Shown here piece by piece: positions 1 through 64,000 of a DNA stretch of 64,000 nt. This DNA comes from an uncultured bacterium (lineage in GTDB: Bacteria; Bacillota; Clostridia; Oscillospirales; Oscillospiraceae): positions 1 through 64,000 of the forward strand of contig CAMCCC010000011.1 in NCBI GenBank assembly GCA_945873205.1, read 5' to 3'. The stretch's first letter is position 1; every line of letters begins with the position of its first letter. A program made the translations under genes and the position numbers. Below the pieces are notes generated by a model. That model was not told where the DNA came from. It ran no database searches and saw nothing but the letters and a program-made list of their open reading frames with translations.

Positions 1-80
1 GCCGTCTGCTGGACTACCTGGCCAAGAAGGATATCGAGCGTTACCGCGCAATCATCGCAAAGCTGAACATCCGTAAGTAA
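1..80 (+). CDS. rpsO: 30S ribosomal protein S15, C-terminal end (partial)
   Basis: Only the last 25 codons lie in the window; the frame reads RLLDYLAKKDIERYRAIIAK and then LNIRK before the stop. This is the conserved C-terminus of S15, the small-subunit protein that binds 16S rRNA helices 20-22. Its place just upstream of pnp is the classic bacterial rpsO-pnp order, which supports the call. The start is outside the window. Confidence 0.95.
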   Translation, partial: RLLDYLAKKDIERYRAIIAKLNIRK

Positions 81-120
81 TTACGCTGCTTCAGCTTCTA
101 CTGAGGTTTATGAAGGTTTT

Positions 121-157
121 ATTGGGAGACAAGTGAATACTGTCTCCCAATATTTTT
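121..157 (+). terminator. Intrinsic terminator or attenuator after rpsO
   Basis: Perfect 11-bp stem (121-131 with 141-151) with a 9-nt loop, followed by a short T-run (ATATTTTT). It sits 40 bases after the rpsO stop and before pnp, so it should end most rpsO transcripts, with read-through possible into pnp. Confidence 0.85.
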
Positions 158-178
158 GCCCTCACCATTTGTAAATCC

Positions 179-256
179 GTATCGCCCGGGCTGCTTAGTA
201 TTTGAAGGAACGGCCGCTGCCGGCCGCTGCTTCAAGTGCTAAGTACCGGGGGATAC
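179..256 (+). promoter_or_regulatory. Long stem-loop in the pnp leader
   Basis: About 78 bases fold into one nearly continuous hairpin: 179-183 pairs with 252-256, 185-189 with 246-250, 194-200 with 237-243, 202-207 with 230-235, and 211-216 with 221-226 around a CTGC loop. It ends 12 bases before the pnp Shine-Dalgarno. In Escherichia coli the same spot holds an RNase III-cleaved hairpin through which PNPase represses its own mRNA. A like role here is inference. Confidence 0.7.
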
Positions 257-280
257 TGTATATGTATAAGGAGATTCCAG

Positions 281-2401
281 ATGATTATTACCAATAAGCA
301 GTTCCCCAACTACAAGAAGTACGAGATCATGTACGAAGGCCGCCCCCTGTCCATGGAAGTGGGCAAGATGGCCGAGCTGTGCAACGCCGCCGTGCTGGTC
401 AAGTACGGTGAGACCACCGTGCTGGTCACCTGCACCGCCTCCGCCCGCCCCAAGGACGGCATCGATTACTTCCCCCTCGCCGTGGACTTCAACGAGAAGC
501 TCTACGCCGTGGGCCGCATCCCCGGCAGCTTTATGCGCCGCGAGGGTAAGCCCAGCCTGCCCGCCGTTCTGGCCTCCCGCCTGATCGACCGGCCTATGCG
601 TCCCCTCTTCCCCTCCGACCTGCGCAACGATGTGGTCATCGCCTGCGAGGTGCTGAGCGTGGACCGGGACTGCTCTCCTGAGATCACCGCTATGATCGGC
701 GCTTCCGCCGCCGTCTCCATTTCCGACGTGCCCTTCAACGGCCCCATCGCCGGCATCGTGCTGGGCTGGGACGGGGAGAAGTACCTCTTCAACCCCACCA
801 AGGCCCAGCGGGAGCACAACCGCATGACCACCACCATCGCCGCCACCCACAAGAAGATCGTCATGATCGAGTCTGAGGCGGACCAGGTTCCCGACGACGT
901 GATGTACGAGGGCATTGTCCAGGCTCACGAGCACCTGCAGCCCGTGCTGGACCTGATCGACCAGATGGTGGCCGAGGTTGGCAAGCCCAAGTTCGAGTAT
1001 GAGCACGCTTCCTTCGACGAGGAGCTGTTCCAGAAGCTGGTGGAGAACGAGTTCGAGTCCATGGAGTACTGCATGGACACCGACGACAAGAACGTCCGCG
1101 AAGCCCGCGTCAACGAGTGGGTCACCATGGTGGAGCAGAAGTACGGCGAGGAGCACCCCGACCTGATGCAGTACATGGATGAGATCCTGTACAAGCTGCA
1201 GAAGAAGGTCGTCAAGAAGTGGCTGCTGGCCGGCAAGCGTGTGGACGGCCGTCAGATGAACGAGATCCGTCCCCTGGCCGCCGAAGTGGGCGTCATCCCC
1301 CTGGTGCACGGCTCCGGCCTGTTCACCCGCGGTCAGACCCAGGTGCTCTCCATCGCCACCCTGGCCACCCTCAGCGAGGCCCAGAAGCTGGACACCATCT
1401 GGGAAGAGGAAGAGAAGCGCTTCATGCACCACTACAACATGCCCTCCTACTCCACCGGTGAGGCCCGTCCCAGCCGCTCCACCGGCCGCCGGGAGTACGG
1501 CCACGGCGCCCTGGTTGAGAAGGCGCTGGAGTCCGTCATCCCCGATGTGGAGGACTTCCCCTATGCCATCCGCGTGGTCTCCGAGGTGCTCAGCTCCAAC
1601 GGCTCCACCTCTCAGGGCTCCATCTGCGGCACCACCCTGGCCCTCATGGACGCCGGCGTGCCCATCAAGGCCCCTGTGGCCGGCATCTCCTGCGGCCTGA
1701 TTCAGGACGGCGACGACTTCACCACCTTTATCGACATCCAGGGCGTGGAGGACTTCCACGGCGAGATGGACTTCAAGGTGGCCGGCACCAAGCAGGGCAT
1801 CACCGCCATCCAGATGGACCTGAAGAACGACGGCCTGAAGCACGAGATCGTCAAGGAAGCCTTCTCCATCACCAAGGAGGCCCGCTTCCAGATTCTGGAC
1901 GCCATCATGCTCAAGGCCATTGCCGAGCCCCGGAAGGAGCTGGCCAAGTCCGCCCCCAAGATGATCCAGATCAAGATCAATCCCGACAAGATCCGCGAGG
2001 TCATCGGCTCCGGCGGCAAGGTCATCCAGAAGATCACCGCCGACACCGGCTGCAAGATCGACATCAACGACGACGGCAGCATCTTCATCGCAAGCTCCGA
2101 TATCGAGGCCTGCCGTGCCGCCCGCAAGACCATTGAGGACATCGTGTTTGAGCCCGAGGTGGGTGCCCTCTACTACGGCGAGGTCAAGCGCGTGATCTCC
2201 AACCTGGGCGCTTTCGTGGAACTGGTTCCCGGCAAGGACGCCATGTGCCACATCAAGGACCTGGAGTTCAAGCGCACCGAGAAGGTGGAGGACGTGCTCA
2301 ACGTGGGCGATAAGACCTGGGTCAAGTTCACCGGCATCGACGAGAAGGGCCGTTGGAACATCTCCCGCAAGGACGCACTGAGAGAGCGCGGCGAAGCATA
2401 A
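281..2401 (+). CDS. pnp: Polyribonucleotide nucleotidyltransferase (PNPase)
   Basis: 706 residues. PNPase degrades RNA 3'-to-5' with phosphate, releasing nucleoside diphosphates, as a homotrimer in the cytoplasm. The order is the standard one: RNase PH domain 1 (about 15-150), helical linker, RNase PH domain 2 (about 320-540, with the RPSRSTGRREYGHG stretch near 395 and MDFKVAGTKQG holding the catalytic aspartates), KH domain with the GSGG loop near 575, and C-terminal S1 domain (about 630-700). The ATG at 281 was chosen because AAGGAG lies 7 bases upstream; the frame is open 15 codons further but without a Shine-Dalgarno. It follows rpsO and a structured leader. Confidence 0.97.
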   Translation: MIITNKQFPNYKKYEIMYEGRPLSMEVGKMAELCNAAVLVKYGETTVLVTCTASARPKDGIDYFPLAVDFNEKLYAVGRIPGSFMRREGKPSLPAVLASRLIDRPMRPLFPSDLRNDVVIACEVLSVDRDCSPEITAMIGASAAVSISDVPFNGPIAGIVLGWDGEKYLFNPTKAQREHNRMTTTIAATHKKIVMIESEADQVPDDVMYEGIVQAHEHLQPVLDLIDQMVAEVGKPKFEYEHASFDEELFQKLVENEFESMEYCMDTDDKNVREARVNEWVTMVEQKYGEEHPDLMQYMDEILYKLQKKVVKKWLLAGKRVDGRQMNEIRPLAAEVGVIPLVHGSGLFTRGQTQVLSIATLATLSEAQKLDTIWEEEEKRFMHHYNMPSYSTGEARPSRSTGRREYGHGALVEKALESVIPDVEDFPYAIRVVSEVLSSNGSTSQGSICGTTLALMDAGVPIKAPVAGISCGLIQDGDDFTTFIDIQGVEDFHGEMDFKVAGTKQGITAIQMDLKNDGLKHEIVKEAFSITKEARFQILDAIMLKAIAEPRKELAKSAPKMIQIKINPDKIREVIGSGGKVIQKITADTGCKIDINDDGSIFIASSDIEACRAARKTIEDIVFEPEVGALYYGEVKRVISNLGAFVELVPGKDAMCHIKDLEFKRTEKVEDVLNVGDKTWVKFTGIDEKGRWNISRKDALRERGEA

Positions 2402-2424
2402 GTCAAAAATACGCAGCAAACACC

Positions 2425-2460
2425 AAGCGGCAGAGTAAATAAATACCCTGCCGCTTTTCT
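2425..2460 (+). terminator. Intrinsic terminator after pnp
   Basis: 9-bp stem AAGCGGCAG/CTGCCGCTT with a 14-nt loop, followed by TTCTT, 24 bases after the pnp stop. Confidence 0.8.
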
Positions 2461-2489
2461 TAAAATCAAAAAAGAATGGAGACTCCCTT

Positions 2490-3842
2490 ATGAGCAGAGA
2501 GAGCTTTCAGTCCCGTCTGGGCTTTTTGCTGGTGAGCGCCGGCTGCGCCATCGGCATCGGTAATGTCTGGCGCTTCCCCTATGTGACCGGCGCTTACGGC
2601 GGCGGCGTGTTCGTTTTGTTTTACTTCCTGTTCCTGATCATCATGGGCGTGCCCGTGCTGACCATGGAGTTGGCCGTGGGCCGGGCCAGCCGCAAGAGCG
2701 CCGTCCCCGGCTACAAGGCCCTGGAAAAGCCGGGCAGCAAGTGGCATATCCACGGCTGGTTCTGCGTGCTGGGCTGCTGCCTGCTGATGATGTTCTATAC
2801 CACCGTCTCCGGCTGGATGCTCAGCTACTTCTTCAAATTCGCCGCCGGCACCTTCTCCGGCATGGAGACCGCCGCCGTGGACGGCGTGTTCGGCGGTCTG
2901 CTGGCCAATCCCCTGGAGATGGGCGTATGGATGGTAATCACGGTTCTGGCCGGCTTTCTGGTGTGCAGTCTGGGCCTGCAGAAGGGGCTGGAGCGGATCA
3001 CCAAGTGGATGATGTGCGCTCTGCTGGTGCTGATCCTGGTGCTGGCCGGGCACAGCCTGGTGCTGCCCGGGGCCGCAGAGGGCGTGAAGTTCTACCTGCT
3101 GCCGGACTTTCAGCGGGCCGCCCAAATGGGCATCGGCAATGTGGCCACCGCCGCCATGAACCAGGCCTTCTTCACCCTGAGCCTGGGCATCGCCTCCATG
3201 GAGATCTTCGGCAGCTACATGTCCCGGGAGCACACCCTCACCGGGGAGGCCGTCCGCATCTGCGCCCTGGACACCTTTGTGGCCCTGATGGCCGGGCTGA
3301 TCATCTTCCCCGCCTGCTTCAGCTATGGGGTGGAGCCGGGTCAGGGCCCCGGTCTGATCTTTGTGACCCTGCCCAAGGTGTTTATTGACATGGCCGGCGG
3401 CCGCCTGTGGGGCAGCCTGTTCTTCCTGTTCATGTCCTTTGCCAGCTTCACCACCGTTATCGCCGTGTTTGAGAACCTGATCTCCATGGCTATGGACAAC
3501 TTCGGCTGGACCCGGAAAAAGGCAGTGCTCATCAACTGCGCCTTTATCCTGGTGGCCAGCATCCCCTGCGTGCTGGGCTACAACCTGTGGAGCGGCGTAC
3601 ATATCATCGGCGCCCGGGACATTTTGGACAGCGAGGACTTTCTGGTCAGCAACCTGCTGCTGCCCATCGGTTCCCTGATCTACCTGCTGTTCTGCGTCAG
3701 CAAATGGGGCTGGGGCTTCGACAAGTATCTTGCGGAAGCCAATACCGGCAGCGGCCTGAAAATGTCCGCCAAATTGAAGCCCTATTTCCAGTTCATCCTG
3801 CCGGTGCTGATCCTGTTCATCCTGATCCAGGGCCTGATCTGA
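2490..3842 (+). CDS. Sodium-dependent transporter, NSS/SNF family
   Basis: 450 residues, about eleven hydrophobic segments. The N-terminus has the family hallmark: FQSRLGFLLVSAGCAIGIGNVWRFPYV is typical of TM1 in neurotransmitter:sodium symporters, with the unwound GCAIGIGN part that holds Na+ and substrate in LeuT. The GVPVLTMELAVGR loop after TM2 is also typical. Bacterial members move amino acids or related amines with Na+; the substrate cannot be told from sequence. It stands alone between two terminators. The Shine-Dalgarno is modest (GGAG about 10 bases upstream). Confidence 0.92.
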   Translation: MSRESFQSRLGFLLVSAGCAIGIGNVWRFPYVTGAYGGGVFVLFYFLFLIIMGVPVLTMELAVGRASRKSAVPGYKALEKPGSKWHIHGWFCVLGCCLLMMFYTTVSGWMLSYFFKFAAGTFSGMETAAVDGVFGGLLANPLEMGVWMVITVLAGFLVCSLGLQKGLERITKWMMCALLVLILVLAGHSLVLPGAAEGVKFYLLPDFQRAAQMGIGNVATAAMNQAFFTLSLGIASMEIFGSYMSREHTLTGEAVRICALDTFVALMAGLIIFPACFSYGVEPGQGPGLIFVTLPKVFIDMAGGRLWGSLFFLFMSFASFTTVIAVFENLISMAMDNFGWTRKKAVLINCAFILVASIPCVLGYNLWSGVHIIGARDILDSEDFLVSNLLLPIGSLIYLLFCVSKWGWGFDKYLAEANTGSGLKMSAKLKPYFQFILPVLILFILIQGLI

Positions 3843-3862
3843 CAAATATATTTTGACACGCT

Positions 3863-3901
3863 GAACAAAGAGGAGGGAGCATTTTTCCCTCCTCTTTGTT
3901 C
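3863..3901. terminator. Strong hairpin after the NSS transporter
   Basis: Perfect 16-bp stem (3863-3878 with 3886-3901) with an 8-nt T-rich loop. There is no T-run after it on the + strand, so it may end transcription weakly or protect the 3' end. Confidence 0.7.
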
Positions 3902-3936
3902 ACTGTAGCGATTTATCAATTTACCACGCTAATGTG

Positions 3937-3965
3937 TTGACAAATCGGCCGGACGGTGTTATCAT
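3937..3965 (+). promoter_or_regulatory. Promoter of the amino-acid ABC transporter operon
   Basis: Consensus -35 TTGACA at 3937 and -10 TATCAT at 3960 with exactly 17 bp between. It lies about 55 bases before the binding-protein start. Confidence 0.85.
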
Positions 3966-4022
3966 TTCACCATCCTCCCCGGAGGGAACGGGGAGACGGA
4001 GAAATTGATGAGGTGATTATAA

Positions 4023-4856
4023 ATGAAAAAGATTTTTGCTTTGGTTCTGGCATTGGCCATGATTCTCAGCTGCGCGGCCTGCGGCGGCAGCAGCAAAGTG
4101 AAGGACGATCTGCTGGCAGAGATCAAGGCCCAGGGCTACATTGAACTGTGCACCGAGCCCTACTTTGCCCCCTATGAGTTTGTAGACCCCAGCAAGACCG
4201 GGGATGACCAGTATGTGGGCGTGGATATTGAGATCGCCAAGTACATCGCCGGGAAGATCGGCGTGGAGCTGCGGATCGTCCCGCTGGACTTCACCGCTGT
4301 GCTGGCCGGCATTGCCGACGGCAAGTATGACATTGCCATCTCCGCCATTGCCTACTCCCCCTCCCGGGCCGAGGCCATGCGCCTTTCCAACGTGTACAAG
4401 GCCAACACCGGCGGCTATGGCTTCATCACCCGCACGGAGGATGCGGGCAAGTACAACTCCGTTGAGGATCTGAAGGACGCAGTGGTCATCACCCAGTCCG
4501 GCTCCGTGCAGGAGGCCCTGTACAACCAGAACGTGAAGGCCTGCAAGGAGTTCAAGCTGGTGGCCAACATGACCGACGGTTATCTGGCCGTGGCCGAGGG
4601 CAAGGCCGATGTGTGCATCTGCTCCACCGATTCCGCTCAGCTGTATGCCGATGCCAACGGCGGCCTGGCTGTGCCGGAGTTCCGCTTTGAGGTGGACCCC
4701 AACATGAACGGCACCGTGGTTGCCATGCCCCTCAAGGGCAGCGAGAGCCTGCTGGAAGTGGTCAACGAGGCCATCGCCGAGCTGAACGCCCAGGGCAAGA
4801 TCGACCAGTGGAACGAGGAGTACACCGCCTACGCCGCGGAATTGGGCATCAGCTGA
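4023..4856 (+). CDS. Amino-acid ABC transporter substrate-binding lipoprotein
   Basis: 277 residues, SBP family 3 (polar/basic amino-acid binding). A lipoprotein signal peptide ends in CAAC with the lipidated Cys at 20, so the mature protein is membrane-anchored outside the cell. The family signature is visible: FAPYEF, then GVDIEIAKYIAGKIG, then DGKYDIAISAIAYSPSRAE. It precedes a permease and an ATPase of the matching family and receives its own strong promoter. AGGTGA precedes the ATG. The ligand cannot be assigned. The downstream amidohydrolase hints at an amino-acid conjugate or its product. Confidence 0.93.
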   Translation: MKKIFALVLALAMILSCAACGGSSKVKDDLLAEIKAQGYIELCTEPYFAPYEFVDPSKTGDDQYVGVDIEIAKYIAGKIGVELRIVPLDFTAVLAGIADGKYDIAISAIAYSPSRAEAMRLSNVYKANTGGYGFITRTEDAGKYNSVEDLKDAVVITQSGSVQEALYNQNVKACKEFKLVANMTDGYLAVAEGKADVCICSTDSAQLYADANGGLAVPEFRFEVDPNMNGTVVAMPLKGSESLLEVVNEAIAELNAQGKIDQWNEEYTAYAAELGIS

Positions 4857-4879
4857 TCCCGGTCAAGCATAAATAAGGA

Positions 4880-4913
4880 TCCCGGCAGACCCGCCCTTGC
4901 GAGCCTGCCGGGA
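4880..4913 (+). terminator. Intercistronic hairpin after the binding-protein gene
   Basis: 9-bp perfect GC-rich stem (4880-4888 with 4905-4913), no T-run. Sitting between binding protein and permease, it probably causes partial termination or stabilises the upstream message. Confidence 0.6.
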
Positions 4914-4949
4914 CTGTTCTGATAAGAGAAACGAAAAGGAAACAACGCC

Positions 4950-5609
4950 ATGGAAAAGATCATTGGCCTGCTGGATAAGTATTATATGGTGTATTTACAG
5001 GGGCTTTGGGGCACCCTGTGGATTTCCGCCGTCACCGTGCTGTGCGGCACGCTGCTGGGACTGCTGATTGCCGCCTTGCGGATGAGCCGCTCCAAACTGC
5101 TCAACTCCTTCGCCGGCGCCTATATCGAGGTGCTGCGGGGCACGCCCATTCTGCTGCAGCTGTATTTTTTCTGGATCGGGCTGCCCAAGCTGCTGCCCTT
5201 TGAACTGAGCGACACCATGTGCATCGTGGTGGCCCTGGTCATTAACGCCTCCGCCTACATCTCGGAGATCATCCGCGCCGGCATCAACGCCGTGGACAAG
5301 GGCCAGTGGGAGGCCGCCCGCAGCGTGGGCCTCAGCGAAATCCACATGATGACCCATGTTATCATGCCCCAGGCGGTGAAAAACATCCTGCCCGCCCTGT
5401 GCAACGAGTTCATCACCACCGTGAAGGGCACCTCCCTGGCCTCGGTGTTCTTCGTGGGCGAGCTGATGACCAGCTACAAGAGCGTCCAGGCCGCCACCTT
5501 CCTGGCCCTGCAATCCCTGACCATTGTAGGCGTGATCTATTTCCTGCTGAACTTTATTCTGTCCCGGCTTCTGCGCGTGCTTGAAAGGAGGCTGACCGCC
5601 AGTGACTGA
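4950..5609 (+). CDS. Amino-acid ABC transporter permease (HisM/GlnP type)
   Basis: 219 residues, the usual length for the family. Several membrane segments, with the His/Glu/Gln permease N-terminus ([16 protein letters not shown]). The EAA loop that docks the ATPase is at about 118-147 ([20 protein letters not shown]). As there is one permease gene, the channel should be a homodimer. Its stop overlaps the ATPase start by 8 bases, implying translational coupling. Confidence 0.93.
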
Positions 5610-6336
5610 CGAGATTATCCGCACCGAAAACCTGAAAAAGAGCTTCGGCGACCTGGAGGTGCTCAAGGGCATCTCCACCACCATCCGCCAGGGCGAGGTG
5701 GTCTCCATCATCGGCCCCTCCGGCGGCGGCAAGTCCACCTTTCTCCGCTGCCTGAACCTGCTGGAGCAGCCCACCGAGGGCAAGGTCTACTTCAAGGGCC
5801 AGGACATCACCGACAAAAAGCTGAACACCAGCAAGTTCCGCCAGCGCATGGGCATGGTGTTCCAGAATTTCAACGTGTTCCCCAACATGACGGTGCTTGA
5901 CAATGTGACGCTGGCGCCTATACTGGAGAAGAAGGTGCCCAAGGCCCAGGCCCGGGAAGAGGCCCTGGCCCTGCTGCGCCGGGTGGGTCTGGAGGAAAAG
6001 GCCAACGAATACCCCCGGAAGCTCTCCGGCGGGCAGAAGCAGCGCCTGGCCATCGTCCGTGCCCTGGCCATGCAGCCGGAGGTGATGCTCTTTGATGAGC
6101 CTACCTCCGCCCTGGACCCGGAAATGGTGAAGGAAGTGCTGAATGTCATTATGGAGCTGACCCGCAGCGGCATGACCTGCCTCATCGTCACCCACGAGAT
6201 GGGCTTCGCCCGGGAGGTCAGCGACCGGGTGCTGTTTATCTGCGACGGGGTCATCAAGGAGGAGGGCAGCCCGGATCAGATCTTCACCTGCCCCCACGAC
6301 CCCAGCACCATCAAGTTCCTCAGTATGGTATTGTGA
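5602..6336 (+). CDS. Amino-acid ABC transporter ATP-binding protein (GlnQ type)
   Basis: 244 residues. Walker [10 protein letters not shown] (about 38-46), signature LSGGQKQR (about 141), Walker B VMLFDEP (about 160), and THE of the H-loop are intact. The start is GTG at 5602, with AAAGGAG about 11 bases upstream, inside the end of the permease gene. It energises the importer made with the two preceding genes. Confidence 0.93.
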
Positions 6337-6357
6337 TATGGAAAAGGAGAACACCAA

Positions 6358-7800
6358 ATGACACAGGTAGAAGAAATCAAGGCGCTGGTAGCCCAAAACG
6401 CGGAAACCACCAAAGCCCTTGCCAGAGAGATTTGGGACTATGCGGAGCTGTCCTATGAAGAGTTCAAGTCCGCCGCTGCCCTGATGGAGGCCCTGAAAGC
6501 CCAGGGCTTCACCATTGAGGAGGGCATTGCCGGCATGCCCACCGCCTTCACCGCCAGATTCGTCAGCGGCAGCGGCAAGCCGGTGATCGGCCTGCTGGCC
6601 GAGTATGACGCTCTCTCCGGCCTGAGCCAGAAGGCCGCCTGCCCGGTGCAGGAGGCAGTGACCCCCGGCGGCTCCGGCCACGGCTGCGGCCATAACCTGA
6701 TCGGCGCCGGCTGCTATGCGGCGGCGGTGGCCCTGAAGGCGTATTTCACCGCCCACGCCATCGACGGCACCATTATCTTCTTTGGCTGCCCTGCCGAGGA
6801 GGGGGCCGGCTCCAAGCAGTTCATCGCCCGGGCCGGGTACTTCGACGATGTGGACTTTGCCTACACCTGGCATCCGGCCACCGTCAACGAGGTGGGTTCC
6901 AAGGGCAACGTGGCCATCATGGGCGCCAACTTCACCTTTGACGGGGTGGCCTCCCATGCCGGCGGCGCGCCCCACCTGGGCCGCAGCGCCCTGGACGCGG
7001 TGGAGCTGATGAACGTGGGCGCCAACTACCTGCGGGAGCATATGATTGACGCGGCCCGCATCCACTACGCCTATTCCGACCCCGGCGGCACCGCCCCCAA
7101 CGTGGTGCAGAGCCATGCGGTGATCAAATACGAGGTCCGCGCCCCCAAGGTCAGCCAGGTGCAGGAGCTGTTCACCCGGCTGGTGGACGTGGCCAAAGGC
7201 GCCGCCCTGATGACCGGCACCAAAATGCAGTACGAGATCACCATGGCCTTCTCCGACTATGTTCCCAACAAGGCCCTGGGCGGCCTGGTGGATGAATGTA
7301 TGCGGGAGCTGGGCGCCCCGGAATGGACGGAGGAGGAATACGCCCTGGCGGCCCGGTTTTTGCGCAGCTACAGCCGCACCGCCCTGGTTGGCATCAAGGA
7401 GAGTCTGGGCGAATACTTTCTGCCGGAGGAACTGGACGCCGCCCTCCAGACCCCGCTGGACAGCGTGATTCACCCCTTCAATCCCCGTGAGACCGGCTAC
7501 AGCTCCGGCTCCACCGACGTGGGCGACGTGGGCTACGCCACCCCCACCGTCATGCTTCATGTGGCCACCGCCTGCCTGGGCAATGTGGGCCACTCCTGGC
7601 AGAACACCGCCTTCGCCTGCTCCGGCATCGGCATGAAGGGCATGCTCCGGGCCGCGGAAATGCTGAGCCTGGCCGCCCTGCGCACCATAGAGCAGCCGGA
7701 GCTGCTGGAAAAGGCCAAGGCAGAGCTGCGGCAGAAAAACGGCGGCAAGTACAGCTGCCCCCTGCCTGACTACTGCACCCCGCCCATCGGCCGGTATTAA
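6358..7800 (+). CDS. M20-family amidohydrolase, AbgB-like
   Basis: 480 residues, equal in length to AbgB, the large subunit of p-aminobenzoyl-glutamate hydrolase. The diagnostic GHGCGHN metal-binding motif is at about 107-113 and a second cluster, PAEEGAGSK, near 145 supplies the catalytic Glu region. M20D enzymes cleave the amide bond of N-acyl amino acids or short peptides with two metal ions. No AbgA-like partner is present. It is 21 bases after the ATPase with its own AAAGGAG site, so import and hydrolysis are probably coupled. Cytoplasmic; the substrate is unknown. Confidence 0.85.
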   Translation: MTQVEEIKALVAQNAETTKALAREIWDYAELSYEEFKSAAALMEALKAQGFTIEEGIAGMPTAFTARFVSGSGKPVIGLLAEYDALSGLSQKAACPVQEAVTPGGSGHGCGHNLIGAGCYAAAVALKAYFTAHAIDGTIIFFGCPAEEGAGSKQFIARAGYFDDVDFAYTWHPATVNEVGSKGNVAIMGANFTFDGVASHAGGAPHLGRSALDAVELMNVGANYLREHMIDAARIHYAYSDPGGTAPNVVQSHAVIKYEVRAPKVSQVQELFTRLVDVAKGAALMTGTKMQYEITMAFSDYVPNKALGGLVDECMRELGAPEWTEEEYALAARFLRSYSRTALVGIKESLGEYFLPEELDAALQTPLDSVIHPFNPRETGYSSGSTDVGDVGYATPTVMLHVATACLGNVGHSWQNTAFACSGIGMKGMLRAAEMLSLAALRTIEQPELLEKAKAELRQKNGGKYSCPLPDYCTPPIGRY

Positions 7801-7807
7801 AAAGCAA

Positions 7808-7839
7808 AAAGCGCTTCGGAATTTCTTCCGAAGCGCTTT
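7808..7839 (+). terminator. Terminator of the amino-acid transporter operon
   Basis: Perfect 14-bp stem with TTTC loop, 7 bases after the amidohydrolase stop. The same 32 bases recur exactly at 8091-8122. The T-run after this copy is short. Confidence 0.75.
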
Positions 7840-7884
7840 GAGACTGTCAAAAAACCATACCGCGGGGAAGGAGAACGCTTTCTC

Positions 7885-8036
7885 AAGCCTTCCCCTGGAG
7901 GGGAAGGTGCCCAGTGCGCACACTGGGCGGATGAGGTGGAAATCTTGCTTTTTTGACAGAAGTTCCTGCTTTTTCCCAGTTTTTTGCCACCTCATCAGTC
8001 GGCTTTGCCGCCAGCTTCCCCTCAAGGGGAAGCCTT
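7885..8036. repeat. Palindromic intergenic repeat, copy A
   Basis: About 152 bases. In order: hairpin CCTTCCCCTGGAGGGGAAGG (7889-7908), palindrome centred on GCCCAGTG/CACTGGGC (7909-7928), ATGAGGTGG (7931-7939) paired with CCACCTCAT (7987-7995), small hairpin CGGC/GCCG (8000-8010), and closing hairpin GCTTCCCC/GGGGAAGC (8014-8033). Copies B (14149-14299, inverted) and C (29341-29496) share this order and much of the sequence. It is the main content of the gap between 7801 and 8134. Confidence 0.85.
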
Positions 8037-8090
8037 TGGCCGGCAGAACCCACTGGTGCAGCACATAAAACGGACTTTTTCGACAAGCCG

Positions 8091-8122
8091 AAAGCGCTTC
8101 GGAATTTCTTCCGAAGCGCTTT
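8091..8122. terminator. Bidirectional hairpin downstream of fakA
   Basis: Exact copy of the 32-base hairpin at 7808-7839. On the + strand it is followed by T6. On the - strand it lies 13 bases past the fakA stop, so it is the likely end of the asp23-fakA transcript. Confidence 0.75.
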
Positions 8123-8134
8123 TTTGTTCTTATA

Positions 8135-9808
8135 TTATTCCACGCTGATCATGTAGTAGTACACCGGCTGGCCGCCGTTGACCACGCTGATGTCCGCGTC
8201 GGGGAAGCGGGCAGTGATCTGCTCCGCCGCCTGCTTGGCGTCGTTCTCGTCCACATCCGCGCCGTAGTACACGGTGATGAACTCCGGCTCCAGGTCAGCA
8301 AAGGCCTTTACCATATCGCCCATCAGGGCGTTCACGTCGGGATAGCTGCCCAGCAGGGCCCCGTCCAGCAGGGCCAGGTGCTCCCCGGCCTTGATGGCGT
8401 GGCCGTCAAAGTCCGAATCCCGGGCGGCGTAGGTGACCATGGCGGTGTGCACGCTGCCGGCGGCCTCCTGCATCACTTCCACCAGCGCTGCTTCCTCCTC
8501 GTCGGGGTTGAAGTTCAGCAGAGCGGAGATGCCCTGGGGCACGGTCTTGGTGGGCATGACAATGACCTTTTTCTCGCTGAGGGGGATGCACTGCTCCGCC
8601 GCCATGATGATGTTCTTGTTGTTGGGGAACACAAATACGGTGGAGGCGGGGGTGCGGTTGATCTCCTTCAGAATATCGTCGGTGGAGGGGTTCATGGTCT
8701 GGCCGCCGGTGACGATGCCGTCCGCCCCCAGCTCCCGGAACAGATCCTCCATGCCGCTGCCGGCGCAGACGGTGACGATGCCGTATTCCTTCTCCGGCTC
8801 GGCCACGGCGGGCTCGCTCTTCTCGCCCAGCTGCCAATCCTCCGCGTCGTCCGCGGTCTTGGCCTTCTTGCCGGCCTTGACGGCCTCGCTCTGGGCCACC
8901 ATGTTCTCGATCTTGGCCACTTCCAGCGTGCCGTATTTCTGGGACTCGCTGATGGCCACGCCGGGGATGTTGGTGTGAACGTGGACCTTGAAGGCCTCAT
9001 CGTCCTCGCCGATGACCAGGCTGTCGCCGATGCTGTTGAGGTACTTGCGCAGCGGCTCCAGATCCACATCCGGGTCGTTCTTCTGGATGATATACACCGT
9101 GTCATAGGCGTAGGTGATGTCCTCGCTGTCAAAGACCTCAAAGGCGCTCTCCGGCGCTTCCGCCACCTGACTGGCCTCACTGGGAGCGATCACTTCGCCC
9201 CGGAGGGAAGCGAGCATGGCGCTGAGAATGATCAGATAGCCCTTGCCGCCGGCGTCCACAACACCGGCCTTTTTCAGCACCGGGTTGAGATTGATGGTAT
9301 CCTCCAGCGCTTCCTCGCCGGCCTTGATGGCGCAGACCAGGGTGGTCTCCAGGCTGGCGCCGGCAGCGGCAGCCTCGGCCGCGGCAGCGGAGGCCAGGCG
9401 GGACACGGTGAGAATGGTGCCCTCGGCGGGCTTCATGACGGCCTTGTAGGCGGCGTCAACCCCGTCCACCATGGCGCCGGAAAACTCCACCGCGCCGGCG
9501 GTCTCAATGCCCTTGAGCCGGCGGGCGATGCCCCGGAACAGCAGGGACAAAATCACGCCGGAGTTGCCCCGGGCGCCCCGCAGCAGGGCGGAGGCCACGC
9601 AGTCGGCGGCGGCAGCCACCGTCTCAAACTCCTTCTTGCGCAGCTCCACAGCGGCTTTGTTCATGGTCAGCCCCATGTTGGTGCCGGTGTCGCCGTCGGG
9701 CACGGGGAAGACGTTCAGGTCGTTGATCATCTGGGTATTGGCTGCAAGGGCTGCGTCGGCACAAAGAATCATCTCTTTGAACGCGGCAGCGTCTATATAA
9801 TCTCTCAA
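8135..9808 (-). CDS. fakA: DAK2-domain protein, FakA/YloV-like fatty acid kinase
   Basis: 557 residues. The N-terminal DAK2 (DhaL-like) domain has NVFPVPDGDTGTNM, which binds Mg-ATP. The C-terminal half matches the FakA/YloV layout. FakA phosphorylates fatty acids held by FakB proteins so that host or recycled fatty acids enter phospholipids. No FakB (DegV) gene is nearby. The start is taken as TTG at 9808 because GGAGGT lies 9 bases upstream; the frame stays open 11 codons to an ATG lacking such a site. It follows an Asp23 gene, as yloU-yloV does in Bacillus. Confidence 0.88.
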   Translation of the reverse strand: MRDYIDAAAFKEMILCADAALAANTQMINDLNVFPVPDGDTGTNMGLTMNKAAVELRKKEFETVAAAADCVASALLRGARGNSGVILSLLFRGIARRLKGIETAGAVEFSGAMVDGVDAAYKAVMKPAEGTILTVSRLASAAAAEAAAAGASLETTLVCAIKAGEEALEDTINLNPVLKKAGVVDAGGKGYLIILSAMLASLRGEVIAPSEASQVAEAPESAFEVFDSEDITYAYDTVYIIQKNDPDVDLEPLRKYLNSIGDSLVIGEDDEAFKVHVHTNIPGVAISESQKYGTLEVAKIENMVAQSEAVKAGKKAKTADDAEDWQLGEKSEPAVAEPEKEYGIVTVCAGSGMEDLFRELGADGIVTGGQTMNPSTDDILKEINRTPASTVFVFPNNKNIIMAAEQCIPLSEKKVIVMPTKTVPQGISALLNFNPDEEEAALVEVMQEAAGSVHTAMVTYAARDSDFDGHAIKAGEHLALLDGALLGSYPDVNALMGDMVKAFADLEPEFITVYYGADVDENDAKQAAEQITARFPDADISVVNGGQPVYYYMISVE

Positions 9809-9846
9809 GTAAAAAGCACCTCCGGTGGGGATATCCTGCAAAGGGA

Positions 9847-10197
9847 TTATCCGATGATAGTATCTATATACACATCCACCCTCTTGACGGGAACGCCGGT
9901 GGATTTGGAAAGCTTATAGCTGACCTCGTTCATAATGCTGCGGGAAACGGCGCAGATGTTCACGCCGTGGTCCACGCCGATATGCAGCTCAAGAGAAATG
10001 CTGCCGTCATCATTGAAGCTGACGCCCACGCCCTTGGACATGGATTCCCTCCGCAGCAGCTGCAAAGGGCCGCCCTCCTTGCTGCGCCCGGCCATACCCT
10101 TGACGCCAAAGCAGCTTGTGGCCGCGTCGCCCGCCAGATTCATGAACACCTCGCTGGTGATGCTGATGTTGCCCATGTCGTTGGTAATGTTCACCAT
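9847..10197 (-). CDS. Asp23/Gls24 family protein (YloU-like)
   Basis: 116 residues with the Asp23/Gls24 pattern: GNISITSEVF at the start, a GVKGMAG turn, and a C-terminal half ending in VKRVDVYIDTII. Members are small, often membrane-associated envelope-stress or lipid-linked proteins of Gram-positives. Here it is the first gene of an asp23-fakA operon, 38 bases before the TTG of fakA, with AAAGGAG upstream. Confidence 0.9.
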   Translation of the reverse strand: MVNITNDMGNISITSEVFMNLAGDAATSCFGVKGMAGRSKEGGPLQLLRRESMSKGVGVSFNDDGSISLELHIGVDHGVNICAVSRSIMNEVSYKLSKSTGVPVKRVDVYIDTIIG

Positions 10198-10274
10198 TTG
10201 CTGACTGCTCCTTTCTTCAGGCCGTTTTTATTTGACATTCATCAAAAAATTTCAAGTCATAAAACCGAGAATGT

Positions 10275-10303
10275 ATTATAATACAAAAGGAGGAAAAGCA
10301 CAA
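10275..10303 (-). promoter_or_regulatory. Promoter of asp23-fakA
   Basis: On the - strand: -35 TTGTGC (10298-10303) and -10 TATAAT (10275-10280), 17 bp apart. The -10 lies in a palindrome (TATTATAATA). The gap 10198-10522 otherwise holds only the divergent promoter described next and AT-rich sequence with no gene. Confidence 0.7.
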
Positions 10304-10429
10304 GCTGAAAAATGTGAACTGTTCAAATTTTGGAAGCTTTTTGACAATATACCGCAAAAGACTTCAATTTTCGCTTTGGGCGGAGACAATTTCAGTAGAA
10401 TTTTACAAGATAATTCTTGCTCGAATGTG

Positions 10430-10458
10430 TTTACAATTTGACAGCTTGATGTTAAAAT
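10430..10458 (+). promoter_or_regulatory. Probable promoter of pyruvate:ferredoxin oxidoreductase
   Basis: -35 TTTACA (10430) and -10 TAAAAT (10453) with 17 bp between. This leaves a leader of about 58 bases. A TTGACA at 10438 is also present but would need a 15-bp spacer to GATACT. Confidence 0.55.
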
Positions 10459-10522
10459 GATACTGCTTATGATTCTGTCATGGGCGAGTTTGCAATATTT
10501 TTATATGGAGATGAAAATAGAC

Positions 10523-13500
10523 ATGCAGAGACACTTCAAGACGATGGACGGCAACACTGCGGCCGCCCACGTATCCTACGCATTCACCGAAGTCGCAGCT
10601 ATCTACCCCATCACTCCCTCCAGCCCCATGGCCGACTATGTGGACCAGTGGTCCGCCGCCGGCCGCAAGAACATCTTCGGCTCCACCGTCAAGGTGCAGG
10701 AGATGCAGGCTGAGTCCGGTGCTGCCGGTGCTGTTCACGGCTCCCTGAATGCAGGTGCCCTGACCACCACTTACACCGCCTCCCAGGGCCTTCTGCTGAT
10801 GATCCCCAACATGTACAAGATCGCAGGCGAGCTGCTGCCCGGCGTGTTCCACGTCAGCGCCCGTACCCTCGCCAGCCACACCCTGAACATTTTCGGTGAC
10901 CACAGCGACGTTATGGCCTGCCGCCAGACCGGCTTTGCCATGCTGGCTGAGTCCAACGTCCAGGAAGTCATGGACCTGGCTCCCGTTGCCCACCTGGCCG
11001 CCATCAAGGGCCGCGTTCCCTTCCTCAACTTCTTCGACGGCTTCCGCACCTCCCACGAGCTGCAGAAGATCCAGGTCTGGGACTACGAGGATCTGAAGGA
11101 CATGGTGGATATGGACGCTGTTGAGGCCTTCCGCGCCCGCGCCCTGAACTCCCAGCATCCTGTGATGCGCGGTTCCCACGAGAACGGCGACATCTTCTTC
11201 CAGAACCGTGAGGCTTCCAACACCTACTACGAGGCTGTTCCCGCCATCGTTGAGGAGTACATGGGCAAGATCAATGCCAAGCTGGGCACCGATTACCAGC
11301 TGTTCAACTACTACGGCGCTCCCGATGCTGACCGGGTCATCGTGGCCATGGGCTCCATCTGCGACGTGGCAGAGGAAGTCATTGACTACCTGACCGCCCA
11401 GGGCGAGAAGGTCGGCCTTGTGAAGTGCCGCCTGTACCGTCCCTTCTGCCCCGACAAGCTGATCGCCGCCATCCCCGCCACCGCCAAGAAGATCGCTGTT
11501 CTTGACCGCACCAAGGAGCCCGGCGCCCAGGGCGAGCCTCTCTACCTGGATGTTGTCACCGCGCTGCGCAATGCCGGCATGAACGACGTCACCGTCATCG
11601 GCGGCCGCTACGGCCTTGGCTCCAAGGATACGCCTCCTTCCTCCGTCTTTGCCGTGTACAACGAGCTGAAGAAGGCCGATGCCAAGCGTCAGTTCACCCT
11701 GGGCATCATCGACGATGTGACCCATATGTCCCTTGAGGAAGTTCCCGCTCCCAACACCGCAGCCGAAGGCACCATCGAGTGCAAGTTCTGGGGTCTGGGC
11801 GGTGACGGCACCGTTGGCGCCAACAAGAACTCCATTAAGATCATCGGCGACCATACCGACAAGTTCGTTCAGGCCTACTTCCAGTATGACTCCAAGAAGA
11901 CCGGCGGCGTCACCATCAGCCACCTGCGCTTCGGCGACAAGCCCATCAAGAGCCCCTACTACATCAACAAGGCCGACTTTGTGGCCTGCCATGTTCCCTC
12001 CTACATCACCAAAGGCTTCCCCATCGTCCGCGACGTGAAGCCCGGCGGCGTGTTCCTGGTCAACTGCCAGTGGAGCTTTGAGGAGCTGGAGCATCACCTG
12101 GATGCCGCTTCCAAGCGCTACATCGCCAAGAACAACATCCAGCTGTACATGATCAACGCCATCGACCTGGCCAAGAAGATCGGCATGGGCAAGCGCACCA
12201 ACACCATCCTCCAGTCCGCCTTCTTCTCCCTGGCAAAGGTCATGCCCGAGGCTGAGGCCATCCAGTACATGAAGGATGCTGCCCTCCACTCCTACCTGAA
12301 GAAGGGCCAGGACGTGGTCGACATGAACTATGCCGCCATCGACGCCGGCGCCACCGCCTACGTCAAGGTTGAAGTTCCCGCTTCCTGGGCTGAGGCCGAG
12401 GATCACAAGACCGAGGCTGCCAAGACCGGCCGCGAAAAGACCGTGAAGATGGTCTCCAGCATCCTGGACCCCGTGGACAAGATGGATGGCGACAGCCTGC
12501 CTGTTTCCGCCTTCGTTGACCATGCCGACGGTACCTTCGAGCTGGGCGCTGCCGCCTACGAGAAGCGCGGCATCGCCGTCTCCGTTCCCAAGTGGGATTC
12601 TTCCAAGTGCGTGCAGTGCAACCAGTGCGCCTTTGTCTGCCCCCACGCCACCATCCGTCCCTTCGCTCTGACCGAGGAAGAGGCCGCCGCAGCTCCCGCT
12701 GCCGCCAGCATCGTTCCCATCAAGGTCGGCAAGGGCAAGGATACCTACAAGTACACCATGGCCGTGTCTCCTCTGGACTGCATGGGCTGCGGCGTCTGCG
12801 TGGGTGTCTGCCCCGTCAACGCGCTGACCATGGTCGCCCAGGAGCAGGAAGCCGCTCAGCAGGATGTGTTCAACTACTGCGTGGCTGAAGTCGCCGAGAA
12901 GAAGGACATGCAGGACGACACCGTCAAGGGCAGCCAGTTCAAGCAGCCCATGCTGGAGTTCTCCGGCTCCTGCGCCGGCTGCGCCGAGACCAGCTATGCC
13001 CGTCTCGTCACCCAGCTGTTCGGCGACCACATGCTCATCTCCAACGCCACCGGTTGTTCCTCCATCTGGGGCGGCCCCGCTGCCACCTCTCCCTACACCG
13101 TCAACAAGGACGGCCACGGCCCCGCCTGGGCAAACTCCCTGTTCGAGGATAACGCTGAGCACGGTCTCGGCATGTACCTGGGCCAGAAGAAGATCCGCGA
13201 CGATCTGAAGCCCAACGTGGAATACATTGCCGCCAACGCTTCCAGCGAGGAGCTGAAGCAGGCCGCCCAGGATTACCTGGACACCTACGACGACGGCAAC
13301 ACCAACCAGGAGCCCAGCAAGCGCCTCATCGCCCTGCTGGAGCAGAGTGGTGCCTGCTGCGACGCTGCCGCTGAGATTCTGAAGAAGAAAGACTTCCTGA
13401 ACAAGAAGTCCTGCTGGATCTTTGGTGGTGACGGCTGGGCCTTCGACATCGGCTTCGGCGGCGTTGACCATGTGCTCGCTTCCGGCGAGGACGTGAACAT

Positions 13501-14047
13501 CTTCGTCTTCAATACCGAGGTTTACTCCAACACCGGCGGCCAGGCCTCCAAGGCCTCCAACATCGGCCAGGTGGCACAGTTCGCCGCAGCCGGTAAGGAG
13601 ATCAAGTCCAAGTCTCTGGCTGAGATCGCCATGACCTACGGCTACGTCTACGTGGCTCAGATCGCCATGGGCGCCAACAAGGTGCAGACCCTGAAGGCCA
13701 TTGCCGAGGCTGAGGCGCACAAGGGTCCCTCCCTCATCATCGCCTATGCTCCCTGCGAGATGCACAGCATCAAGGGCGGCATGGAGAACTGCCAGAAGGA
13801 AATGGACAAGGCTGTCAAGTGCGGCTACTGGAACCTGTTCCGCTTCAACCCCAACGCCGAGAAGCAGTTCACTCTGGACAGCAAGGCTCCCGCCGGCGGC
13901 TACCAGGAGTTCCTGATGAACGAGGCCCGTTACAGCCGTCTGACCCGCGAGTTCCCCGAGCGTGCAGACCGTCTGTTCGCTGCTTCCGAGGCCAATGCCA
14001 AGGAGCGCTATGACCACCTGATGAAGCTGGTCTCCCTCTACGAGTAA
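10523..14047 (+). CDS. nifJ: Pyruvate:ferredoxin (flavodoxin) oxidoreductase
   Basis: 1174 residues, the normal single-chain length. It converts pyruvate and CoA to acetyl-CoA and CO2, passing electrons to ferredoxin; it is central to anaerobic energy metabolism. The thiamine-PP pyrimidine-binding domain comes first (KTMDGNTAAAHVSYAFTE), then two 4Fe-4S motifs, CVQCNQCAFVCP near 696 and CMGCGVCVGVCP near 753, then the C-terminal thiamine domain with GDGWAFDIG near 970 and CAGCAETS. The start at 10523 follows GGAG by 12 bases and gives the family N-terminus; an in-frame ATG at 10511 touches that site and is less likely. Confidence 0.97.
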   Translation: MQRHFKTMDGNTAAAHVSYAFTEVAAIYPITPSSPMADYVDQWSAAGRKNIFGSTVKVQEMQAESGAAGAVHGSLNAGALTTTYTASQGLLLMIPNMYKIAGELLPGVFHVSARTLASHTLNIFGDHSDVMACRQTGFAMLAESNVQEVMDLAPVAHLAAIKGRVPFLNFFDGFRTSHELQKIQVWDYEDLKDMVDMDAVEAFRARALNSQHPVMRGSHENGDIFFQNREASNTYYEAVPAIVEEYMGKINAKLGTDYQLFNYYGAPDADRVIVAMGSICDVAEEVIDYLTAQGEKVGLVKCRLYRPFCPDKLIAAIPATAKKIAVLDRTKEPGAQGEPLYLDVVTALRNAGMNDVTVIGGRYGLGSKDTPPSSVFAVYNELKKADAKRQFTLGIIDDVTHMSLEEVPAPNTAAEGTIECKFWGLGGDGTVGANKNSIKIIGDHTDKFVQAYFQYDSKKTGGVTISHLRFGDKPIKSPYYINKADFVACHVPSYITKGFPIVRDVKPGGVFLVNCQWSFEELEHHLDAASKRYIAKNNIQLYMINAIDLAKKIGMGKRTNTILQSAFFSLAKVMPEAEAIQYMKDAALHSYLKKGQDVVDMNYAAIDAGATAYVKVEVPASWAEAEDHKTEAAKTGREKTVKMVSSILDPVDKMDGDSLPVSAFVDHADGTFELGAAAYEKRGIAVSVPKWDSSKCVQCNQCAFVCPHATIRPFALTEEEAAAAPAAASIVPIKVGKGKDTYKYTMAVSPLDCMGCGVCVGVCPVNALTMVAQEQEAAQQDVFNYCVAEVAEKKDMQDDTVKGSQFKQPMLEFSGSCAGCAETSYARLVTQLFGDHMLISNATGCSSIWGGPAATSPYTVNKDGHGPAWANSLFEDNAEHGLGMYLGQKKIRDDLKPNVEYIAANASSEELKQAAQDYLDTYDDGNTNQEPSKRLIALLEQSGACCDAAAEILKKKDFLNKKSCWIFGGDGWAFDIGFGGVDHVLASGEDVNIFVFNTEVYSNTGGQASKASNIGQVAQFAAAGKEIKSKSLAEIAMTYGYVYVAQIAMGANKVQTLKAIAEAEAHKGPSLIIAYAPCEMHSIKGGMENCQKEMDKAVKCGYWNLFRFNPNAEKQFTLDSKAPAGGYQEFLMNEARYSRLTREFPERADRLFAASEANAKERYDHLMKLVSLYE

Positions 14048-14063
14048 TCTCCAAATCCATAGA

Positions 14064-14098
14064 AAAATCACCAGGCTTCGGCCTGGTGATTTTCTTTT
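14064..14098 (+). terminator. Intrinsic terminator after nifJ
   Basis: Perfect 13-bp stem AAAATCACCAGGC with a TTCG tetraloop, followed by CTTTT. Confidence 0.9.
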
Positions 14099-14148
14099 GG
14101 TGGTCAAAAATTTGGTGTCATGTTCTGTTTTCGTAAATATGTTAGCAG

Positions 14149-14299
14149 AAAGGCTTCCCCTTGAGGGGAAGCTGGCGGCGAAGCCGACTGATGAGGTGGT
14201 AAGTGAAAACCAGAAGAAAGCAGGGACTTCCGTCAAAAACGCAGGATTTCCACCTCATCCGCCTCACTTTGTTCGGCACCTTCCCCTCCAGGGGAAGGC
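14149..14299. repeat. Palindromic intergenic repeat, copy B (inverted)
   Basis: About 151 bases, the reverse complement of copies A and C. It starts with AAAGGCTTCCCCTTGAGGGG and ends with CCTTCCCCTCCAGGGGAAGG. The GATGAGGTGG/CCACCTCAT inner arms and the stretch GTCAAAAACGCAGGATTTCC match copy A closely; the GCCCAGTG palindrome is degraded. It lies between convergent genes. Confidence 0.85.
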
Positions 14300-14314
14300 A
14301 GAGGTTCCTTCCGT

Positions 14315-15493
14315 TCAGGGCAGAGTGACAGTGCCGGTCTGCTTCATGCTGCCGGCGGCCCCGGTCATGAGGGCGTAGCTCGCCCCGCTTTTCAGGCCGT
14401 CAAGGGCCAGGAAGGCGGACTTGATCTCCCGCCCCGGCTCAAATTCGCAGACGGTCTCCCCTTTTGCGTCCCAAAGAGCAAAGCGCTCCCCTTCCGGCAC
14501 TTTCAGCTTCCCGGCATAGCAGGGGATGCCGGCCTCCAGGCTGGGCTTGATGTCCTTATCCCGGCCCAGGGCCAGCAGGCTGCCGCCGCTAACCGTCAGC
14601 GCTGCTGCATCAATGGCATCATTGCCGGAAACGATCTGACTGTCCCCGCCGCTGATCTCTACCTTGCCGGGGGCGCTTTTCGTCCCAGCCTTCAGGCCGT
14701 CGGCCTGGGCCTGGACTTCCAGCCGCCCGCCGGTGATCCGGATGTCCTTCTCGGCACAGAGGCCCTGATCCCCGGCCTGTACCACGATGCTGCCGCCGGT
14801 GATGCGGATATTGCCCTTGCCCTCTTTCTTGGCGTCGCTGGTTTTGATGCCCTCGTTGCCGCACTGGATGGACAGGCTGCCGCCGGAGATCTCCACGCTC
14901 TCGTTGCCTTTGAGGCCGTTGTTGACGGCGATAATGGTGCAGGTGCCGCCCAGAATGTCAATGTCGTTTTTGCAGCCGATGCCGTTATTCAGATAGCCCT
15001 CCACCACCAGGCTGCCGGGGCCGTGGAGATCAATGTCGTCCTCCGCCTGCAGGGCCGCGCCGCTGGCATTGGGGTCGGCCACCAGCTCCCGCTCCGCGCC
15101 GGAGACCAGGCGGCTCTCGGTATCGGGCATGGTATAGATGTCCGTGTCCCCCGCCCGGCGGATGTGCAGGGCGGCGTTACCGGCGCAGCGGATGCTGACC
15201 CCGTCCAAAATCAGCTGCACGTCCTGCTTCTCCTCGCCGGTGTCCACCACCACCTGCCCGTCAGAAAGGCTGCCGCTGAGACGGTAGGCCCCGCCGGTGC
15301 TGATGGTGAGAACGCCGTTTTCAAAGCGGGCGCCGGGGCCCTTGATCTCCGCGCCGGCATCGCTGAGGGCCACAGTGGTGGCCTTGGCGCAGAGCTGTTC
15401 CAGTTCGGAACCGCCGCTCTTGTCCTGGCTGCCGCAGGCGCAGAGCCCCAGGCTCAAGCTCAGCAGCAGGAGACAAACAACAAGTTTTTTCAT
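14315..15493 (-). CDS. Surface lipoprotein with DUF4353 beta-helix (carbohydrate-binding-like)
   Basis: 392 residues. Signal peptide with CAC lipobox, lipidated Cys at 20. The body is a run of short repeats of the form ISGG-xxI/V ... G(N)DG/NDAID, e.g. VEISGGSLSIQCGNEGIK and IRITGGSIVVQAGDQGL, the pattern of the DUF4353 (Cthe_2159-type) right-handed parallel beta-helix. The founding member binds calcium and acidic polysaccharide. It is the last gene of the CotH-VTC-DUF4956 operon and overlaps the DUF4956 stop by 4 bases. Extracellular; binding of an anionic polymer is inference. Confidence 0.82.
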   Translation of the reverse strand: MKKLVVCLLLLSLSLGLCACGSQDKSGGSELEQLCAKATTVALSDAGAEIKGPGARFENGVLTISTGGAYRLSGSLSDGQVVVDTGEEKQDVQLILDGVSIRCAGNAALHIRRAGDTDIYTMPDTESRLVSGAERELVADPNASGAALQAEDDIDLHGPGSLVVEGYLNNGIGCKNDIDILGGTCTIIAVNNGLKGNESVEISGGSLSIQCGNEGIKTSDAKKEGKGNIRITGGSIVVQAGDQGLCAEKDIRITGGRLEVQAQADGLKAGTKSAPGKVEISGGDSQIVSGNDAIDAAALTVSGGSLLALGRDKDIKPSLEAGIPCYAGKLKVPEGERFALWDAKGETVCEFEPGREIKSAFLALDGLKSGASYALMTGAAGSMKQTGTVTLP

Positions 15494-16152
15494 ATCATGT
15501 CCTTATCCTTTTCCCGGCCGCAGATGACGGTCAGGTTCCCGTTGCGGCAGCGGATCTCATCCAGAAAAGCCTTGCTGATGCCGGCGTCCTTCAGGCGCAC
15601 CTCATAGCACAGCTCATACAGGGTGCCCATGTTGGTGGTCTTAACCCGCACCAGCTCGTGGGAGAGGGTGTACTGCCGGAACAGATCGTCAAACAGGCCC
15701 TCGTAGTCCAGGTTCTCCGGGATGGTGATTTTCAGCTGGCGGCAGGCGGGGCTGCCCTCGCCGAAGCGAAGCCGGCCCAGGATCAGCACCGTGGCCCCCA
15801 TGATCACGAAGAACAGCGCCGCCAGACCCACATAGCCCATGCCGCAGGCCAGGCCCAGGGACACGGACAGGAACAGCCCGGTGATCTCCCTGGCCGTACC
15901 CGGCACGCTGCGGAAGCGCACCAGGGCGAAGGTGCCCGCCACGGCCAGACCCGCGCCCACATTGCCGTTGACCAGCATGATCACCACCGTCACCACCGGC
16001 GGCAGCAGGGCCAGGGAAATGGTCAGCGAGCCGGTGTGATAGCTCCGGGCGGTGAACACCAGGGCGGTCAGCAGGCCCAGCACCAGGGCCGACAAAACAC
16101 AGATCAAAAAGCTGGGGACCGTCACGACCCCGTTGATTACACTGCTAAGCAA
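15490..16152 (-). CDS. DUF4956 membrane protein
   Basis: 220 residues. Four hydrophobic segments in the first 130 residues with the conserved cytoplasmic loop AGTFALVRFRSVPGTAREI, then a soluble C-terminal half. This is the DUF4956 pattern. The function is unknown; the family is repeatedly found next to VTC-domain polymerases, as here. It overlaps the VTC gene by 8 bases and the lipoprotein gene by 4, so the set is translated together. Confidence 0.85.
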   Translation of the reverse strand: MLSSVINGVVTVPSFLICVLSALVLGLLTALVFTARSYHTGSLTISLALLPPVVTVVIMLVNGNVGAGLAVAGTFALVRFRSVPGTAREITGLFLSVSLGLACGMGYVGLAALFFVIMGATVLILGRLRFGEGSPACRQLKITIPENLDYEGLFDDLFRQYTLSHELVRVKTTNMGTLYELCYEVRLKDAGISKAFLDEIRCRNGNLTVICGREKDKDMI

Positions 16153-16867
16153 TTACCATCACTCCGTCAAAATATTTTTCCAACAGTTCCTTCTGATAGC
16201 ACTGGCCGTATTTGGAAAAGCCCCGGGGAAAGATTTCCAGGCGGCTGAGCATATGGGCCAGCCACAGGGGCGCCGCCTCCGGCAGCTTGATCTCCATCAG
16301 CACCTGACCGTCAGCGAGCAGCTCCTGCCCCCGGTCCCCGGCGGTAAGGCTCAGGTCCGTCTCCCGCCAGCGGATGGAGCTGTCAAAGGTGATGCGCAGC
16401 TCCGGGTCCTCCTTTGCCACATAGGCCCGGCGGTCGCAGGCGATGAGCACCCGGGGGCTGACCGGGTTGGTTTTCAGAAACCAGTCGATCTCCCGGCTGA
16501 TCTGGCCCTGATCCGGTGCGGTGGCCGTCCCGGCCAGCCAAGACTCTGCCGCTGCGGCCGGCATGGCCACCCGGCGCTTGTACACCACGCCCTTGTATTT
16601 CTTTTTCAGCTCCACAAAGACCGGGTCCTCCGGCCCGGGCACATTGTAGCTTCTCAGCCGAAGCTTCTCCTTGTACACCGGTTTATCCAGGGAGTGCCGG
16701 ATCAGGCGGAAATCCTCCCAGTCATAATACACGCTGCATACGGTGCTCTGGAAAAAGCGGTCCGGCTCCACAAGGGGCGCCAGCTCCTGCCACAGGGCCT
16801 GGTACTTTTCCCGGCTCAGCAGATATTTTTTCTCATAGCGCTGGAAGGTGAATTTGGTTTCTTTCAT
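16145..16867 (-). CDS. VTC-domain polyphosphate polymerase-like protein
   Basis: 240 residues, a stand-alone VTC domain. Tunnel features seen: N-terminal FQRYEKKY, KEKLRLRSY (basic), FVELKKKYKGVVYKRR (Glu plus basic cluster), MEIKLP, and the C-terminal SKYG. In yeast Vtc4 this tunnel makes polyphosphate from ATP; bacterial members are largely untested. The first Met follows directly on the CotH gene (4-base overlap). Cytoplasmic side is likely, partnered by the DUF4956 membrane protein. The product could be polyphosphate or another phosphate polymer; this is inference. Confidence 0.85.
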   Translation of the reverse strand: MKETKFTFQRYEKKYLLSREKYQALWQELAPLVEPDRFFQSTVCSVYYDWEDFRLIRHSLDKPVYKEKLRLRSYNVPGPEDPVFVELKKKYKGVVYKRRVAMPAAAAESWLAGTATAPDQGQISREIDWFLKTNPVSPRVLIACDRRAYVAKEDPELRITFDSSIRWRETDLSLTAGDRGQELLADGQVLMEIKLPEAAPLWLAHMLSRLEIFPRGFSKYGQCYQKELLEKYFDGVMVIA

Positions 16868-19290
16868 TGGCCTCTCTCGATCGCTCCGAAATACTGCTCC
16901 CGCTGGGTCTGATCCAGGTCAAAGAGGGAACAGAGATTGTCGATGTTCAGCTTCTGCCAGTCATAGTCCAGCAGAACCTGCTTCATCTCCTCCACGGCGT
17001 TTTCCCATTCCGCCACGCTGCGGTGAAAGCGGGCGCAGTCCCGCTCCACCTCCGGCCGGACAATGGCGCAGAGCCGGTCGGTTTCGGCAAAGACATTCTC
17101 CACCGTCAGCACACTGCCCATCAGCGCCGCCGCCCGGGTCAGGAAACGGTCTTTGAAGTCCTCGTTTGCCATCAAGGGCACAATGAAGGTGGAGACCTGG
17201 CGGTTCTCCCTGGCGTACTGGCTCATCAGATTCATGTAGACGCTGGCCGGCTCGGAGAAGGTGGCGTCCAGGTCGTAGAACATCATGCGCCACTTTCCGT
17301 CGTTCTCCGTGGAGCGGCAGTAGCGCACGTTGCCGGAGCTCACATCCGTATTGGCGCAGTAGCCCTCCAGAATCAGCCAGTCGATGAGACTGTCCACATC
17401 GAAGATGTCGCAGAAGTGCTGGTAGTTCTCCGGCAGGCTCATGTCGTTGAAGCGGCAGAACTCCACCACCTCATGGTAAAATTCCGAATCCAGGGGCACG
17501 TTGGCCTCCATCACGGTGACGCTGTCCCGGCTGACCCCGGCAAGGCTGGCATACAGCTGCTCATTGGTCTTTTCCTTCAGGGAGTAGATGCCGGAATACA
17601 CGCCGTTGATGTACAGCACGCAGTATTGGCTGCGCTGGTTCACCACCCGGTCCGTGGCCTGGGCGCAAAGCTCCTGGCACAGCTCGTTGCGGATAATGGA
17701 GCGGGGGAAGTCCTGGCCGGAGCGAAGCAGCAGATTGGTGAATTCCGTAACCCCGCCGCCATAGATGTCATAGTCCAGGGTGGCCTGACCGTAGGCGTCC
17801 CGGAAGCGGACAGCCATGTTCTTCTTGGGCAGCACCAGACTGGTCTCCCCGTTCATGGACACGCCACAGCCAATGGTGAAGCCCTCCCCGCCGTCATAGA
17901 GGGACAGGCTGGCCGGCAGCTCAATGCCCTTCTGGCGGCCGTTGTACATGGTGTCGAACTCCCAGGGGCTGTCCGTCAGCAGGCTCAGCACCGGCAGGCT
18001 GTGGTTTTCGTTGAGAATAAAGCTGAGGCTCAGCGTCCGGCTGGGCAGGGCGCCCTCCTCCAGATTCACGGCCCGGATGACGGTGGTCTTATCGATATAG
18101 ATGGGCCCGGTATATTCCTCGCTGTCCGCCGTGGGGGCGGAGCCGTCGGTGGTATAGCGGATGCTGCCGGTGGCGGAGAGCTCCACGGTGATGCCCTCCA
18201 CGTCGTTGAACACCCCGTCCTTGGTGAGGCTTACCGGCTTTTCCGCCACGGTGCGGCTGCCGCCGGTGTTTTCTTCTCCCGGACTGGCGGAGGCAAAGTA
18301 GAACCAGCCGCTCTCCCCCTCCTGCCGGCCATAGCTGGCGTGATAGGGGATGTCCCGCAGGGAGGCAAAGTCCAGCAGCTGCCCCTGACTGTCGGAGAGG
18401 TAGAGCTGCTCATTGCCGTCGTCCAGACCGAAGCCGGTGCTCAGGGTGGTCTCCAGCAGGGGCTGCTCCTGGGTGCAGAACACCAGCCACAGCTCCCCCG
18501 GCTGCAGGGTCTGCTCCGGCAGGCGGAATTTTACCAGGTCATCCCGGTCGTCAGACAGGCAGTAGTCCGACAGCAGCACCGGCTGGTCGGAGACGTTTTT
18601 CAGCTCCACCCAGTCGTAATATTCCCCCATTTGGGGCAGGGTGGAGCGATTAAAGACCACCACCTCGTTGATCGCCAGGGGGCTGTCGCAGCTGAGACTC
18701 TGCTGAAAAGCCTCGTAGCCCGCCCTGCTGTTTTCATAGCCCGGCGTAGGGTACAGGCTTTGCTCATAGCTGCCGTCGGCGCGCAATACCATGGCCACAT
18801 CCCCCTGGCAGTCGCCGCAGAGGGCAGAGGCGATGAGGGTTCCATGCTCATTGCGCAGATAGACCCCCTCATCCCCGGAGAGGGCGAAATCGGTGTGCAG
18901 CTGCTCCCCCTGCCGGTCCTTGCCGGAGGCGAAGAGCAGCAGCCGCTGCCCCGGTTCCAGGCTGGTTTCCGGCAGAGTCCACCCCAGCTTATTCTCCTTG
19001 TCGGATATGGTCCAGCCGGAGAGGGAGACCGTCTCCCCGCTCTGATTGTACAGTTCGATCCAGTCGGAGAAATCCCCGTCCCCGTCCCGGAGGGTGGCCC
19101 GGTTCTTCTCCATAAACTCGCTGATCACCACCTGCCCCAGGCCCCGGTTCCGTTCCTCCGGGCTGAGGGTAGGCGCCGGCGTGGCCGTTGGCGTGGGCGC
19201 AGGGGAGGGCTCCGGCGCCTTTTGGCAGCCAACGCAGAGCAGGGCGGCGGCGATCAGGACAGGTATCCATTTTATTGCTTTCTTGCCCAT
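16864..19290 (-). CDS. CotH-kinase lipoprotein with lamin-tail domains
   Basis: 808 residues. Lipoprotein signal ending CVGC (Cys 22) and a Pro/Thr-rich linker to about 46. Two lamin-tail domains follow (about 50-160 with DWIELYNQSGETVSLSGW; about 190-310 with YDWVELKNVSDQPVLLSDY). Then comes a chitobiase-like C-terminal beta domain (IRYTTDGSAPTADSEEYTG) and a CotH kinase fold from about 435, with LLLRSGQD, NGVYSGIYSLKEK and WRMMFYDLDATF. CotH proteins phosphorylate Ser in spore-coat or secreted proteins. The start at 19290 gives the signal peptide; AAGGA lies upstream. First gene of the four-gene operon. Confidence 0.9.
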   Translation of the reverse strand: MGKKAIKWIPVLIAAALLCVGCQKAPEPSPAPTPTATPAPTLSPEERNRGLGQVVISEFMEKNRATLRDGDGDFSDWIELYNQSGETVSLSGWTISDKENKLGWTLPETSLEPGQRLLLFASGKDRQGEQLHTDFALSGDEGVYLRNEHGTLIASALCGDCQGDVAMVLRADGSYEQSLYPTPGYENSRAGYEAFQQSLSCDSPLAINEVVVFNRSTLPQMGEYYDWVELKNVSDQPVLLSDYCLSDDRDDLVKFRLPEQTLQPGELWLVFCTQEQPLLETTLSTGFGLDDGNEQLYLSDSQGQLLDFASLRDIPYHASYGRQEGESGWFYFASASPGEENTGGSRTVAEKPVSLTKDGVFNDVEGITVELSATGSIRYTTDGSAPTADSEEYTGPIYIDKTTVIRAVNLEEGALPSRTLSLSFILNENHSLPVLSLLTDSPWEFDTMYNGRQKGIELPASLSLYDGGEGFTIGCGVSMNGETSLVLPKKNMAVRFRDAYGQATLDYDIYGGGVTEFTNLLLRSGQDFPRSIIRNELCQELCAQATDRVVNQRSQYCVLYINGVYSGIYSLKEKTNEQLYASLAGVSRDSVTVMEANVPLDSEFYHEVVEFCRFNDMSLPENYQHFCDIFDVDSLIDWLILEGYCANTDVSSGNVRYCRSTENDGKWRMMFYDLDATFSEPASVYMNLMSQYARENRQVSTFIVPLMANEDFKDRFLTRAAALMGSVLTVENVFAETDRLCAIVRPEVERDCARFHRSVAEWENAVEEMKQVLLDYDWQKLNIDNLCSLFDLDQTQREQYFGAIERGQ

Positions 19291-19326
19291 TTTTTCTCGC
19301 TTTCCTTGGACATAAAAATACAGGAT

Positions 19327-19355
19327 ATTATACCGCTTTTCCGTCCGCTCGTCAA
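19327..19355 (-). promoter_or_regulatory. Promoter of the CotH-VTC operon
   Basis: On the - strand: -35 TTGACG (19350-19355), 17-bp spacer, -10 TATAAT (19327-19332). About 30 bases before the CotH start. Confidence 0.85.
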
Positions 19356-19367
19356 TGCGGCGGACTA

Positions 19368-19396
19368 TTGATAATTGCCCGGAGCGCTGATATAAT
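19368..19396 (+). promoter_or_regulatory. Promoter of the asparaginase operon
   Basis: -35 TTGATA (19368), 17-bp spacer, -10 TATAAT (19391). Only 12 bases separate its -35 from the divergent CotH -35. Confidence 0.85.
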
Positions 19397-19429
19397 AATT
19401 CTGTATCACGATTTTTCGGGAGGTAGGCT

Positions 19430-20428
19430 GTGAAAAACATCCTCATGCTGGGTACCGGCGGCACCATTGCCTCGGAGATGACCCCCGACGGGCTGACGCC
19501 GGAGCTGCGGCCGGCCCAGCTTCTGAAATACGTCCCCGCCATCAAAGAGCTGTGCAATGTGGACTGTCTCTCCCTGTTTAACATTGACAGCACCAACATC
19601 ACTCCCCGCCACTGGTGCGCCATGGCCGCCGCCCTGGAAGAAAACTATGACCGTTACGACGGCTTTGTCATCAGCCACGGCACCGACACCATGGCCTACA
19701 CCGCCGCGGCCCTCAGCTACATGGTGCAGGGGGCGGATAAACCCATCATCCTTACCGGTGCTCAGAAGCCTATCAACTATGACTCCACCGACTCCAAGCT
19801 GAACCTGACCGACGCCTTTGTCTGCGCCTGCTCCGAGGAGCTGGCGGGGGTGGACATCGTGTTCAGCGGCAGGGTCATTCTGGGCACCCGGGCCAGAAAG
19901 ACCTGCTCCAAGAGCTTCGCCGCCTTTTCCAGCATCAACTACCCGGACCTGGCCATTTTGCAGGATCACCGGCTGATGCGCTACATCGCGCCGGAACGGC
20001 GGCAGCGGCCCCTCTTTGCCCACAGCCTCTGTGAAAAGGTGGCCCTGGTGAAGATGGTCCCGGGGGCGGAGCCGGAACTGCTGGACTTCCTGCTGGCGCG
20101 AAACGACGCCTTGATTATCGAGTGCTTCGGCGTGGGCGGCCTGCCCTCCTATGACGACAGCCGGCTGTTTGACCTGGTGCAGCGGCACACGGCGGCAGGC
20201 AAGTTCATCGTCATGACCACCCAGGTGCAGAACGAGGGCTCCGACCTGTCGGTGTACTCCGTGGGTCACCGGCTGAAAAGCAACCCCTATGTGCTGGAGG
20301 GCTTTGACATGACCACCGAGGCCGTCTATGCCAAGATGATGTGGATCCTGGCCCAGACCCATGATGTGGATGCGGTGAACCGGCTGTTTTACACCCCGGT
20401 GGCCCATGACATCCTGCGCCGGGCCTGA
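19430..20428 (+). CDS. ansA: Type I L-asparaginase
   Basis: 332 residues. Hydrolyses asparagine to aspartate and ammonia. The two active-site threonine motifs are present: MLGTGGTIAS at 7-16 and SHGTDTMAYTAAALSYM near 84. The length and the lack of a signal peptide fit the cytoplasmic type I enzyme. The GTG start at 19430 follows GGGAGGT. Two flavoprotein genes follow on the same strand with small gaps. Confidence 0.93.
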   Translation: MKNILMLGTGGTIASEMTPDGLTPELRPAQLLKYVPAIKELCNVDCLSLFNIDSTNITPRHWCAMAAALEENYDRYDGFVISHGTDTMAYTAAALSYMVQGADKPIILTGAQKPINYDSTDSKLNLTDAFVCACSEELAGVDIVFSGRVILGTRARKTCSKSFAAFSSINYPDLAILQDHRLMRYIAPERRQRPLFAHSLCEKVALVKMVPGAEPELLDFLLARNDALIIECFGVGGLPSYDDSRLFDLVQRHTAAGKFIVMTTQVQNEGSDLSVYSVGHRLKSNPYVLEGFDMTTEAVYAKMMWILAQTHDVDAVNRLFYTPVAHDILRRA

Positions 20429-20445
20429 GAAAAGGACAGATTTGT

Positions 20446-21657
20446 ATGGAAACTGTAGTTGTGATCGGCGGCGGGGCCGCCGGTATCATGGCGGCCCTGA
20501 CCGCTGCGGAAGTCCCCGGCCGCCGGGTGACCCTGCTGGAGCGGCAGCAGCGCATTGGCCGCAAGCTCCTTGCCACCGGCAACGGCCGCTGCAATCTCAC
20601 CAATACCGGCGCTTCCATTGATAATTACCACGGGGAGCAGGCGGATTTCGCCGCCCCGGCACTGGCCAAATTCACCCCCCAGGACGCGCTGGACTATTTT
20701 CATGCCCTGGGCCTCATGACCGTGGAGGAATACGGCGGCCGGGTCTACCCCCTGTCCAACAGTGCCAACAGCGTGGTGGATGTGCTGCGCTTCGCCTTGG
20801 AGAAAAGCGGAGTGGAGGTCCGCTGCGCCTGCCCGGTGCGCTCCATCGCCCGCCGGGACAGGGGCTACACGGTCGTTACCGATGAGGGCAGCCTCGGGGC
20901 GGATTATCTGATCGTGGCCTGTGGCGGCGCCGCCGGGGCCAAGCTGGGTGGCGTAATGGACGGCTACGAGCTGCTCAAGCCCCTGGGCCATAAGCGCACC
21001 GCCCTGTATCCCGCTCTGGTGCAGCTGATCACCCCGCCGGACTACCCCCGTGCCCTGAAGGGCGTCCGGGCGGACGGCAGTCTGCGGCTGCTGTCCGGCA
21101 GTGAGACGCTGGCTGTGGGAGAGGGTGAGCTGCAATTTACGGACAACGGCCTGTCCGGCCCGGCGGCCTTTGATGTTTCCCGCGCCGCCGCCACCGCCGG
21201 GGAGGGCCTGACCCTGAGCATGAACTTCTTCCGGGAATACAGTGCCGGGCAGGTGCTGGCCCTTTTGAAGCAGCGGCGGGACAGCTACCCGCAGTTGGAA
21301 AGCGCGCAGCTTTTCACCGGGATGCTGCACAACCGGCTGGGGAAGATGCTGGTGAAATACGCCGGTCTGCCCCAGGAGCTGCCTTTGGGCAAGCTCAGTG
21401 ACATTCAGCTGGGACAGGCGGTGCAGGCCGCCGTGGACTTCCGGCTGAAGCTGCTGGGCACCGAGGGCTTTGACCATGCCCAGGTCACCGCCGGAGGCGT
21501 CAAAACCACCGGCTTTAACCCGGAGACCCTGGAGAGCTGGTTCATGCCCGGGCTCTTTGTCTGCGGGGAGCTGCTGGATGTGGACGGCGACTGCGGCGGC
21601 TATAACCTCCAATGGGCCTGGAGCAGCGGCCGTCTGGCGGGGAGGTTGGGAACATGA
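20446..21657 (+). CDS. HI0933/BaiN-family flavoprotein
   Basis: 403 residues. N-terminal FAD-binding Rossmann fold (VVVIGGGAAGIMAALTAAE), then GRKLLATGNGRCNLTN, the hallmark of the HI0933-like family, and a C-terminal FAD segment (LFVCGELLDVDGDCGGYNLQWAWSSG). One clostridial member, BaiN, takes part in bile-acid 7-dehydroxylation, but most members have no known role and none can be given here. It sits 17 bases after ansA and overlaps the next gene by 4 bases. Confidence 0.88.
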   Translation: METVVVIGGGAAGIMAALTAAEVPGRRVTLLERQQRIGRKLLATGNGRCNLTNTGASIDNYHGEQADFAAPALAKFTPQDALDYFHALGLMTVEEYGGRVYPLSNSANSVVDVLRFALEKSGVEVRCACPVRSIARRDRGYTVVTDEGSLGADYLIVACGGAAGAKLGGVMDGYELLKPLGHKRTALYPALVQLITPPDYPRALKGVRADGSLRLLSGSETLAVGEGELQFTDNGLSGPAAFDVSRAAATAGEGLTLSMNFFREYSAGQVLALLKQRRDSYPQLESAQLFTGMLHNRLGKMLVKYAGLPQELPLGKLSDIQLGQAVQAAVDFRLKLLGTEGFDHAQVTAGGVKTTGFNPETLESWFMPGLFVCGELLDVDGDCGGYNLQWAWSSGRLAGRLGT

Positions 21658-23237
21658 TTCTGGTTCGTTCGCTGCGCCTGGAAGTGGGGGAGGAGCTATC
21701 CGCCCTGCAAGGCAAGGCCGCCAAGGCCCTGGGCTGCAAAGCCGGGGAGATCCGGGAGCTTAAGCTGGTAAAGCGCTCCCTGGATGCCCGGAAGAAAAAC
21801 GATATCCATTATGTCTGCGCCGTGGCGGTGGCTGTGGCGGAGGAGGGGCGCTATCTCCGCCGGCCCCGGAAGGATATTGCCGAATACAAGCCCCCGGTTT
21901 ATGAGATTCCTCAGGTTCGTTCCGACCAGCGGCCCGTGGTGGTGGGCTTCGGCCCGGCGGGCATGTTCGCCGCCCTGGTGCTGGCCCGGGCCGGGGTAAA
22001 GCCCATCGTGCTGGAACGGGGCCAGGCCGTGGAGCAGCGGACCGCCGCGGTGGAAGCCTTCCGTCAAGGCGGCGCTTTGGACCCGGAGAGCAACGTCCAG
22101 TTCGGTGAGGGCGGCGCCGGCACCTTTTCCGATGGCAAGCTGAACACCGGCACCCATGACAGGCGCATGGGCTGGGTGCTGCAGGAATTCTATAAGCATG
22201 GCGCAGCCGAGAGCGTCACCTATGACGCCAAGCCCCATGTGGGCACCGACATTCTGGTGGACGTGGTGCGTAATATCCGGCAGGAGGTCATCGCCCTGGG
22301 GGGCGAGGTGCGCTTCGGCGCCCGGTTTGAGCGGCTGGTGATCGAAAACGGGGCCGTCACTGCGGTGGAATACAGCAAAGCCGGCGAAAAGCGGCTGCAA
22401 AGCTGCCGCCATGTGATTTTGGCCCTGGGCCATTCCGCCCGGGACAGTTTCGAACATCTGCTGGAACAAGGCGTCAACATGGAGCGCAAGCCCTTTTCCA
22501 TGGGGGTGCGCATCGAGCACCGGCAAGCGGACATCGACCAGGCCCAGTACGGCCGGGAGCGGGGGGCCCTGCCCCCGGCGGATTACAGTCTCAATGTCCA
22601 CCTGCCCGACGGCAGCAGCGCCTACACCTTCTGTATGTGTCCCGGCGGGCAGGTCTTTGCTGCCGCCTCGGAGGAAGGGGGCGTGGTCACCAACGGCATG
22701 AGCTATTCCCGCCGGGATGGGGACAATGCCAACGCCGCCCTGCTGGTGACATTACACACGGAGGACTTCCCCGGTGATGGGGTTCTGGCCGGGATGTACT
22801 GGCAGCGGGCCATCGAGCGCCGGGCCTATGAAGTCACCGGCAGCTACAAGGCCCCGGCCCAGCTTGTAGGGGACTTTCTGGCCAAGCGGCCCAGCACCGG
22901 CCCCGGCCGGGTGCAGCCCAGCTACGCGCCGGGGGTCTGCTGGGGCGAGCTGCGGCAGGTGCTGCCGGAGAAGATCAGCAGCGTTTTGGCCGCCGCCCTG
23001 CCGGAGCTGGGGAAAAAACTGCGGGGCTTTGACGACGCCGAGGCGGTGCTGACCGGGCCGGAGACCCGCTCTTCCTCCCCGGTGCGCATTCTGCGGGGAG
23101 CCGATCTGCAAGGCTCTTACCGGGGGCTTTACCCCTGCGGCGAGGGGGCGGGCTACGCCGGAGGAATCACCTCCGCGGCGGTGGACGGCCTGCGCTGCGC
23201 CGAGGCGGTGCTGCGGGATTTGGCGGAAAAGGGCTGA
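21654..23237 (+). CDS. FAD-dependent dehydrogenase, COG2509 type
   Basis: 527 residues. A small N-terminal domain (1-90; KLVKRSLDARKKNDI is typical) precedes a Rossmann motif (VVVGFGPAGMFAALVLARAG) and VQFGEGGAGTFSDGKLNTG, diagnostic of this uncharacterised family. The C-terminus (GEGAGYAGGITSAAVDGL) closes the FAD site. The ATG at 21654 overlaps the upstream stop (ATGA) and has GGGAGG before it. Electron partners and substrate are unknown. Confidence 0.88.
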   Translation: MILVRSLRLEVGEELSALQGKAAKALGCKAGEIRELKLVKRSLDARKKNDIHYVCAVAVAVAEEGRYLRRPRKDIAEYKPPVYEIPQVRSDQRPVVVGFGPAGMFAALVLARAGVKPIVLERGQAVEQRTAAVEAFRQGGALDPESNVQFGEGGAGTFSDGKLNTGTHDRRMGWVLQEFYKHGAAESVTYDAKPHVGTDILVDVVRNIRQEVIALGGEVRFGARFERLVIENGAVTAVEYSKAGEKRLQSCRHVILALGHSARDSFEHLLEQGVNMERKPFSMGVRIEHRQADIDQAQYGRERGALPPADYSLNVHLPDGSSAYTFCMCPGGQVFAAASEEGGVVTNGMSYSRRDGDNANAALLVTLHTEDFPGDGVLAGMYWQRAIERRAYEVTGSYKAPAQLVGDFLAKRPSTGPGRVQPSYAPGVCWGELRQVLPEKISSVLAAALPELGKKLRGFDDAEAVLTGPETRSSSPVRILRGADLQGSYRGLYPCGEGAGYAGGITSAAVDGLRCAEAVLRDLAEKG

Positions 23238-23253
23238 AAAGCAGTTTTCTCTC

Positions 23254-23282
23254 TTGCCAAGCAGACATCTTTGGGTTAGAAT
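23254..23282 (+). promoter_or_regulatory. Promoter of xpt
   Basis: -35 TTGCCA (23254), 17-bp spacer, -10 TAGAAT (23277); about 35 bases before the xpt start. Confidence 0.7.
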
Positions 23283-23317
23283 CATTGCAATATTGATAAA
23301 CATAAGGGGACAGAGAT

Positions 23318-23887
23318 ATGGAACTTTTACAGCAGCGGATCCTTTCCGACGGCAAGGTGCTGCCCGGCGGCATTTTAAAGGTGGACGGTTTTCTCAACCA
23401 CCAGATTGACCCTTCCCTGCTCTATGAGATGGCGAAAGAGCTGCAGCGGCTCTACGCCGGGGAGCAGATCAACAAGGTGCTGACCATCGAGGCCTCCGGC
23501 ATCGCCATCGCCACCATGGTGGGCTATGTGCTGGGCTGCCCGCTGGTCTTTGCCAAGAAGAGCAAGACCAAGAACATCTCCAACAACGTCTATTCCGTGG
23601 AGGTGGAGAGCTTCACCCATGGCAACACCAACACGGTGGTGGTGTCCAAGGAGTACATCCAGCCCGGCGACCGGGTGCTGATCGTGGACGATTTCCTGGC
23701 CACCGGCGCGGCTCTGGTGGGGCTGAAGGCCCTGGTGGAGCAGGCGGGTGCCACGGTGGTGGGCGCCGGCATTGCCATTGAAAAGGTGTTCCAGGGCGGC
23801 GGCAATCTGCTGCGGCAGCAGGGCCTGCGCATCGAATCCCTGGCCCGCATCGCCGCCATGAGCGACGACAGTCTCAGCTTCTGCTGA
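23318..23887 (+). CDS. xpt: Xanthine phosphoribosyltransferase
   Basis: 189 residues. Converts xanthine plus PRPP to XMP for purine salvage. The PRPP-binding loop VLIVDDFLATGAAL is near 124-137, and the N-terminus (LKVDGFLNHQIDP) matches Xpt. AGGGGACA precedes the ATG. In Bacillus subtilis xpt is itself under a guanine riboswitch; here no aptamer is seen ahead of xpt, but one follows it and controls the next operon. Confidence 0.95.
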   Translation: MELLQQRILSDGKVLPGGILKVDGFLNHQIDPSLLYEMAKELQRLYAGEQINKVLTIEASGIAIATMVGYVLGCPLVFAKKSKTKNISNNVYSVEVESFTHGNTNTVVVSKEYIQPGDRVLIVDDFLATGAALVGLKALVEQAGATVVGAGIAIEKVFQGGGNLLRQQGLRIESLARIAAMSDDSLSFC

Positions 23888-23913
23888 TTTGTTCAAGTTC
23901 GACAATTTGTTAT

Positions 23914-23962
23914 GGCGAAAAATGTCAAAATCGTACATACGGCCTACTTGACATTTTTCGCC
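23914..23962. repeat. 15-bp inverted repeat overlapping a -35 element
   Basis: Arms GGCGAAAAATGTCAA (23914-23928) and its exact complement (23948-23962), 19 bases apart. The right arm contains the TTGACA of the promoter at 23948. It may be the xpt terminator (no T-run) or an operator. Confidence 0.6.
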
Positions 23963-23976
23963 CTTGCTGGTAATCT
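23948..23976 (+). promoter_or_regulatory. Promoter of the riboswitch-BMP transporter operon
   Basis: -35 TTGACA (23948), 17-bp spacer, -10 TAATCT (23971). Transcription would start about 20-25 bases before the aptamer. Confidence 0.75.
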
Positions 23977-24005
23977 AAATACGCTAAAGTGAATATAAGA
24001 GAGTT

Positions 24006-24074
24006 TTCGATATATACCAAATGATATGGATTTGAAGTTTCTACCCGGGCGCCGTAAATGACCGGACTATCGAA
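24006..24074 (+). promoter_or_regulatory. Purine riboswitch, guanine/hypoxanthine class
   Basis: P1 TTCGATA (24006-24012) pairs with TATCGAA (24068-24074). P2 CAAAT/ATTTG carries loop GATATGG. The J2/3 core AAGTTTCTACC and the L3 stretch CCGTAAATG are conserved. The base that pairs with the ligand is C in GGACTA, marking guanine/hypoxanthine rather than adenine specificity. The expression platform holds two hairpins: 24122-24168, and a small one at 24177-24194. It should switch the BMP importer off when guanine is plentiful. Confidence 0.93.
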
Positions 24075-24121
24075 TGCTTTTCCAAGGGTGAGGCCTTGCT
24101 GCCCGGCCCTTTTCAGGATAT

Positions 24122-24168
24122 TGCATTGGTACCGAATAATTAAATTCGCGCCAATGCATCTTTGTTTT
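24122..24168 (+). terminator. Riboswitch terminator hairpin
   Basis: 8-bp outer stem TGCATTGG/CCAATGCA with an inner CGAAT/ATTCG helix, followed by TCTTTGTTTT. A smaller AACCGC/GCGGTT hairpin with TTTT follows at 24177-24194. Confidence 0.8.
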
Positions 24169-24229
24169 CAGGTCACAACCGCCTGTGCGGTTTTGATAAA
24201 TAACATTATTATAATGAGGAGACCAACGA

Positions 24230-25492
24230 ATGAAAAAGATCATTGCTCTGCTGATGGCTCTGTGCATGGTGTTTGCTCTCTGCGCCTGCGGCGGCTCTCA
24301 GGCCCCCGCTGCCACTGAGGCTCCCGCTGCTGAGGCTCCTGCCGCCGAAGCTCCCGCTGCCGATGCCAATCCCTACGCCGATGTGAAGCTTGGCTTCATC
24401 TTCCTGCATGACGAAAACTCCACCTACGACCTTAACTTCATGAACGCCGCCAAGGAAGCCTGCGCCAACCTGGGCCTGACCGAGGACCAGTACATCTTCC
24501 GCACCAACATCCCCGAGAGCGAAGAGTGCTATGAGGCCGCCTGCGAGCTGGCCGACGATGGCTGCAACATCATCTTTGCAGACTCTTTCGGTCATGAGGA
24601 CTTCATGATCCAGGCCGCCAAGGAGTTCCCCGAGGTTCAGTTCTGCCACGCCACCGGCACCCGCGCCCACACTGAGGGCGTCGCCAACCACCACAACGCT
24701 TTCGCCGCCATCTACGAGGGCCGCTACCTGGCCGGTATTGCCGCCGGTATGAAGCTCAACGAGATGATCGAGGCCGGCCAGTTCACCGCTGACGAGGCCA
24801 AGATCGGCTACGTGGGCGCCTTCACCTACGCCGAAGTGGTTTCCGGTTACACCTCCTTCTTCCTGGGCGCCCGCTCTGTCTGCCCCACCGCCACCATGGA
24901 AGTGACCTTCACCGGCTCCTGGTACGATGAGACCGCCGAGAAGGAAGCCGCCAACAAGCTGATCGACAACGGCTGCAAGCTCATCAGCCAGCATGCTGAC
25001 TCCATGGGCGCTCCCACTGCCTGCGAGACCGCCGGCGTGCCCAACGTTTCCTACAACGGCTCCACCGTTGCCGCCTGCCCCAACACCTTCATCGTCTCCT
25101 CCCGCATCAACTGGGCTCCCTACTATGAGTTCGTGGTCAACGCTGTTGTCAACGGCGAGGAGATCCCCGCTGACTGGACCGGCACCATCGCCACCGGCTC
25201 CGTCCTGCTGACCGAGGTCAACGAGGCCGCCGCTGCCGCCGGCACTGCCGAGGCTATCGAGGCTGCCAAGGCCCAGCTGGTCGCCGGTGAGCTGCACGTC
25301 TTTGACACCGCCGCCTTCACCGTGGGCGGCGAGACCCTCACCAGCTACCTGGCCGACGTTGACACCGACGCCGCCTACGAGGCCGACACCGAGGTCATTG
25401 CCGACGGTTACTTCCACGAGTCCGAGTTCCGCTCCGCTCCTTACTTCGATCTGCAGATCGACGGCATCACCCTGCTGGACACCAAGTTCTGA
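24230..25492 (+). CDS. BMP-family purine/nucleoside-binding lipoprotein
   Basis: 420 residues. Signal peptide with CAC lipobox (Cys 20), then a low-complexity linker of repeated EAPAA units (about 27-44), then a periplasmic-binding fold of the BMP (PnrA) family beginning KLGFIFLHDENSTYDLNF. Members bind nucleosides or nucleobases outside the cell. The guanine riboswitch upstream and the ATPase and two permeases downstream support purine uptake. GAGGAG precedes the ATG. A near-identical linker occurs in the TctC protein at 37066-38076. Confidence 0.92.
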   Translation: MKKIIALLMALCMVFALCACGGSQAPAATEAPAAEAPAAEAPAADANPYADVKLGFIFLHDENSTYDLNFMNAAKEACANLGLTEDQYIFRTNIPESEECYEAACELADDGCNIIFADSFGHEDFMIQAAKEFPEVQFCHATGTRAHTEGVANHHNAFAAIYEGRYLAGIAAGMKLNEMIEAGQFTADEAKIGYVGAFTYAEVVSGYTSFFLGARSVCPTATMEVTFTGSWYDETAEKEAANKLIDNGCKLISQHADSMGAPTACETAGVPNVSYNGSTVAACPNTFIVSSRINWAPYYEFVVNAVVNGEEIPADWTGTIATGSVLLTEVNEAAAAAGTAEAIEAAKAQLVAGELHVFDTAAFTVGGETLTSYLADVDTDAAYEADTEVIADGYFHESEFRSAPYFDLQIDGITLLDTKF

Positions 25493-25515
25493 TTGAACTG
25501 AAACTGCACTTGCAA

Positions 25516-25552
25516 CATATAGGGCACTGATAGCTTGTCAGTGCCCTATATG
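25516..25552 (+). terminator. Intercistronic hairpin 1 after the BMP lipoprotein
   Basis: Perfect 15-bp stem (25516-25530 with 25538-25552), 7-nt loop, no T-run. 24 bases after the stop. Confidence 0.7.
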
Positions 25553-25564
25553 TACCTATGCTGC

Positions 25565-25603
25565 AAAGGGCAGCGCAGCGAAAAAATCACTGCGCTGCCC
25601 TTT
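25565..25603 (+). terminator. Intercistronic hairpin 2 after the BMP lipoprotein
   Basis: Perfect 14-bp GC-rich stem (25565-25578 with 25590-25603), no clear T-run. With hairpin 1 it should strongly reduce transcription into the ATPase gene. Confidence 0.7.
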
Positions 25604-25672
25604 ACAGCGTAAGTACTTTTATTATATTATAGTGTCGTACTTTTTCGACATCAATCGACAGGAGTGACAGCT

Positions 25673-27211
25673 TTGGACAACAAGACTCCCGCAGTCAGAA
25701 TGCGCAACATCACCAAGACCTTTGGCCCGGTGGTGGCCAACGACAAGGTCTGGCTGGACATCTACCGGGGCGAGATTCTGGCCCTGCTGGGTGAAAACGG
25801 CAGCGGCAAAACCACCCTGATGAATATGCTCTCCGGCATTTACTTCCCCGACGAGGGGGAAATCAGCATTGACGGCAAGGAAGTGGTGATCCGCTCCCCC
25901 AAGGACGCCTTTGACCTGGGCATCGGCATGATCCATCAGCACTTCAAGCTGGTGGATGTGCTCACCGCGGCGGAAAACATCGTCCTGGGTCTGAATGAGC
26001 CGGGGCGGCTGGACCTGGAAAAGGTGGCAGAGCGGGTGCGGGGCATCTGCCAGGCCTACGGCTTTGAGGTGGACCCCTATCAGAAGATTTACGACATGTC
26101 CGTGTCCCAGAAGCAGACGGTGGAGATCATCAAGGTGCTGTACCGGGGCGCCGACATTCTGATCCTGGACGAGCCCACCGCCGTGCTGACCCCCCAGGAG
26201 ACGGACAAGCTTTTCGCCGTGCTGCGCAACATGCGGGATGACGGCAAGGCCATCGTCATCATCACCCACAAGCTGCACGAGGTGGAGGACCTGTCCGACC
26301 GGGTGGCTGTGCTGCGCCATGGCCAGTTCATCGGCGATATGCCTACCAAAACCACCAACGCCCAGGAAATGACCAACATGATGGTGGGCCACGCGGTGAC
26401 ATTGAACATCGACCGGCCGGAGCCTGTGAATCCCAAGCCCCGCATTGAGGTGAAGAACCTGACGGTGCGCTCCATCGACGGGGTACTGAAGCTGGACGAC
26501 GTCAGCTTCACCGCCAATTCCGGCGAGATTCTGGGCATTGCCGGCATCTCCGGCTGCGGCCAGAAGGAGCTGCTGGAGGCCATTGCCGGTTTGCAGCCGG
26601 TGGAAAGCGGCAGCATCAGCTATATTGAGGACAACGGGGAGAAAGAAGAACTGATCGGCAAGGACCCGCTGGCCATCGCCGACATGGGCGTCAGCCTCTC
26701 CTTCGTGCCGGAGGACCGGCTGGGCATGGGTCTGGTTGCCAACATGGACCTGGCGGACAACATGATGCTCCGCTCCTTCCGCCGGGGCAAAGGCTTCTTT
26801 ACCGACAGGAAGTCCCCCAGGAAGCTGGCCCAGGAAGTGGTTGCAGATCTGGAGGTCAAGACCCCCAGCATCGCCACCCCTGTCCGCCGTCTCTCCGGCG
26901 GCAATGTGCAGAAGGTGCTGGTGGGCCGGGAGATTGCCTCCGCCCCCACCGTACTGCTGACGGCCTACGCCGTCCGGGGCCTGGATATCAACTCCTCCTA
27001 TACCATTTATGACCTGATCAACCGGCAGAAGCAAGCCGGTGTGGCCGTGATCTATGTGGGCGAGGACCTGGACGTGCTGCTGGAACTGGCAGACCGGATC
27101 CTGGTGCTCTGCGGCGGCAAGGTCAGCGGCATCGTGGAGGGCCGGGGCGCCCAGAAGCGGGACGTGGGCATGATGATGACAAGGCTTGGAGGGAAGAACG
27201 CGGATGAATAA
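25673..27211 (+). CDS. BMP-transporter ATPase, two fused nucleotide-binding domains
   Basis: 512 residues, RbsA/YufO type. The first domain is complete: GENGSGKTT (about 42), SVSQKQTVEI signature, ILILDEP. The second has a degenerate P-loop (GISGCGQKEL), as is normal, but its Walker B region reads LLTAYAVRGLD in place of the usual QPTRGLD. The TTG at 25673 is chosen because GGAGTG is 6 bases upstream; the frame is open from GTG at 25664, which overlaps that site. It overlaps the first permease by 8 bases. Confidence 0.9.
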   Translation: MDNKTPAVRMRNITKTFGPVVANDKVWLDIYRGEILALLGENGSGKTTLMNMLSGIYFPDEGEISIDGKEVVIRSPKDAFDLGIGMIHQHFKLVDVLTAAENIVLGLNEPGRLDLEKVAERVRGICQAYGFEVDPYQKIYDMSVSQKQTVEIIKVLYRGADILILDEPTAVLTPQETDKLFAVLRNMRDDGKAIVIITHKLHEVEDLSDRVAVLRHGQFIGDMPTKTTNAQEMTNMMVGHAVTLNIDRPEPVNPKPRIEVKNLTVRSIDGVLKLDDVSFTANSGEILGIAGISGCGQKELLEAIAGLQPVESGSISYIEDNGEKEELIGKDPLAIADMGVSLSFVPEDRLGMGLVANMDLADNMMLRSFRRGKGFFTDRKSPRKLAQEVVADLEVKTPSIATPVRRLSGGNVQKVLVGREIASAPTVLLTAYAVRGLDINSSYTIYDLINRQKQAGVAVIYVGEDLDVLLELADRILVLCGGKVSGIVEGRGAQKRDVGMMMTRLGGKNADE

Positions 27212-28301
27212 GCAAAACAAAGGGCCTCTGGTCCATATCGTCAAGCGGGCCGCGCTGCCCTGGTACGGCAGCTGGGGCATCCGGGCCCTGGCCATTCTGC
27301 TGGCCCTGGTGGCCTGTGCTCTGGTGACCACCGTCACCACCGGCGAAAACCCCATCGCGGTCTATGCCGCCATGATCGACGGCGCCTTCGGCACCGTCCG
27401 CAAGACCTGGATCACCTTCCAGAACGTGGCCATCCTGCTGTGCATCTCCCTGGCGGTGACCCCCGCCTTCCGGATGCGCTTCTGGAATATCGGCGCCGAG
27501 GGCCAGACCCTGATCGGCTGCCTGGCCACCGCCTCCTGCATGATTCTGCTGGCGGATAAAGTCCCCAACTGGCTGCTGATCTGCGTGATGGTCGTTGCGG
27601 CCATTGTGGCCGGCGCCGTCTGGGGCATGATCCCCGCCATTTTCAAGGCCAAGTGGAACACCAACGAGACCCTGTTCACCCTGATGATGAACTATGTGGC
27701 CACCCAGCTTGTGGCCTTCTTCGTGATCTACTGGGAGGTACCCAAGGGCGCCGGCAAGATCGGCATCATCAACCAGAGCAGTGAGCTGGGCTGGCTGCCC
27801 CAGCTGGGCAACAAGTACCTGCTGAGCATCGTTGTTGTGGCCATCGTCACGGTGCTGATGTACCTGTACCTGAACTACTCCAAGCACGGCTATGAGATCG
27901 CCGTGGTGGGCGAGAGCGAGCGCACCGCCCGCTATGTGGGCATCAAGGTGGAAAAGGTCATCGTCCGCACCATGGTGGTCTCCGGCGCGGTGTGCGGCCT
28001 GGCGGGCCTGCTGCTGGTGGGCGGCATCAACCACACCGTCACCACCACCATCGTGGGCGGCCGGGGCTTTACCGCGGTTATGGTGTCCTGGCTTGCCAAG
28101 TTCAACCCCATTTTCATGGTCTTTACCAGTCTGCTGCTGGTATTTCTGGAGCGGGGCGCCGGGGAGATCGCCACGGATTTCGGCCTGAACCACTCCTTCG
28201 GCGACATCCTCACCGGCATCATCCTGTTCTTCATCATCGGCTGCGAGTTCTTTATCAACTATAAAATCAGCTTCCGCAAGGCGGCTGGGAAGGAGGAATG
28301 A
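27204..28301 (+). CDS. BMP-transporter permease 1 (NupP/YufP-like)
   Basis: 365 residues, about eight to ten membrane segments, BPD_transp_2 family. ITFQNVAILLCISLAVTPAFRMRFWNIGAEGQ is the conserved loop of this subfamily. The ATG at 27204 has GGAGGG 10 bases upstream and overlaps the ATPase stop by 8 bases. It forms the channel with the next gene. Confidence 0.92.
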   Translation: MNKQNKGPLVHIVKRAALPWYGSWGIRALAILLALVACALVTTVTTGENPIAVYAAMIDGAFGTVRKTWITFQNVAILLCISLAVTPAFRMRFWNIGAEGQTLIGCLATASCMILLADKVPNWLLICVMVVAAIVAGAVWGMIPAIFKAKWNTNETLFTLMMNYVATQLVAFFVIYWEVPKGAGKIGIINQSSELGWLPQLGNKYLLSIVVVAIVTVLMYLYLNYSKHGYEIAVVGESERTARYVGIKVEKVIVRTMVVSGAVCGLAGLLLVGGINHTVTTTIVGGRGFTAVMVSWLAKFNPIFMVFTSLLLVFLERGAGEIATDFGLNHSFGDILTGIILFFIIGCEFFINYKISFRKAAGKEE

Positions 28302-28304
28302 GCC

Positions 28305-29297
28305 ATGTTTGATTTTGTCTCCTTTATCCCCCGGGCCATCGTTCAGGGCATCCCCCTGCTTTTCGGCTGCACCGGCGAGACCCTGACGGAGAAATCCGGC
28401 AACCTGAACCTGGGCCTGCCCGGCGTGATGTATGTGGGCGGCATCTCCGGCGTTATCGGCGCTTTCCTCTATGAGCAGTCTGTGGGTTCCGCCGGGGTCA
28501 ACGGCTTCCTGGCTGTGTTCATCCCCCTGATCTGCTGCCTGCTGGGCTCTCTGTTGATGGGCCTGCTGTACTGCTTCCTCACCGTCACCCTGCGGGCCAA
28601 CCAGAACGTCACCGGCCTTGCCATGACCACCTTCGGCGTGGGCTTCGGCAACTTCTTCGGCGGCTCCCTGATTAAGCTCTCCGGGGCAGATGTGCCCTCC
28701 ATCGCCCTGTCCGCCACCAGCGCCTGCTTCAAAAAGTCCCTGCCCTTCGCTTCCAATCTGGGTTGGTTCGGCAAAATCTTCCTCAGCTATGGCTTCCTGG
28801 CCTATGTGGCGGTGATCATCGCTTTCGTCTGCGCCTATGTACTCAAGCGCACCAAGGTGGGCCTGCATCTGCGGGCCGTGGGCGAAAGCCCCAACACTGC
28901 CGACGCCGCCGGCATCAACGTGAACAAGTACAAGTACATGGCCACCTGCATCGGCTGCATGATCGCCGGCCTGGGCGGGCTGTACTATGTGATGGACTAC
29001 GCCTGCGGCGTCTGGTCCAACGATGCCTTTGGCGACCGGGGCTGGCTGGCTCTGGCGCTGGTGATCTTCACCATCTGGAAGCCCAATGTGGCGGTGTTCG
29101 CCTCCATCCTCTTCGGCGGCCTGTATATTCTCTACCTTTTCATCCCCACCGGCATGAACCTGGCGGTGAAGGAGCTGTACAAGATGCTGCCCTATGTGGT
29201 CACCATCATCGTGCTGGTGATCTCCTCCATGCGCAACAAGCGGGAGAATCAGCCCCCCGCCTCCCTGGGCCTGGCCTACTTCCGGGAAGAAAGATAA
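28305..29297 (+). CDS. BMP-transporter permease 2 (NupQ/YufQ-like)
   Basis: 330 residues, BPD_transp_2 family. GIPLLFGCTGETLTEKSGNLNLGLPG near the N-terminus and GEsPNTADAAGINV in the cytoplasmic loop are typical. 3 bases separate it from permease 1, and GGAGG lies just upstream. It completes a lipoprotein-ATPase-permease-permease importer under a guanine riboswitch. Confidence 0.92.
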   Translation: MFDFVSFIPRAIVQGIPLLFGCTGETLTEKSGNLNLGLPGVMYVGGISGVIGAFLYEQSVGSAGVNGFLAVFIPLICCLLGSLLMGLLYCFLTVTLRANQNVTGLAMTTFGVGFGNFFGGSLIKLSGADVPSIALSATSACFKKSLPFASNLGWFGKIFLSYGFLAYVAVIIAFVCAYVLKRTKVGLHLRAVGESPNTADAAGINVNKYKYMATCIGCMIAGLGGLYYVMDYACGVWSNDAFGDRGWLALALVIFTIWKPNVAVFASILFGGLYILYLFIPTGMNLAVKELYKMLPYVVTIIVLVISSMRNKRENQPPASLGLAYFREER

Positions 29298-29340
29298 CGT
29301 CAGAAGAAACTCGCTTTATTTCACTTAATACCGCAAGGAA

Positions 29341-29496
29341 AAGCCTTCCCCTGGAGGGGAAGGTGCCCAGTGTGTGCACTGGGCGGATGAGGTGGAAATG
29401 CTGCACTTATTGACGGTAGTCTCTACTGTTTTCAGGCATATACTGTCCACCTCATCAGTCAGCCTGCGGCTGACAGCTTCCCCTCAAGGGGAAGCC
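29341..29496. repeat. Palindromic intergenic repeat, copy C
   Basis: About 156 bases in the same orientation as copy A. It begins AAGCCTTCCCCTGGAGGGGA, continues with GCCCAGTG/CACTGGGC-type palindrome and GGATGAGGTGGAAAT, and ends with CCACCTCATCAGTC and the GCTTCCCC/GGGGAAGC hairpin. The centre differs from copy A. It fills most of the 328-base gap 29298-29625. Confidence 0.85.
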
Positions 29497-29520
29497 ATAT
29501 AAAACAAACTTTTTGCCCAT

Positions 29521-29554
29521 AAAAATTGCCCCGGAGAAATCCGAGGCAATTTTT
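29521..29554 (+). terminator. Terminator after the BMP operon and copy C
   Basis: 15-bp stem with one mismatch (29521-29534 with 29540-29554), followed by CTTTTT. Confidence 0.85.
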
Positions 29555-29625
29555 CTTTTTCTGCAACAAAAGCGGCCGGTTCGTCGTTTATATAGGTGAG
29601 AGCGCTCAAAAAGAAAGGCTGTGAA

Positions 29626-30189
29626 ATGCTTGTGAATGAAAAGCGCATTTTGAAAGCCCTGCGCCGGGGTGACAGCGCCGCCCTGGAGCAGATCATTGAC
29701 CAATACACGCCCTACGTTTTCGCCATTGTCAGCAACATTCTCTCCCACGCGCTGCCCCGGGAGGATCTGGAGGAGGTAGTTTCCGACGTGTTCTGCTCCC
29801 TCTGGTACAGCCGGGAGCAGGTGGAACCGGGGAAGCTGAAGGCCTATCTGGCCGCCATCGCCCGCAACGCCGCCAAGTCCCGGCTGCGCCGCCTGAAGCT
29901 GACCGAGCCGCTGGAGGACGACCTGCTGGACCTGGCCCTTCCCGGCCCGGAGGACGGAGTGCTGGCGCTGGAACTGAAGGCGGCCTGCCGGGAAGCGGTG
30001 GACAGTCTGGGCCAGCCGGACAGCGAAATTTTCCTGCGGCGGTATTTCCTCTATCAAAAGACCGGGGACATTGCCCAGGCCCTGGGCATGAACGCCGCCA
30101 CTGTCCGCAGCAAGCTGTCCCGGGGCCGGGCGAAGCTGAAGGATCATCTGGAAGAAAGGGGGTACGGCGATGCAAATTCGGATCAGTGA
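29626..30189 (+). CDS. ECF-type RNA polymerase sigma factor
   Basis: 187 residues. Region 2 spans about 8-85 (ALEQIIDQYTPYVFAIV, EDLEEVVSDVFCSLW). Region 4 is at about 120-175, with a helix-turn-helix GDIAQALGMNAATVRSKLSRGR. No regions 1 or 3, so it is an extracytoplasmic-function sigma. AAAGG lies 7 bases before the ATG. It overlaps the next gene by 20 bases, the usual coupling to a controlling membrane protein. Confidence 0.92.
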   Translation: MLVNEKRILKALRRGDSAALEQIIDQYTPYVFAIVSNILSHALPREDLEEVVSDVFCSLWYSREQVEPGKLKAYLAAIARNAAKSRLRRLKLTEPLEDDLLDLALPGPEDGVLALELKAACREAVDSLGQPDSEIFLRRYFLYQKTGDIAQALGMNAATVRSKLSRGRAKLKDHLEERGYGDANSDQ

Positions 30190-31021
30190 CCTTGTGGACG
30201 GCTGCTGCCCCGAAGGGGTGGAACTGGGCGCGGTGGATGAACAGCTTACGGAGCGCATCAAGGCAGAGGTTTTGAATAAAGTAAAAAGCGGGGACAGGCA
30301 GCCCCAGAAAAGGAACGGCACCCGCATCCTGCTGCTGGCGGCGGTGATCGCCACGCTGATGACAGCGACGGCCTTCGCGGCGGGTATCTTCGGTATGCGC
30401 CGGGAGAGCGTTCCCGCAGGGGAAGTCCCCAGCGGCTACTGGCGCTTTTACGACGATACGGGCAAGCTGGTGGAAGAACAGAAATTCGTCTATCCTGATG
30501 CCGGCCTGGTTTTCACCTTCACCGGCCCTGACCGGCCCCGGTATCAGCTGGAGATCAGGCCCGGCTGGCTGCCGGAAGGGGAGCACTACGACCAGTGCTT
30601 CCGCAGCGACTACGCCGCAGACGGCTGGGGCAACGGCTTTGGCGCCTTCTGTTCCCATGACCACATCCCCTGCCAGATTTTCGCCTATGAGGTGGATACC
30701 AGGGGAAAAATGTCCGTGCTCAATGCTGAGCCGGTGACCATAGAGGAGGAGACCTGGGATAACTGGAAGGTCACAAAGGTGGTGGCGGACTACAGCAGCA
30801 CCGAATGGAGCAGCATGAACAAATATTGGTCCATTGTAAATTATATTCTGATGTTTGACCAGGAGCAGGGAATCCTGGCCATCGTCCAGGGGGAGGACAG
30901 CATGGAGACCCTGGAGAAGATCGCCAAAAATCTGGAGATCCGGGAAACGGACACCCCAATGCCCCAGGGCAGTCCCCGGGATGAGATTCAGATCAGCATG
31001 ATGGACATCGGCAGAGGATAA
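30170..31021 (+). CDS. Membrane-anchored partner of the ECF sigma factor (putative anti-sigma)
   Basis: 283 residues. A charged cytoplasmic N-terminus (1-45), a single membrane helix (about 52-73) and a 200-residue outside domain with many aromatic residues. Its end (ETLEKIAKNLEIRE) resembles DUF4367-type domains attached to clostridial anti-sigma proteins. No zinc-binding HxxxCxxC motif is seen. The overlap with the sigma gene is the main reason for proposing anti-sigma action; the signal sensed is unknown. Confidence 0.65.
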   Translation: MQIRISDLVDGCCPEGVELGAVDEQLTERIKAEVLNKVKSGDRQPQKRNGTRILLLAAVIATLMTATAFAAGIFGMRRESVPAGEVPSGYWRFYDDTGKLVEEQKFVYPDAGLVFTFTGPDRPRYQLEIRPGWLPEGEHYDQCFRSDYAADGWGNGFGAFCSHDHIPCQIFAYEVDTRGKMSVLNAEPVTIEEETWDNWKVTKVVADYSSTEWSSMNKYWSIVNYILMFDQEQGILAIVQGEDSMETLEKIAKNLEIRETDTPMPQGSPRDEIQISMMDIGRG

Positions 31022-31024
31022 AAG

Positions 31025-31056
31025 AAAGCCGCCCCGGAAAAATCCGGGGCGGCTTT
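31025..31056. terminator. Bidirectional terminator between convergent genes
   Basis: Perfect 14-bp stem (31025-31038 with 31043-31056), loop AAAA, TTATT after it on the + strand; 20 bases past the uraA stop on the - strand. Confidence 0.88.
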
Positions 31057-31076
31057 TATTGGTTTTCCATTTGGAA

Positions 31077-32417
31077 TCAGACCTTGAAGTTGACGGAGGT
31101 GGAGCCTTCGCTCTCCTGCTGGAACTCGTAGTCCTTGCCGGGGAGGACGGCGTTGAGGACGATGCCCACGATGGAGGCCACGGCCAGGCCGGACAGGCTG
31201 ACGGAGCCGATCTGCACGGCACCGGCGGAGCTGTTGGCAATGCCCAGGGACAGCACCAGGATCAGGGCGGCGATGACCACGTTGCGGGTGTTGGTGAAGT
31301 CCACACGGTTCTCCACCACGTTGCGCACGCCCACGGCGGAGATCATGCCGTAGAGCACCAGGGACACACCGCCGATGGTGGCGGCGGGCATGGCAGTGAT
31401 AAGAGCGGCGAACTTGGGGCAGAAGCTGAGGATGATGGCGAACAGGGCGGCCAGACGGATGACCTTGGGGTCATAGACCTTGGACAGGGCCAGAACGCCG
31501 GTGTTCTCACCGTAGGTGGTGTTGGCAGGAGCGCCGAAGAGGGAGGCCAGGGTGGTGGCAAGGCCGTCGCCCATCAGGGTGCGGTGCAGGCCCGGCTCCA
31601 CCAGGAAGTTCTTGTTGACGGTGGAGGAAATGGCGCAGATGTCGCCGATGTGCTCCATCATGGTGGCGATGGCCAGGGGGACGATGGTGATGCAGGCAGT
31701 AACCAGCAGGCCGGTGTCAACACCGTTGGCAAAGAGGCCAAAGACGGTAGCGTCCTTGTGGACAGGGATGCCGATCCAGTCGGCAGCGGCCACGGTCTGA
31801 ACCACATTGGCCCGGGAAGCGGGATCAACGATCATGGACACCAGGTAGGAGGCGATCACACCGATGAGAATGGGGATGATCTTGATCATTCCCTTGCCCC
31901 ACATGTTGCAGACAACCACAACAACGATGGCAACGATGGCCACCAGCCAGTTGGCGCCGCAGTTATTAATGGCAGAGGAGGAAAGGATCAGGCCGATGGC
32001 GATGATGATGGGGCCGGTGACGATGGGGGGGAAGAAGCGCATCACCTTGTTGACGCCCACGCTCTTAATGACAGCGGCCAGAACCACATACATCAGGCCG
32101 GAGACGGCCACGGCGAAGCAGGCGTAGGGCAGCAGATTGGCCTCGCCGTTGGGAGCGATGGCCCAATAGCCGGCCAGGAAGGCGAAGGAGGAGCCCAGGA
32201 AGGCGGGGACCTGGCGCTTGGTGATCAGGTGGAACAGCAGCGTGCCCAGGCCGGCGAACAGCAGGGTGGTGGCAACATCCAGGCCGGTGAGGGCAGGCAC
32301 CAGAACCGTGGCGCCGAACATGGCGAACATGTGCTGAAGACCCAGAACCAGCATCTTGGGGGTGCCAAGGGTGCGGGCGTCATAAATAGGGCCTTCGTTA
32401 ACATTCTTTTTTCCCAT
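31077..32417 (-). CDS. uraA: Uracil permease, NCS2 family
   Basis: 446 residues, about fourteen membrane segments. MLVLGLQHMFAMFGATVLVPALTGLD at the N-terminus and the GAPANTTYGENTGVLALSKVYDP region are conserved in UraA/PyrP uracil:H+ symporters; the Glu and Asn there line the uracil site. It is second in a pyrR-uraA operon, as in Bacillus, and so under PyrR control. GAGAGGT precedes the ATG at 32417. Confidence 0.93.
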   Translation of the reverse strand: MGKKNVNEGPIYDARTLGTPKMLVLGLQHMFAMFGATVLVPALTGLDVATTLLFAGLGTLLFHLITKRQVPAFLGSSFAFLAGYWAIAPNGEANLLPYACFAVAVSGLMYVVLAAVIKSVGVNKVMRFFPPIVTGPIIIAIGLILSSSAINNCGANWLVAIVAIVVVVVCNMWGKGMIKIIPILIGVIASYLVSMIVDPASRANVVQTVAAADWIGIPVHKDATVFGLFANGVDTGLLVTACITIVPLAIATMMEHIGDICAISSTVNKNFLVEPGLHRTLMGDGLATTLASLFGAPANTTYGENTGVLALSKVYDPKVIRLAALFAIILSFCPKFAALITAMPAATIGGVSLVLYGMISAVGVRNVVENRVDFTNTRNVVIAALILVLSLGIANSSAGAVQIGSVSLSGLAVASIVGIVLNAVLPGKDYEFQQESEGSTSVNFKV

Positions 32418-32462
32418 TTTTAGAACCTCTCTCTTATATGTAAATTTTGGAGTGCGCAAAAA

Positions 32463-34525
<2,063 letters not shown>

Positions 34526-34527
34526 TC

Positions 34528-34626
34528 TTACCGACTCTGAACGCCGGGCCTCCGCCACTGGCGCACTCGCAGGGGCACAGCCACCCGCATTACGACAGGT
34601 CTCCACACTGCCGCACCCTGAGCCAC
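34528..34626 (-). CDS. Possible short upstream reading frame (32 codons)
   Basis: GTG at 34626 to TAA at 34528, Arg/Val-rich, unlike known proteins. AAGGAGG lies upstream but 15 bases away, which is longer than usual. Its stop is 2 bases before the start of the ATPase gene, which lacks a good site of its own, so re-initiation is possible. It may equally be chance in a GC-rich leader. Confidence 0.25.
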   Translation of the reverse strand: MAQGAAVWRPVVMRVAVPLRVRQWRRPGVQSR

Positions 34627-34722
34627 AGGGATGTTTTATTTCCTCCTTCGTAAAGCTATGCCCGGCTTAGGAATGGAGAGCCGGACACGCAGTCAGATTG
34701 GAGCACATTCGTGCCCACGTAT

Positions 34723-34751
34723 ATTCTATAGGAAGCTGCCCCATATTGCAA
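34723..34751 (-). promoter_or_regulatory. Promoter of the MsmX-type ATPase
   Basis: - strand: -35 TTGCAA (34746-34751), 17 bp, -10 TAGAAT (34723-34728). The leader would be about 190 bases. Confidence 0.7.
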
Positions 34752-34804
34752 GCCAAAGATCAAGCCCCGGATTTATGCACAATCCACAACAAAACACTAT
34801 AAAA

Positions 34805-34831
34805 ATTCCCCCGGCCACAGGCCGGGGGAAT
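34805..34831 (-). terminator. Terminator of the tct operon
   Basis: Perfect 12-bp stem ATTCCCCCGGCC with a 3-nt loop; followed on the - strand by TTTTA. Confidence 0.88.
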
Positions 34832-34839
34832 GGAATGAA

Positions 34840-34980
34840 GCGGGTTTCCCGCGTTTATTCCAAATCGCCCCAGAGCCCAACAAAGTGGGTCTGGGGCGAA
34901 AAGGAAGAATGCGCTTATGGATATGGAGTTTTCACGGCTCCTACGGAAACCGTGGAAACGGAATGGAATAGGCGCATTCT
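34840..34980 (-). other. Highly structured 3' region of the tct transcript
   Basis: Between the tctA stop and the terminator. 34906-34914 pairs with 34972-34980 (AGAATGCGC), enclosing a weaker CACGG/CCGTG helix. 34865-34879 pairs with 34885-34899 (TCGCCCCAGA stem), and GCGGG/CCCGC sits near 34840-34853. No gene with a ribosome-binding site is seen. It could be a processed small RNA, a repeat element or just a folded 3' end. Confidence 0.5.
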
Positions 34981-34984
34981 GACG

Positions 34985-36523
34985 TCAAGAGAGTGTCTCA
35001 TCCTGGACGGCAGCGTCCACGTTCTCGTCGCCGGCCACCTTGCGCTCAAACTTATCCATGAGGAAGGGGGAGAAGATGCCGACAATGCTGAGGATGATCA
35101 GCACCCAGCTGACCGGGGAATGGAACAGGCAGCCGATGTCGCCGCCGCTGACACGCAATGCGCCCCGCAGGCCCTTTTCGCTGATGGGCCCAAGGATCAG
35201 GGCCAGCACCACGGCGGCAGTGTTCAGGTCAAACTTCCGCATCAGGTAGCCCAGCACGCCGAAGATGATCATGACCACTACGTCGCTCATGTTGCGGTGG
35301 ATAGCGTAGGAGCCGATGACGCACAGCACCGTGACGCAGGGGATCAGGATGGCGTCAGACAGGCGGGAGATCTGGGCGAAGCCGCGGCAGCCCAGGGTGC
35401 CGATGGCCAGCATGAAGAACTGCACCAGCACAAAGCCGGCGAAGAAGGTGTAGGTCATGGCGGCATGCTTGGTGAACAGCTCCGGTCCCGGGGCCAGGCC
35501 CTGGATGATCAGGCCGCCCATCAGCACCGCGGTGACGGACTCGCCGGGGATGCCCAGGGTCAGCATGGGGATGAGGGAGCCGCCGGTGACGGCGTTGTTG
35601 GCCGCCTCGGAGCCGGCCACACCCTCAATGGCGCCGTGGCCAAACTCCTCCTTGGTCTTGGAGAACTGCTTGGCGCTGTTATAGCCCAGGAAGCAGGCGA
35701 TGGAGGCGCCGGCGCCGGGCAGGATGCCGATGATGTTGCCCATGATCCAGGAGCGGATAATGGTGGGGCGGATTTTTCTCCGCTCCTCCCTGGTAAGGGT
35801 GATCTTATCGCTGAACTTGGCGGCCTTGGCCCGCTTTTTGATTTCCTTTTCCGCCAGGATGAACACCTGGGACATGGAGAACAGGCCGATCAGGGCGCAG
35901 GTGGTGTTGATGCCCTCTGCCAGGAAGGCCTGGCCGAACATGAAGCGCTTGGTGCCGTCAATGGGGTCAAGGCCGATGGTGGAGATGACCAGGCCCATGG
36001 CGCCGGACATCAGGCCCTTGACGATGGACTTGCTGGACACGCCGGCGATGATGGTCAGGCCGAAGATGCCCAGCCAGAACTTCTCGGCAGACATGAACTT
36101 CAGCGCCAGCTGGGCCAGCAGGGGGGCGAAGAAGTACAGGGAAATGCAGCTCAAAAGCCCGCCCCAGAAGGAGCTCCAGCAGGCGGTGGCCAGGGCCTTG
36201 CCCGCCTTGCCCTGGAGGGTCATCTGATAGCCCTCAATGGCGGTGGCGGCGGAGGCGGGGGTACCGGGAGTGTGGATCAGAATGGCGGAGATGGAGCCGC
36301 CGAAGATGGCGCCGCAGTAGATGGCGCCCAGCACGATCAGGCCGGTATCTGCCGGCATGGAGAAGGTCAGCGGCAGCATCAGCGCCACGCCCATGGCGGC
36401 CGACAGGCCGGGCAGACAGCCGATGATGATGCCCAGGGCCACGCCGCCGGCCATGGCCAGAATGTTGACGAAGGAGAGGGCACTGATGAAGCCCTGACCC
36501 ATAAGCTGTAAGGTATCAAGCAT
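34985..36523 (-). CDS. tctA: Tripartite tricarboxylate transporter, large permease TctA
   Basis: 512 residues, about twelve membrane segments. The family motifs are present: LGIIIGCLPGLSAAMGVALMLPLTF, YCGAIFGGSISAILIHTPGTPAS and the second-half repeat IGILPGAGASIACFLGYN. TctA carries di/tricarboxylates with Na+ or H+ once TctC delivers them. It is 14 bases after tctB and last of tctC-tctB-tctA. The actual substrate is unknown. Confidence 0.95.
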   Translation of the reverse strand: MLDTLQLMGQGFISALSFVNILAMAGGVALGIIIGCLPGLSAAMGVALMLPLTFSMPADTGLIVLGAIYCGAIFGGSISAILIHTPGTPASAATAIEGYQMTLQGKAGKALATACWSSFWGGLLSCISLYFFAPLLAQLALKFMSAEKFWLGIFGLTIIAGVSSKSIVKGLMSGAMGLVISTIGLDPIDGTKRFMFGQAFLAEGINTTCALIGLFSMSQVFILAEKEIKKRAKAAKFSDKITLTREERRKIRPTIIRSWIMGNIIGILPGAGASIACFLGYNSAKQFSKTKEEFGHGAIEGVAGSEAANNAVTGGSLIPMLTLGIPGESVTAVLMGGLIIQGLAPGPELFTKHAAMTYTFFAGFVLVQFFMLAIGTLGCRGFAQISRLSDAILIPCVTVLCVIGSYAIHRNMSDVVVMIIFGVLGYLMRKFDLNTAAVVLALILGPISEKGLRGALRVSGGDIGCLFHSPVSWVLIILSIVGIFSPFLMDKFERKVAGDENVDAAVQDETLS

Positions 36524-36537
36524 TGTTCAGACCCTCC

Positions 36538-36987
36538 TTAAAACAGAATTCCGGCAGGCAGGCGCACGCCCAAAAACTGCACAAAGGCCAGATAGATCAG
36601 CAGGTTCATGGCCACCAGGGCGATCACGGAATGGAGCACCGGCACCTTCAGGTAAATGAAGGAGGCGATCATGAAGATGGTGGTGGCGCTGAAGAAGCCC
36701 AGGTATTTCACCAGGAAGAAATACACGATGGTGAGCACCAGGCTCAGGGTGAACTGCAGGGCCTTGAAGCCGGCAAACACCGTGTCCACGCCGCTCTCCA
36801 CGCCGTACTTCCGGGCCGCCAGGATCATCTGGAACAGGTACAGGGTGGTCAGCCCAAAGAGCAGGGTGATGGTGAACAGGGGATAGGTTTTACTGCCGGC
36901 GCTGAGCTTGCTGCTGTAGGCATAAAAGAAGGCGCAGAAGGCGTACATGAATACCACAACGCCAATGTCCGTCTTTTTCATTTTCAA
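36538..36987 (-). CDS. tctB: Tripartite tricarboxylate transporter, small subunit TctB
   Basis: 149 residues with four membrane segments, the TctB size and layout. The start is given as TTG at 36987 because AGGAGG lies 8 bases upstream; an ATG two codons later (36981) would be 14 bases away. Sequence is weakly conserved in the family; context between tctC and tctA settles the call. Confidence 0.9.
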   Translation of the reverse strand: MKMKKTDIGVVVFMYAFCAFFYAYSSKLSAGSKTYPLFTITLLFGLTTLYLFQMILAARKYGVESGVDTVFAGFKALQFTLSLVLTIVYFFLVKYLGFFSATTIFMIASFIYLKVPVLHSVIALVAMNLLIYLAFVQFLGVRLPAGILF

Positions 36988-37025
36988 GGGAAATCCCTCC
37001 TATCTCTATGGAATAAATCGGAAAA

Positions 37026-37047
37026 GGGGGCAGGCTTGCCTGCCCCC
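37026..37047 (-). terminator. Intercistronic hairpin between tctC and tctB
   Basis: Perfect 10-bp stem GGGGGCAGGC with a 2-base gap in the loop (best with a 4-nt loop), no T-run on the - strand. 18 bases after the tctC stop. Confidence 0.65.
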
Positions 37048-37065
37048 TGTACCTTCCGTCCAGGT

Positions 37066-38076
37066 TTATTCGTACCAGAAGCCCTCGGCCAGACCTTCGG
37101 TAAAGGCCTGCTGCTGCTCGATCAGAGCGGCGGTAGCGGCGGCATCCTTGTAATCGGTGGCAAACTCGCTGGCAGCTGCCTGGTAATCGGGATCTTCCAT
37201 GGTGGCCTTGAAGGCAGCCTCATAGAAGGCGATCACATCGGCAGACACACCGGCAGGAGCCACGATGCAGCGGGAGGAGCCCAGCCACTGGTCGTAGTAG
37301 CCCTTCTCGCCCAGGGTGGGCACGTCGGGCATCTCGGGCAGACGCTCGGTGGAGAAGGCAGCCAGGGCGCGCACGTCGGTGCGGCCGGCAATGTCGGCCA
37401 CCTTGGCCACGCACCAGTCGGCCTCGCCGCCCAGCAGGGAGGTCAGCTCATCGGCGGTGTTGCCCTGGGGGATATCGGTGTACTTGAAGCCGGCGGAGTT
37501 GGCAAAGGCCTGAGCGCCGATGTGGTTGGAGGCCTGAGCGCCGTTGGTGGAAGCCACGGTGTTGTTCTCCTTGGCGTAGGCTACCAGGGCGTCAATGTCG
37601 GCGAAGCGGTCGTCGTCAGCCCGGACCAGCACCAGAGAAGTCTCGGTAACATGGTTGCAGATGGCGGCGAAGTCGTCAGTGGTGTAAGTACCCAGCTCCT
37701 TGACGATGGAGCTGTTGAAGTTGGGCAGGTTCATGAAGCCGATGGTCATGCCGTCGGGCTCAGCTGCTGCCAGCTGGGACCAGCCGATGGAGCCGGAGCC
37801 GCCGTCAACGTTCTCGATGACGATGGTCTGACCCACATACTTTTCAGCATACTGGGCCAGGATACGGGCGGTAACGTCAGTGCCGTTGCCGGCCTTGTAG
37901 GCCACGATCATGGTGACAGGGCCGTCGGGAGCCCAGCCTTCGGCTGCGGGAGCCTCAGCTGCGGGAGCCTCGGCGGCAGGTGCCTCGGCTGCGGGGGCCT
38001 CAGCGGGCTTGGCGCCGCAGGCGCAGAGGGCCAGAACCATGCACAGAGCCAGAACCAGTGCAAGATACTTTTTCAT
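37066..38076 (-). CDS. tctC: Tripartite tricarboxylate transporter binding lipoprotein TctC
   Basis: 336 residues. Lipobox CAC with Cys 20, then four EAPAA repeats (about 25-45), then a Bug/TctC fold: PVTMIVAYKAGNGTDVTARILAQYAEKYVGQTIVIENVDGGSGSIGW is the typical start. The CAGGAGG site is 7 bases before the ATG. It binds an organic acid outside the cell for TctAB. The repeat linker is like that of the BMP lipoprotein at 24230. Confidence 0.94.
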   Translation of the reverse strand: MKKYLALVLALCMVLALCACGAKPAEAPAAEAPAAEAPAAEAPAAEGWAPDGPVTMIVAYKAGNGTDVTARILAQYAEKYVGQTIVIENVDGGSGSIGWSQLAAAEPDGMTIGFMNLPNFNSSIVKELGTYTTDDFAAICNHVTETSLVLVRADDDRFADIDALVAYAKENNTVASTNGAQASNHIGAQAFANSAGFKYTDIPQGNTADELTSLLGGEADWCVAKVADIAGRTDVRALAAFSTERLPEMPDVPTLGEKGYYDQWLGSSRCIVAPAGVSADVIAFYEAAFKATMEDPDYQAAASEFATDYKDAAATAALIEQQQAFTEGLAEGFWYE

Positions 38077-38119
38077 TTTACTTCCTCCTGTAAAAATAAT
38101 GTTCTTTCGAACTTGAGTC

Positions 38120-38148
38120 ATTATATAAGCTTAACAAATCTTTGTCAA
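38120..38148 (-). promoter_or_regulatory. Promoter of tctCBA
   Basis: - strand: perfect -35 TTGACA (38143-38148), 17 bp, perfect -10 TATAAT (38120-38125). The rest of the gap 38077-38380 is AT-rich with no gene; a + strand promoter for the next gene could not be fixed. Confidence 0.92.
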
Positions 38149-38380
38149 TAAGCCTGCATTTTTTAGCGTAAAATTGACAAAAGCTTTCGTTCCGCAGAAA
38201 ACATTACCAAATTTTGAACTTTGGCGCAAAAGGCCCGTCTTTCTTCCCCGGCAAGTGCTTCTTTTTCTTTTTTCAGTCTGCAAAAAAAGCATAATTTTAT
38301 GGAAAATGCTGATATTCTCCCGCATATACTTTACAGAGCCTTCCGCCCTTTTCCACATTCTTTCATCGGAGGACACTGTA

Positions 38381-39658
38381 ATGCGGCTTTTAAAAATCGG
38401 CAGCACAGGCCCGGCGGTACAGCTGCTGCAGCTGGCCCTGAGCCGGGCCGGGTACGGTCCCCTGGATACCGACGGCGTCTTTGGCCCGGGGACGCAGGCA
38501 GCCCTCCGGCGCTTTCAGGCCAGCCGGGGCATCCCGGCGGACGGCGTGGCAGGGAACCAGACCCACCGGGCCATCCTGCCCTGGTACCTGGGCTACATCA
38601 CCCATCAGGTGCGTCGGGGTGACAGCGTCTACGCCCTTGCCCAGCGCTACGGCAGCAGCCCGGAGGCCATCCTGCTGGCAAATCCCGGCGTCCGGCCGGA
38701 GGCACTGCCATTGGGGCAGGAGTTGGTAATTCCCTTTTCCTTCCCAGTGGTGCCCACCAATATTGCCTACAGCGCCGCTCTGGTGAGCTACTGCGTCCGG
38801 GGTCTGGCCGCCCGCTATCCCTTCATCGGCACCGGGGAGATCGGCCGCAGCGTGATGGGCCGGCCCCTTTGGCGGATGAATCTGGGCAGCGGGGAAAACC
38901 GGGTGCTCTACAACGCCAGCCACCATGCCAACGAGTGGATCTGCACGCCGCTGCTGCTGAAATTTGTGGAGGAGCTGTCCATGGCCTTTGCCGCCGGCGG
39001 ACGGATCTTCTCCATTTCCGCCGCGGAGCTGATGGACTATGCCTCCATCTATCTCATCCCGGCGGTGAATCCGGACGGGATCGACCTGGTGACCGGGGAA
39101 CTGCAAAGCGGGGAATACTATACCGCCGCCCGGCGCATTGCAGCCAACTATCCCCAATTTACCTTTCCCGACGGCTGGAAAGCCAACATTGCCGGCACGG
39201 ACCTGAACCTGCAATACCCCGCCCAGTGGGAGCAGGCCCGGGAGAACAAGTACGCCCAGGGCATCGTTTCCCCGGCGCCGGCGGATTATGTTGGGTCCAG
39301 CCCCCTCTCCGCCCCGGAGGCCCGGGCCATATATGACTACACCCTGGCCCTGGACCCCTCCCTGATTCTGGCCTATCATACCCAGGGGCAGGTGATCTAC
39401 TGGAAATTCCTGGACTATGAGCCGGAGAATTCCCGCCAGATCGCCGCCACCTTTTCCGCCGTCTCCGGCTACGCCGTGGAGGAGACCCCCTATGCCTCCG
39501 GCTTTGCCGGGTACAAGGACTGGTTCATCCAGCAGTTTGACCGCCCCGGCTACACCATTGAGGCGGGCCTTGGGGTGAACCCTCTGCCCATCTCCCAGTT
39601 TGACCGCATCTACCGGGATAACCTGGGGATTCTCACCATGGGGGCCTTGGTGACATAG
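38381..39658 (+). CDS. M14 peptidoglycan peptidase with PG-binding and LysM domains
   Basis: 425 residues. PG_binding_1 domain (about 3-65: GSTGPAVQLLQLALSRAGYG), LysM (about 78-122: HQVRRGDSVYALAQRYG), then an M14 zinc carboxypeptidase fold. Zinc ligands HHANE near 185 and AYHTQGQ, and the catalytic Glu in YTIEAGLG. This layout is that of gamma-D-glutamyl-L-diamino acid endopeptidase I from Bacillus, which cuts spore or cell-wall stem peptides. No signal peptide is seen, as in that enzyme. GGAGG is 8 bases before the ATG; the frame is open 69 codons upstream without support. Confidence 0.9.
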   Translation: MRLLKIGSTGPAVQLLQLALSRAGYGPLDTDGVFGPGTQAALRRFQASRGIPADGVAGNQTHRAILPWYLGYITHQVRRGDSVYALAQRYGSSPEAILLANPGVRPEALPLGQELVIPFSFPVVPTNIAYSAALVSYCVRGLAARYPFIGTGEIGRSVMGRPLWRMNLGSGENRVLYNASHHANEWICTPLLLKFVEELSMAFAAGGRIFSISAAELMDYASIYLIPAVNPDGIDLVTGELQSGEYYTAARRIAANYPQFTFPDGWKANIAGTDLNLQYPAQWEQARENKYAQGIVSPAPADYVGSSPLSAPEARAIYDYTLALDPSLILAYHTQGQVIYWKFLDYEPENSRQIAATFSAVSGYAVEETPYASGFAGYKDWFIQQFDRPGYTIEAGLGVNPLPISQFDRIYRDNLGILTMGALVT

Positions 39659-39663
39659 AAAAG

Positions 39664-39698
39664 ACACCCCATGGCGCTTTTTGTGCGCCATGGGGTGT
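39664..39698. terminator. Bidirectional terminator
   Basis: Perfect 14-bp stem (39664-39677 with 39685-39698), between the convergent peptidase and asnS genes; T-rich on both sides. Confidence 0.88.
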
Positions 39699-39719
39699 TG
39701 TTTGTCCTTATTTGCTTTA

Positions 39720-41114
<1,395 letters not shown>

Positions 41115-41163
41115 ATGGGCTCATCCTTTCTTCCAATAACGAAGTTTTACTCCATGAATCACT

Positions 41164-41192
41164 ATTATATACATCATAAAAAGATATTGCAA
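41164..41192 (-). promoter_or_regulatory. Promoter of asnS
   Basis: - strand: -35 TTGCAA (41187-41192), 17 bp, -10 TATAAT (41164-41169); the -35 abuts the stop of the upstream lipid kinase gene. Confidence 0.8.
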
Positions 41193-42083
41193 CTAAAAAA
41201 TCAACTGGATGGGGCAGTGGTAGTTGCACAGTTCAATTTCCCGATATTCGCCGCCGGCCTCGCCGTCCCGGGTCCAGGCCACCGGCTTTTCAAAGGTGAA
41301 CCGGGCCTTGCGGGTGTGGAAGATCATCAGGTCCTCATTGTCATAGCTCTGGCGCAGCACCCCGTCCACAATGTTGTTGAACTCCGCCAGACTGCCGGGA
41401 TTGCGCACCAGCACCAGCTCGGACAGGCCGTCTCCCAGGCAGACCAGATCATCCCGCAGGTGGACGATGCCCGCCACGGAGGTGGAGTTGGACACGCTGC
41501 CATAGAGGAAGTCCCCCTCCACAACGCCGCCGTCATATTCCACCCGGGCCCGGTAACTCTCGATTTTGGGCAGCTGCTTGGCCCCCTGGAGCACATAGGC
41601 CAGGTGCCCCAGCACCCTCTTCTGGTTCTGGGGCGTGGCATAGCTGACCTCGGTGAAAGCCCCGAAAGCGGCAATGTAGGCAAAATACTCCTCCTGCCCG
41701 AAGCCGCCCACATCAAAGGGGTGGGCCCTGCCGTGAACAATCCGCCGGGCGGCGGAGACGGTGTCGTTCTTGGGCAGGTTCAACGTGGTGGCCACGTCGT
41801 TGGCGGTGCCCATGGGGATATAGCCCAGTGGGGGAGGGGACTCCAGCTCCATCAGGCCGGAGATCACTTCGCTGAGGGTGCCGTCCCCGCCGATGCAGGC
41901 CACAGTGTCAAACTCCCTGGCGTAAGCCCGGGCAAAGTCCGTGGCGTCGCCCCGGCCGGCAGTAAAGAACAGGCTGGTGCGGTAGCCGCCCATGTCCAGC
42001 ACATGGAGGGCCTCCCCCAGATTCACCTTGTAGCTGCCCTTGCCCGCCGCCGGGTTAATGATGAGCATCAATTTCTTTTCCAT
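41193..42083 (-). CDS. Diacylglycerol kinase-family lipid kinase
   Basis: 296 residues. NPAAGKG at 10-16 and the nucleotide motif CIGGDGTLSEVISGL near 63-77, then IPMGTANDVATTL, mark the DAGK catalytic family (DgkB/YegS). It phosphorylates a lipid such as diacylglycerol for phospholipid recycling. It follows rpsT by 62 bases, with a terminator between and no clear promoter of its own, so it probably depends on read-through. Confidence 0.9.
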   Translation of the reverse strand: MEKKLMLIINPAAGKGSYKVNLGEALHVLDMGGYRTSLFFTAGRGDATDFARAYAREFDTVACIGGDGTLSEVISGLMELESPPPLGYIPMGTANDVATTLNLPKNDTVSAARRIVHGRAHPFDVGGFGQEEYFAYIAAFGAFTEVSYATPQNQKRVLGHLAYVLQGAKQLPKIESYRARVEYDGGVVEGDFLYGSVSNSTSVAGIVHLRDDLVCLGDGLSELVLVRNPGSLAEFNNIVDGVLRQSYDNEDLMIFHTRKARFTFEKPVAWTRDGEAGGEYREIELCNYHCPIQLIF

Positions 42084-42102
42084 TTAAGCAACCTCTCATG
42101 AT

Positions 42103-42132
42103 AGAAAAAAGGACATGCCGGAGCATGTCCTT
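42103..42132 (-). terminator. Terminator after rpsT
   Basis: Perfect 10-bp stem AAGGACATGC with CGGA-type loop; followed on the - strand by TTTT. Confidence 0.88.
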
Positions 42133-42145
42133 CATTTGTTTTTGA

Positions 42146-42409
42146 TTAAGCCATCTCGTTGAGCTTGCTCGCCATAGCGGACTTTTTGTGCGCTGCATTG
42201 TTCTTGTGCAGAAGACCCTTGCCGGCTGCGCGGTCGACAGTCTTAACAGCAACTTTATAGGCACTGACGGCATTTTCACGGTTGCCCTCGGCAACGGCTG
42301 CGTCAAATTTTTTCATCATGGTCTTGAGCTCGGTCTTGTCAGCCCGATTCTTGGCTCTGAGTTCCTTAGACTTCTCGTCCCTCTTTGCAGAAGATTTAAT
42401 GTTGGCCAT
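42146..42409 (-). CDS. rpsT: 30S ribosomal protein S20
   Basis: 87 residues, the full family length. MANIKSSAKRDEKS, the Lys/Ala-rich helices and the AAGKGLLHKNNAAHKKS region are diagnostic. It binds 16S rRNA in the body of the small subunit. AGGAGGAGGTGG lies a short way upstream of the ATG. Confidence 0.97.
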   Translation of the reverse strand: MANIKSSAKRDEKSKELRAKNRADKTELKTMMKKFDAAVAEGNRENAVSAYKVAVKTVDRAAGKGLLHKNNAAHKKSAMASKLNEMA

Positions 42410-42464
42410 GCTTCAATCGCCACCTCCTCCTATAAAATTGAGTTATGATAACTCGCATTGATGG

Positions 42465-42493
42465 ATTATAGCAAAGAATCCCTTGAAAATCAA
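42465..42493 (-). promoter_or_regulatory. Promoter of rpsT
   Basis: - strand: -35 TTGATT (42488-42493), 17 bp, -10 TATAAT (42465-42470). Confidence 0.85.
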
Positions 42494-42590
42494 GTATTTT
42501 TTCAAAAAAATTTGTATTTTTTTCAGTTTGTTATCTATAGTGTTTTTCATGGTTACAATACACTATATCTTGATGCAGGAGGCCATTTTT

Positions 42591-43442
42591 ATGCTGTATA
42601 AAGGCAGAACCGATCTTGCCACCGAGAGCTTCCGCCAGCTTGACGGCAGTGCCCGGGAGTTGACGGAAAAGCAGGGAGTCATTGCCGCCCGGGAGCAGCT
42701 TCACGGGCTGGAGCTGATGGCGGTGGAGATTCTCAGTGGGCAGGGTTCCCAGGCGCTGGGTAAACCCTTGGGTAAATATTATACGCTGGACTTGCCCCAG
42801 CGCTTTGAGCGGGGGGCGGAGCAGTTTGAAGCCGCCGCCCGGGCAGTGGGGGAGCTGATTGGCCGCTGCTGCAAGAAGCATGACAGCGTCCTGGTGGCGG
42901 CCCTGGGCAACCCGGATATCACCCCCGACGCGCTGGGCAGTCTGGCCGCTTCCGGCATCCTTGTCACCCGGCATCTGAAGCAGCAGGCCCCGGCAGACTT
43001 TGCCGCCTTTTCCTCCCTAGCCCTCTGCCGCCCCGGCGTATTGGGCACTTCCGGCATAGAAAGTGCCCAACAGGTCAAGCTGCTGTGCAGCCGGCTTTGC
43101 CCGGATTTAGTTATTGTGATCGACGCGCTGGCGGGCAGCGATCCGGAACGGCTCTGCCGCTGCGTGCAGGTTTCCAGCGCCGGCATCTCCCCCGGCTCCG
43201 GCGTGGGGAATGACCGGCAGGAGCTGAGCGCCGAAACCTTGGGCGTGCCGGTGGTTTCTATCGGCATCCCCACCGTGATTGACGCCGGTATTTTTGGTGA
43301 AGAAGGGCTTTCCGGCCTTTTTGTCACCCCCCGCAGCATTGACGCCCTGGTTCGCTCCGGCGCTCGGGTGATTGCTTACGGCATCAATCTGGCCGTTCAT
43401 TCGGGGCTTGGCATTGGGGACATTGATATGCTGGTCAGCTGA
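42591..43442 (+). CDS. gpr: Germination protease GPR
   Basis: 284 residues. GPR degrades small acid-soluble proteins during spore germination. The maturation site context RTDLA is at 6-10. The aspartate motifs are present: GNPDITPDALGSL near 103 and DLVIVIDALAGSD near 164. The ATG at 42591 has AGGAGG 8 bases before it. Only five residues precede RTDLA, whereas the Bacillus zymogen has about fifteen, so the propeptide is short or absent. Its presence says the organism forms endospores. The stop is followed at once by a parS site. Confidence 0.92.
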   Translation: MLYKGRTDLATESFRQLDGSARELTEKQGVIAAREQLHGLELMAVEILSGQGSQALGKPLGKYYTLDLPQRFERGAEQFEAAARAVGELIGRCCKKHDSVLVAALGNPDITPDALGSLAASGILVTRHLKQQAPADFAAFSSLALCRPGVLGTSGIESAQQVKLLCSRLCPDLVIVIDALAGSDPERLCRCVQVSSAGISPGSGVGNDRQELSAETLGVPVVSIGIPTVIDAGIFGEEGLSGLFVTPRSIDALVRSGARVIAYGINLAVHSGLGIGDIDMLVS

Positions 43443-43458
43443 TGTTTCACGTGAAACT
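43443..43458. other. parS site 1
   Basis: TGTTTCACGTGAAACT matches the parS consensus in 15 of 16 positions. It starts on the base after the gpr stop. Confidence 0.93.
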
Positions 43459-43473
43459 GCGTCAGAAGAAGTG

Positions 43474-43678
43474 TTTTCCCCCTCTCAGGCGCTGCGCGCC
43501 AGCTCTCCCCCTTAGGGGCGAGCCATTGCGTACTGCTCCCTGGCTCCCTCTGACGAGGGAGCTGGCAGCGAAGCTGACTGAGGGAGAGACTCTTGACAGT
43601 CAACTGAATTTGGATAACTATTTCTCTCCCTCCGTCAAAAATCACAGATTTTTGCCACCTCCCTCGTCAGAGGGAGGC
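43474..43678. repeat. Palindromic intergenic repeat, copy D (variant subfamily)
   Basis: About 205 bases between the two parS sites. A left part (43474-43525) has GCGCTGCGCGCCAGCTCTCC. The main part (43542-43678) begins with GGCTCCCTC-TGAC-GAGGGAGC, continues GCAGCGAAGCTGACTGAGGG, and ends CCACCTCCCTCGTCAGAGGG. The order of arms follows copies A-C but the arm sequence differs. It fills much of the 390-base gap between gpr and parA. Confidence 0.75.
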
Positions 43679-43763
43679 ATGACTGAATGGTTCATATATA
43701 TTTCATCTCAAATATTTTTTCTTGACGCTGCGCACAAAAAATTAAGCTGCCTGTTTGATAAAT

Positions 43764-43779
43764 TGTTTCATGTGAAACA
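43764..43779. other. parS site 2
   Basis: TGTTTCATGTGAAACA, 15 of 16 bases matching the parS consensus. It directly abuts the -35 element of the parA promoter. Confidence 0.9.
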
Positions 43780-43808
43780 TTGAAAAGCACCTGCAAAGCT
43801 GATATAAT
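43780..43808 (+). promoter_or_regulatory. Promoter of parA-parB
   Basis: -35 TTGAAA (43780-43785), 17 bp, -10 TATAAT (43803-43808); about 25 bases before parA. Confidence 0.85.
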
Positions 43809-43832
43809 GCCAAAGAGAAAAGGAGAAGGACT

Positions 43833-44591
43833 ATGGCTAAAATCATTGCTGTTGCAAATCAAAAGGGCGGTGTGGGAAAAACCACCACCAGCGTCAACCT
43901 CTGCGCGGCCCTCAGCCTTATGGGGAAGAACGTGCTGCTGGTGGACTGTGACCCCCAGGGCAATGCCAGCTCCGGCATGGGCGTGGCCAAGACTCAGCGG
44001 CCCAATACATATGACATGCTGATCAACGGCGCTGCCGCTGCCGACTGCGTGGTGCACACCGACTACGGCGATGTGATCCCCGCCAGTAAGGAGCTGGCCG
44101 CCGCTTCCGTGGAGCTGATTGACGCGGAGGAGCGGGAGTTTGTGCTGAAAAAGGCCCTGATGTCCCTGTTCAGCGACTACGATTATATTTTTATGGACTG
44201 TCCGCCCTCTTTGGAGCTGCTGACAGTCAACGCCCTGGTGGCGGCGGACAATGTGCTGATTCCCATGCAGTGCGAGTATTACGCCCTGGAGGGTATCACC
44301 GATTTGCTGACCAGCATCAAGATGTGCTCCAAGCGGCTGAACCGGCGGCTGGGCATTGAGGGTATCGTCCTCACCATGTATGACAGCCGGGCCAATCTCA
44401 CCACCCAGGTGGCCAATGAGCTGCGCCGTTATCTGGGGGACAAGGTCTATGAGACGGTGATTCCCCGCAGCGTCCGGCTTTCCGAGGCGCCCAGCCACGG
44501 TCTGCCCGGCGTGGTGTATGACAGAATTAACCGCGGCAGCAAGGCCTACATGGCCCTGGCCGTGGAATTTATCGCCAGAAGCGAGAAGTGA
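43833..44591 (+). CDS. parA: Chromosome partitioning ATPase ParA/Soj
   Basis: 252 residues. Deviant Walker A KGGVGKTTT at 11-19 with the signature Lys, DCDPQGNASSG (A' box), and MDCPPSLELLTVNAL (Walker B). ParA drives segregation of ParB-bound origins and can modulate DnaA. GGAGAAGG precedes the ATG. It is cotranscribed with parB, and a parS site touches its promoter. Confidence 0.96.
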   Translation: MAKIIAVANQKGGVGKTTTSVNLCAALSLMGKNVLLVDCDPQGNASSGMGVAKTQRPNTYDMLINGAAAADCVVHTDYGDVIPASKELAAASVELIDAEEREFVLKKALMSLFSDYDYIFMDCPPSLELLTVNALVAADNVLIPMQCEYYALEGITDLLTSIKMCSKRLNRRLGIEGIVLTMYDSRANLTTQVANELRRYLGDKVYETVIPRSVRLSEAPSHGLPGVVYDRINRGSKAYMALAVEFIARSEK

Positions 44592-44599
44592 GGGAACAG

Positions 44600-45475
44600 A
44601 TGGCAGCAAAAAACAACAAGGGGCTGGGCATTGGTCTGGACGTGCTCTTCGGCGGCAATGATTTTGACGAAGCGGAATCAGAGCTGCTGCATCTGCCCAT
44701 CAGCAAGGTGGAGCCCCGGCTGGAACAGCCCAGAGAGTATTTTGATGAGGATGCTTTGCAGGAGCTGGCGGACTCCATTGCCCAGTACGGCCTGATTCAG
44801 CCCATTACCGTCCGCAAGCTGAACACCGGCTATTACCAGATCATCGCCGGCGAGCGGCGCTGGCGTGCCTCCCGGCTGGCCGGACTGACGGAAGTGCCTG
44901 TCCGGGTGATTGAGGCCGACGACCGGCGCACCGCGGAGCTGGCCCTGGTGGAGAATCTGCAAAGGGAGGACCTGAATCCCATTGAGGAGGCCAAGGGCTA
45001 CCGTACCCTGATCGAGGAGTATGGCCTGACTCAGGAGGAAGCGGCCAAAAGCGTGGGCCGTTCCCGCCCGGCCATCACCAACGCCATGCGGCTATTGAGT
45101 CTGTCCGCCCCGGTGCTGGAAATGGTGGAGAAGGGGGAGCTGTCCGCCGGCCACGCCCGGGCGCTGGTTCCCATCAGCGACGAGAAGCTGCAATGGGAAG
45201 CAGCCAACGAGGTAAAGAACAAAAATCTGTCCGTCCGCAAGACGGAGCAGCTGGCCGCCCGGCTCACAAAAGAGCCGAAAGCGGAAAAGCCTGCCAACGA
45301 TCCTCTGGCCGTGGATTACAGCGCGGAAGTCTCCAACCAGCTTACCGCCGCCCTGGGCCGGCGGGTCCGCCTGGTGGATGGAAAAAAGACCGGCCGTATT
45401 GAGATCGAGTTCTACGGCGCCGACGACCGGGAAGCCCTGATCGCCCTGCTGCAAAAAGCAGGGGAGAACAAATAA
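44600..45475 (+). CDS. parB: Chromosome partitioning protein ParB/Spo0J
   Basis: 291 residues. The N-terminal KGLGIGLDVLFG interacts with ParA. The CTPase/ParB domain has GERRWRASRLAGL and ENLQREDLNPIEEA. A helix-turn-helix (LTQEEAAKSVGRSRPAITNAMRLL) reads parS, and a C-terminal dimerisation domain follows. The ATG at 44600, preceded by GAGGGA, is preferred over a GTG at 44588 that overlaps the parA stop. It clamps on DNA around parS to organise the origin. Confidence 0.95.
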   Translation: MAAKNNKGLGIGLDVLFGGNDFDEAESELLHLPISKVEPRLEQPREYFDEDALQELADSIAQYGLIQPITVRKLNTGYYQIIAGERRWRASRLAGLTEVPVRVIEADDRRTAELALVENLQREDLNPIEEAKGYRTLIEEYGLTQEEAAKSVGRSRPAITNAMRLLSLSAPVLEMVEKGELSAGHARALVPISDEKLQWEAANEVKNKNLSVRKTEQLAARLTKEPKAEKPANDPLAVDYSAEVSNQLTAALGRRVRLVDGKKTGRIEIEFYGADDREALIALLQKAGENK

Positions 45476-45514
45476 AAGAGAAAACCACAATATAGGATTG
45501 AGGAGAAATAAATC

Positions 45515-46819
45515 ATGCTGGATATCAAGTTTATCAGAGAGAACCCTGAAATCGTCAAAGAGAACATCAAGAAAAAGTTTCAGGACGCCAAGCTGCCCCT
45601 GGTGGATCAGGTGCTGGAGCTGGACAGCAAGAACCGGGCGGCCATCACCGAGGCCAGCGACATCCGGGCCCAGCGCAACGCCCTGTCCAAGCAGATCGGT
45701 ATGCTGATGGGACAGGCCAAGAAGGACCCCTCCAAGCTGGAGGAGGCAGAGGCTGTCAAGGCCCAGGTCAAGGCCCAGGCCGACCGTCTGGCAGAGCTGG
45801 AGAAGCTGGAGGAGGAGTACGCCCAGCAGATCCGCCACATCATGCTCACCATCCCCAATATCATCGATCCCTCCGTCCCCATCGGTCCGGATGACAGCGC
45901 CAACGTGGAAGTGGAGCGCTTCGGCGAGCCGGTGGTTCCTGACTATGAGATTCCCTATCACACCCAGATCATGGAGAGCTTCAACGGCGTGGACATGGAT
46001 TCCGCCGGCCGGGTCTCCGGCAACGGCTTCTACTACCTGATGGGCGACATCGCCCGGCTCCACTCCGCCGTGCTGGCCTACGCAAGAGACTTCATGATCA
46101 ACAAGGGCTTCACCTACTGCATCCCGCCCTTCATGATCCATGGCAACGTGGTGGAAGGCGTTATGAGCCAGACGGATATGGACGCCATGATGTACAAGAT
46201 TGAGGGCGAGGACCTGTACCTGATCGGCACCTCCGAGCACTCCATGATCGGCAAGTTCATCGACCAGATCATTCCCGAGGAGAGCCTGCCCCAGACCCTC
46301 ACCAGCTATTCCCCCTGTTTTCGCAAGGAGAAGGGCGCCCACGGCATTGAGGAGCGGGGCGTCTACCGCATCCACCAGTTTGAGAAGCAGGAAATGATCG
46401 TGGTCTGTAAGCCGGAGGATTCCATGGCCTGGTATGAAAAGATGTGGCGCTACTCCGTGGAGCTGTTCCGCAGCATGGACATTCCCGTGCGTCAGCTGGA
46501 GTGCTGCTCCGGCGATCTGGCCGACCTGAAGGTCAAGTCCTGCGACATTGAGGCCTGGAGCCCCCGGCAGCAGAAGTACTTCGAGGTCTGCTCCTGCTCC
46601 AACCTGGGCGACGCCCAGTCCCGCCGCCTGCGGATGCGGGTCAAGGGCGAGGACGGCAAGATGTACCTGCCCCACACTCTGAACAACACCGTGGTGGCCC
46701 CGCCCCGGATGCTGATCGCCTATCTGGAGAACCATCTCCAGGCCGACGGCAGCGTCACCATTGCCGACGTGCTGGTGCCCTACATGGGCGGCACCACCGT
46801 TCTGATTCCCAAGAAGTAA
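45515..46819 (+). CDS. serS: Seryl-tRNA synthetase, divergent (archaeal-like) type
   Basis: 434 residues. N-terminal coiled-coil arm (about 25-110) that grips tRNA-Ser, then a class II catalytic core. Motif 2 reads CFRKEKGAHGIEERGVYRIH and later SGDLADLKVKSCDIEAW, closer to archaeal/eukaryal enzymes than to the usual bacterial RSEAGSAGRDTRG and GDMGFSAAKTYD. Motif 3 (LNNTVVAPPRMLIAYLENH) is intact, so it should be active. 39 bases after parB with AGGAG upstream. Confidence 0.93.
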   Translation: MLDIKFIRENPEIVKENIKKKFQDAKLPLVDQVLELDSKNRAAITEASDIRAQRNALSKQIGMLMGQAKKDPSKLEEAEAVKAQVKAQADRLAELEKLEEEYAQQIRHIMLTIPNIIDPSVPIGPDDSANVEVERFGEPVVPDYEIPYHTQIMESFNGVDMDSAGRVSGNGFYYLMGDIARLHSAVLAYARDFMINKGFTYCIPPFMIHGNVVEGVMSQTDMDAMMYKIEGEDLYLIGTSEHSMIGKFIDQIIPEESLPQTLTSYSPCFRKEKGAHGIEERGVYRIHQFEKQEMIVVCKPEDSMAWYEKMWRYSVELFRSMDIPVRQLECCSGDLADLKVKSCDIEAWSPRQQKYFEVCSCSNLGDAQSRRLRMRVKGEDGKMYLPHTLNNTVVAPPRMLIAYLENHLQADGSVTIADVLVPYMGGTTVLIPKK

Positions 46820-46838
46820 TCAATCCGAAACACCATAC

Positions 46839-46869
46839 AAGAAGCCGGATGCCTTCCGGCTTCTTTTTT
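46839..46869 (+). terminator. Terminator after serS
   Basis: 11-bp stem AAGAAGCCGGA/TCCGGCTTCTT, followed by TTTT; insulates dnaA. Confidence 0.92.
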
Positions 46870-46915
46870 GTTGAATATTCCCTACTATATTATATTTATA
46901 TCTCCCCCAAAACCC

Positions 46916-46944
46916 TTGAAATAGAGAGAGAGTTTTGCTATAAT
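46916..46944 (+). promoter_or_regulatory. Promoter of dnaA
   Basis: -35 TTGAAA (46916), 17 bp, -10 TATAAT (46939). No DnaA box was noticed around it. Confidence 0.88.
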
Positions 46945-46991
46945 TATATAGTTAGGTGTATTATAAACAAATGCTGTTTGAGGTGCTGCAA

Positions 46992-48299
46992 ATGAACTCG
47001 CTGAATGATATTTGGGACAAAATAATAGAGATTCTTTCCAATCAGCTCACCCCCACCGCCATCAATACCTGGTTTGCCGACTGCACCCCGGTGGATATTG
47101 AGGACTGCCGCTTGGTGCTGCATACCACCAACGACTTTAAAAGAAATGTTATCCTTTCCCGTTTCAGCGAGAACATCAAGGCCGCCCTGTACGACCTGTT
47201 TTCCTGCGACTTTGATCTGCTGGTCCTCGCCGGAGAGGAGATCAACGATTTTGCCATTGAGAGAAAGGCGGATAATTCCCTGCCGGAAATGGAGGGCTAT
47301 ACCTTTGACCGCTTCATTGTAGGCAGTTCCAATAAGTTTGCCCACGCCGCCGCCATCGCCGTGGCGGAGAATCCGGGTAAGACCTACAATCCCCTGTTCA
47401 TCTACGGCAACTCCGGCCTGGGAAAGACCCATCTTCTTCTGGCCATCGGGCAGCAGATCCATGAAAATAGCCCGGAGAAAAGCATTGCCTACATCAAGGG
47501 GGACGAATTCACAAACCAGCTGGTCAAATCTATCAGGGAAGGCACAGCGGAGGAGTTCCGCCAGAAATACCGCAATGTGGACCTGTTTCTGGTGGACGAT
47601 ATCCAGTTCATTGCCGGTAAACAGCAGACCCAGAACGAATTTTTCCACACCTTCAACAACATTTATGAGGCCGGACACCAGATCGTCATCACCTCTGACC
47701 GGCCGCCGCTGGAGATGGCCCTGCTGGATGACCGGCTCCGCACCCGCTTTGAGGGAGGTCTGATGGCGGATATTCAGCCCCCGGATCTGGAGACCCGCAT
47801 GGCCATCACCCGCAATAAAGCCGGCCAGTTGGGCCTGCTGCTGTCCGATGACGCGGTGGAGTACATCGCCACCAACATCACCGCCAATATCCGGCAGCTG
47901 GAGGGCGTGATCAAGCGCCTCACCGCCTATAAGGAGATTCTGGACGATGTGATCACCATTGACTCCGTGAAACGGGCCATCAGGGATGTGATCCGCATCG
48001 GCACCTATATCCCCACGCCGGAGAGCATCATCCGGGAGACCGCCCGCTACTACTCCCTGAAGGAGGAGGACCTGCGGGGGCAGAGCCGCTCCAAAAACAC
48101 GGCCATGGCCCGGCAGGTTTCCATGTACCTGATGCGCTCCCTGACCAATCTGTCCCTGAAGGACATCGGCGCGGAATATGAGGACAGAAACCACGCTACC
48201 GTCCTCAGCTCCATCCGCAAGGTGGAGGACCTTTTAAAGACCGACCCCAACATGGCCGGCACCGTCAGAGACATCACCTCTAACATCAATTCCATCTGA
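46992..48299 (+). CDS. dnaA: Chromosomal replication initiator DnaA
   Basis: 435 residues. Domain I (1-80: LNDIWDKIIEILSNQLTPTAINTWF), a short linker, AAA+ domain III with Walker A GNSGLGKTH near 139 and Walker B LFLVDDIQFI near 198, and DNA-binding domain IV ending in RNHATVLSSIRKVEDLL. GAGGTG is 6 bases before the ATG at 46992; in-frame starts at 46956 and 46971 lack such a site. Confidence 0.96.
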   Translation: MNSLNDIWDKIIEILSNQLTPTAINTWFADCTPVDIEDCRLVLHTTNDFKRNVILSRFSENIKAALYDLFSCDFDLLVLAGEEINDFAIERKADNSLPEMEGYTFDRFIVGSSNKFAHAAAIAVAENPGKTYNPLFIYGNSGLGKTHLLLAIGQQIHENSPEKSIAYIKGDEFTNQLVKSIREGTAEEFRQKYRNVDLFLVDDIQFIAGKQQTQNEFFHTFNNIYEAGHQIVITSDRPPLEMALLDDRLRTRFEGGLMADIQPPDLETRMAITRNKAGQLGLLLSDDAVEYIATNITANIRQLEGVIKRLTAYKEILDDVITIDSVKRAIRDVIRIGTYIPTPESIIRETARYYSLKEEDLRGQSRSKNTAMARQVSMYLMRSLTNLSLKDIGAEYEDRNHATVLSSIRKVEDLLKTDPNMAGTVRDITSNINSI

Positions 48300-48535
48300 T
48301 CTGTTTTCCACAGTTTTCTGTTGAAAAGTGGAAAGGGCAATGTGGAAAGTATTTTTCTGAAATCCGGCTGTTGAAAAGTGAAAAATTGCCAACAAAATCA
48401 TCAACAGAGAAAAGCCTTGCAAGGCAAGGGTTTGGGGCTGTTTTCCACAAGTGAAAGCCCCTACTACTATTGCTACTAAAAATATTAGATTTATTGATTG
48501 ATAGAAAAAATTCTTTGCTTTAAGGAGAACGAGAT
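48300..48535. other. Replication origin oriC (dnaA-dnaN intergenic region)
   Basis: DnaA boxes close to TTATCCACA: TTTTCCACA at 48304-48312 and 48441-48449, TTTTCAACA (reverse) at 48319-48327 and 48369-48377, CTTTCCACA (reverse) at 48341-48349. After the last box comes CCCC, then CTACTACTATTGCTACTA (48461-48478), a DnaA-trio tract as in the Bacillus basal unwinding element, then an AT-rich stretch (48479-48515) where strands would open. Confidence 0.9.
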
Positions 48536-49642
48536 ATGAAGTTCAGCTGTGAGAAATATTTGCTCCAATCCGCCTGCGGCACTGCCTCCCGGGCGGCAGC
48601 CAGCAAAAGCCCCATCCCGGCCCTGGAGGGTCTGCTGCTGCAGGCCAGCGACCGGCTCACCGTTACCGGCTATGACCTGAAAAAAGGCATCTACACCCAG
48701 CTGGAGGCCGAGGTGAAGGAACAGGGCTCCGTGGTGGTGGGCGCCCGTCTCTTCGGCGAGATGATCCGCCGCCTGCCGGACGGCATCGTCACCATCAGCA
48801 CGGATATCAACAACAATGTGAATGTAAAATGCGGCAAGAGCGAGTTTAACTTCATGGGCATCAGCCCCGAGGACTACCCGGAGATGCCGGTGGTGGACGG
48901 GGTGAACAACATCGCCCTGCCCCAGAAAATCCTGGGCAGCATGATCAACCAGACCATCTTTGCCGTGGCGGACAACGATATGCGCCCCATCTATACCGGC
49001 ACCCTCTTTGATATCGAAGGGGAGGAGCTGACCCTGGTGGCGGTGGACGGCTACCGGCTTGCCAAGCGCAGCGAGAAGCTGGAATCGGCCAGAATGGAAA
49101 ATTGCAGCTTTGTGGTGCCCGGCTCCGCCCTGGCGGATATTGAGCGCATCTGCGGCGACAGCGAGGAGCTGGTAAAAATCTCTGTAGGCGCCAAGCACAT
49201 CTCCTTCTCCATTGGGGAGACGGTAGTGGTGTCCCGCCGGCTGGAAGGGGAGTTTCTGAACTACAAAAAGTCCATCCCCGAAAGCTTCAAGTACACCGTG
49301 AAGGTGGACCGGGGCGAATTCATGTCCGCCATCGACCGGGTGGCTCTGATCGTCAGCGAGCGGAACACCAGCCCGGTGCGCATGAGCTTCAACGACGGGA
49401 ACATCGACTGCCTCTGTGTCACCCCCATCGGCCGGGCGGAGGACGTCTGCACCTGCGAGGGCAGCGGCGAAGGCCTGCAGATCGGCTTTAATGATCGCTA
49501 TCTGAAAGACGCCCTGAAGGCCGCCGCCAAGGAGGAACTGAACATCTGCCTCAACTCCGCCTCCTCCCCCTGCATCATCACCGCCGCCGACGGCAGCGAG
49601 AACTTCACCTATATGATCCTGCCTGTGCGCCTTCACGCATGA
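48536..49642 (+). CDS. dnaN: DNA polymerase III beta sliding clamp
   Basis: 368 residues, three repeated clamp domains. KSPIPALEGLLLQASDRLTVTGYDL and the C-terminal ITAADGSENFTYMILPVRL are typical. AAGGAGA precedes the ATG. It forms a ring dimer holding the polymerase on DNA. Confidence 0.96.
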   Translation: MKFSCEKYLLQSACGTASRAAASKSPIPALEGLLLQASDRLTVTGYDLKKGIYTQLEAEVKEQGSVVVGARLFGEMIRRLPDGIVTISTDINNNVNVKCGKSEFNFMGISPEDYPEMPVVDGVNNIALPQKILGSMINQTIFAVADNDMRPIYTGTLFDIEGEELTLVAVDGYRLAKRSEKLESARMENCSFVVPGSALADIERICGDSEELVKISVGAKHISFSIGETVVVSRRLEGEFLNYKKSIPESFKYTVKVDRGEFMSAIDRVALIVSERNTSPVRMSFNDGNIDCLCVTPIGRAEDVCTCEGSGEGLQIGFNDRYLKDALKAAAKEELNICLNSASSPCIITAADGSENFTYMILPVRLHA

Positions 49643-49664
49643 GGCTGACTGAGAATAGAAAATT

Positions 49665-49871
49665 ATGGAAAAAATAACAATAGAAACCGAATATATCAAG
49701 CTGGATTCCCTGCTGAAATTTGCCGCCGTGGTGGGTACCGGCGGGGAGGCCAAGTATGTCATCAGCGAGGGCATGGTCACCGTCAACGGTGAAGTCTGCA
49801 CCATGCGGGGCAAGAAGCTGCGCCCCGGCGACAAGGTCAGCTTTCAGGGGCTGGACTTTGAAATCGTATAG
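49665..49871 (+). CDS. yaaA: S4-domain RNA-binding protein YaaA
   Basis: 68 residues, a single S4 fold: LDSLLKFAAVVGTGGEAKYVISEGMVTVNGEV. The small gene between dnaN and recF is conserved through Firmicutes. It is thought to bind structured RNA in ribosome maturation or rescue. 2 bases before recF. Confidence 0.9.
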   Translation: MEKITIETEYIKLDSLLKFAAVVGTGGEAKYVISEGMVTVNGEVCTMRGKKLRPGDKVSFQGLDFEIV

Positions 49872-49873
49872 GC

Positions 49874-50974
49874 ATGATCATCAGACGAATCGCCCTCAAC
49901 GGCTTTCGCAACTACGAGTGGGACACGGCGGAGTTCGACAGCGGTACCAACGTGATCTCCGGGCAGAACGCCCAGGGCAAGACCAACCTGTTGGAGGCAG
50001 TCTATATGCTCTCCTGCGGCCGCAGCTTCCGCACCCGCTTTGACCGGGAGCTGGTGGGCTTCGGCTTCTCCTCGGCGGAGATTCTGGCGGAGGTGCTGAG
50101 CCACGACCGGGAGCAGACCATAAGAATTCTTCTTCAGCCCGGCCAGGCCAAGAAGATCACCGTCAACGGCGTGAAAAAGACCGCCGGTGAGCTGGGCCAG
50201 GTGGTGAACGCGGTGCTGTTCTGCCCGGACGACCTGAACCTGATCAAGGAAGGGGCGGCGGTGCGGCGGCGGCTGATGGACAATGCCATCAGTCAGATTC
50301 GCCCCCGGTACGCCGAGTTTCTCTCCGAGTTCAATAAGCTGTATGAGCACAAGACCCGGATTTTAAAGGACTGGCGGGAAAAACCCTCTCTGCTGGACAC
50401 TCTGGATGAATTTTCCGATGGAATGTGCCGGGCCTCGGCCCAGCTGATCCGCTACCGGGCGGCCTTCGCGGCCCGGCTGAACCAGGCGGCAGGCCCCATC
50501 CACCGGGAATTTTCCGGCCAGGGGGAGGAACTGGAAATCCGTTATAAAACCGTCAGCACCGTGAAGGACCCCTTCGCCAGCGCCAGGGAAATCTACTACG
50601 ATATCTGCGAGCATCAGGAGCGGCACCGGCAGGCGGAGCTGGACAGCGCCCAGTGCCTTACCGGCGCCCATAAGGACGACCTGGAGATTTACATCAACGG
50701 CAGCGCCGCCCGCAGCTTTGCCTCCCAGGGCCAGACCCGGACGGCGGCCCTGTCCATGAAGCTGGCGGAGCGGGAAATCTTCCTGGCGGAGACCGGGGAG
50801 TACCCCATTTTGCTGCTGGACGATGTACTGTCGGAGCTGGACACCCGGCGGCAGGAATTCGTCCTCAACCGCATCGGCGGCGGCCAGACCCTGATCAGCT
50901 GCTGTGAGGACGAGGGCATCTCCAGCCGCACCGGCGGCAAGGTGCTGTTTGTGGAAAAGGGAAAGATCAGATAA
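49874..50974 (+). CDS. recF: DNA repair and replication protein RecF
   Basis: 366 residues. Walker A SGQNAQGKTNLLEAVYML near 30, the central GAHKDDLEIYINGSAARSFASQGQTRT signature, and Walker B ILLLDDVLSELD. SMC-like ATPase that loads RecA at gaps. Its last base overlaps the remB start. Confidence 0.95.
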   Translation: MIIRRIALNGFRNYEWDTAEFDSGTNVISGQNAQGKTNLLEAVYMLSCGRSFRTRFDRELVGFGFSSAEILAEVLSHDREQTIRILLQPGQAKKITVNGVKKTAGELGQVVNAVLFCPDDLNLIKEGAAVRRRLMDNAISQIRPRYAEFLSEFNKLYEHKTRILKDWREKPSLLDTLDEFSDGMCRASAQLIRYRAAFAARLNQAAGPIHREFSGQGEELEIRYKTVSTVKDPFASAREIYYDICEHQERHRQAELDSAQCLTGAHKDDLEIYINGSAARSFASQGQTRTAALSMKLAEREIFLAETGEYPILLLDDVLSELDTRRQEFVLNRIGGGQTLISCCEDEGISSRTGGKVLFVEKGKIR

Positions 50975-51231
50975 TGTACCTGCATCTTGGAAAGGGCAGG
51001 GTGGTGAACACGGAGGAGATCATCGGCATCTTTGACCTGGATATCACCTCCCAGTCCCATATAACAAGGAAATATCTCAGCATGGCGGAGAAGGCCGGCC
51101 AGGTCATCAACGCTTCGGAGGACATTCCCAAGTCCTTCGTGGTCTGCTGGGACGGAAAAGAAAGAAGTCTGTATCTCTGCCAGATGGCGGCGGCCACCCT
51201 GCTGCGCCGGGCCGAGGCAGGAATACTGTGA
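50974..51231 (+). CDS. remB: RemB/YaaB-like DUF370 protein
   Basis: 85 residues. [23 protein letters not shown] and IPKSFVV match YaaB (RemB), of the RemA/DUF370 family. RemA binds DNA and controls matrix genes in Bacillus; RemB's role is less clear. The recF-remB-gyrB order is as in Bacillus. Confidence 0.88.
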
Positions 51232-51248
51232 AATGGAGAATGGATTCA

Positions 51249-53180
51249 ATGGCTGAAAACATAGAAAAAGCAGTTCAGGAATATGACGCCTCACAGATCC
51301 AGGTCCTGGAGGGCCTGGAGGCGGTGCGCAAGCGGCCGGGCATGTACATCGGCTCCACCTCCTCCTCGGGTCTGCACCACCTGGTTTATGAAATTGTGGA
51401 TAACTCCATCGACGAGGCTCTGGCCGGGTTCTGCAGCCATATCGAGGTCTGCATCGAGGAAGGGGACGTGATCTCCGTCACCGACAACGGACGCGGCATC
51501 CCCGTGGACATTCAGGAGCAGACCGGCAAAAGCGCTCTGGAAGTGGTTTTCACCGTGCTCCACGCCGGCGGCAAGTTCGGCGGCGGGGGCTATAAGGTCT
51601 CTGGCGGCCTCCACGGCGTGGGCGCCTCGGTGGTCAACGCTCTGTCCGAGTGGCTGGAGGTTCAGGTCCACAAGGAGGGCAAGATCTACCAGATGGCCTT
51701 CTCCCGGGGCCAGATCACCCAGGGCATCCATGTGGTGGGCCAGACGGATAAAACTGGCACCGCCGTCCGCTTCAAGCCCGACCCGGAGATGTTTGACGAC
51801 ACGGTCTATGACTATGAGATTCTCCACACCCGTATGCGGGAGCAGGCTTTCCTGAACGCAGGCCTGCGCATCAGCATCCAGGATAAACGTCCCGGCAAGG
51901 AGCAGGGCGAAACCATGTGCTATGAGGGCGGCATACGGGAGTTTGTCCGTTACATCAACAAGAACAAGACCCCCATCCATGAGGAGGTCATTTACCTCAG
52001 CGGCAGCAAGGATGACGCCATTGCCGAAATCGCCCTCCAGTATCACGACGGCTATAACGAGACCCTGGTCTCCTTCGCCAACAACATTCATACCCCGGAA
52101 GGCGGCATGCATGAGACCGGCTTCAAAACCGCCCTCACCCGGGTCATCAACGCCTACGGCCAGAAGAACAACATCATCAAGGGGGACGACAAGGTCTCCG
52201 GCGACGATGTGCGGGAGGGCATCTCCGCGGTGATCTCCGTGAAGCTGCCGGAGGCCCAGTTCGAGGGCCAGACCAAGCAGAAGCTGGGCAATGCCTACAT
52301 CCGCACGCTGGTGGACAATATTGTCTCCGACCAGCTGGCCACCTATTTTGAGGAGCATCCCGCCGTGGCCAAGGCCGTGCTGGATAAGGCCATGATGGCC
52401 AACCGGGCCCGGGAAGCCGCCCGGAAGGCCAGAGAATCCGTCCGCCGCAAGACCGGGCTGGAGAGCGGCCAGATGCCCGATAAATTGCAGGACTGCAACG
52501 AGCGGGACCCCTCTCTATGCGAAATCTACATCGTGGAGGGCGACTCCGCCGCCGGCTCCGCCATCCAGGGGCGGGACTCCCGCTTCCAGGCCATCCTGGC
52601 CATGTGGGGCAAGATGCTGAACGTAGAGAAGGCCCGGGCCGATAAGATTTACGGCAACGACAAGCTCTATCCCCTGATCGTGGCCCTGGGCGCCGGCATC
52701 GGGGATGAGTTCAATATCGAGAAGCTGCGCTATCACAAAATCATCATCATGGCCGATGCGGATGTGGACGGCAGCCATATCCGCACCCTGCTGCTGACCT
52801 TCTTCTTCCGCTACATGCGCCCGCTGATCGAGCACGGCTATGTGTATTCCGCGGTGCCCCCCCTGTATAAGCTGAGCCGGGGCAAGACCCAGCGGGTGGC
52901 CTACTCCGACGAGGAGCGGGATAAAATCAGTGCGGAGCTGCGCGCCGACAACCCCAACGCCAAGGTGGACATCAACCGCTTCAAGGGCCTGGGCGAGATG
53001 GACCCCCATGAGCTGTGGGAGACCACCATGGACCCGGAGAAGCGCTCCCTGCGCCGCATTACGCTCAACGACGCCATCCAGGCCGACCAGATCTTCACCG
53101 TCCTCATGGGCGAGGATGTGGAGCCCCGGCGGGACTGGATCGAGAAAAACGCCAAATATGTGGTGAATCTGGATATTTAA
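51249..53180 (+). CDS. gyrB: DNA gyrase subunit B
   Basis: 643 residues. GHKL ATPase ([31 protein letters not shown]), transducer, and TOPRIM with EGDSAAGS near 430-437 and [21 protein letters not shown]. The quinolone-relevant stretch reads [14 protein letters not shown], with Trp453 where E. coli has Lys447. The ATG at 51249 has GGAG 10 bases upstream; in-frame starts at 51228 and 51240 are possible. 14 bases before gyrA. Confidence 0.95.
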
Positions 53181-53194
53181 GGAGGTGAGGGAAG

Positions 53195-55711
<2,517 letters not shown>

Positions 55712-55714
55712 GCC

Positions 55715-56101
55715 ATGAACCAGAAAAAGAACGAGAACAAGCTGAATAAAGCCGGCAAGACCATTCTTTATACCTTTATCCTGATGGTGGTCATGGGGAT
55801 CTTCTCCGATGCAAGCGGCAGCATCATCGGCGTGGTGGCCGTGATCCTTGTGGCAGCCGGCGTGGGAATGCTGGGGTTCTATTTTGCCAGGAAGGCCAAA
55901 GCGGCCAAGGAGGATACTGTCACCCGCAGCTACACCGCCCATGAAAGCAGCCAGCCCCGGAAGTATGATCCGGCGGAGATCAAGGACCGGGACAGCCGCC
56001 GCCGCATGGAACAGCTGGACAGCTTCCTGCGCAACGGCGTGATCGACAAGAAGGAATACGCGGTGCTCCGGGCCAAGTACCAGCGGGAAGCCGGCGAATG
56101 A
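55715..56101 (+). CDS. SHOCT-domain membrane protein 1
   Basis: 128 residues. Two hydrophobic segments (about 16-58), a charged linker, and a C-terminal SHOCT motif [27 protein letters not shown] (about 97-123). SHOCT motifs are short oligomerisation or interaction tails of unknown use. Begins 3 bases after gyrA; the next gene overlaps its stop. Function unknown. Confidence 0.8.
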   Translation: MNQKKNENKLNKAGKTILYTFILMVVMGIFSDASGSIIGVVAVILVAAGVGMLGFYFARKAKAAKEDTVTRSYTAHESSQPRKYDPAEIKDRDSRRRMEQLDSFLRNGVIDKKEYAVLRAKYQREAGE

Positions 56102-56472
56102 TGAAAGAGGGAACGAAAAATACACTGAAGTTTCTTTTTGCAATGCTTATCCTCGTTTTTGTTGTGGATATCGTCATTGCAGAGGATCCGGCCGAGCGGA
56201 AAGCATATCTTATGGTTCTTCTGCTTATCATAGGCATTGTTTCTGTTTTCCTGCTGCTGAGGAAATTTTATATCCTCAGAATAAACCAGCAGAGAGACCG
56301 GGAGCTTCAGAAATACAAACAGCCGCAGCCCATGCAGCAGAATGGCCCGGTGGTAATTACCGGCCAGGATATGAGCCGCCGCATGGAGCAGCTGGACAGC
56401 TTTTTGGAAAACGGCATTATTGATAAGAAGGAATACATGCTGCTGAAGAAGAAATACCAGAGCCATGAATAA
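56098..56472 (+). CDS. SHOCT-domain membrane protein 2 (paralogue)
   Basis: 124 residues. Two membrane segments (about 10-28 and 36-56) and the tail [27 protein letters not shown], nearly identical to that of the preceding gene, while the N-terminal halves differ. The pair looks like a tandem duplication. Starts at ATGA overlapping the upstream stop; overlaps rnhA by 8 bases. It is more AT-rich than its neighbours. Function unknown. Confidence 0.8.
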
Positions 56473-56920
56473 ACCGAAGAAAACCGTTGAAATCTATACC
56501 GACGGCGCCTGCAGCGGCAACCCCGGCCCCGGCGGCTGGGGGGCCATCCTGCGCTACAACGGCGCGGAGAAGGAGCTCAGCGGCGGGGAGGCCCAGACCA
56601 CCAACAACCGCATGGAGCTGACCGGCGTGATCATGGCTCTGCTGGCCCTGAAGGAGAGCTGCATCGTGGAGCTGTATTCCGACTCCAAGTATGTGATCGA
56701 CGCGCTGGAGAAGGGCTGGGCCTGGGGCTGGCGGAAAAAGGGCTGGATCAAAAGCGACAAGAAGCCGGCCCTGAACCCGGACCTGTGGGAAACCCTGCTG
56801 AACCTGACCATGCAGCATGAAATGCACTACCACTGGGTCAAGGGCCATGCCCAGAACGAATACAACAACCGCTGCGACGCCCTGGCCGTGGCCATGCGGG
56901 ATCATTATGCCGGGAAATAA
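56465..56920 (+). CDS. rnhA: Ribonuclease HI
   Basis: 151 residues. Removes RNA from RNA-DNA hybrids. The DEDD residues are seen in [29 protein letters not shown] and the final NNRCDALA. The basic handle ([18 protein letters not shown]) is present. Overlaps the SHOCT gene by 8 bases. Confidence 0.95.
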
Positions 56921-56944
56921 AAAAGCAAAGACTCAGGTGAAGCA

Positions 56945-58684
56945 ATGAAGAAAGACTATACGCAAAAGCCCCTGAACATATTCATGCGCTATATCGCCGG
57001 GCATAAAAAGCTCTTCGCCCTGGATATGAGCTGCGCCCTGCTGGTGTCAGTGATCGATTTGGTGTTCCCCTATGTGTCCCGCACCTCCATGAACCGCCTG
57101 CTGCCGGGGAAGCTGTTCACCCTGTTTTTCACGGTGATGGCCCTGATGGTGGCGGCCTATCTGGTGAAAGCCGGGCTGTACTACATCATCACCGTGCTGG
57201 GCCACCGCATGGGCGTGCTGATCGAGGCGGATATGCGGCGGGACGTGTTCAACCATATGCAGGACCTGTCCTGCAGCTTCTATGATAAGAACCGCACCGG
57301 CGTTTTGATGAGCCGTATCACCAGTGACCTGTTTGAGATCACGGAGCTGGCCCATCACGGCCCGGAAAACATTCTCATCTGCACCCTGACCATCGTGGGC
57401 GCCCTGGCGGTGATGTTCACCATCGAGTGGCGCCTGGCCCTGACCCTGGCAGTGGTGCTGCCTCTGTGCCTGTGGTTCACCCTGTCCCAGCGGGTGCGAA
57501 TGAAGACGGCCAATATCGAGGTCAAGAAAAAGACCGCCGATATCTACGCCGCCATCGAGAGCAGCATCTCCGGCATCCGGACTGCCAAGGCCTTCGCCAA
57601 CGAGGAGCAGGAGCTGAATAAGTTTGACGACGCCAACTCCCTGTTCAAGGCCTCCAAGGTGGAGTATTACAAGACCATGGGCCTGTTCCAGAGCGGCATG
57701 GACTTCACCTGCTGCATCGCCCAGGTGCTGGTGATCACCGTGGGCGGCCTGCTGATCATGCAGGAGAAGATGGACTATATCGACCTGGTGACCTTCTCTT
57801 TGTATGTGTCCACCTTTATCTCCCCCATCCGGCGGCTGACCCAGTTTTCCGAGCAGTATATGAACGGAAGCGCCGGCTTCACCCGCTTCCTGGAACTGAT
57901 GCGCACCGAGCCCACCATCAAGGACCGGCCCGGCGCCATGGAGCTGGGCGGCGTGGAAGGCCGGGTGGATTACGAGCATGTCAGCTTTGACTACGGCAAC
58001 GGCGTGCCGGTGCTGAAGGATATCGACCTGCACATTGAACCCGGCCAGTGCCTGGCGGTGGTAGGCCCCTCCGGCGGCGGCAAGACCACCCTCTGCCAGC
58101 TGCTGCCCCGGTTTTACGATGTGTGCGCCGGCAGCGTTAAGGTGGATGGCGTGGACGTGCGGGACGTGACCCAGAGCAGCCTGCGCCGGAACATCGGCAT
58201 CATCCAGCAGGACGTGTTCATGTTTGCCGGCACCATCCGGGAGATCATCCGCTACGGACGGCCTGACGCCACCGACGAGGAGATCGTGGAGGCGGCGGTG
58301 CGGGCCCAGGTACATAATGAGATCATGGAGCTGCCCGACGGTTATGACAGCTACATCGGCGAGCGGGGGGTCATGCTCTCCGGCGGCCAGAAGCAGCGCA
58401 TCTCCATCGCCCGGGTGTTCCTGAAAAACCCGAAGATTCTGGTGCTGGACGAGGCCACCTCCGCCCTGGACACCGTCACCGAGCAGCGGATCCAGGCCTC
58501 CCTGGACGAACTGAGCCAGGGCCGCACCACCATCATCATCGCCCACCGGCTCTCCACCGTTCGTAATGCGGACATGATTGCCGTGGTGGAAGGGGAGCAT
58601 ATTGTGGAGCTGGGCAGCCATCAGCAGCTGATGGAAAAGGACGGCGAATACGCCCGTCTCTGCCGGGCCCAGGACCTGAAATAG
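56945..58684 (+). CDS. ABC exporter, fused permease and ATPase
   Basis: 579 residues, half-transporter of the MsbA/BmrA kind: six membrane helices (about 15-310), then an ATPase with GPSGGGKTT near 375, LSGGQKQR near 478 and ILVLDEATSALD near 499. It should act as a homodimer exporting a lipid or drug. No partner half-transporter is adjacent. AGGTGA precedes the ATG. The acetyltransferase 21 bases downstream may be cotranscribed. Confidence 0.92.
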   Translation: MKKDYTQKPLNIFMRYIAGHKKLFALDMSCALLVSVIDLVFPYVSRTSMNRLLPGKLFTLFFTVMALMVAAYLVKAGLYYIITVLGHRMGVLIEADMRRDVFNHMQDLSCSFYDKNRTGVLMSRITSDLFEITELAHHGPENILICTLTIVGALAVMFTIEWRLALTLAVVLPLCLWFTLSQRVRMKTANIEVKKKTADIYAAIESSISGIRTAKAFANEEQELNKFDDANSLFKASKVEYYKTMGLFQSGMDFTCCIAQVLVITVGGLLIMQEKMDYIDLVTFSLYVSTFISPIRRLTQFSEQYMNGSAGFTRFLELMRTEPTIKDRPGAMELGGVEGRVDYEHVSFDYGNGVPVLKDIDLHIEPGQCLAVVGPSGGGKTTLCQLLPRFYDVCAGSVKVDGVDVRDVTQSSLRRNIGIIQQDVFMFAGTIREIIRYGRPDATDEEIVEAAVRAQVHNEIMELPDGYDSYIGERGVMLSGGQKQRISIARVFLKNPKILVLDEATSALDTVTEQRIQASLDELSQGRTTIIIAHRLSTVRNADMIAVVEGEHIVELGSHQQLMEKDGEYARLCRAQDLK

Positions 58685-58705
58685 AGAAAAACAGGAGGAA
58701 TTGCC

Positions 58706-59278
58706 ATGCTGAACATCCGAAAAGGCGGCCATGCGGAGCTGGAAAAGTACTACCCCCTGATGGAAATGGACTTTGACAGTGAGGAGCTGATCCCCAAATT
58801 GAGCCTGCACAAGGCCATCATGAACGGGACGGCGGAGTTTCTTGTGGTGTATGAGCAGGAGAGCAAGCTGGATGTGGCCTACGCCCTGGTTCTGAGCAAG
58901 AACCTCTATGGCTACGCTCTGGTGAAATACCTGGGCGTGCTGCCCTGGTACCGGGACCACGGCATGGGCGTGGAGACCATGCGCTTCCTGAACCGCCGCT
59001 ACGCTGACCGGCAGGGTCTCATCGCCGAGATTACGGAATTCCCGGACGAGGACCCCAACCGGGTGAAAAAACTGATGAAATTCTTCGCCCGCTTCGGCTA
59101 TGTGGAGGTGGAGAGCGACTACCGCATCGGCGGTGTCAAGGCCCACCTGATGGTCAAGCCCATCAAGGGCAGCGCCGACATTGCCCCCATTGCCCACCGC
59201 ATCCTGCCGGATTTCTACACCCGCTGCATGAACGACCGGGCAGTACATAAGATGATCGACATCAAGGCGGTAAAATAA
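58706..59278 (+). CDS. GNAT-family acetyltransferase-like protein
   Basis: 190 residues. LVVYEQESKLDVAYALVLSKN followed by YLGVLPWYRDHGMGVETMRFL fits the GNAT beta4-alpha3 acetyl-CoA-binding region (weak R-x-x-G-x-G form). The substrate is unknown. GGAGG lies before the ATG. Likely the last gene of the exporter transcript. Confidence 0.7.
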   Translation: MLNIRKGGHAELEKYYPLMEMDFDSEELIPKLSLHKAIMNGTAEFLVVYEQESKLDVAYALVLSKNLYGYALVKYLGVLPWYRDHGMGVETMRFLNRRYADRQGLIAEITEFPDEDPNRVKKLMKFFARFGYVEVESDYRIGGVKAHLMVKPIKGSADIAPIAHRILPDFYTRCMNDRAVHKMIDIKAVK

Positions 59279-59280
59279 TG

Positions 59281-59314
59281 AAAAAAGGTTCCCCAATCGA
59301 GGGGAACCTTTTTT
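59281..59314. terminator. Bidirectional terminator between convergent genes
   Basis: 14-bp stem (59281-59294 with 59301-59314) with A6 and T6 on its flanks, 2 bases after the acetyltransferase stop; it overlaps the first bases of the LysR stop codon. Confidence 0.92.
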
Positions 59315-60215
59315 ATTTAGGGGAAGAGGAATCCGGGAAGCGCTGTTCCAACAATTTCAGAAAGTATTCCATTGCGGGGCTTTTCCATTTATTTTTTTTC
59401 CAGGCACAGACGGCGGTCATGCGTACTTCCGGCATATCCAGAGGCAACTCCTTCAGCCTACCCTGCTGCAGCTCCTCTTCCACAGTGAAGCGGGGAAGAA
59501 ACGCAATACCAAGATTGCTCATCACGCTGCGCTTTACCGCCTCAATACTCCAAACCTCAATACCCTCCTCCAGGTGAATGTTTTTTTGCTTCAAATAAAC
59601 GTCCAGTATCTTCAGGTAAAGGGCATTGCGATCATTTATAATGTGGCAAAGATCCTTTCGCTGGTTGGGGGTGATCAAATCCCCAGCAGACGTGCTCAGA
59701 TTCGGAGATGCAACCATAGCCAGGGAATAAGAGGCTAAATTCCGAATTTCAAAATTCCCAGGATAGGGACGGATATCATAGTGAATAGCCAAGTCAATGT
59801 CTCCATCAAGTAGACGGTCATAAATGGCATAACAGTTCATCACCTGCAGGGACAGCTTTACCCCTGGGGCCTGGGTTTTGAAGGCCCGCAGCACCGGCTG
59901 CATTTTATAAGTCGCCAGCGATTCCGGCAGTGCAATCCGCAGGTTGCCATACAGAGCCTCTTGTCTGTCATGAAAATGCTGCATGGCTTCCGTGGCTTGC
60001 AGGATTTGATCAATATAGGGCAGAAGCGCTCTCCCCTCCTGGGTGAGAATCATCCGCTTCCCGCTCTTTTCAAACAGTTTTACCGAAAGCTCATTCTCCA
60101 GCTGGTGAATCTGAAAGGTGATGGTGGACTGGGCATAGTTCAGCGCCTGGGCGGCCTTCTGATAACTTTCCGTCTCCAGGATTTTCTTCACGGTGTAAAG
60201 GCTTTTCAATTCCAT
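59313..60215 (-). CDS. LysR-family transcriptional regulator
   Basis: 300 residues. N-terminal winged helix (about 1-60: SLYTVKKILETESYQKAAQALNYAQSTITFQIHQLE), then a periplasmic-binding-like effector domain. The ATG at 60215 follows GGAG by 6 bases. It is divergent from a DUF2000 gene across 115 AT-rich bases, so that gene is the likely target. Effector unknown. Confidence 0.93.
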   Translation of the reverse strand: MELKSLYTVKKILETESYQKAAQALNYAQSTITFQIHQLENELSVKLFEKSGKRMILTQEGRALLPYIDQILQATEAMQHFHDRQEALYGNLRIALPESLATYKMQPVLRAFKTQAPGVKLSLQVMNCYAIYDRLLDGDIDLAIHYDIRPYPGNFEIRNLASYSLAMVASPNLSTSAGDLITPNQRKDLCHIINDRNALYLKILDVYLKQKNIHLEEGIEVWSIEAVKRSVMSNLGIAFLPRFTVEEELQQGRLKELPLDMPEVRMTAVCAWKKNKWKSPAMEYFLKLLEQRFPDSSSPK

Positions 60216-60330
60216 AGATTGCTCCAAAATTCAATAAAAATGTTTTAAACAATCGAATAATTCAATAATTTTAAAAAGAATATGGTGTTATAATACAACC
60301 GAATTCTACAAAAAGCAAGGAGCACGGAAA
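60216..60330. promoter_or_regulatory. LysR/DUF2000 divergent control region
   Basis: AT-rich. A palindrome TGTTTTAAACA at 60241-60251 and -10 TATAAT at 60289-60294 for the DUF2000 gene, with a poor -35. AGGAG lies before 60331. A LysR operator here is inference. Confidence 0.55.
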
Positions 60331-60738
60331 ATGGAATTTGATACAAAAATAAAAATTGTCCTGCGCAACGACCTGGAGCCCTGGCAGGAGCTGAACATCA
60401 CCGCCTTTTTGATGAGCGGCATTGGCGGCACCCAGAACATCATCGGTCAGCCCTATGAGGACGCGGATGGGGTGAAATATCTGCCCATGTCCCAACAACC
60501 CATTATGATCCATTCTGCCAGTGGGGAAGAACTCCGGGAGATTCTGCAGAAAGCATTGACCAAAGACATGGCCATCAGCATCTTTACAGAGGAACTGTTC
60601 AACACCTTTAACGATGAGGATAACCGGGCCATGGTTGCGAAATTCAAAACCGGGGAGCTGAATCTGGTGGGAATCGGTCTGCGGGGAAAAAAGAACCCAG
60701 TTGACCGCCTGTTGAAAGGGATTCCTTTGCACAAATAA
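60331..60738 (+). CDS. DUF2000 family protein
   Basis: 135 residues. KIKIVLRNDLEPWQELNITAFLMSGI at the start, LPMSQQPIMI in the middle and the C-terminal NLVGIGLRGKKNPVDRL match DUF2000, a family with a peptidyl-tRNA hydrolase II-like fold but no known activity. Divergent from a LysR regulator and followed by its own terminator, so a one-gene regulon is likely. Confidence 0.8.
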   Translation: MEFDTKIKIVLRNDLEPWQELNITAFLMSGIGGTQNIIGQPYEDADGVKYLPMSQQPIMIHSASGEELREILQKALTKDMAISIFTEELFNTFNDEDNRAMVAKFKTGELNLVGIGLRGKKNPVDRLLKGIPLHK

Positions 60739-60744
60739 AGAAAG

Positions 60745-60775
60745 AAACAGAAGGGCAATTGAAACCCTTCTGTTT
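60745..60775 (+). terminator. Terminator after the DUF2000 gene
   Basis: Perfect 11-bp stem AAACAGAAGGG/CCCTTCTGTTT followed by TTCTTTGCTT; may also serve the - strand gene ending at 60795. Confidence 0.85.
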
Positions 60776-60794
60776 TTCTTTGCTTCGTATTACC

Positions 60795-61736
60795 TCACCA
60801 GTCGCTGTCCCAGTCGGTGTAGCTGCTGTCCCAATTGCTGCCGGAATCCCAGTCCCAGTCGCTGTCGTCCCAATCGGAATCATCCCAGCTGCTGTCGCTG
60901 CCGCTGCTGTACTCCCGGGTGGAACTGTCATCCTCCTCCCAGACGCTTTGAGAAGCGGAGAAGGCGTCGTAATATTCGCTGTCGACGGATTCACTGTACT
61001 GGTTGCCGGAGCTGTTGTTGTTTTTTATAAGGTAGTGATTATAATGCCGGTCAAGGGGGGTGTCGGCCATGTCGGCCGGAACCCAGTCCAGCTGCTCCCG
61101 GTCAAAACGGTACCAGTCGTGATAGTCGTAGTAGTAATAGGAACCCTCATAGCTGTAGTAGCCCTTATCCGGGACCATGGCGTCAAAGGCCAGAATGGAG
61201 CCAAAGAAAACCACCAGAAGAACAAGACCCACCAGCCGCTTCTTCACCCGGCCGGAAAAGCTGCCCCAAATACCGCCGGGCCGCCTGGAGCTTCGGTCCC
61301 GATTATAGGGATTGTTGCTATAAGCTGCCCGCCGCGCCTGCTCCGCCTCGGAAGCGCCACCTGTAGACAGGTACTTCTTCTGCTTCTGCACCTCGGATTG
61401 CATCTTCAGGTACAGCTCATGCACCGCATAGGCTTCATCCGTGCCCTTGTAGCGGATGGCCCGGCTGCCGTCGGACTTGTTTTTGTATACAATAAAGTTG
61501 CCGTCTGCATCCTGATAGACGCCAAAAGCCTTTGGCTTTTTGTAATCTGTCCCGATGAAAAAGCGCATTTCCTCCAGGGGCAGATTGTGTTTAGAACAAA
61601 AGTCCTTCAGCTCCTCCATGGTCTGGGGCACGCCCGTGGCATTGCGCTGGTGATTTGGATTGACCGCGCCGCAGTTGGGGCAATTCTCTTCTGTGCTTTC
61701 CACATAGCTGCCGCAATACTCGCATTTTGAACGCAT
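60795..61736 (-). CDS. Zinc-ribbon membrane protein with Asp/Ser/Trp-rich tail
   Basis: 313 residues. N-terminal zinc ribbon with Cys 5, 8, 19 and 22 (CEYC, CPNC). A cytoplasmic region to about 160 contains a compact domain (FFIGTDYKKPKAFGVYQDADGNFIVYKNKSDGSRAIRY). One membrane helix (about 163-182), a Tyr-rich stretch (YYSYEGSYYYYDYHDWY), and an acidic tail with repeated DDSDWD units. Not recognised as a named family. The ATG at 61736 gives the ribbon at the very start; GGTGGG precedes it. Confidence 0.75.
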   Translation of the reverse strand: MRSKCEYCGSYVESTEENCPNCGAVNPNHQRNATGVPQTMEELKDFCSKHNLPLEEMRFFIGTDYKKPKAFGVYQDADGNFIVYKNKSDGSRAIRYKGTDEAYAVHELYLKMQSEVQKQKKYLSTGGASEAEQARRAAYSNNPYNRDRSSRRPGGIWGSFSGRVKKRLVGLVLLVVFFGSILAFDAMVPDKGYYSYEGSYYYYDYHDWYRFDREQLDWVPADMADTPLDRHYNHYLIKNNNSSGNQYSESVDSEYYDAFSASQSVWEEDDSSTREYSSGSDSSWDDSDWDDSDWDWDSGSNWDSSYTDWDSDW

Positions 61737-61801
61737 GATACCCACCGCCTTCCTGCTGTTATAATAATATAGCCCGGCGAGAAATACCAGCCCCAAAGTG
61801 A

Positions 61802-61830
61802 TTGAATTGGACACGAATTGGTGCTATAAT
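61802..61830 (+). promoter_or_regulatory. Promoter of mfd
   Basis: -35 TTGAAT (61802-61807), 17 bp, -10 TATAAT (61825-61830). The -10 ends only 7 bases before the mfd ATG. Confidence 0.75.
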
Positions 61831-61837
61831 CACCCCT

Positions 61838-64000
61838 ATGGAACTTTTGATCAAGCAAATACTGGAACATAAGGAAGCGGCCGCCCTCCCCTCCCTGTTG
61901 GAGAGCGGTGGGCTTCCTGCGCTCATTTCCGGGCTTTCCGCCGTCCACCGGGCCAACCTGGCGGCGGCCTTGCAGCAGCGGCTGGACCTGCCACTGTTTG
62001 TCATCTGCCCGGATGATACTGCAGCGGAGAATTTCGCGGGTGACCTGCGCGCCATGCTGGGGGCGGAGGTCAATACCCTCACCATGCGGGACTTTGTCTT
62101 TTACCAGACCGAGGCCGTCTCCCGCCAGGGGGAGCAGAAGCGCATTGCCGCCCTGTACCGGCTGGCGAAAGGGGAGAGCGCCATCACCGTGGCCTCCGTC
62201 TCCGGCCTCATCCAGCGCACCATACCCTCTGATACCCTGCGTTCTGCCGCCCTGGTGATCGAAAACGGCGGCAGCTGCCCGCCGGAGGAAGTGGAAAAGG
62301 CCCTGCTCCGCTGCGGCTATCAGCCAACGGAGCAGGTGGAAGGTCCGGGCCAGTTCGCCCGCCGGGGCGGCATCCTGGACTTCTTCTCTCCCGGAGAGCG
62401 GGAGCCGGTGCGTATCGAGTTCTGGGGCGACGACATTGACTCCATGGGCTATTTCGATATCGCCACCCAGCGCCGCAGCGAGAACGTGGAGCGCTGCGTC
62501 ATCCTGCCGGCGGCGGAGACTCTGCCGGAGCTGAGCACCGGCGGTATGGAAAGCCTCTGCCGGGAGATCGAGGCCTTTGCCGAAAAATACGCCCGCAAGC
62601 GCAACAGCGACAACGCCGCCACCCTGGCGGCCACCCTCCGCTCCGACGCGGAGCGGCTGCGCTCTGGCCTGCGTATGAGCGACGCGGACCGCTACCTGCC
62701 GGTGATCTACCCCATGGCCTGCGGCCTGGATTACATCCCGGCAGACGCCATGGTCTTTCTGGACCAGCCCGGCCGCTGCGCCGAGCGGGCCAGGGACTAC
62801 GGCAAGCAGCTGGGGGAGGACATCAAAGAATTACAGCGCCGGGGCCAGATCGCCATGAGCGCCGACAGCTTCCTGCTCAGCCCGGAAGCGCTGTTCAAAG
62901 CCCTGGAGAACTACCCCCTCTATATGGCCGATGCCTTCACCGTGGGCCGCAACCCCATCCAGCCCCGGACGCTGACCAGCATCAGCGCCAAGCAGCTGCC
63001 CTCTTACGCCGGCTCTGCCCAGACCGCGGCGGAGGACGTGAGCCTGTATCTGAAGCAGGACTACCGGGTGGTGGTGCTGGCCGGGGACGAGCGCCGGGCC
63101 GGTGTGCTGCAAAATTTCTTCCAGGAGCGGGAAATCCCCGCCCTGGTGTATAAAGAACTGACCAAACTGCCGGAGCCGGGGAAGGCCGCCATCGCCATCG
63201 GGGCCATCTCCGCCGGCATGGAATATCCCGCTCTGCGCCTGGCGGTGCTCACCGACGCCCAGCTTCTCCGCCGGAGCAGCAAGAAAACCACAAAACACAA
63301 GCTGCCCCCCGGCCGGCAGCGGATCGAATCCTGCGCCGACTTGTCGGTGGGGGATTATGTGGTGCATGAAAACCACGGCATCGGCCGCTTTGCCGGCATC
63401 GTGCGGATGCAGGTGGACGGCTTTGATAAAGACTATATCAAGATCAATTACGCCGGGACTGACACCCTCTATGTGCCCGCCACCCAGCTGGACATGGTCA
63501 GCAAATACACCGGCGGCGGGGAAGAGAAGCCGGTGCACCTGTCCAAAATGGGAGGCACCGACTGGGCCAAGACCCGCAGCCGGGCCAAGGCCTCTGCCAA
63601 GGACATGGCCAAAAAGCTCATCGCCCTCTATGCCGAGCGGCAGCGCCTGCCGGGTTACGCTTTTTCCCCGGACAGTGAGTGGCAGCGGGAGTTTGAGGAT
63701 AACTTCGGCTATACCGAAACCGATGACCAGCTGCGCTGCATCGCGGAGATCAAGGCGGACATGGAGAAGGCAACGCCCATGGACCGGCTGCTCTGCGGCG
63801 ACGTGGGCTTCGGCAAGACGGAGGTGGCCCTGCGGGCGGTGATGAAATGCGTGCTGGACGGCAAGCAGGCCGCCATCCTGGTGCCCACCACGGTGCTGGC
63901 CCAGCAGCATTACCAGACCGCGCTGCAAAGATTCTTCGGCTTCCCGGTGGATATCCAGGTGATGAGCCGCTTCCGCTCCGGCGCGGCGGCCAACAAGACC
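61838..64000 (+). CDS. mfd: Transcription-repair coupling factor Mfd (3' end outside the window)
   Basis: 721 codons are present and still open at 64000. UvrB-homology domains at the start (FARRGGILDFFSPGEREPVRIEFWGDDIDSM near 170-200), then the RNA-polymerase interaction domain (VGDYVVHENHGIGRFAGI near 505), then the start of the RecG-like translocase (PMDRLLCGDVGFGKTEVALRA near 648 with Walker A GDVGFGKT). Mfd removes stalled RNA polymerase and recruits UvrA. The ATG at 61838 has no Shine-Dalgarno and almost coincides with the predicted transcription start. Confidence 0.95.
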   Translation, partial: MELLIKQILEHKEAAALPSLLESGGLPALISGLSAVHRANLAAALQQRLDLPLFVICPDDTAAENFAGDLRAMLGAEVNTLTMRDFVFYQTEAVSRQGEQKRIAALYRLAKGESAITVASVSGLIQRTIPSDTLRSAALVIENGGSCPPEEVEKALLRCGYQPTEQVEGPGQFARRGGILDFFSPGEREPVRIEFWGDDIDSMGYFDIATQRRSENVERCVILPAAETLPELSTGGMESLCREIEAFAEKYARKRNSDNAATLAATLRSDAERLRSGLRMSDADRYLPVIYPMACGLDYIPADAMVFLDQPGRCAERARDYGKQLGEDIKELQRRGQIAMSADSFLLSPEALFKALENYPLYMADAFTVGRNPIQPRTLTSISAKQLPSYAGSAQTAAEDVSLYLKQDYRVVVLAGDERRAGVLQNFFQEREIPALVYKELTKLPEPGKAAIAIGAISAGMEYPALRLAVLTDAQLLRRSSKKTTKHKLPPGRQRIESCADLSVGDYVVHENHGIGRFAGIVRMQVDGFDKDYIKINYAGTDTLYVPATQLDMVSKYTGGGEEKPVHLSKMGGTDWAKTRSRAKASAKDMAKKLIALYAERQRLPGYAFSPDSEWQREFEDNFGYTETDDQLRCIAEIKADMEKATPMDRLLCGDVGFGKTEVALRAVMKCVLDGKQAAILVPTTVLAQQHYQTALQRFFGFPVDIQVMSRFRSGAAANKT

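Follow-up and report, generated by a model that had tools for sequence, protein, structure and literature searches.

Bacterial polyphosphate (polyP) is held to be made mainly by PPK1 (PMC10657179); statements on this and the other papers cited by accession refer to the available parts of their text. In yeast, polyP synthesis by the VTC complex (Vtc1/3/4) is coupled to translocation (PMC9911596). CotH, a polyphosphate polymerase and DUF4956 have been published as accessory genes beside pelDEADAFG (PMC7112168), and in S. intermedius the available text reports that deleting DUF4956 or CotH alters Pel and reduces aggregation, with no such reduction given for the VTC deletion (PMC12345266). A 2025 paper sought the VTC-DUF4956-CotH set outside Pel and did not find it. 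In C. perfringens, NELoc-2 was described as a VTC-CotH-HEAT-glycosyltransferase cluster (PMC2879425).

Here, we analysed a stretch of 64,000 nucleotides (the window) from an uncultured Oscillospiraceae bacterium, in which a unit of four genes encodes a CotH lipoprotein, a VTC-domain protein, a DUF4956 membrane protein and a Cthe_2159 lipoprotein. Three of these four families are common to the Gram-positive pel accessory set, cotH-PPP-DUF4956(-DUF4832) (PMC7112168, PMC12345266, in the parts available), whereas the fourth gene of the window unit is Cthe_2159 and a location with pelDEADAFG is not supported, no PelG having been found in the window's genome. The original prediction had considered no part of the system to be established as a pathway; the route of synthesis, transfer and binding is indeed still a proposal, but three of the families had already been published as the Pel accessory set. 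NELoc-2 resembles the unit in carrying VTC, then a membrane protein of 222-226 aa labelled tubulin/FtsZ, and CotH (PMC2879425, in the available part); this protein is probably DUF4956. NELoc-2 differs by its extra surface protein, HEAT and GT genes, in a gene order identical to that of a Planococcus plasmid locus (L220).

Results

The four genes lie on the minus strand. The CotH/LTD lipoprotein gene (16,864-19,290, 808 aa from an ATG at 19,290) is followed by the VTC-domain gene (16,145-16,867, 240 aa), the DUF4956 gene (15,490-16,152, 220 aa, TTG start) and the Cthe_2159 (PF14262) lipoprotein gene (14,315-15,493, 392 aa), with successive overlaps of 4, 8 and 4 nt in ORF coordinates, as had been predicted. 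The single consensus promoter proposed before the unit was recovered by a consensus scan as a sigma-70-like site matching at 11/12 positions (TTGACG-17-TATAAT, 19,327-19,355, minus strand), and a divergent promoter-like site (TTGATA-17-TATAAT, 19,368-19,396, plus strand) faces the next gene. These sites are consensus matches only, with a putative function, the scan of the region having found 4 sites compared to 1.4 expected in shuffles. The letters also show a Shine-Dalgarno-like AAGGAAAG (19,300-19,307, minus strand), ending 9 nt ahead of the start codon of CotH; the mechanical ORF of CotH reaches further upstream, to 19,623. Pfam matches agreed with the identities originally given to the four parts; in NCBIfam no match was found for any of them. 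Viral structure models gave no match at E ≤0.001.

The CotH protein matched CotH (8.7e-37, 127.8 bits), LTD in two lamin-tail stretches (3.1e-29) and CHB_HEX_C_1 (3.4e-14, a CHB_HEX/Fn3-associated domain), and carries a lipobox-like LCVGC. Its kinase domain covers residues 478-773 of 808, and the top PDB match of its AF2 model (mean pLDDT 73.7) was B. cereus CotH (5jda, E 3.2e-12, TM 0.73 by target). Residues K489, K490, E573, N647, D649, N654, D673 and D675 are invariant in 11 clade sequences including that of the window, and the conserved residues of the CotH motif presumably have active-site roles. The domain, the kinase fold and the active-site residues of the CotH family (PF08757) were all found, and on these sequence features the lipoprotein is likely a protein kinase. 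A PDB sequence search with the single protein gave no relative, and the CotH profile matched just a beta-hexosaminidase stretch in the PDB. In a tree from which minus-strand CotHs were absent, and to which we give no weight, the window CotH grouped with those of G024:C32 and G101:C80.

The VTC protein matched Pfam VTC (PF09359) with E 5.4e-39 and 134.6 bits, against a cut-off of 23, over profile positions 1-232 of 235; VTC was its sole Pfam family at E 0.001, and neither SPX nor TM domains were found in its 240 aa, nor was an export signal seen. The best PDB match of its profile was the catalytic yeast Vtc4 (3g3q, E 9.2e-11), with weaker matches to Vtc2 (1.6e-4) and Vtc3 (2.2e-4). Eight basic positions align with Vtc4, and the aligned Vtc4 positions are, we assume, catalytic tunnel residues. 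Seven of the eight, namely K14, R70, R72 and K88 (Vtc4 K200, R264, R266 and K281) and K97, R146 and R158 (Vtc4 K294, R361 and R373), are each at least 97% conserved in an alignment of 97 rows, in which the median identity between the two subfamilies described below is 22.6%. Profile positions after 171 of 242, the C-terminal part, did not align with Vtc4. A PDB sequence search with the single VTC protein returned no relative; nor did a search of viral contigs. The window system resembles the yeast complex (PMC9911596, in the part available) in having a tunnel polymerase that keeps the mapped residues and is linked to a membrane component, but it consists of two separate small proteins with an MgtC-like membrane part and surface-protein partners.

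The DUF4956 protein (Pfam match E 2e-12) is predicted to combine five helices with a ferredoxin/ACT-like domain on the cytoplasmic side (AF2 model pLDDT 77), its loops follow the positive-inside pattern, and its basic residues gather on the cytoplasmic side. A signature, R79-F80-R81, is at least 97% conserved (97 rows), and R79 and R81, in a cytoplasmic loop, are the only basic residues conserved throughout; whereas the yeast channel is lined by basic residues, the predicted TM helices of DUF4956 hold few, none of them conserved. By hhalign, DUF4956 and MgtC are collinear over the full profile (probability 96.2, E 2.7e-9, score 64.8, 197 columns), compared to a best score of 38 (probability 67, E 5.2e-5, 28 columns) among 20 block-shuffled controls. 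Although it falls below the Pfam MgtC (PF02308) cut-off (10.9 versus 31.4 bits), has its own RFR signature and is linked to VTC, unlike MgtC/SapB, profile comparison identifies DUF4956 as a distant, full-length MgtC-like protein, in both its TM part and its C-terminal, ACT-like domain. Weak Pfam matches of DUF4956 members include other membrane families, the next being MFS_Mycoplasma (13/64). Kinship with a solved structure was rejected, with no PDB match at E ≤0.001; the profile gave one non-significant match to the PDB (FliQ, E 0.62), and the C-terminal domain alone matched ferredoxin/ACT-like folds, the lack of a match to the TM part carrying no weight.

The Cthe_2159 protein matched PF14262 (E 1.2e-55, 189.1 bits) and the beta-helix structures 4peu/4phb of C. 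thermocellum Cthe_2159 (E 2.4e-35), whose fold has been reported as a binder of acidic sugar polymers; the window homologue is encoded with VTC-DUF4956, and its acid-polymer binding is putative. It has a lipobox (LCAC), and among 77 homologues whose 5' end is intact a crude rule found a lipobox in 64 and a hydrophobic N-terminus in the other 13. With the same permissive rule for all families, which about half of the other neighbouring genes pass (497/1034), an export signal was found in 77/77 Cthe_2159, 35/36 CotH and 2/101 VTC proteins. The lipobox alone was found in 13/36 CotH, 1/101 VTC and 57/1034 other neighbouring genes. These predictions place VTC in the cytoplasm, DUF4956 in the membrane, and CotH and Cthe_2159 at the surface.

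We surveyed co-occurrence in 119 genomes of the window's phylum. VTC and DUF4956 were found in the identical 15 genomes, with 22 copies of each and equal counts per genome (p 2e-19 for independence, a statistic that ignores kinship); 21 of the 22 pairs are adjacent on one strand, and the remaining one is split at contig ends. Of 14 control genomes, both families match in the same three, which represent three phyla and include an archaeon, in a comparison of presence rather than adjacency. Corynebacterium glutamicum, one of the controls, matches VTC, DUF4956 and CotH, again by presence. Among 80 related loci, chosen by similarity to the window, the pair is adjacent in 77, no DUF4956 being seen at L114, L151 and L153, and the exact 8-nt overlap recurs in 67 of the 76 measured loci. 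At L123 the pair is present and was lost only via the overlap filter. The pair is also adjacent in 5/5 plasmid-collection records, one of them from an actinomycete. The VTC-DUF4956 pairing is near-obligate, and phylum co-occurrence, adjacency and the independence statistic rule out chance clustering; the genes of the unit are linked far beyond chance.

The core splits into two deep subfamilies, one with CotH and the other with Cthe_2159, the latter sitting beside the core both in line and divergently; 3 of the 22 phylum-sample pairs have neither neighbour, one of these being cut by contig ends. At L172, Pfam identifies a cell-wall-binding protein and no CotH, and its profile label 'A' was set aside. 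The exact four-gene set was found in 21 of the 80 loci besides the window, all within a single clade of Oscillospiraceae-like genomes, and the window lineage belongs to the Cthe_2159 type but has CotH as well. The original prediction would have been refuted by the lack of a conserved neighbourhood beyond close relatives; such a neighbourhood exists for the VTC+DUF4956 core, while among these loci the exact set was confined to that clade, and the view of the four genes as one system stands in that the core is linked to surface partners, while these partners are interchangeable and the set is not fixed.

No PPK1 was found in the window genome (91% complete), and in 9 of the 15 VTC genomes none was seen. 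As 6 of 17 PPK1 genomes hold VTC (p 0.008), PPK1 is somewhat enriched with VTC, and the two are not mutually exclusive.

Discussion

As the likeliest reading, to which we give slightly less than an even chance, we tentatively propose that VTC and DUF4956 form a prokaryotic two-protein VTC complex, in which polyP would be made at the membrane and guided across it to surface partners. The cytoplasmic tunnel enzyme would build a polyphosphate chain from the gamma-phosphate of ATP; DUF4956 would anchor it on the membrane, with the R-F-R loop at the cytoplasmic face, and as an oligomer might lead the growing chain across. Outside, the polymer may be received or answered by a CotH-type kinase in one subfamily and by the Cthe_2159 beta-helix lipoprotein in the other. 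The pairing of VTC with DUF4956, the retained Vtc4 residues, the lack of a detected PPK1 in the window genome and in 9 of the 15 VTC genomes, the export signals of the partners and the coupling of synthesis to translocation in yeast speak for the proposal. In an extension that we regard as a long shot, Cthe_2159 would hold exported polyP on the surface, and CotH, for which ATP should be scarce on the outside, would spend it as phosphoryl donor on surface proteins or matrix.

Several observations speak against the proposal: the few and unconserved basic residues in the predicted TM helices of DUF4956, the three loci where no DUF4956 was seen, the three pairs with neither CotH nor Cthe_2159 beside them, the enrichment of PPK1 with VTC, and the S. 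intermedius deletions, whose pattern (DUF4956 and CotH but not VTC, in the part of that paper available) is unlike one linear pathway. The kinship of DUF4956 with MgtC over its full profile length also counts against export, pointing to regulation as readily as to transport, and together with its cytoplasmic concentration of basic residues it suits a rather unlikely scheme in which polyP stays intracellular. DUF4956 would then be a regulatory or anchoring subunit sensing ATP or phosphate through its ACT-like domain, and CotH and Cthe_2159 would be co-regulated, never touching the polymer. Such co-regulation fits the histidine-kinase clusters in 53 of 102 loci and OmpR-type regulator clusters in 49 of 102 (single-linkage clusters, Pfam-confirmed in examples), but the linkage of exported partners to the core in two deep subfamilies, and the two orientations of Cthe_2159, exceed what simple co-regulation needs. 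That VTC does something other than polymerise polyP, its tunnel fold serving another phosphoryl transfer or the binding of a polyphosphate-like ligand, seems very improbable: the triphosphate-tunnel superfamily is catalytically diverse, the similarity to Vtc4 is low and the C-terminal part is unaligned, but the best PDB match is the catalytic Vtc4 and seven of the eight mapped basic positions are conserved between such divergent subfamilies.

The module could also be an exopolysaccharide or biofilm accessory, a decidedly unlikely reading in which CotH would phosphorylate matrix or surface proteins, VTC and DUF4956 would tune phosphate supply or phosphorylate polysaccharide, and polyP export would not be the point. 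The published position beside pelDEADAFG (PMC7112168) and the deletion phenotypes (PMC12345266), as given in the available parts, favour it, as do Pel genes at L175, a GT2/AlgX/DHHW-like synthase cluster at L170 and GT2 on the Planococcus plasmid. However, PelG was found in only 1 of the 15 VTC genomes, and among the first 25 of 104 families listed the 97 genes flanking nine other loci gave no Pel-scale match. A Pel-only role is rejected because PelG was detected neither in the window genome (91% complete) nor in 8 of the 9 other genomes sampled where CotH lies next to the pair (G113, among these 8, is 78% complete); the Pel-linked L175 belongs to the other subfamily, whereas the window core belongs to that of Cthe_2159.

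In conclusion, if the proposed two-protein complex is true, VTC-DUF4956 would be a second, membrane-coupled polyP route in bacteria and archaea, including genomes without detected PPK1, and a simple model of synthesis-translocation coupling in VTC complexes. These results correct the printed impression that VTC-DUF4956-CotH is confined to Pel loci and give DUF4956 a defined partner, VTC, and a testable role. They also suggest a way for polyP to reach bacterial surfaces, where it may be a possible phosphate source for exported CotH kinases.

The operon and its genome

The operon is confirmed at the coordinates first given, 14315-19290; its four genes, all on the minus strand, encode a CotH lipoprotein (16864-19290), the tunnel-type polyphosphate polymerase VTC (16145-16867), the membrane protein DUF4956 (15490-16152) and a Cthe_2159 lipoprotein (14315-15493). 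The genes overlap by 4, 8 and 4 nt, the expected domains are present, and the proposed promoter was recovered as a promoter-like site matching 11/12 ahead of the first gene, CotH. Lipobox-like motifs can be read from the sequence at the start of CotH (LCVGC) and Cthe_2159 (LCAC).

The genome (2.22 Mb) has three copies each of VTC, DUF4956 and Cthe_2159 and one of CotH; the five match rows for Cthe_2159 are five stretches within three genes. At the two further loci, on contigs C13 and C33, the order is VTC-DUF4956-Cthe_2159, and both adjoin divergent histidine-kinase and response-regulator genes. No OmpR-type regulator or histidine kinase was seen adjoining the window operon. Neither PelG, a marker of the Pel exopolysaccharide operon, nor PPK1, the main known bacterial polyphosphate (polyP) maker, was found in this 91% complete genome. 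Directly after the operon (14153-14298), and again at 7888-8033 and 29344-29495, stands an imperfect palindrome whose arms resemble GCTTCCCCTTGAGGGGAAGC. The window holds 9 matches, distributed over both strands and 6 sites, where 0.02 would be expected; the element looks like a small dispersed repeat.

VTC and DUF4956 form a conserved pair

The association of the families was borne out in 119 genomes drawn evenly across the phylum, the window's among them: VTC has 22 copies in 15 genomes, and DUF4956 has 22 copies in the identical 15, with equal counts per genome. Adjacent same-strand pairs account for 21/22, the pair of genome G062 being split over two contig ends; DUF4956 follows VTC in 18 and precedes it in 3 (G024:C32, G101:C80, G009:C18). 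CotH occurs in 14 genomes, 13 of them with VTC, and Cthe_2159 in 13 (11 above cut-off), of which 9 have VTC. Hypergeometric p values for co-occurrence with VTC, kinship ignored, were 2e-19 for DUF4956, 2e-14 for CotH and 3e-7 for Cthe_2159; PPK1 (17/119 genomes, 6/15 with VTC) was enriched too (p 0.008). Within ~4 kb of the 22 pairs we found CotH only in 11, Cthe_2159 only in 7, both in the window alone, and neither in 3 (G009, G023, G062). The sole CotH genome without VTC (locus L065, G072:C9:3231-4304) has Asp at both Asn positions of the N-x-D...N motif in our alignment.

Named genomes were also scanned with the window VTC, whose nearest relatives there are metagenome assemblies of Oscillospiraceae and related groups. 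Among the best 80 of 547 confirmed loci, a set biased towards the window's kin, DUF4956 adjoins VTC in 77; none was found in the fetched stretches of loci L114, L151 and L153, and in the latter two a Cthe_2159-like gene directly follows VTC. With start codons picked by rule, the VTC/DUF4956 overlap is exactly 8 nt in 67/76 measurable pairs. In a separate classification, 76 pairs (that of L123 was dropped only by an overlap filter) have CotH plus Cthe_2159 in 21, Cthe_2159 on the same strand in 24 or divergent in 20, CotH only in 3 (two cut by contig ends), a contig edge in 6 and neither partner in 2.

Five VTC records from five genera in a plasmid collection all have the pair, by Pfam with CotH in 3/5, Cthe_2159 in 1/5 and neither in 1/5 (Acetoanaerobium, where a PLD-family gene comes next, L216:8480-10066); the Enterococcus record has intervening response-regulator and histidine-kinase genes. 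Many loci of both partner types adjoin an OmpR-type regulator and a histidine kinase (L013:774-2725, L014:147-2113, L166, L168, L169, L174, L177-L179, L181). On a 67-kb plasmid of Planococcus maritimus (L220:4470-12824), the order VTC-DUF4956-CotH-~690 aa protein-HEAT-GT2 is that tabulated for C. perfringens NELoc-2 in PMC2879425.

The window combines two partner types

A joint VTC and DUF4956 tree of 97 rows was built by a quick method, with SH-aLRT as the sole support measure and rooting at the midpoint; some of its long branches were flagged. Its rows fall into groups of 13 and 84, each starred at 100. The smaller group has 11 rows with CotH once locus L172 is set aside; their median identity to the 84 others is 22.6% for VTC and 21.1% for DUF4956. 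Despite this split, conservation across the 97 rows is at least 97% for the R-F-R motif of DUF4956 and for seven of the eight tunnel residues mapped in VTC. The window's clade of 28 rows (both partners in 22, CotH lacking in 3 and Cthe_2159 in 3) is nested in the larger group, and CotH presence requires 3 changes on the tree; this makes the window's core a Cthe_2159-type one, to which CotH was either added in a separate event or restored after a loss.

The pair outside Pel loci

The original prediction knew of no part of this system established as a pathway. For three of the four parts one published setting already exists: PMC7112168 reports a Pel accessory group made up of cotH, DUF4956 and a polyP polymerase. 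PMC12345266 describes S. intermedius deletions of the three genes, all of which still make Pel; aggregation in sputum medium fell by >50% in the DUF4956 and CotH mutants, and Pel was more abundant in the former and less in the latter. According to its discussion, the authors did not recover the three-gene arrangement in their analyses anywhere but at the Pel locus. In our sample PelG occurs in 4/119 genomes (3 above cut-off), G105 being the only one with VTC, and it was not found in 8 of the 9 genomes besides the window's with CotH within ~4 kb of the pair. No Pel-scale match appeared among the first 25 of 104 families in the flanks of eight CotH-pair loci. At L175:1176-10755 Pel genes (DUF2194, DUF3492 glycosyltransferase, PelG) precede two CotH genes and then VTC-DUF4956; at L170:2902-11967 an exopolysaccharide-type cluster of another kind (epimerase, GT2, LRR/bactofilin-like and DHHW/AlgX-like proteins) lies ahead of VTC-DUF4956-CotH. 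DUF4956 is named in 3 of the papers searched, a collection without preprints and most subscription papers, and we found none there that describes it as obligately paired with VTC.

Predicted properties of the proteins

The VTC profile favours catalytic Vtc4 (E 9.2e-11) above Vtc2 and Vtc3, aligning K14, R70, R72, K88, K97, R99, R146 and R158 with Vtc4 K200, R264, R266, K281, K294, R296, R361 and R373. The CotH model is closest to B. cereus CotH with Mg/AMP, and its motif residues are invariant across 11 sequences. By a single permissive rule, applied to proteins with intact 5' ends, export signals occur in 77/77 Cthe_2159, 35/36 CotH, 2/101 VTC and 497/1034 other neighbouring proteins (lipoboxes alone, 64/77, 13/36, 1/101 and 57/1034), so that the predicted export can be regarded as firm in the case of Cthe_2159 and as fair in that of CotH.

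The AF2 model of DUF4956 (pLDDT 77) has five helices and a beta-alpha-beta-beta-alpha-beta C-terminal domain. Loops 35-40 and 76-90 average 1.5 and 2.9 K/R, the opposite loops 0.05, 0 and 0; these two loops and the C-terminus are therefore probably cytoplasmic. DUF4956 matches MgtC by hhalign (E 2.7e-9, 197 columns, score 64.8), against a best of score 38, probability 67 and 28 columns in 20 shuffled controls. Weak Pfam MgtC matches occur in 26/64 members, no family except DUF4956 touching more; an MgtC search of the genomes catches two DUF4956 copies, both under its cut-off, and an MgtC profile built here matches 5/5 plasmid-collection proteins. The streptococcal homologue is described as MgtC plus ACT in PMC12345266.

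Discussion

VTC-DUF4956 and its partners are a real, widely conserved unit. The yeast VTC complex synthesises polyP and feeds it into a channel with a lining of basic residues (PMC9911596). The tight pairing, a cytoplasmic enzyme, a membrane partner and an exported third gene resemble this logic with new parts, suggesting that VTC-DUF4956 might synthesise polyP coupled to the membrane, with probable export. We hold this reading tentatively, at slightly less than an even chance: unlike the yeast channel, DUF4956 helices show no conserved basic lining, the available sections of PMC12345266 report no reduction of aggregation in the streptococcal VTC mutant, and DUF4956, as a relative of MgtC, may instead be a regulator. 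That polyP serves as phosphoryl donor of CotH seems to us improbable.

In summary, relative to the literature searched, the near-obligate VTC-DUF4956 pairing is new, as are the existence of two partner types, which the window combines, the full-length, controlled MgtC profile match of DUF4956, and the occurrence of the unit away from Pel and in genomes where PPK1 was not detected.
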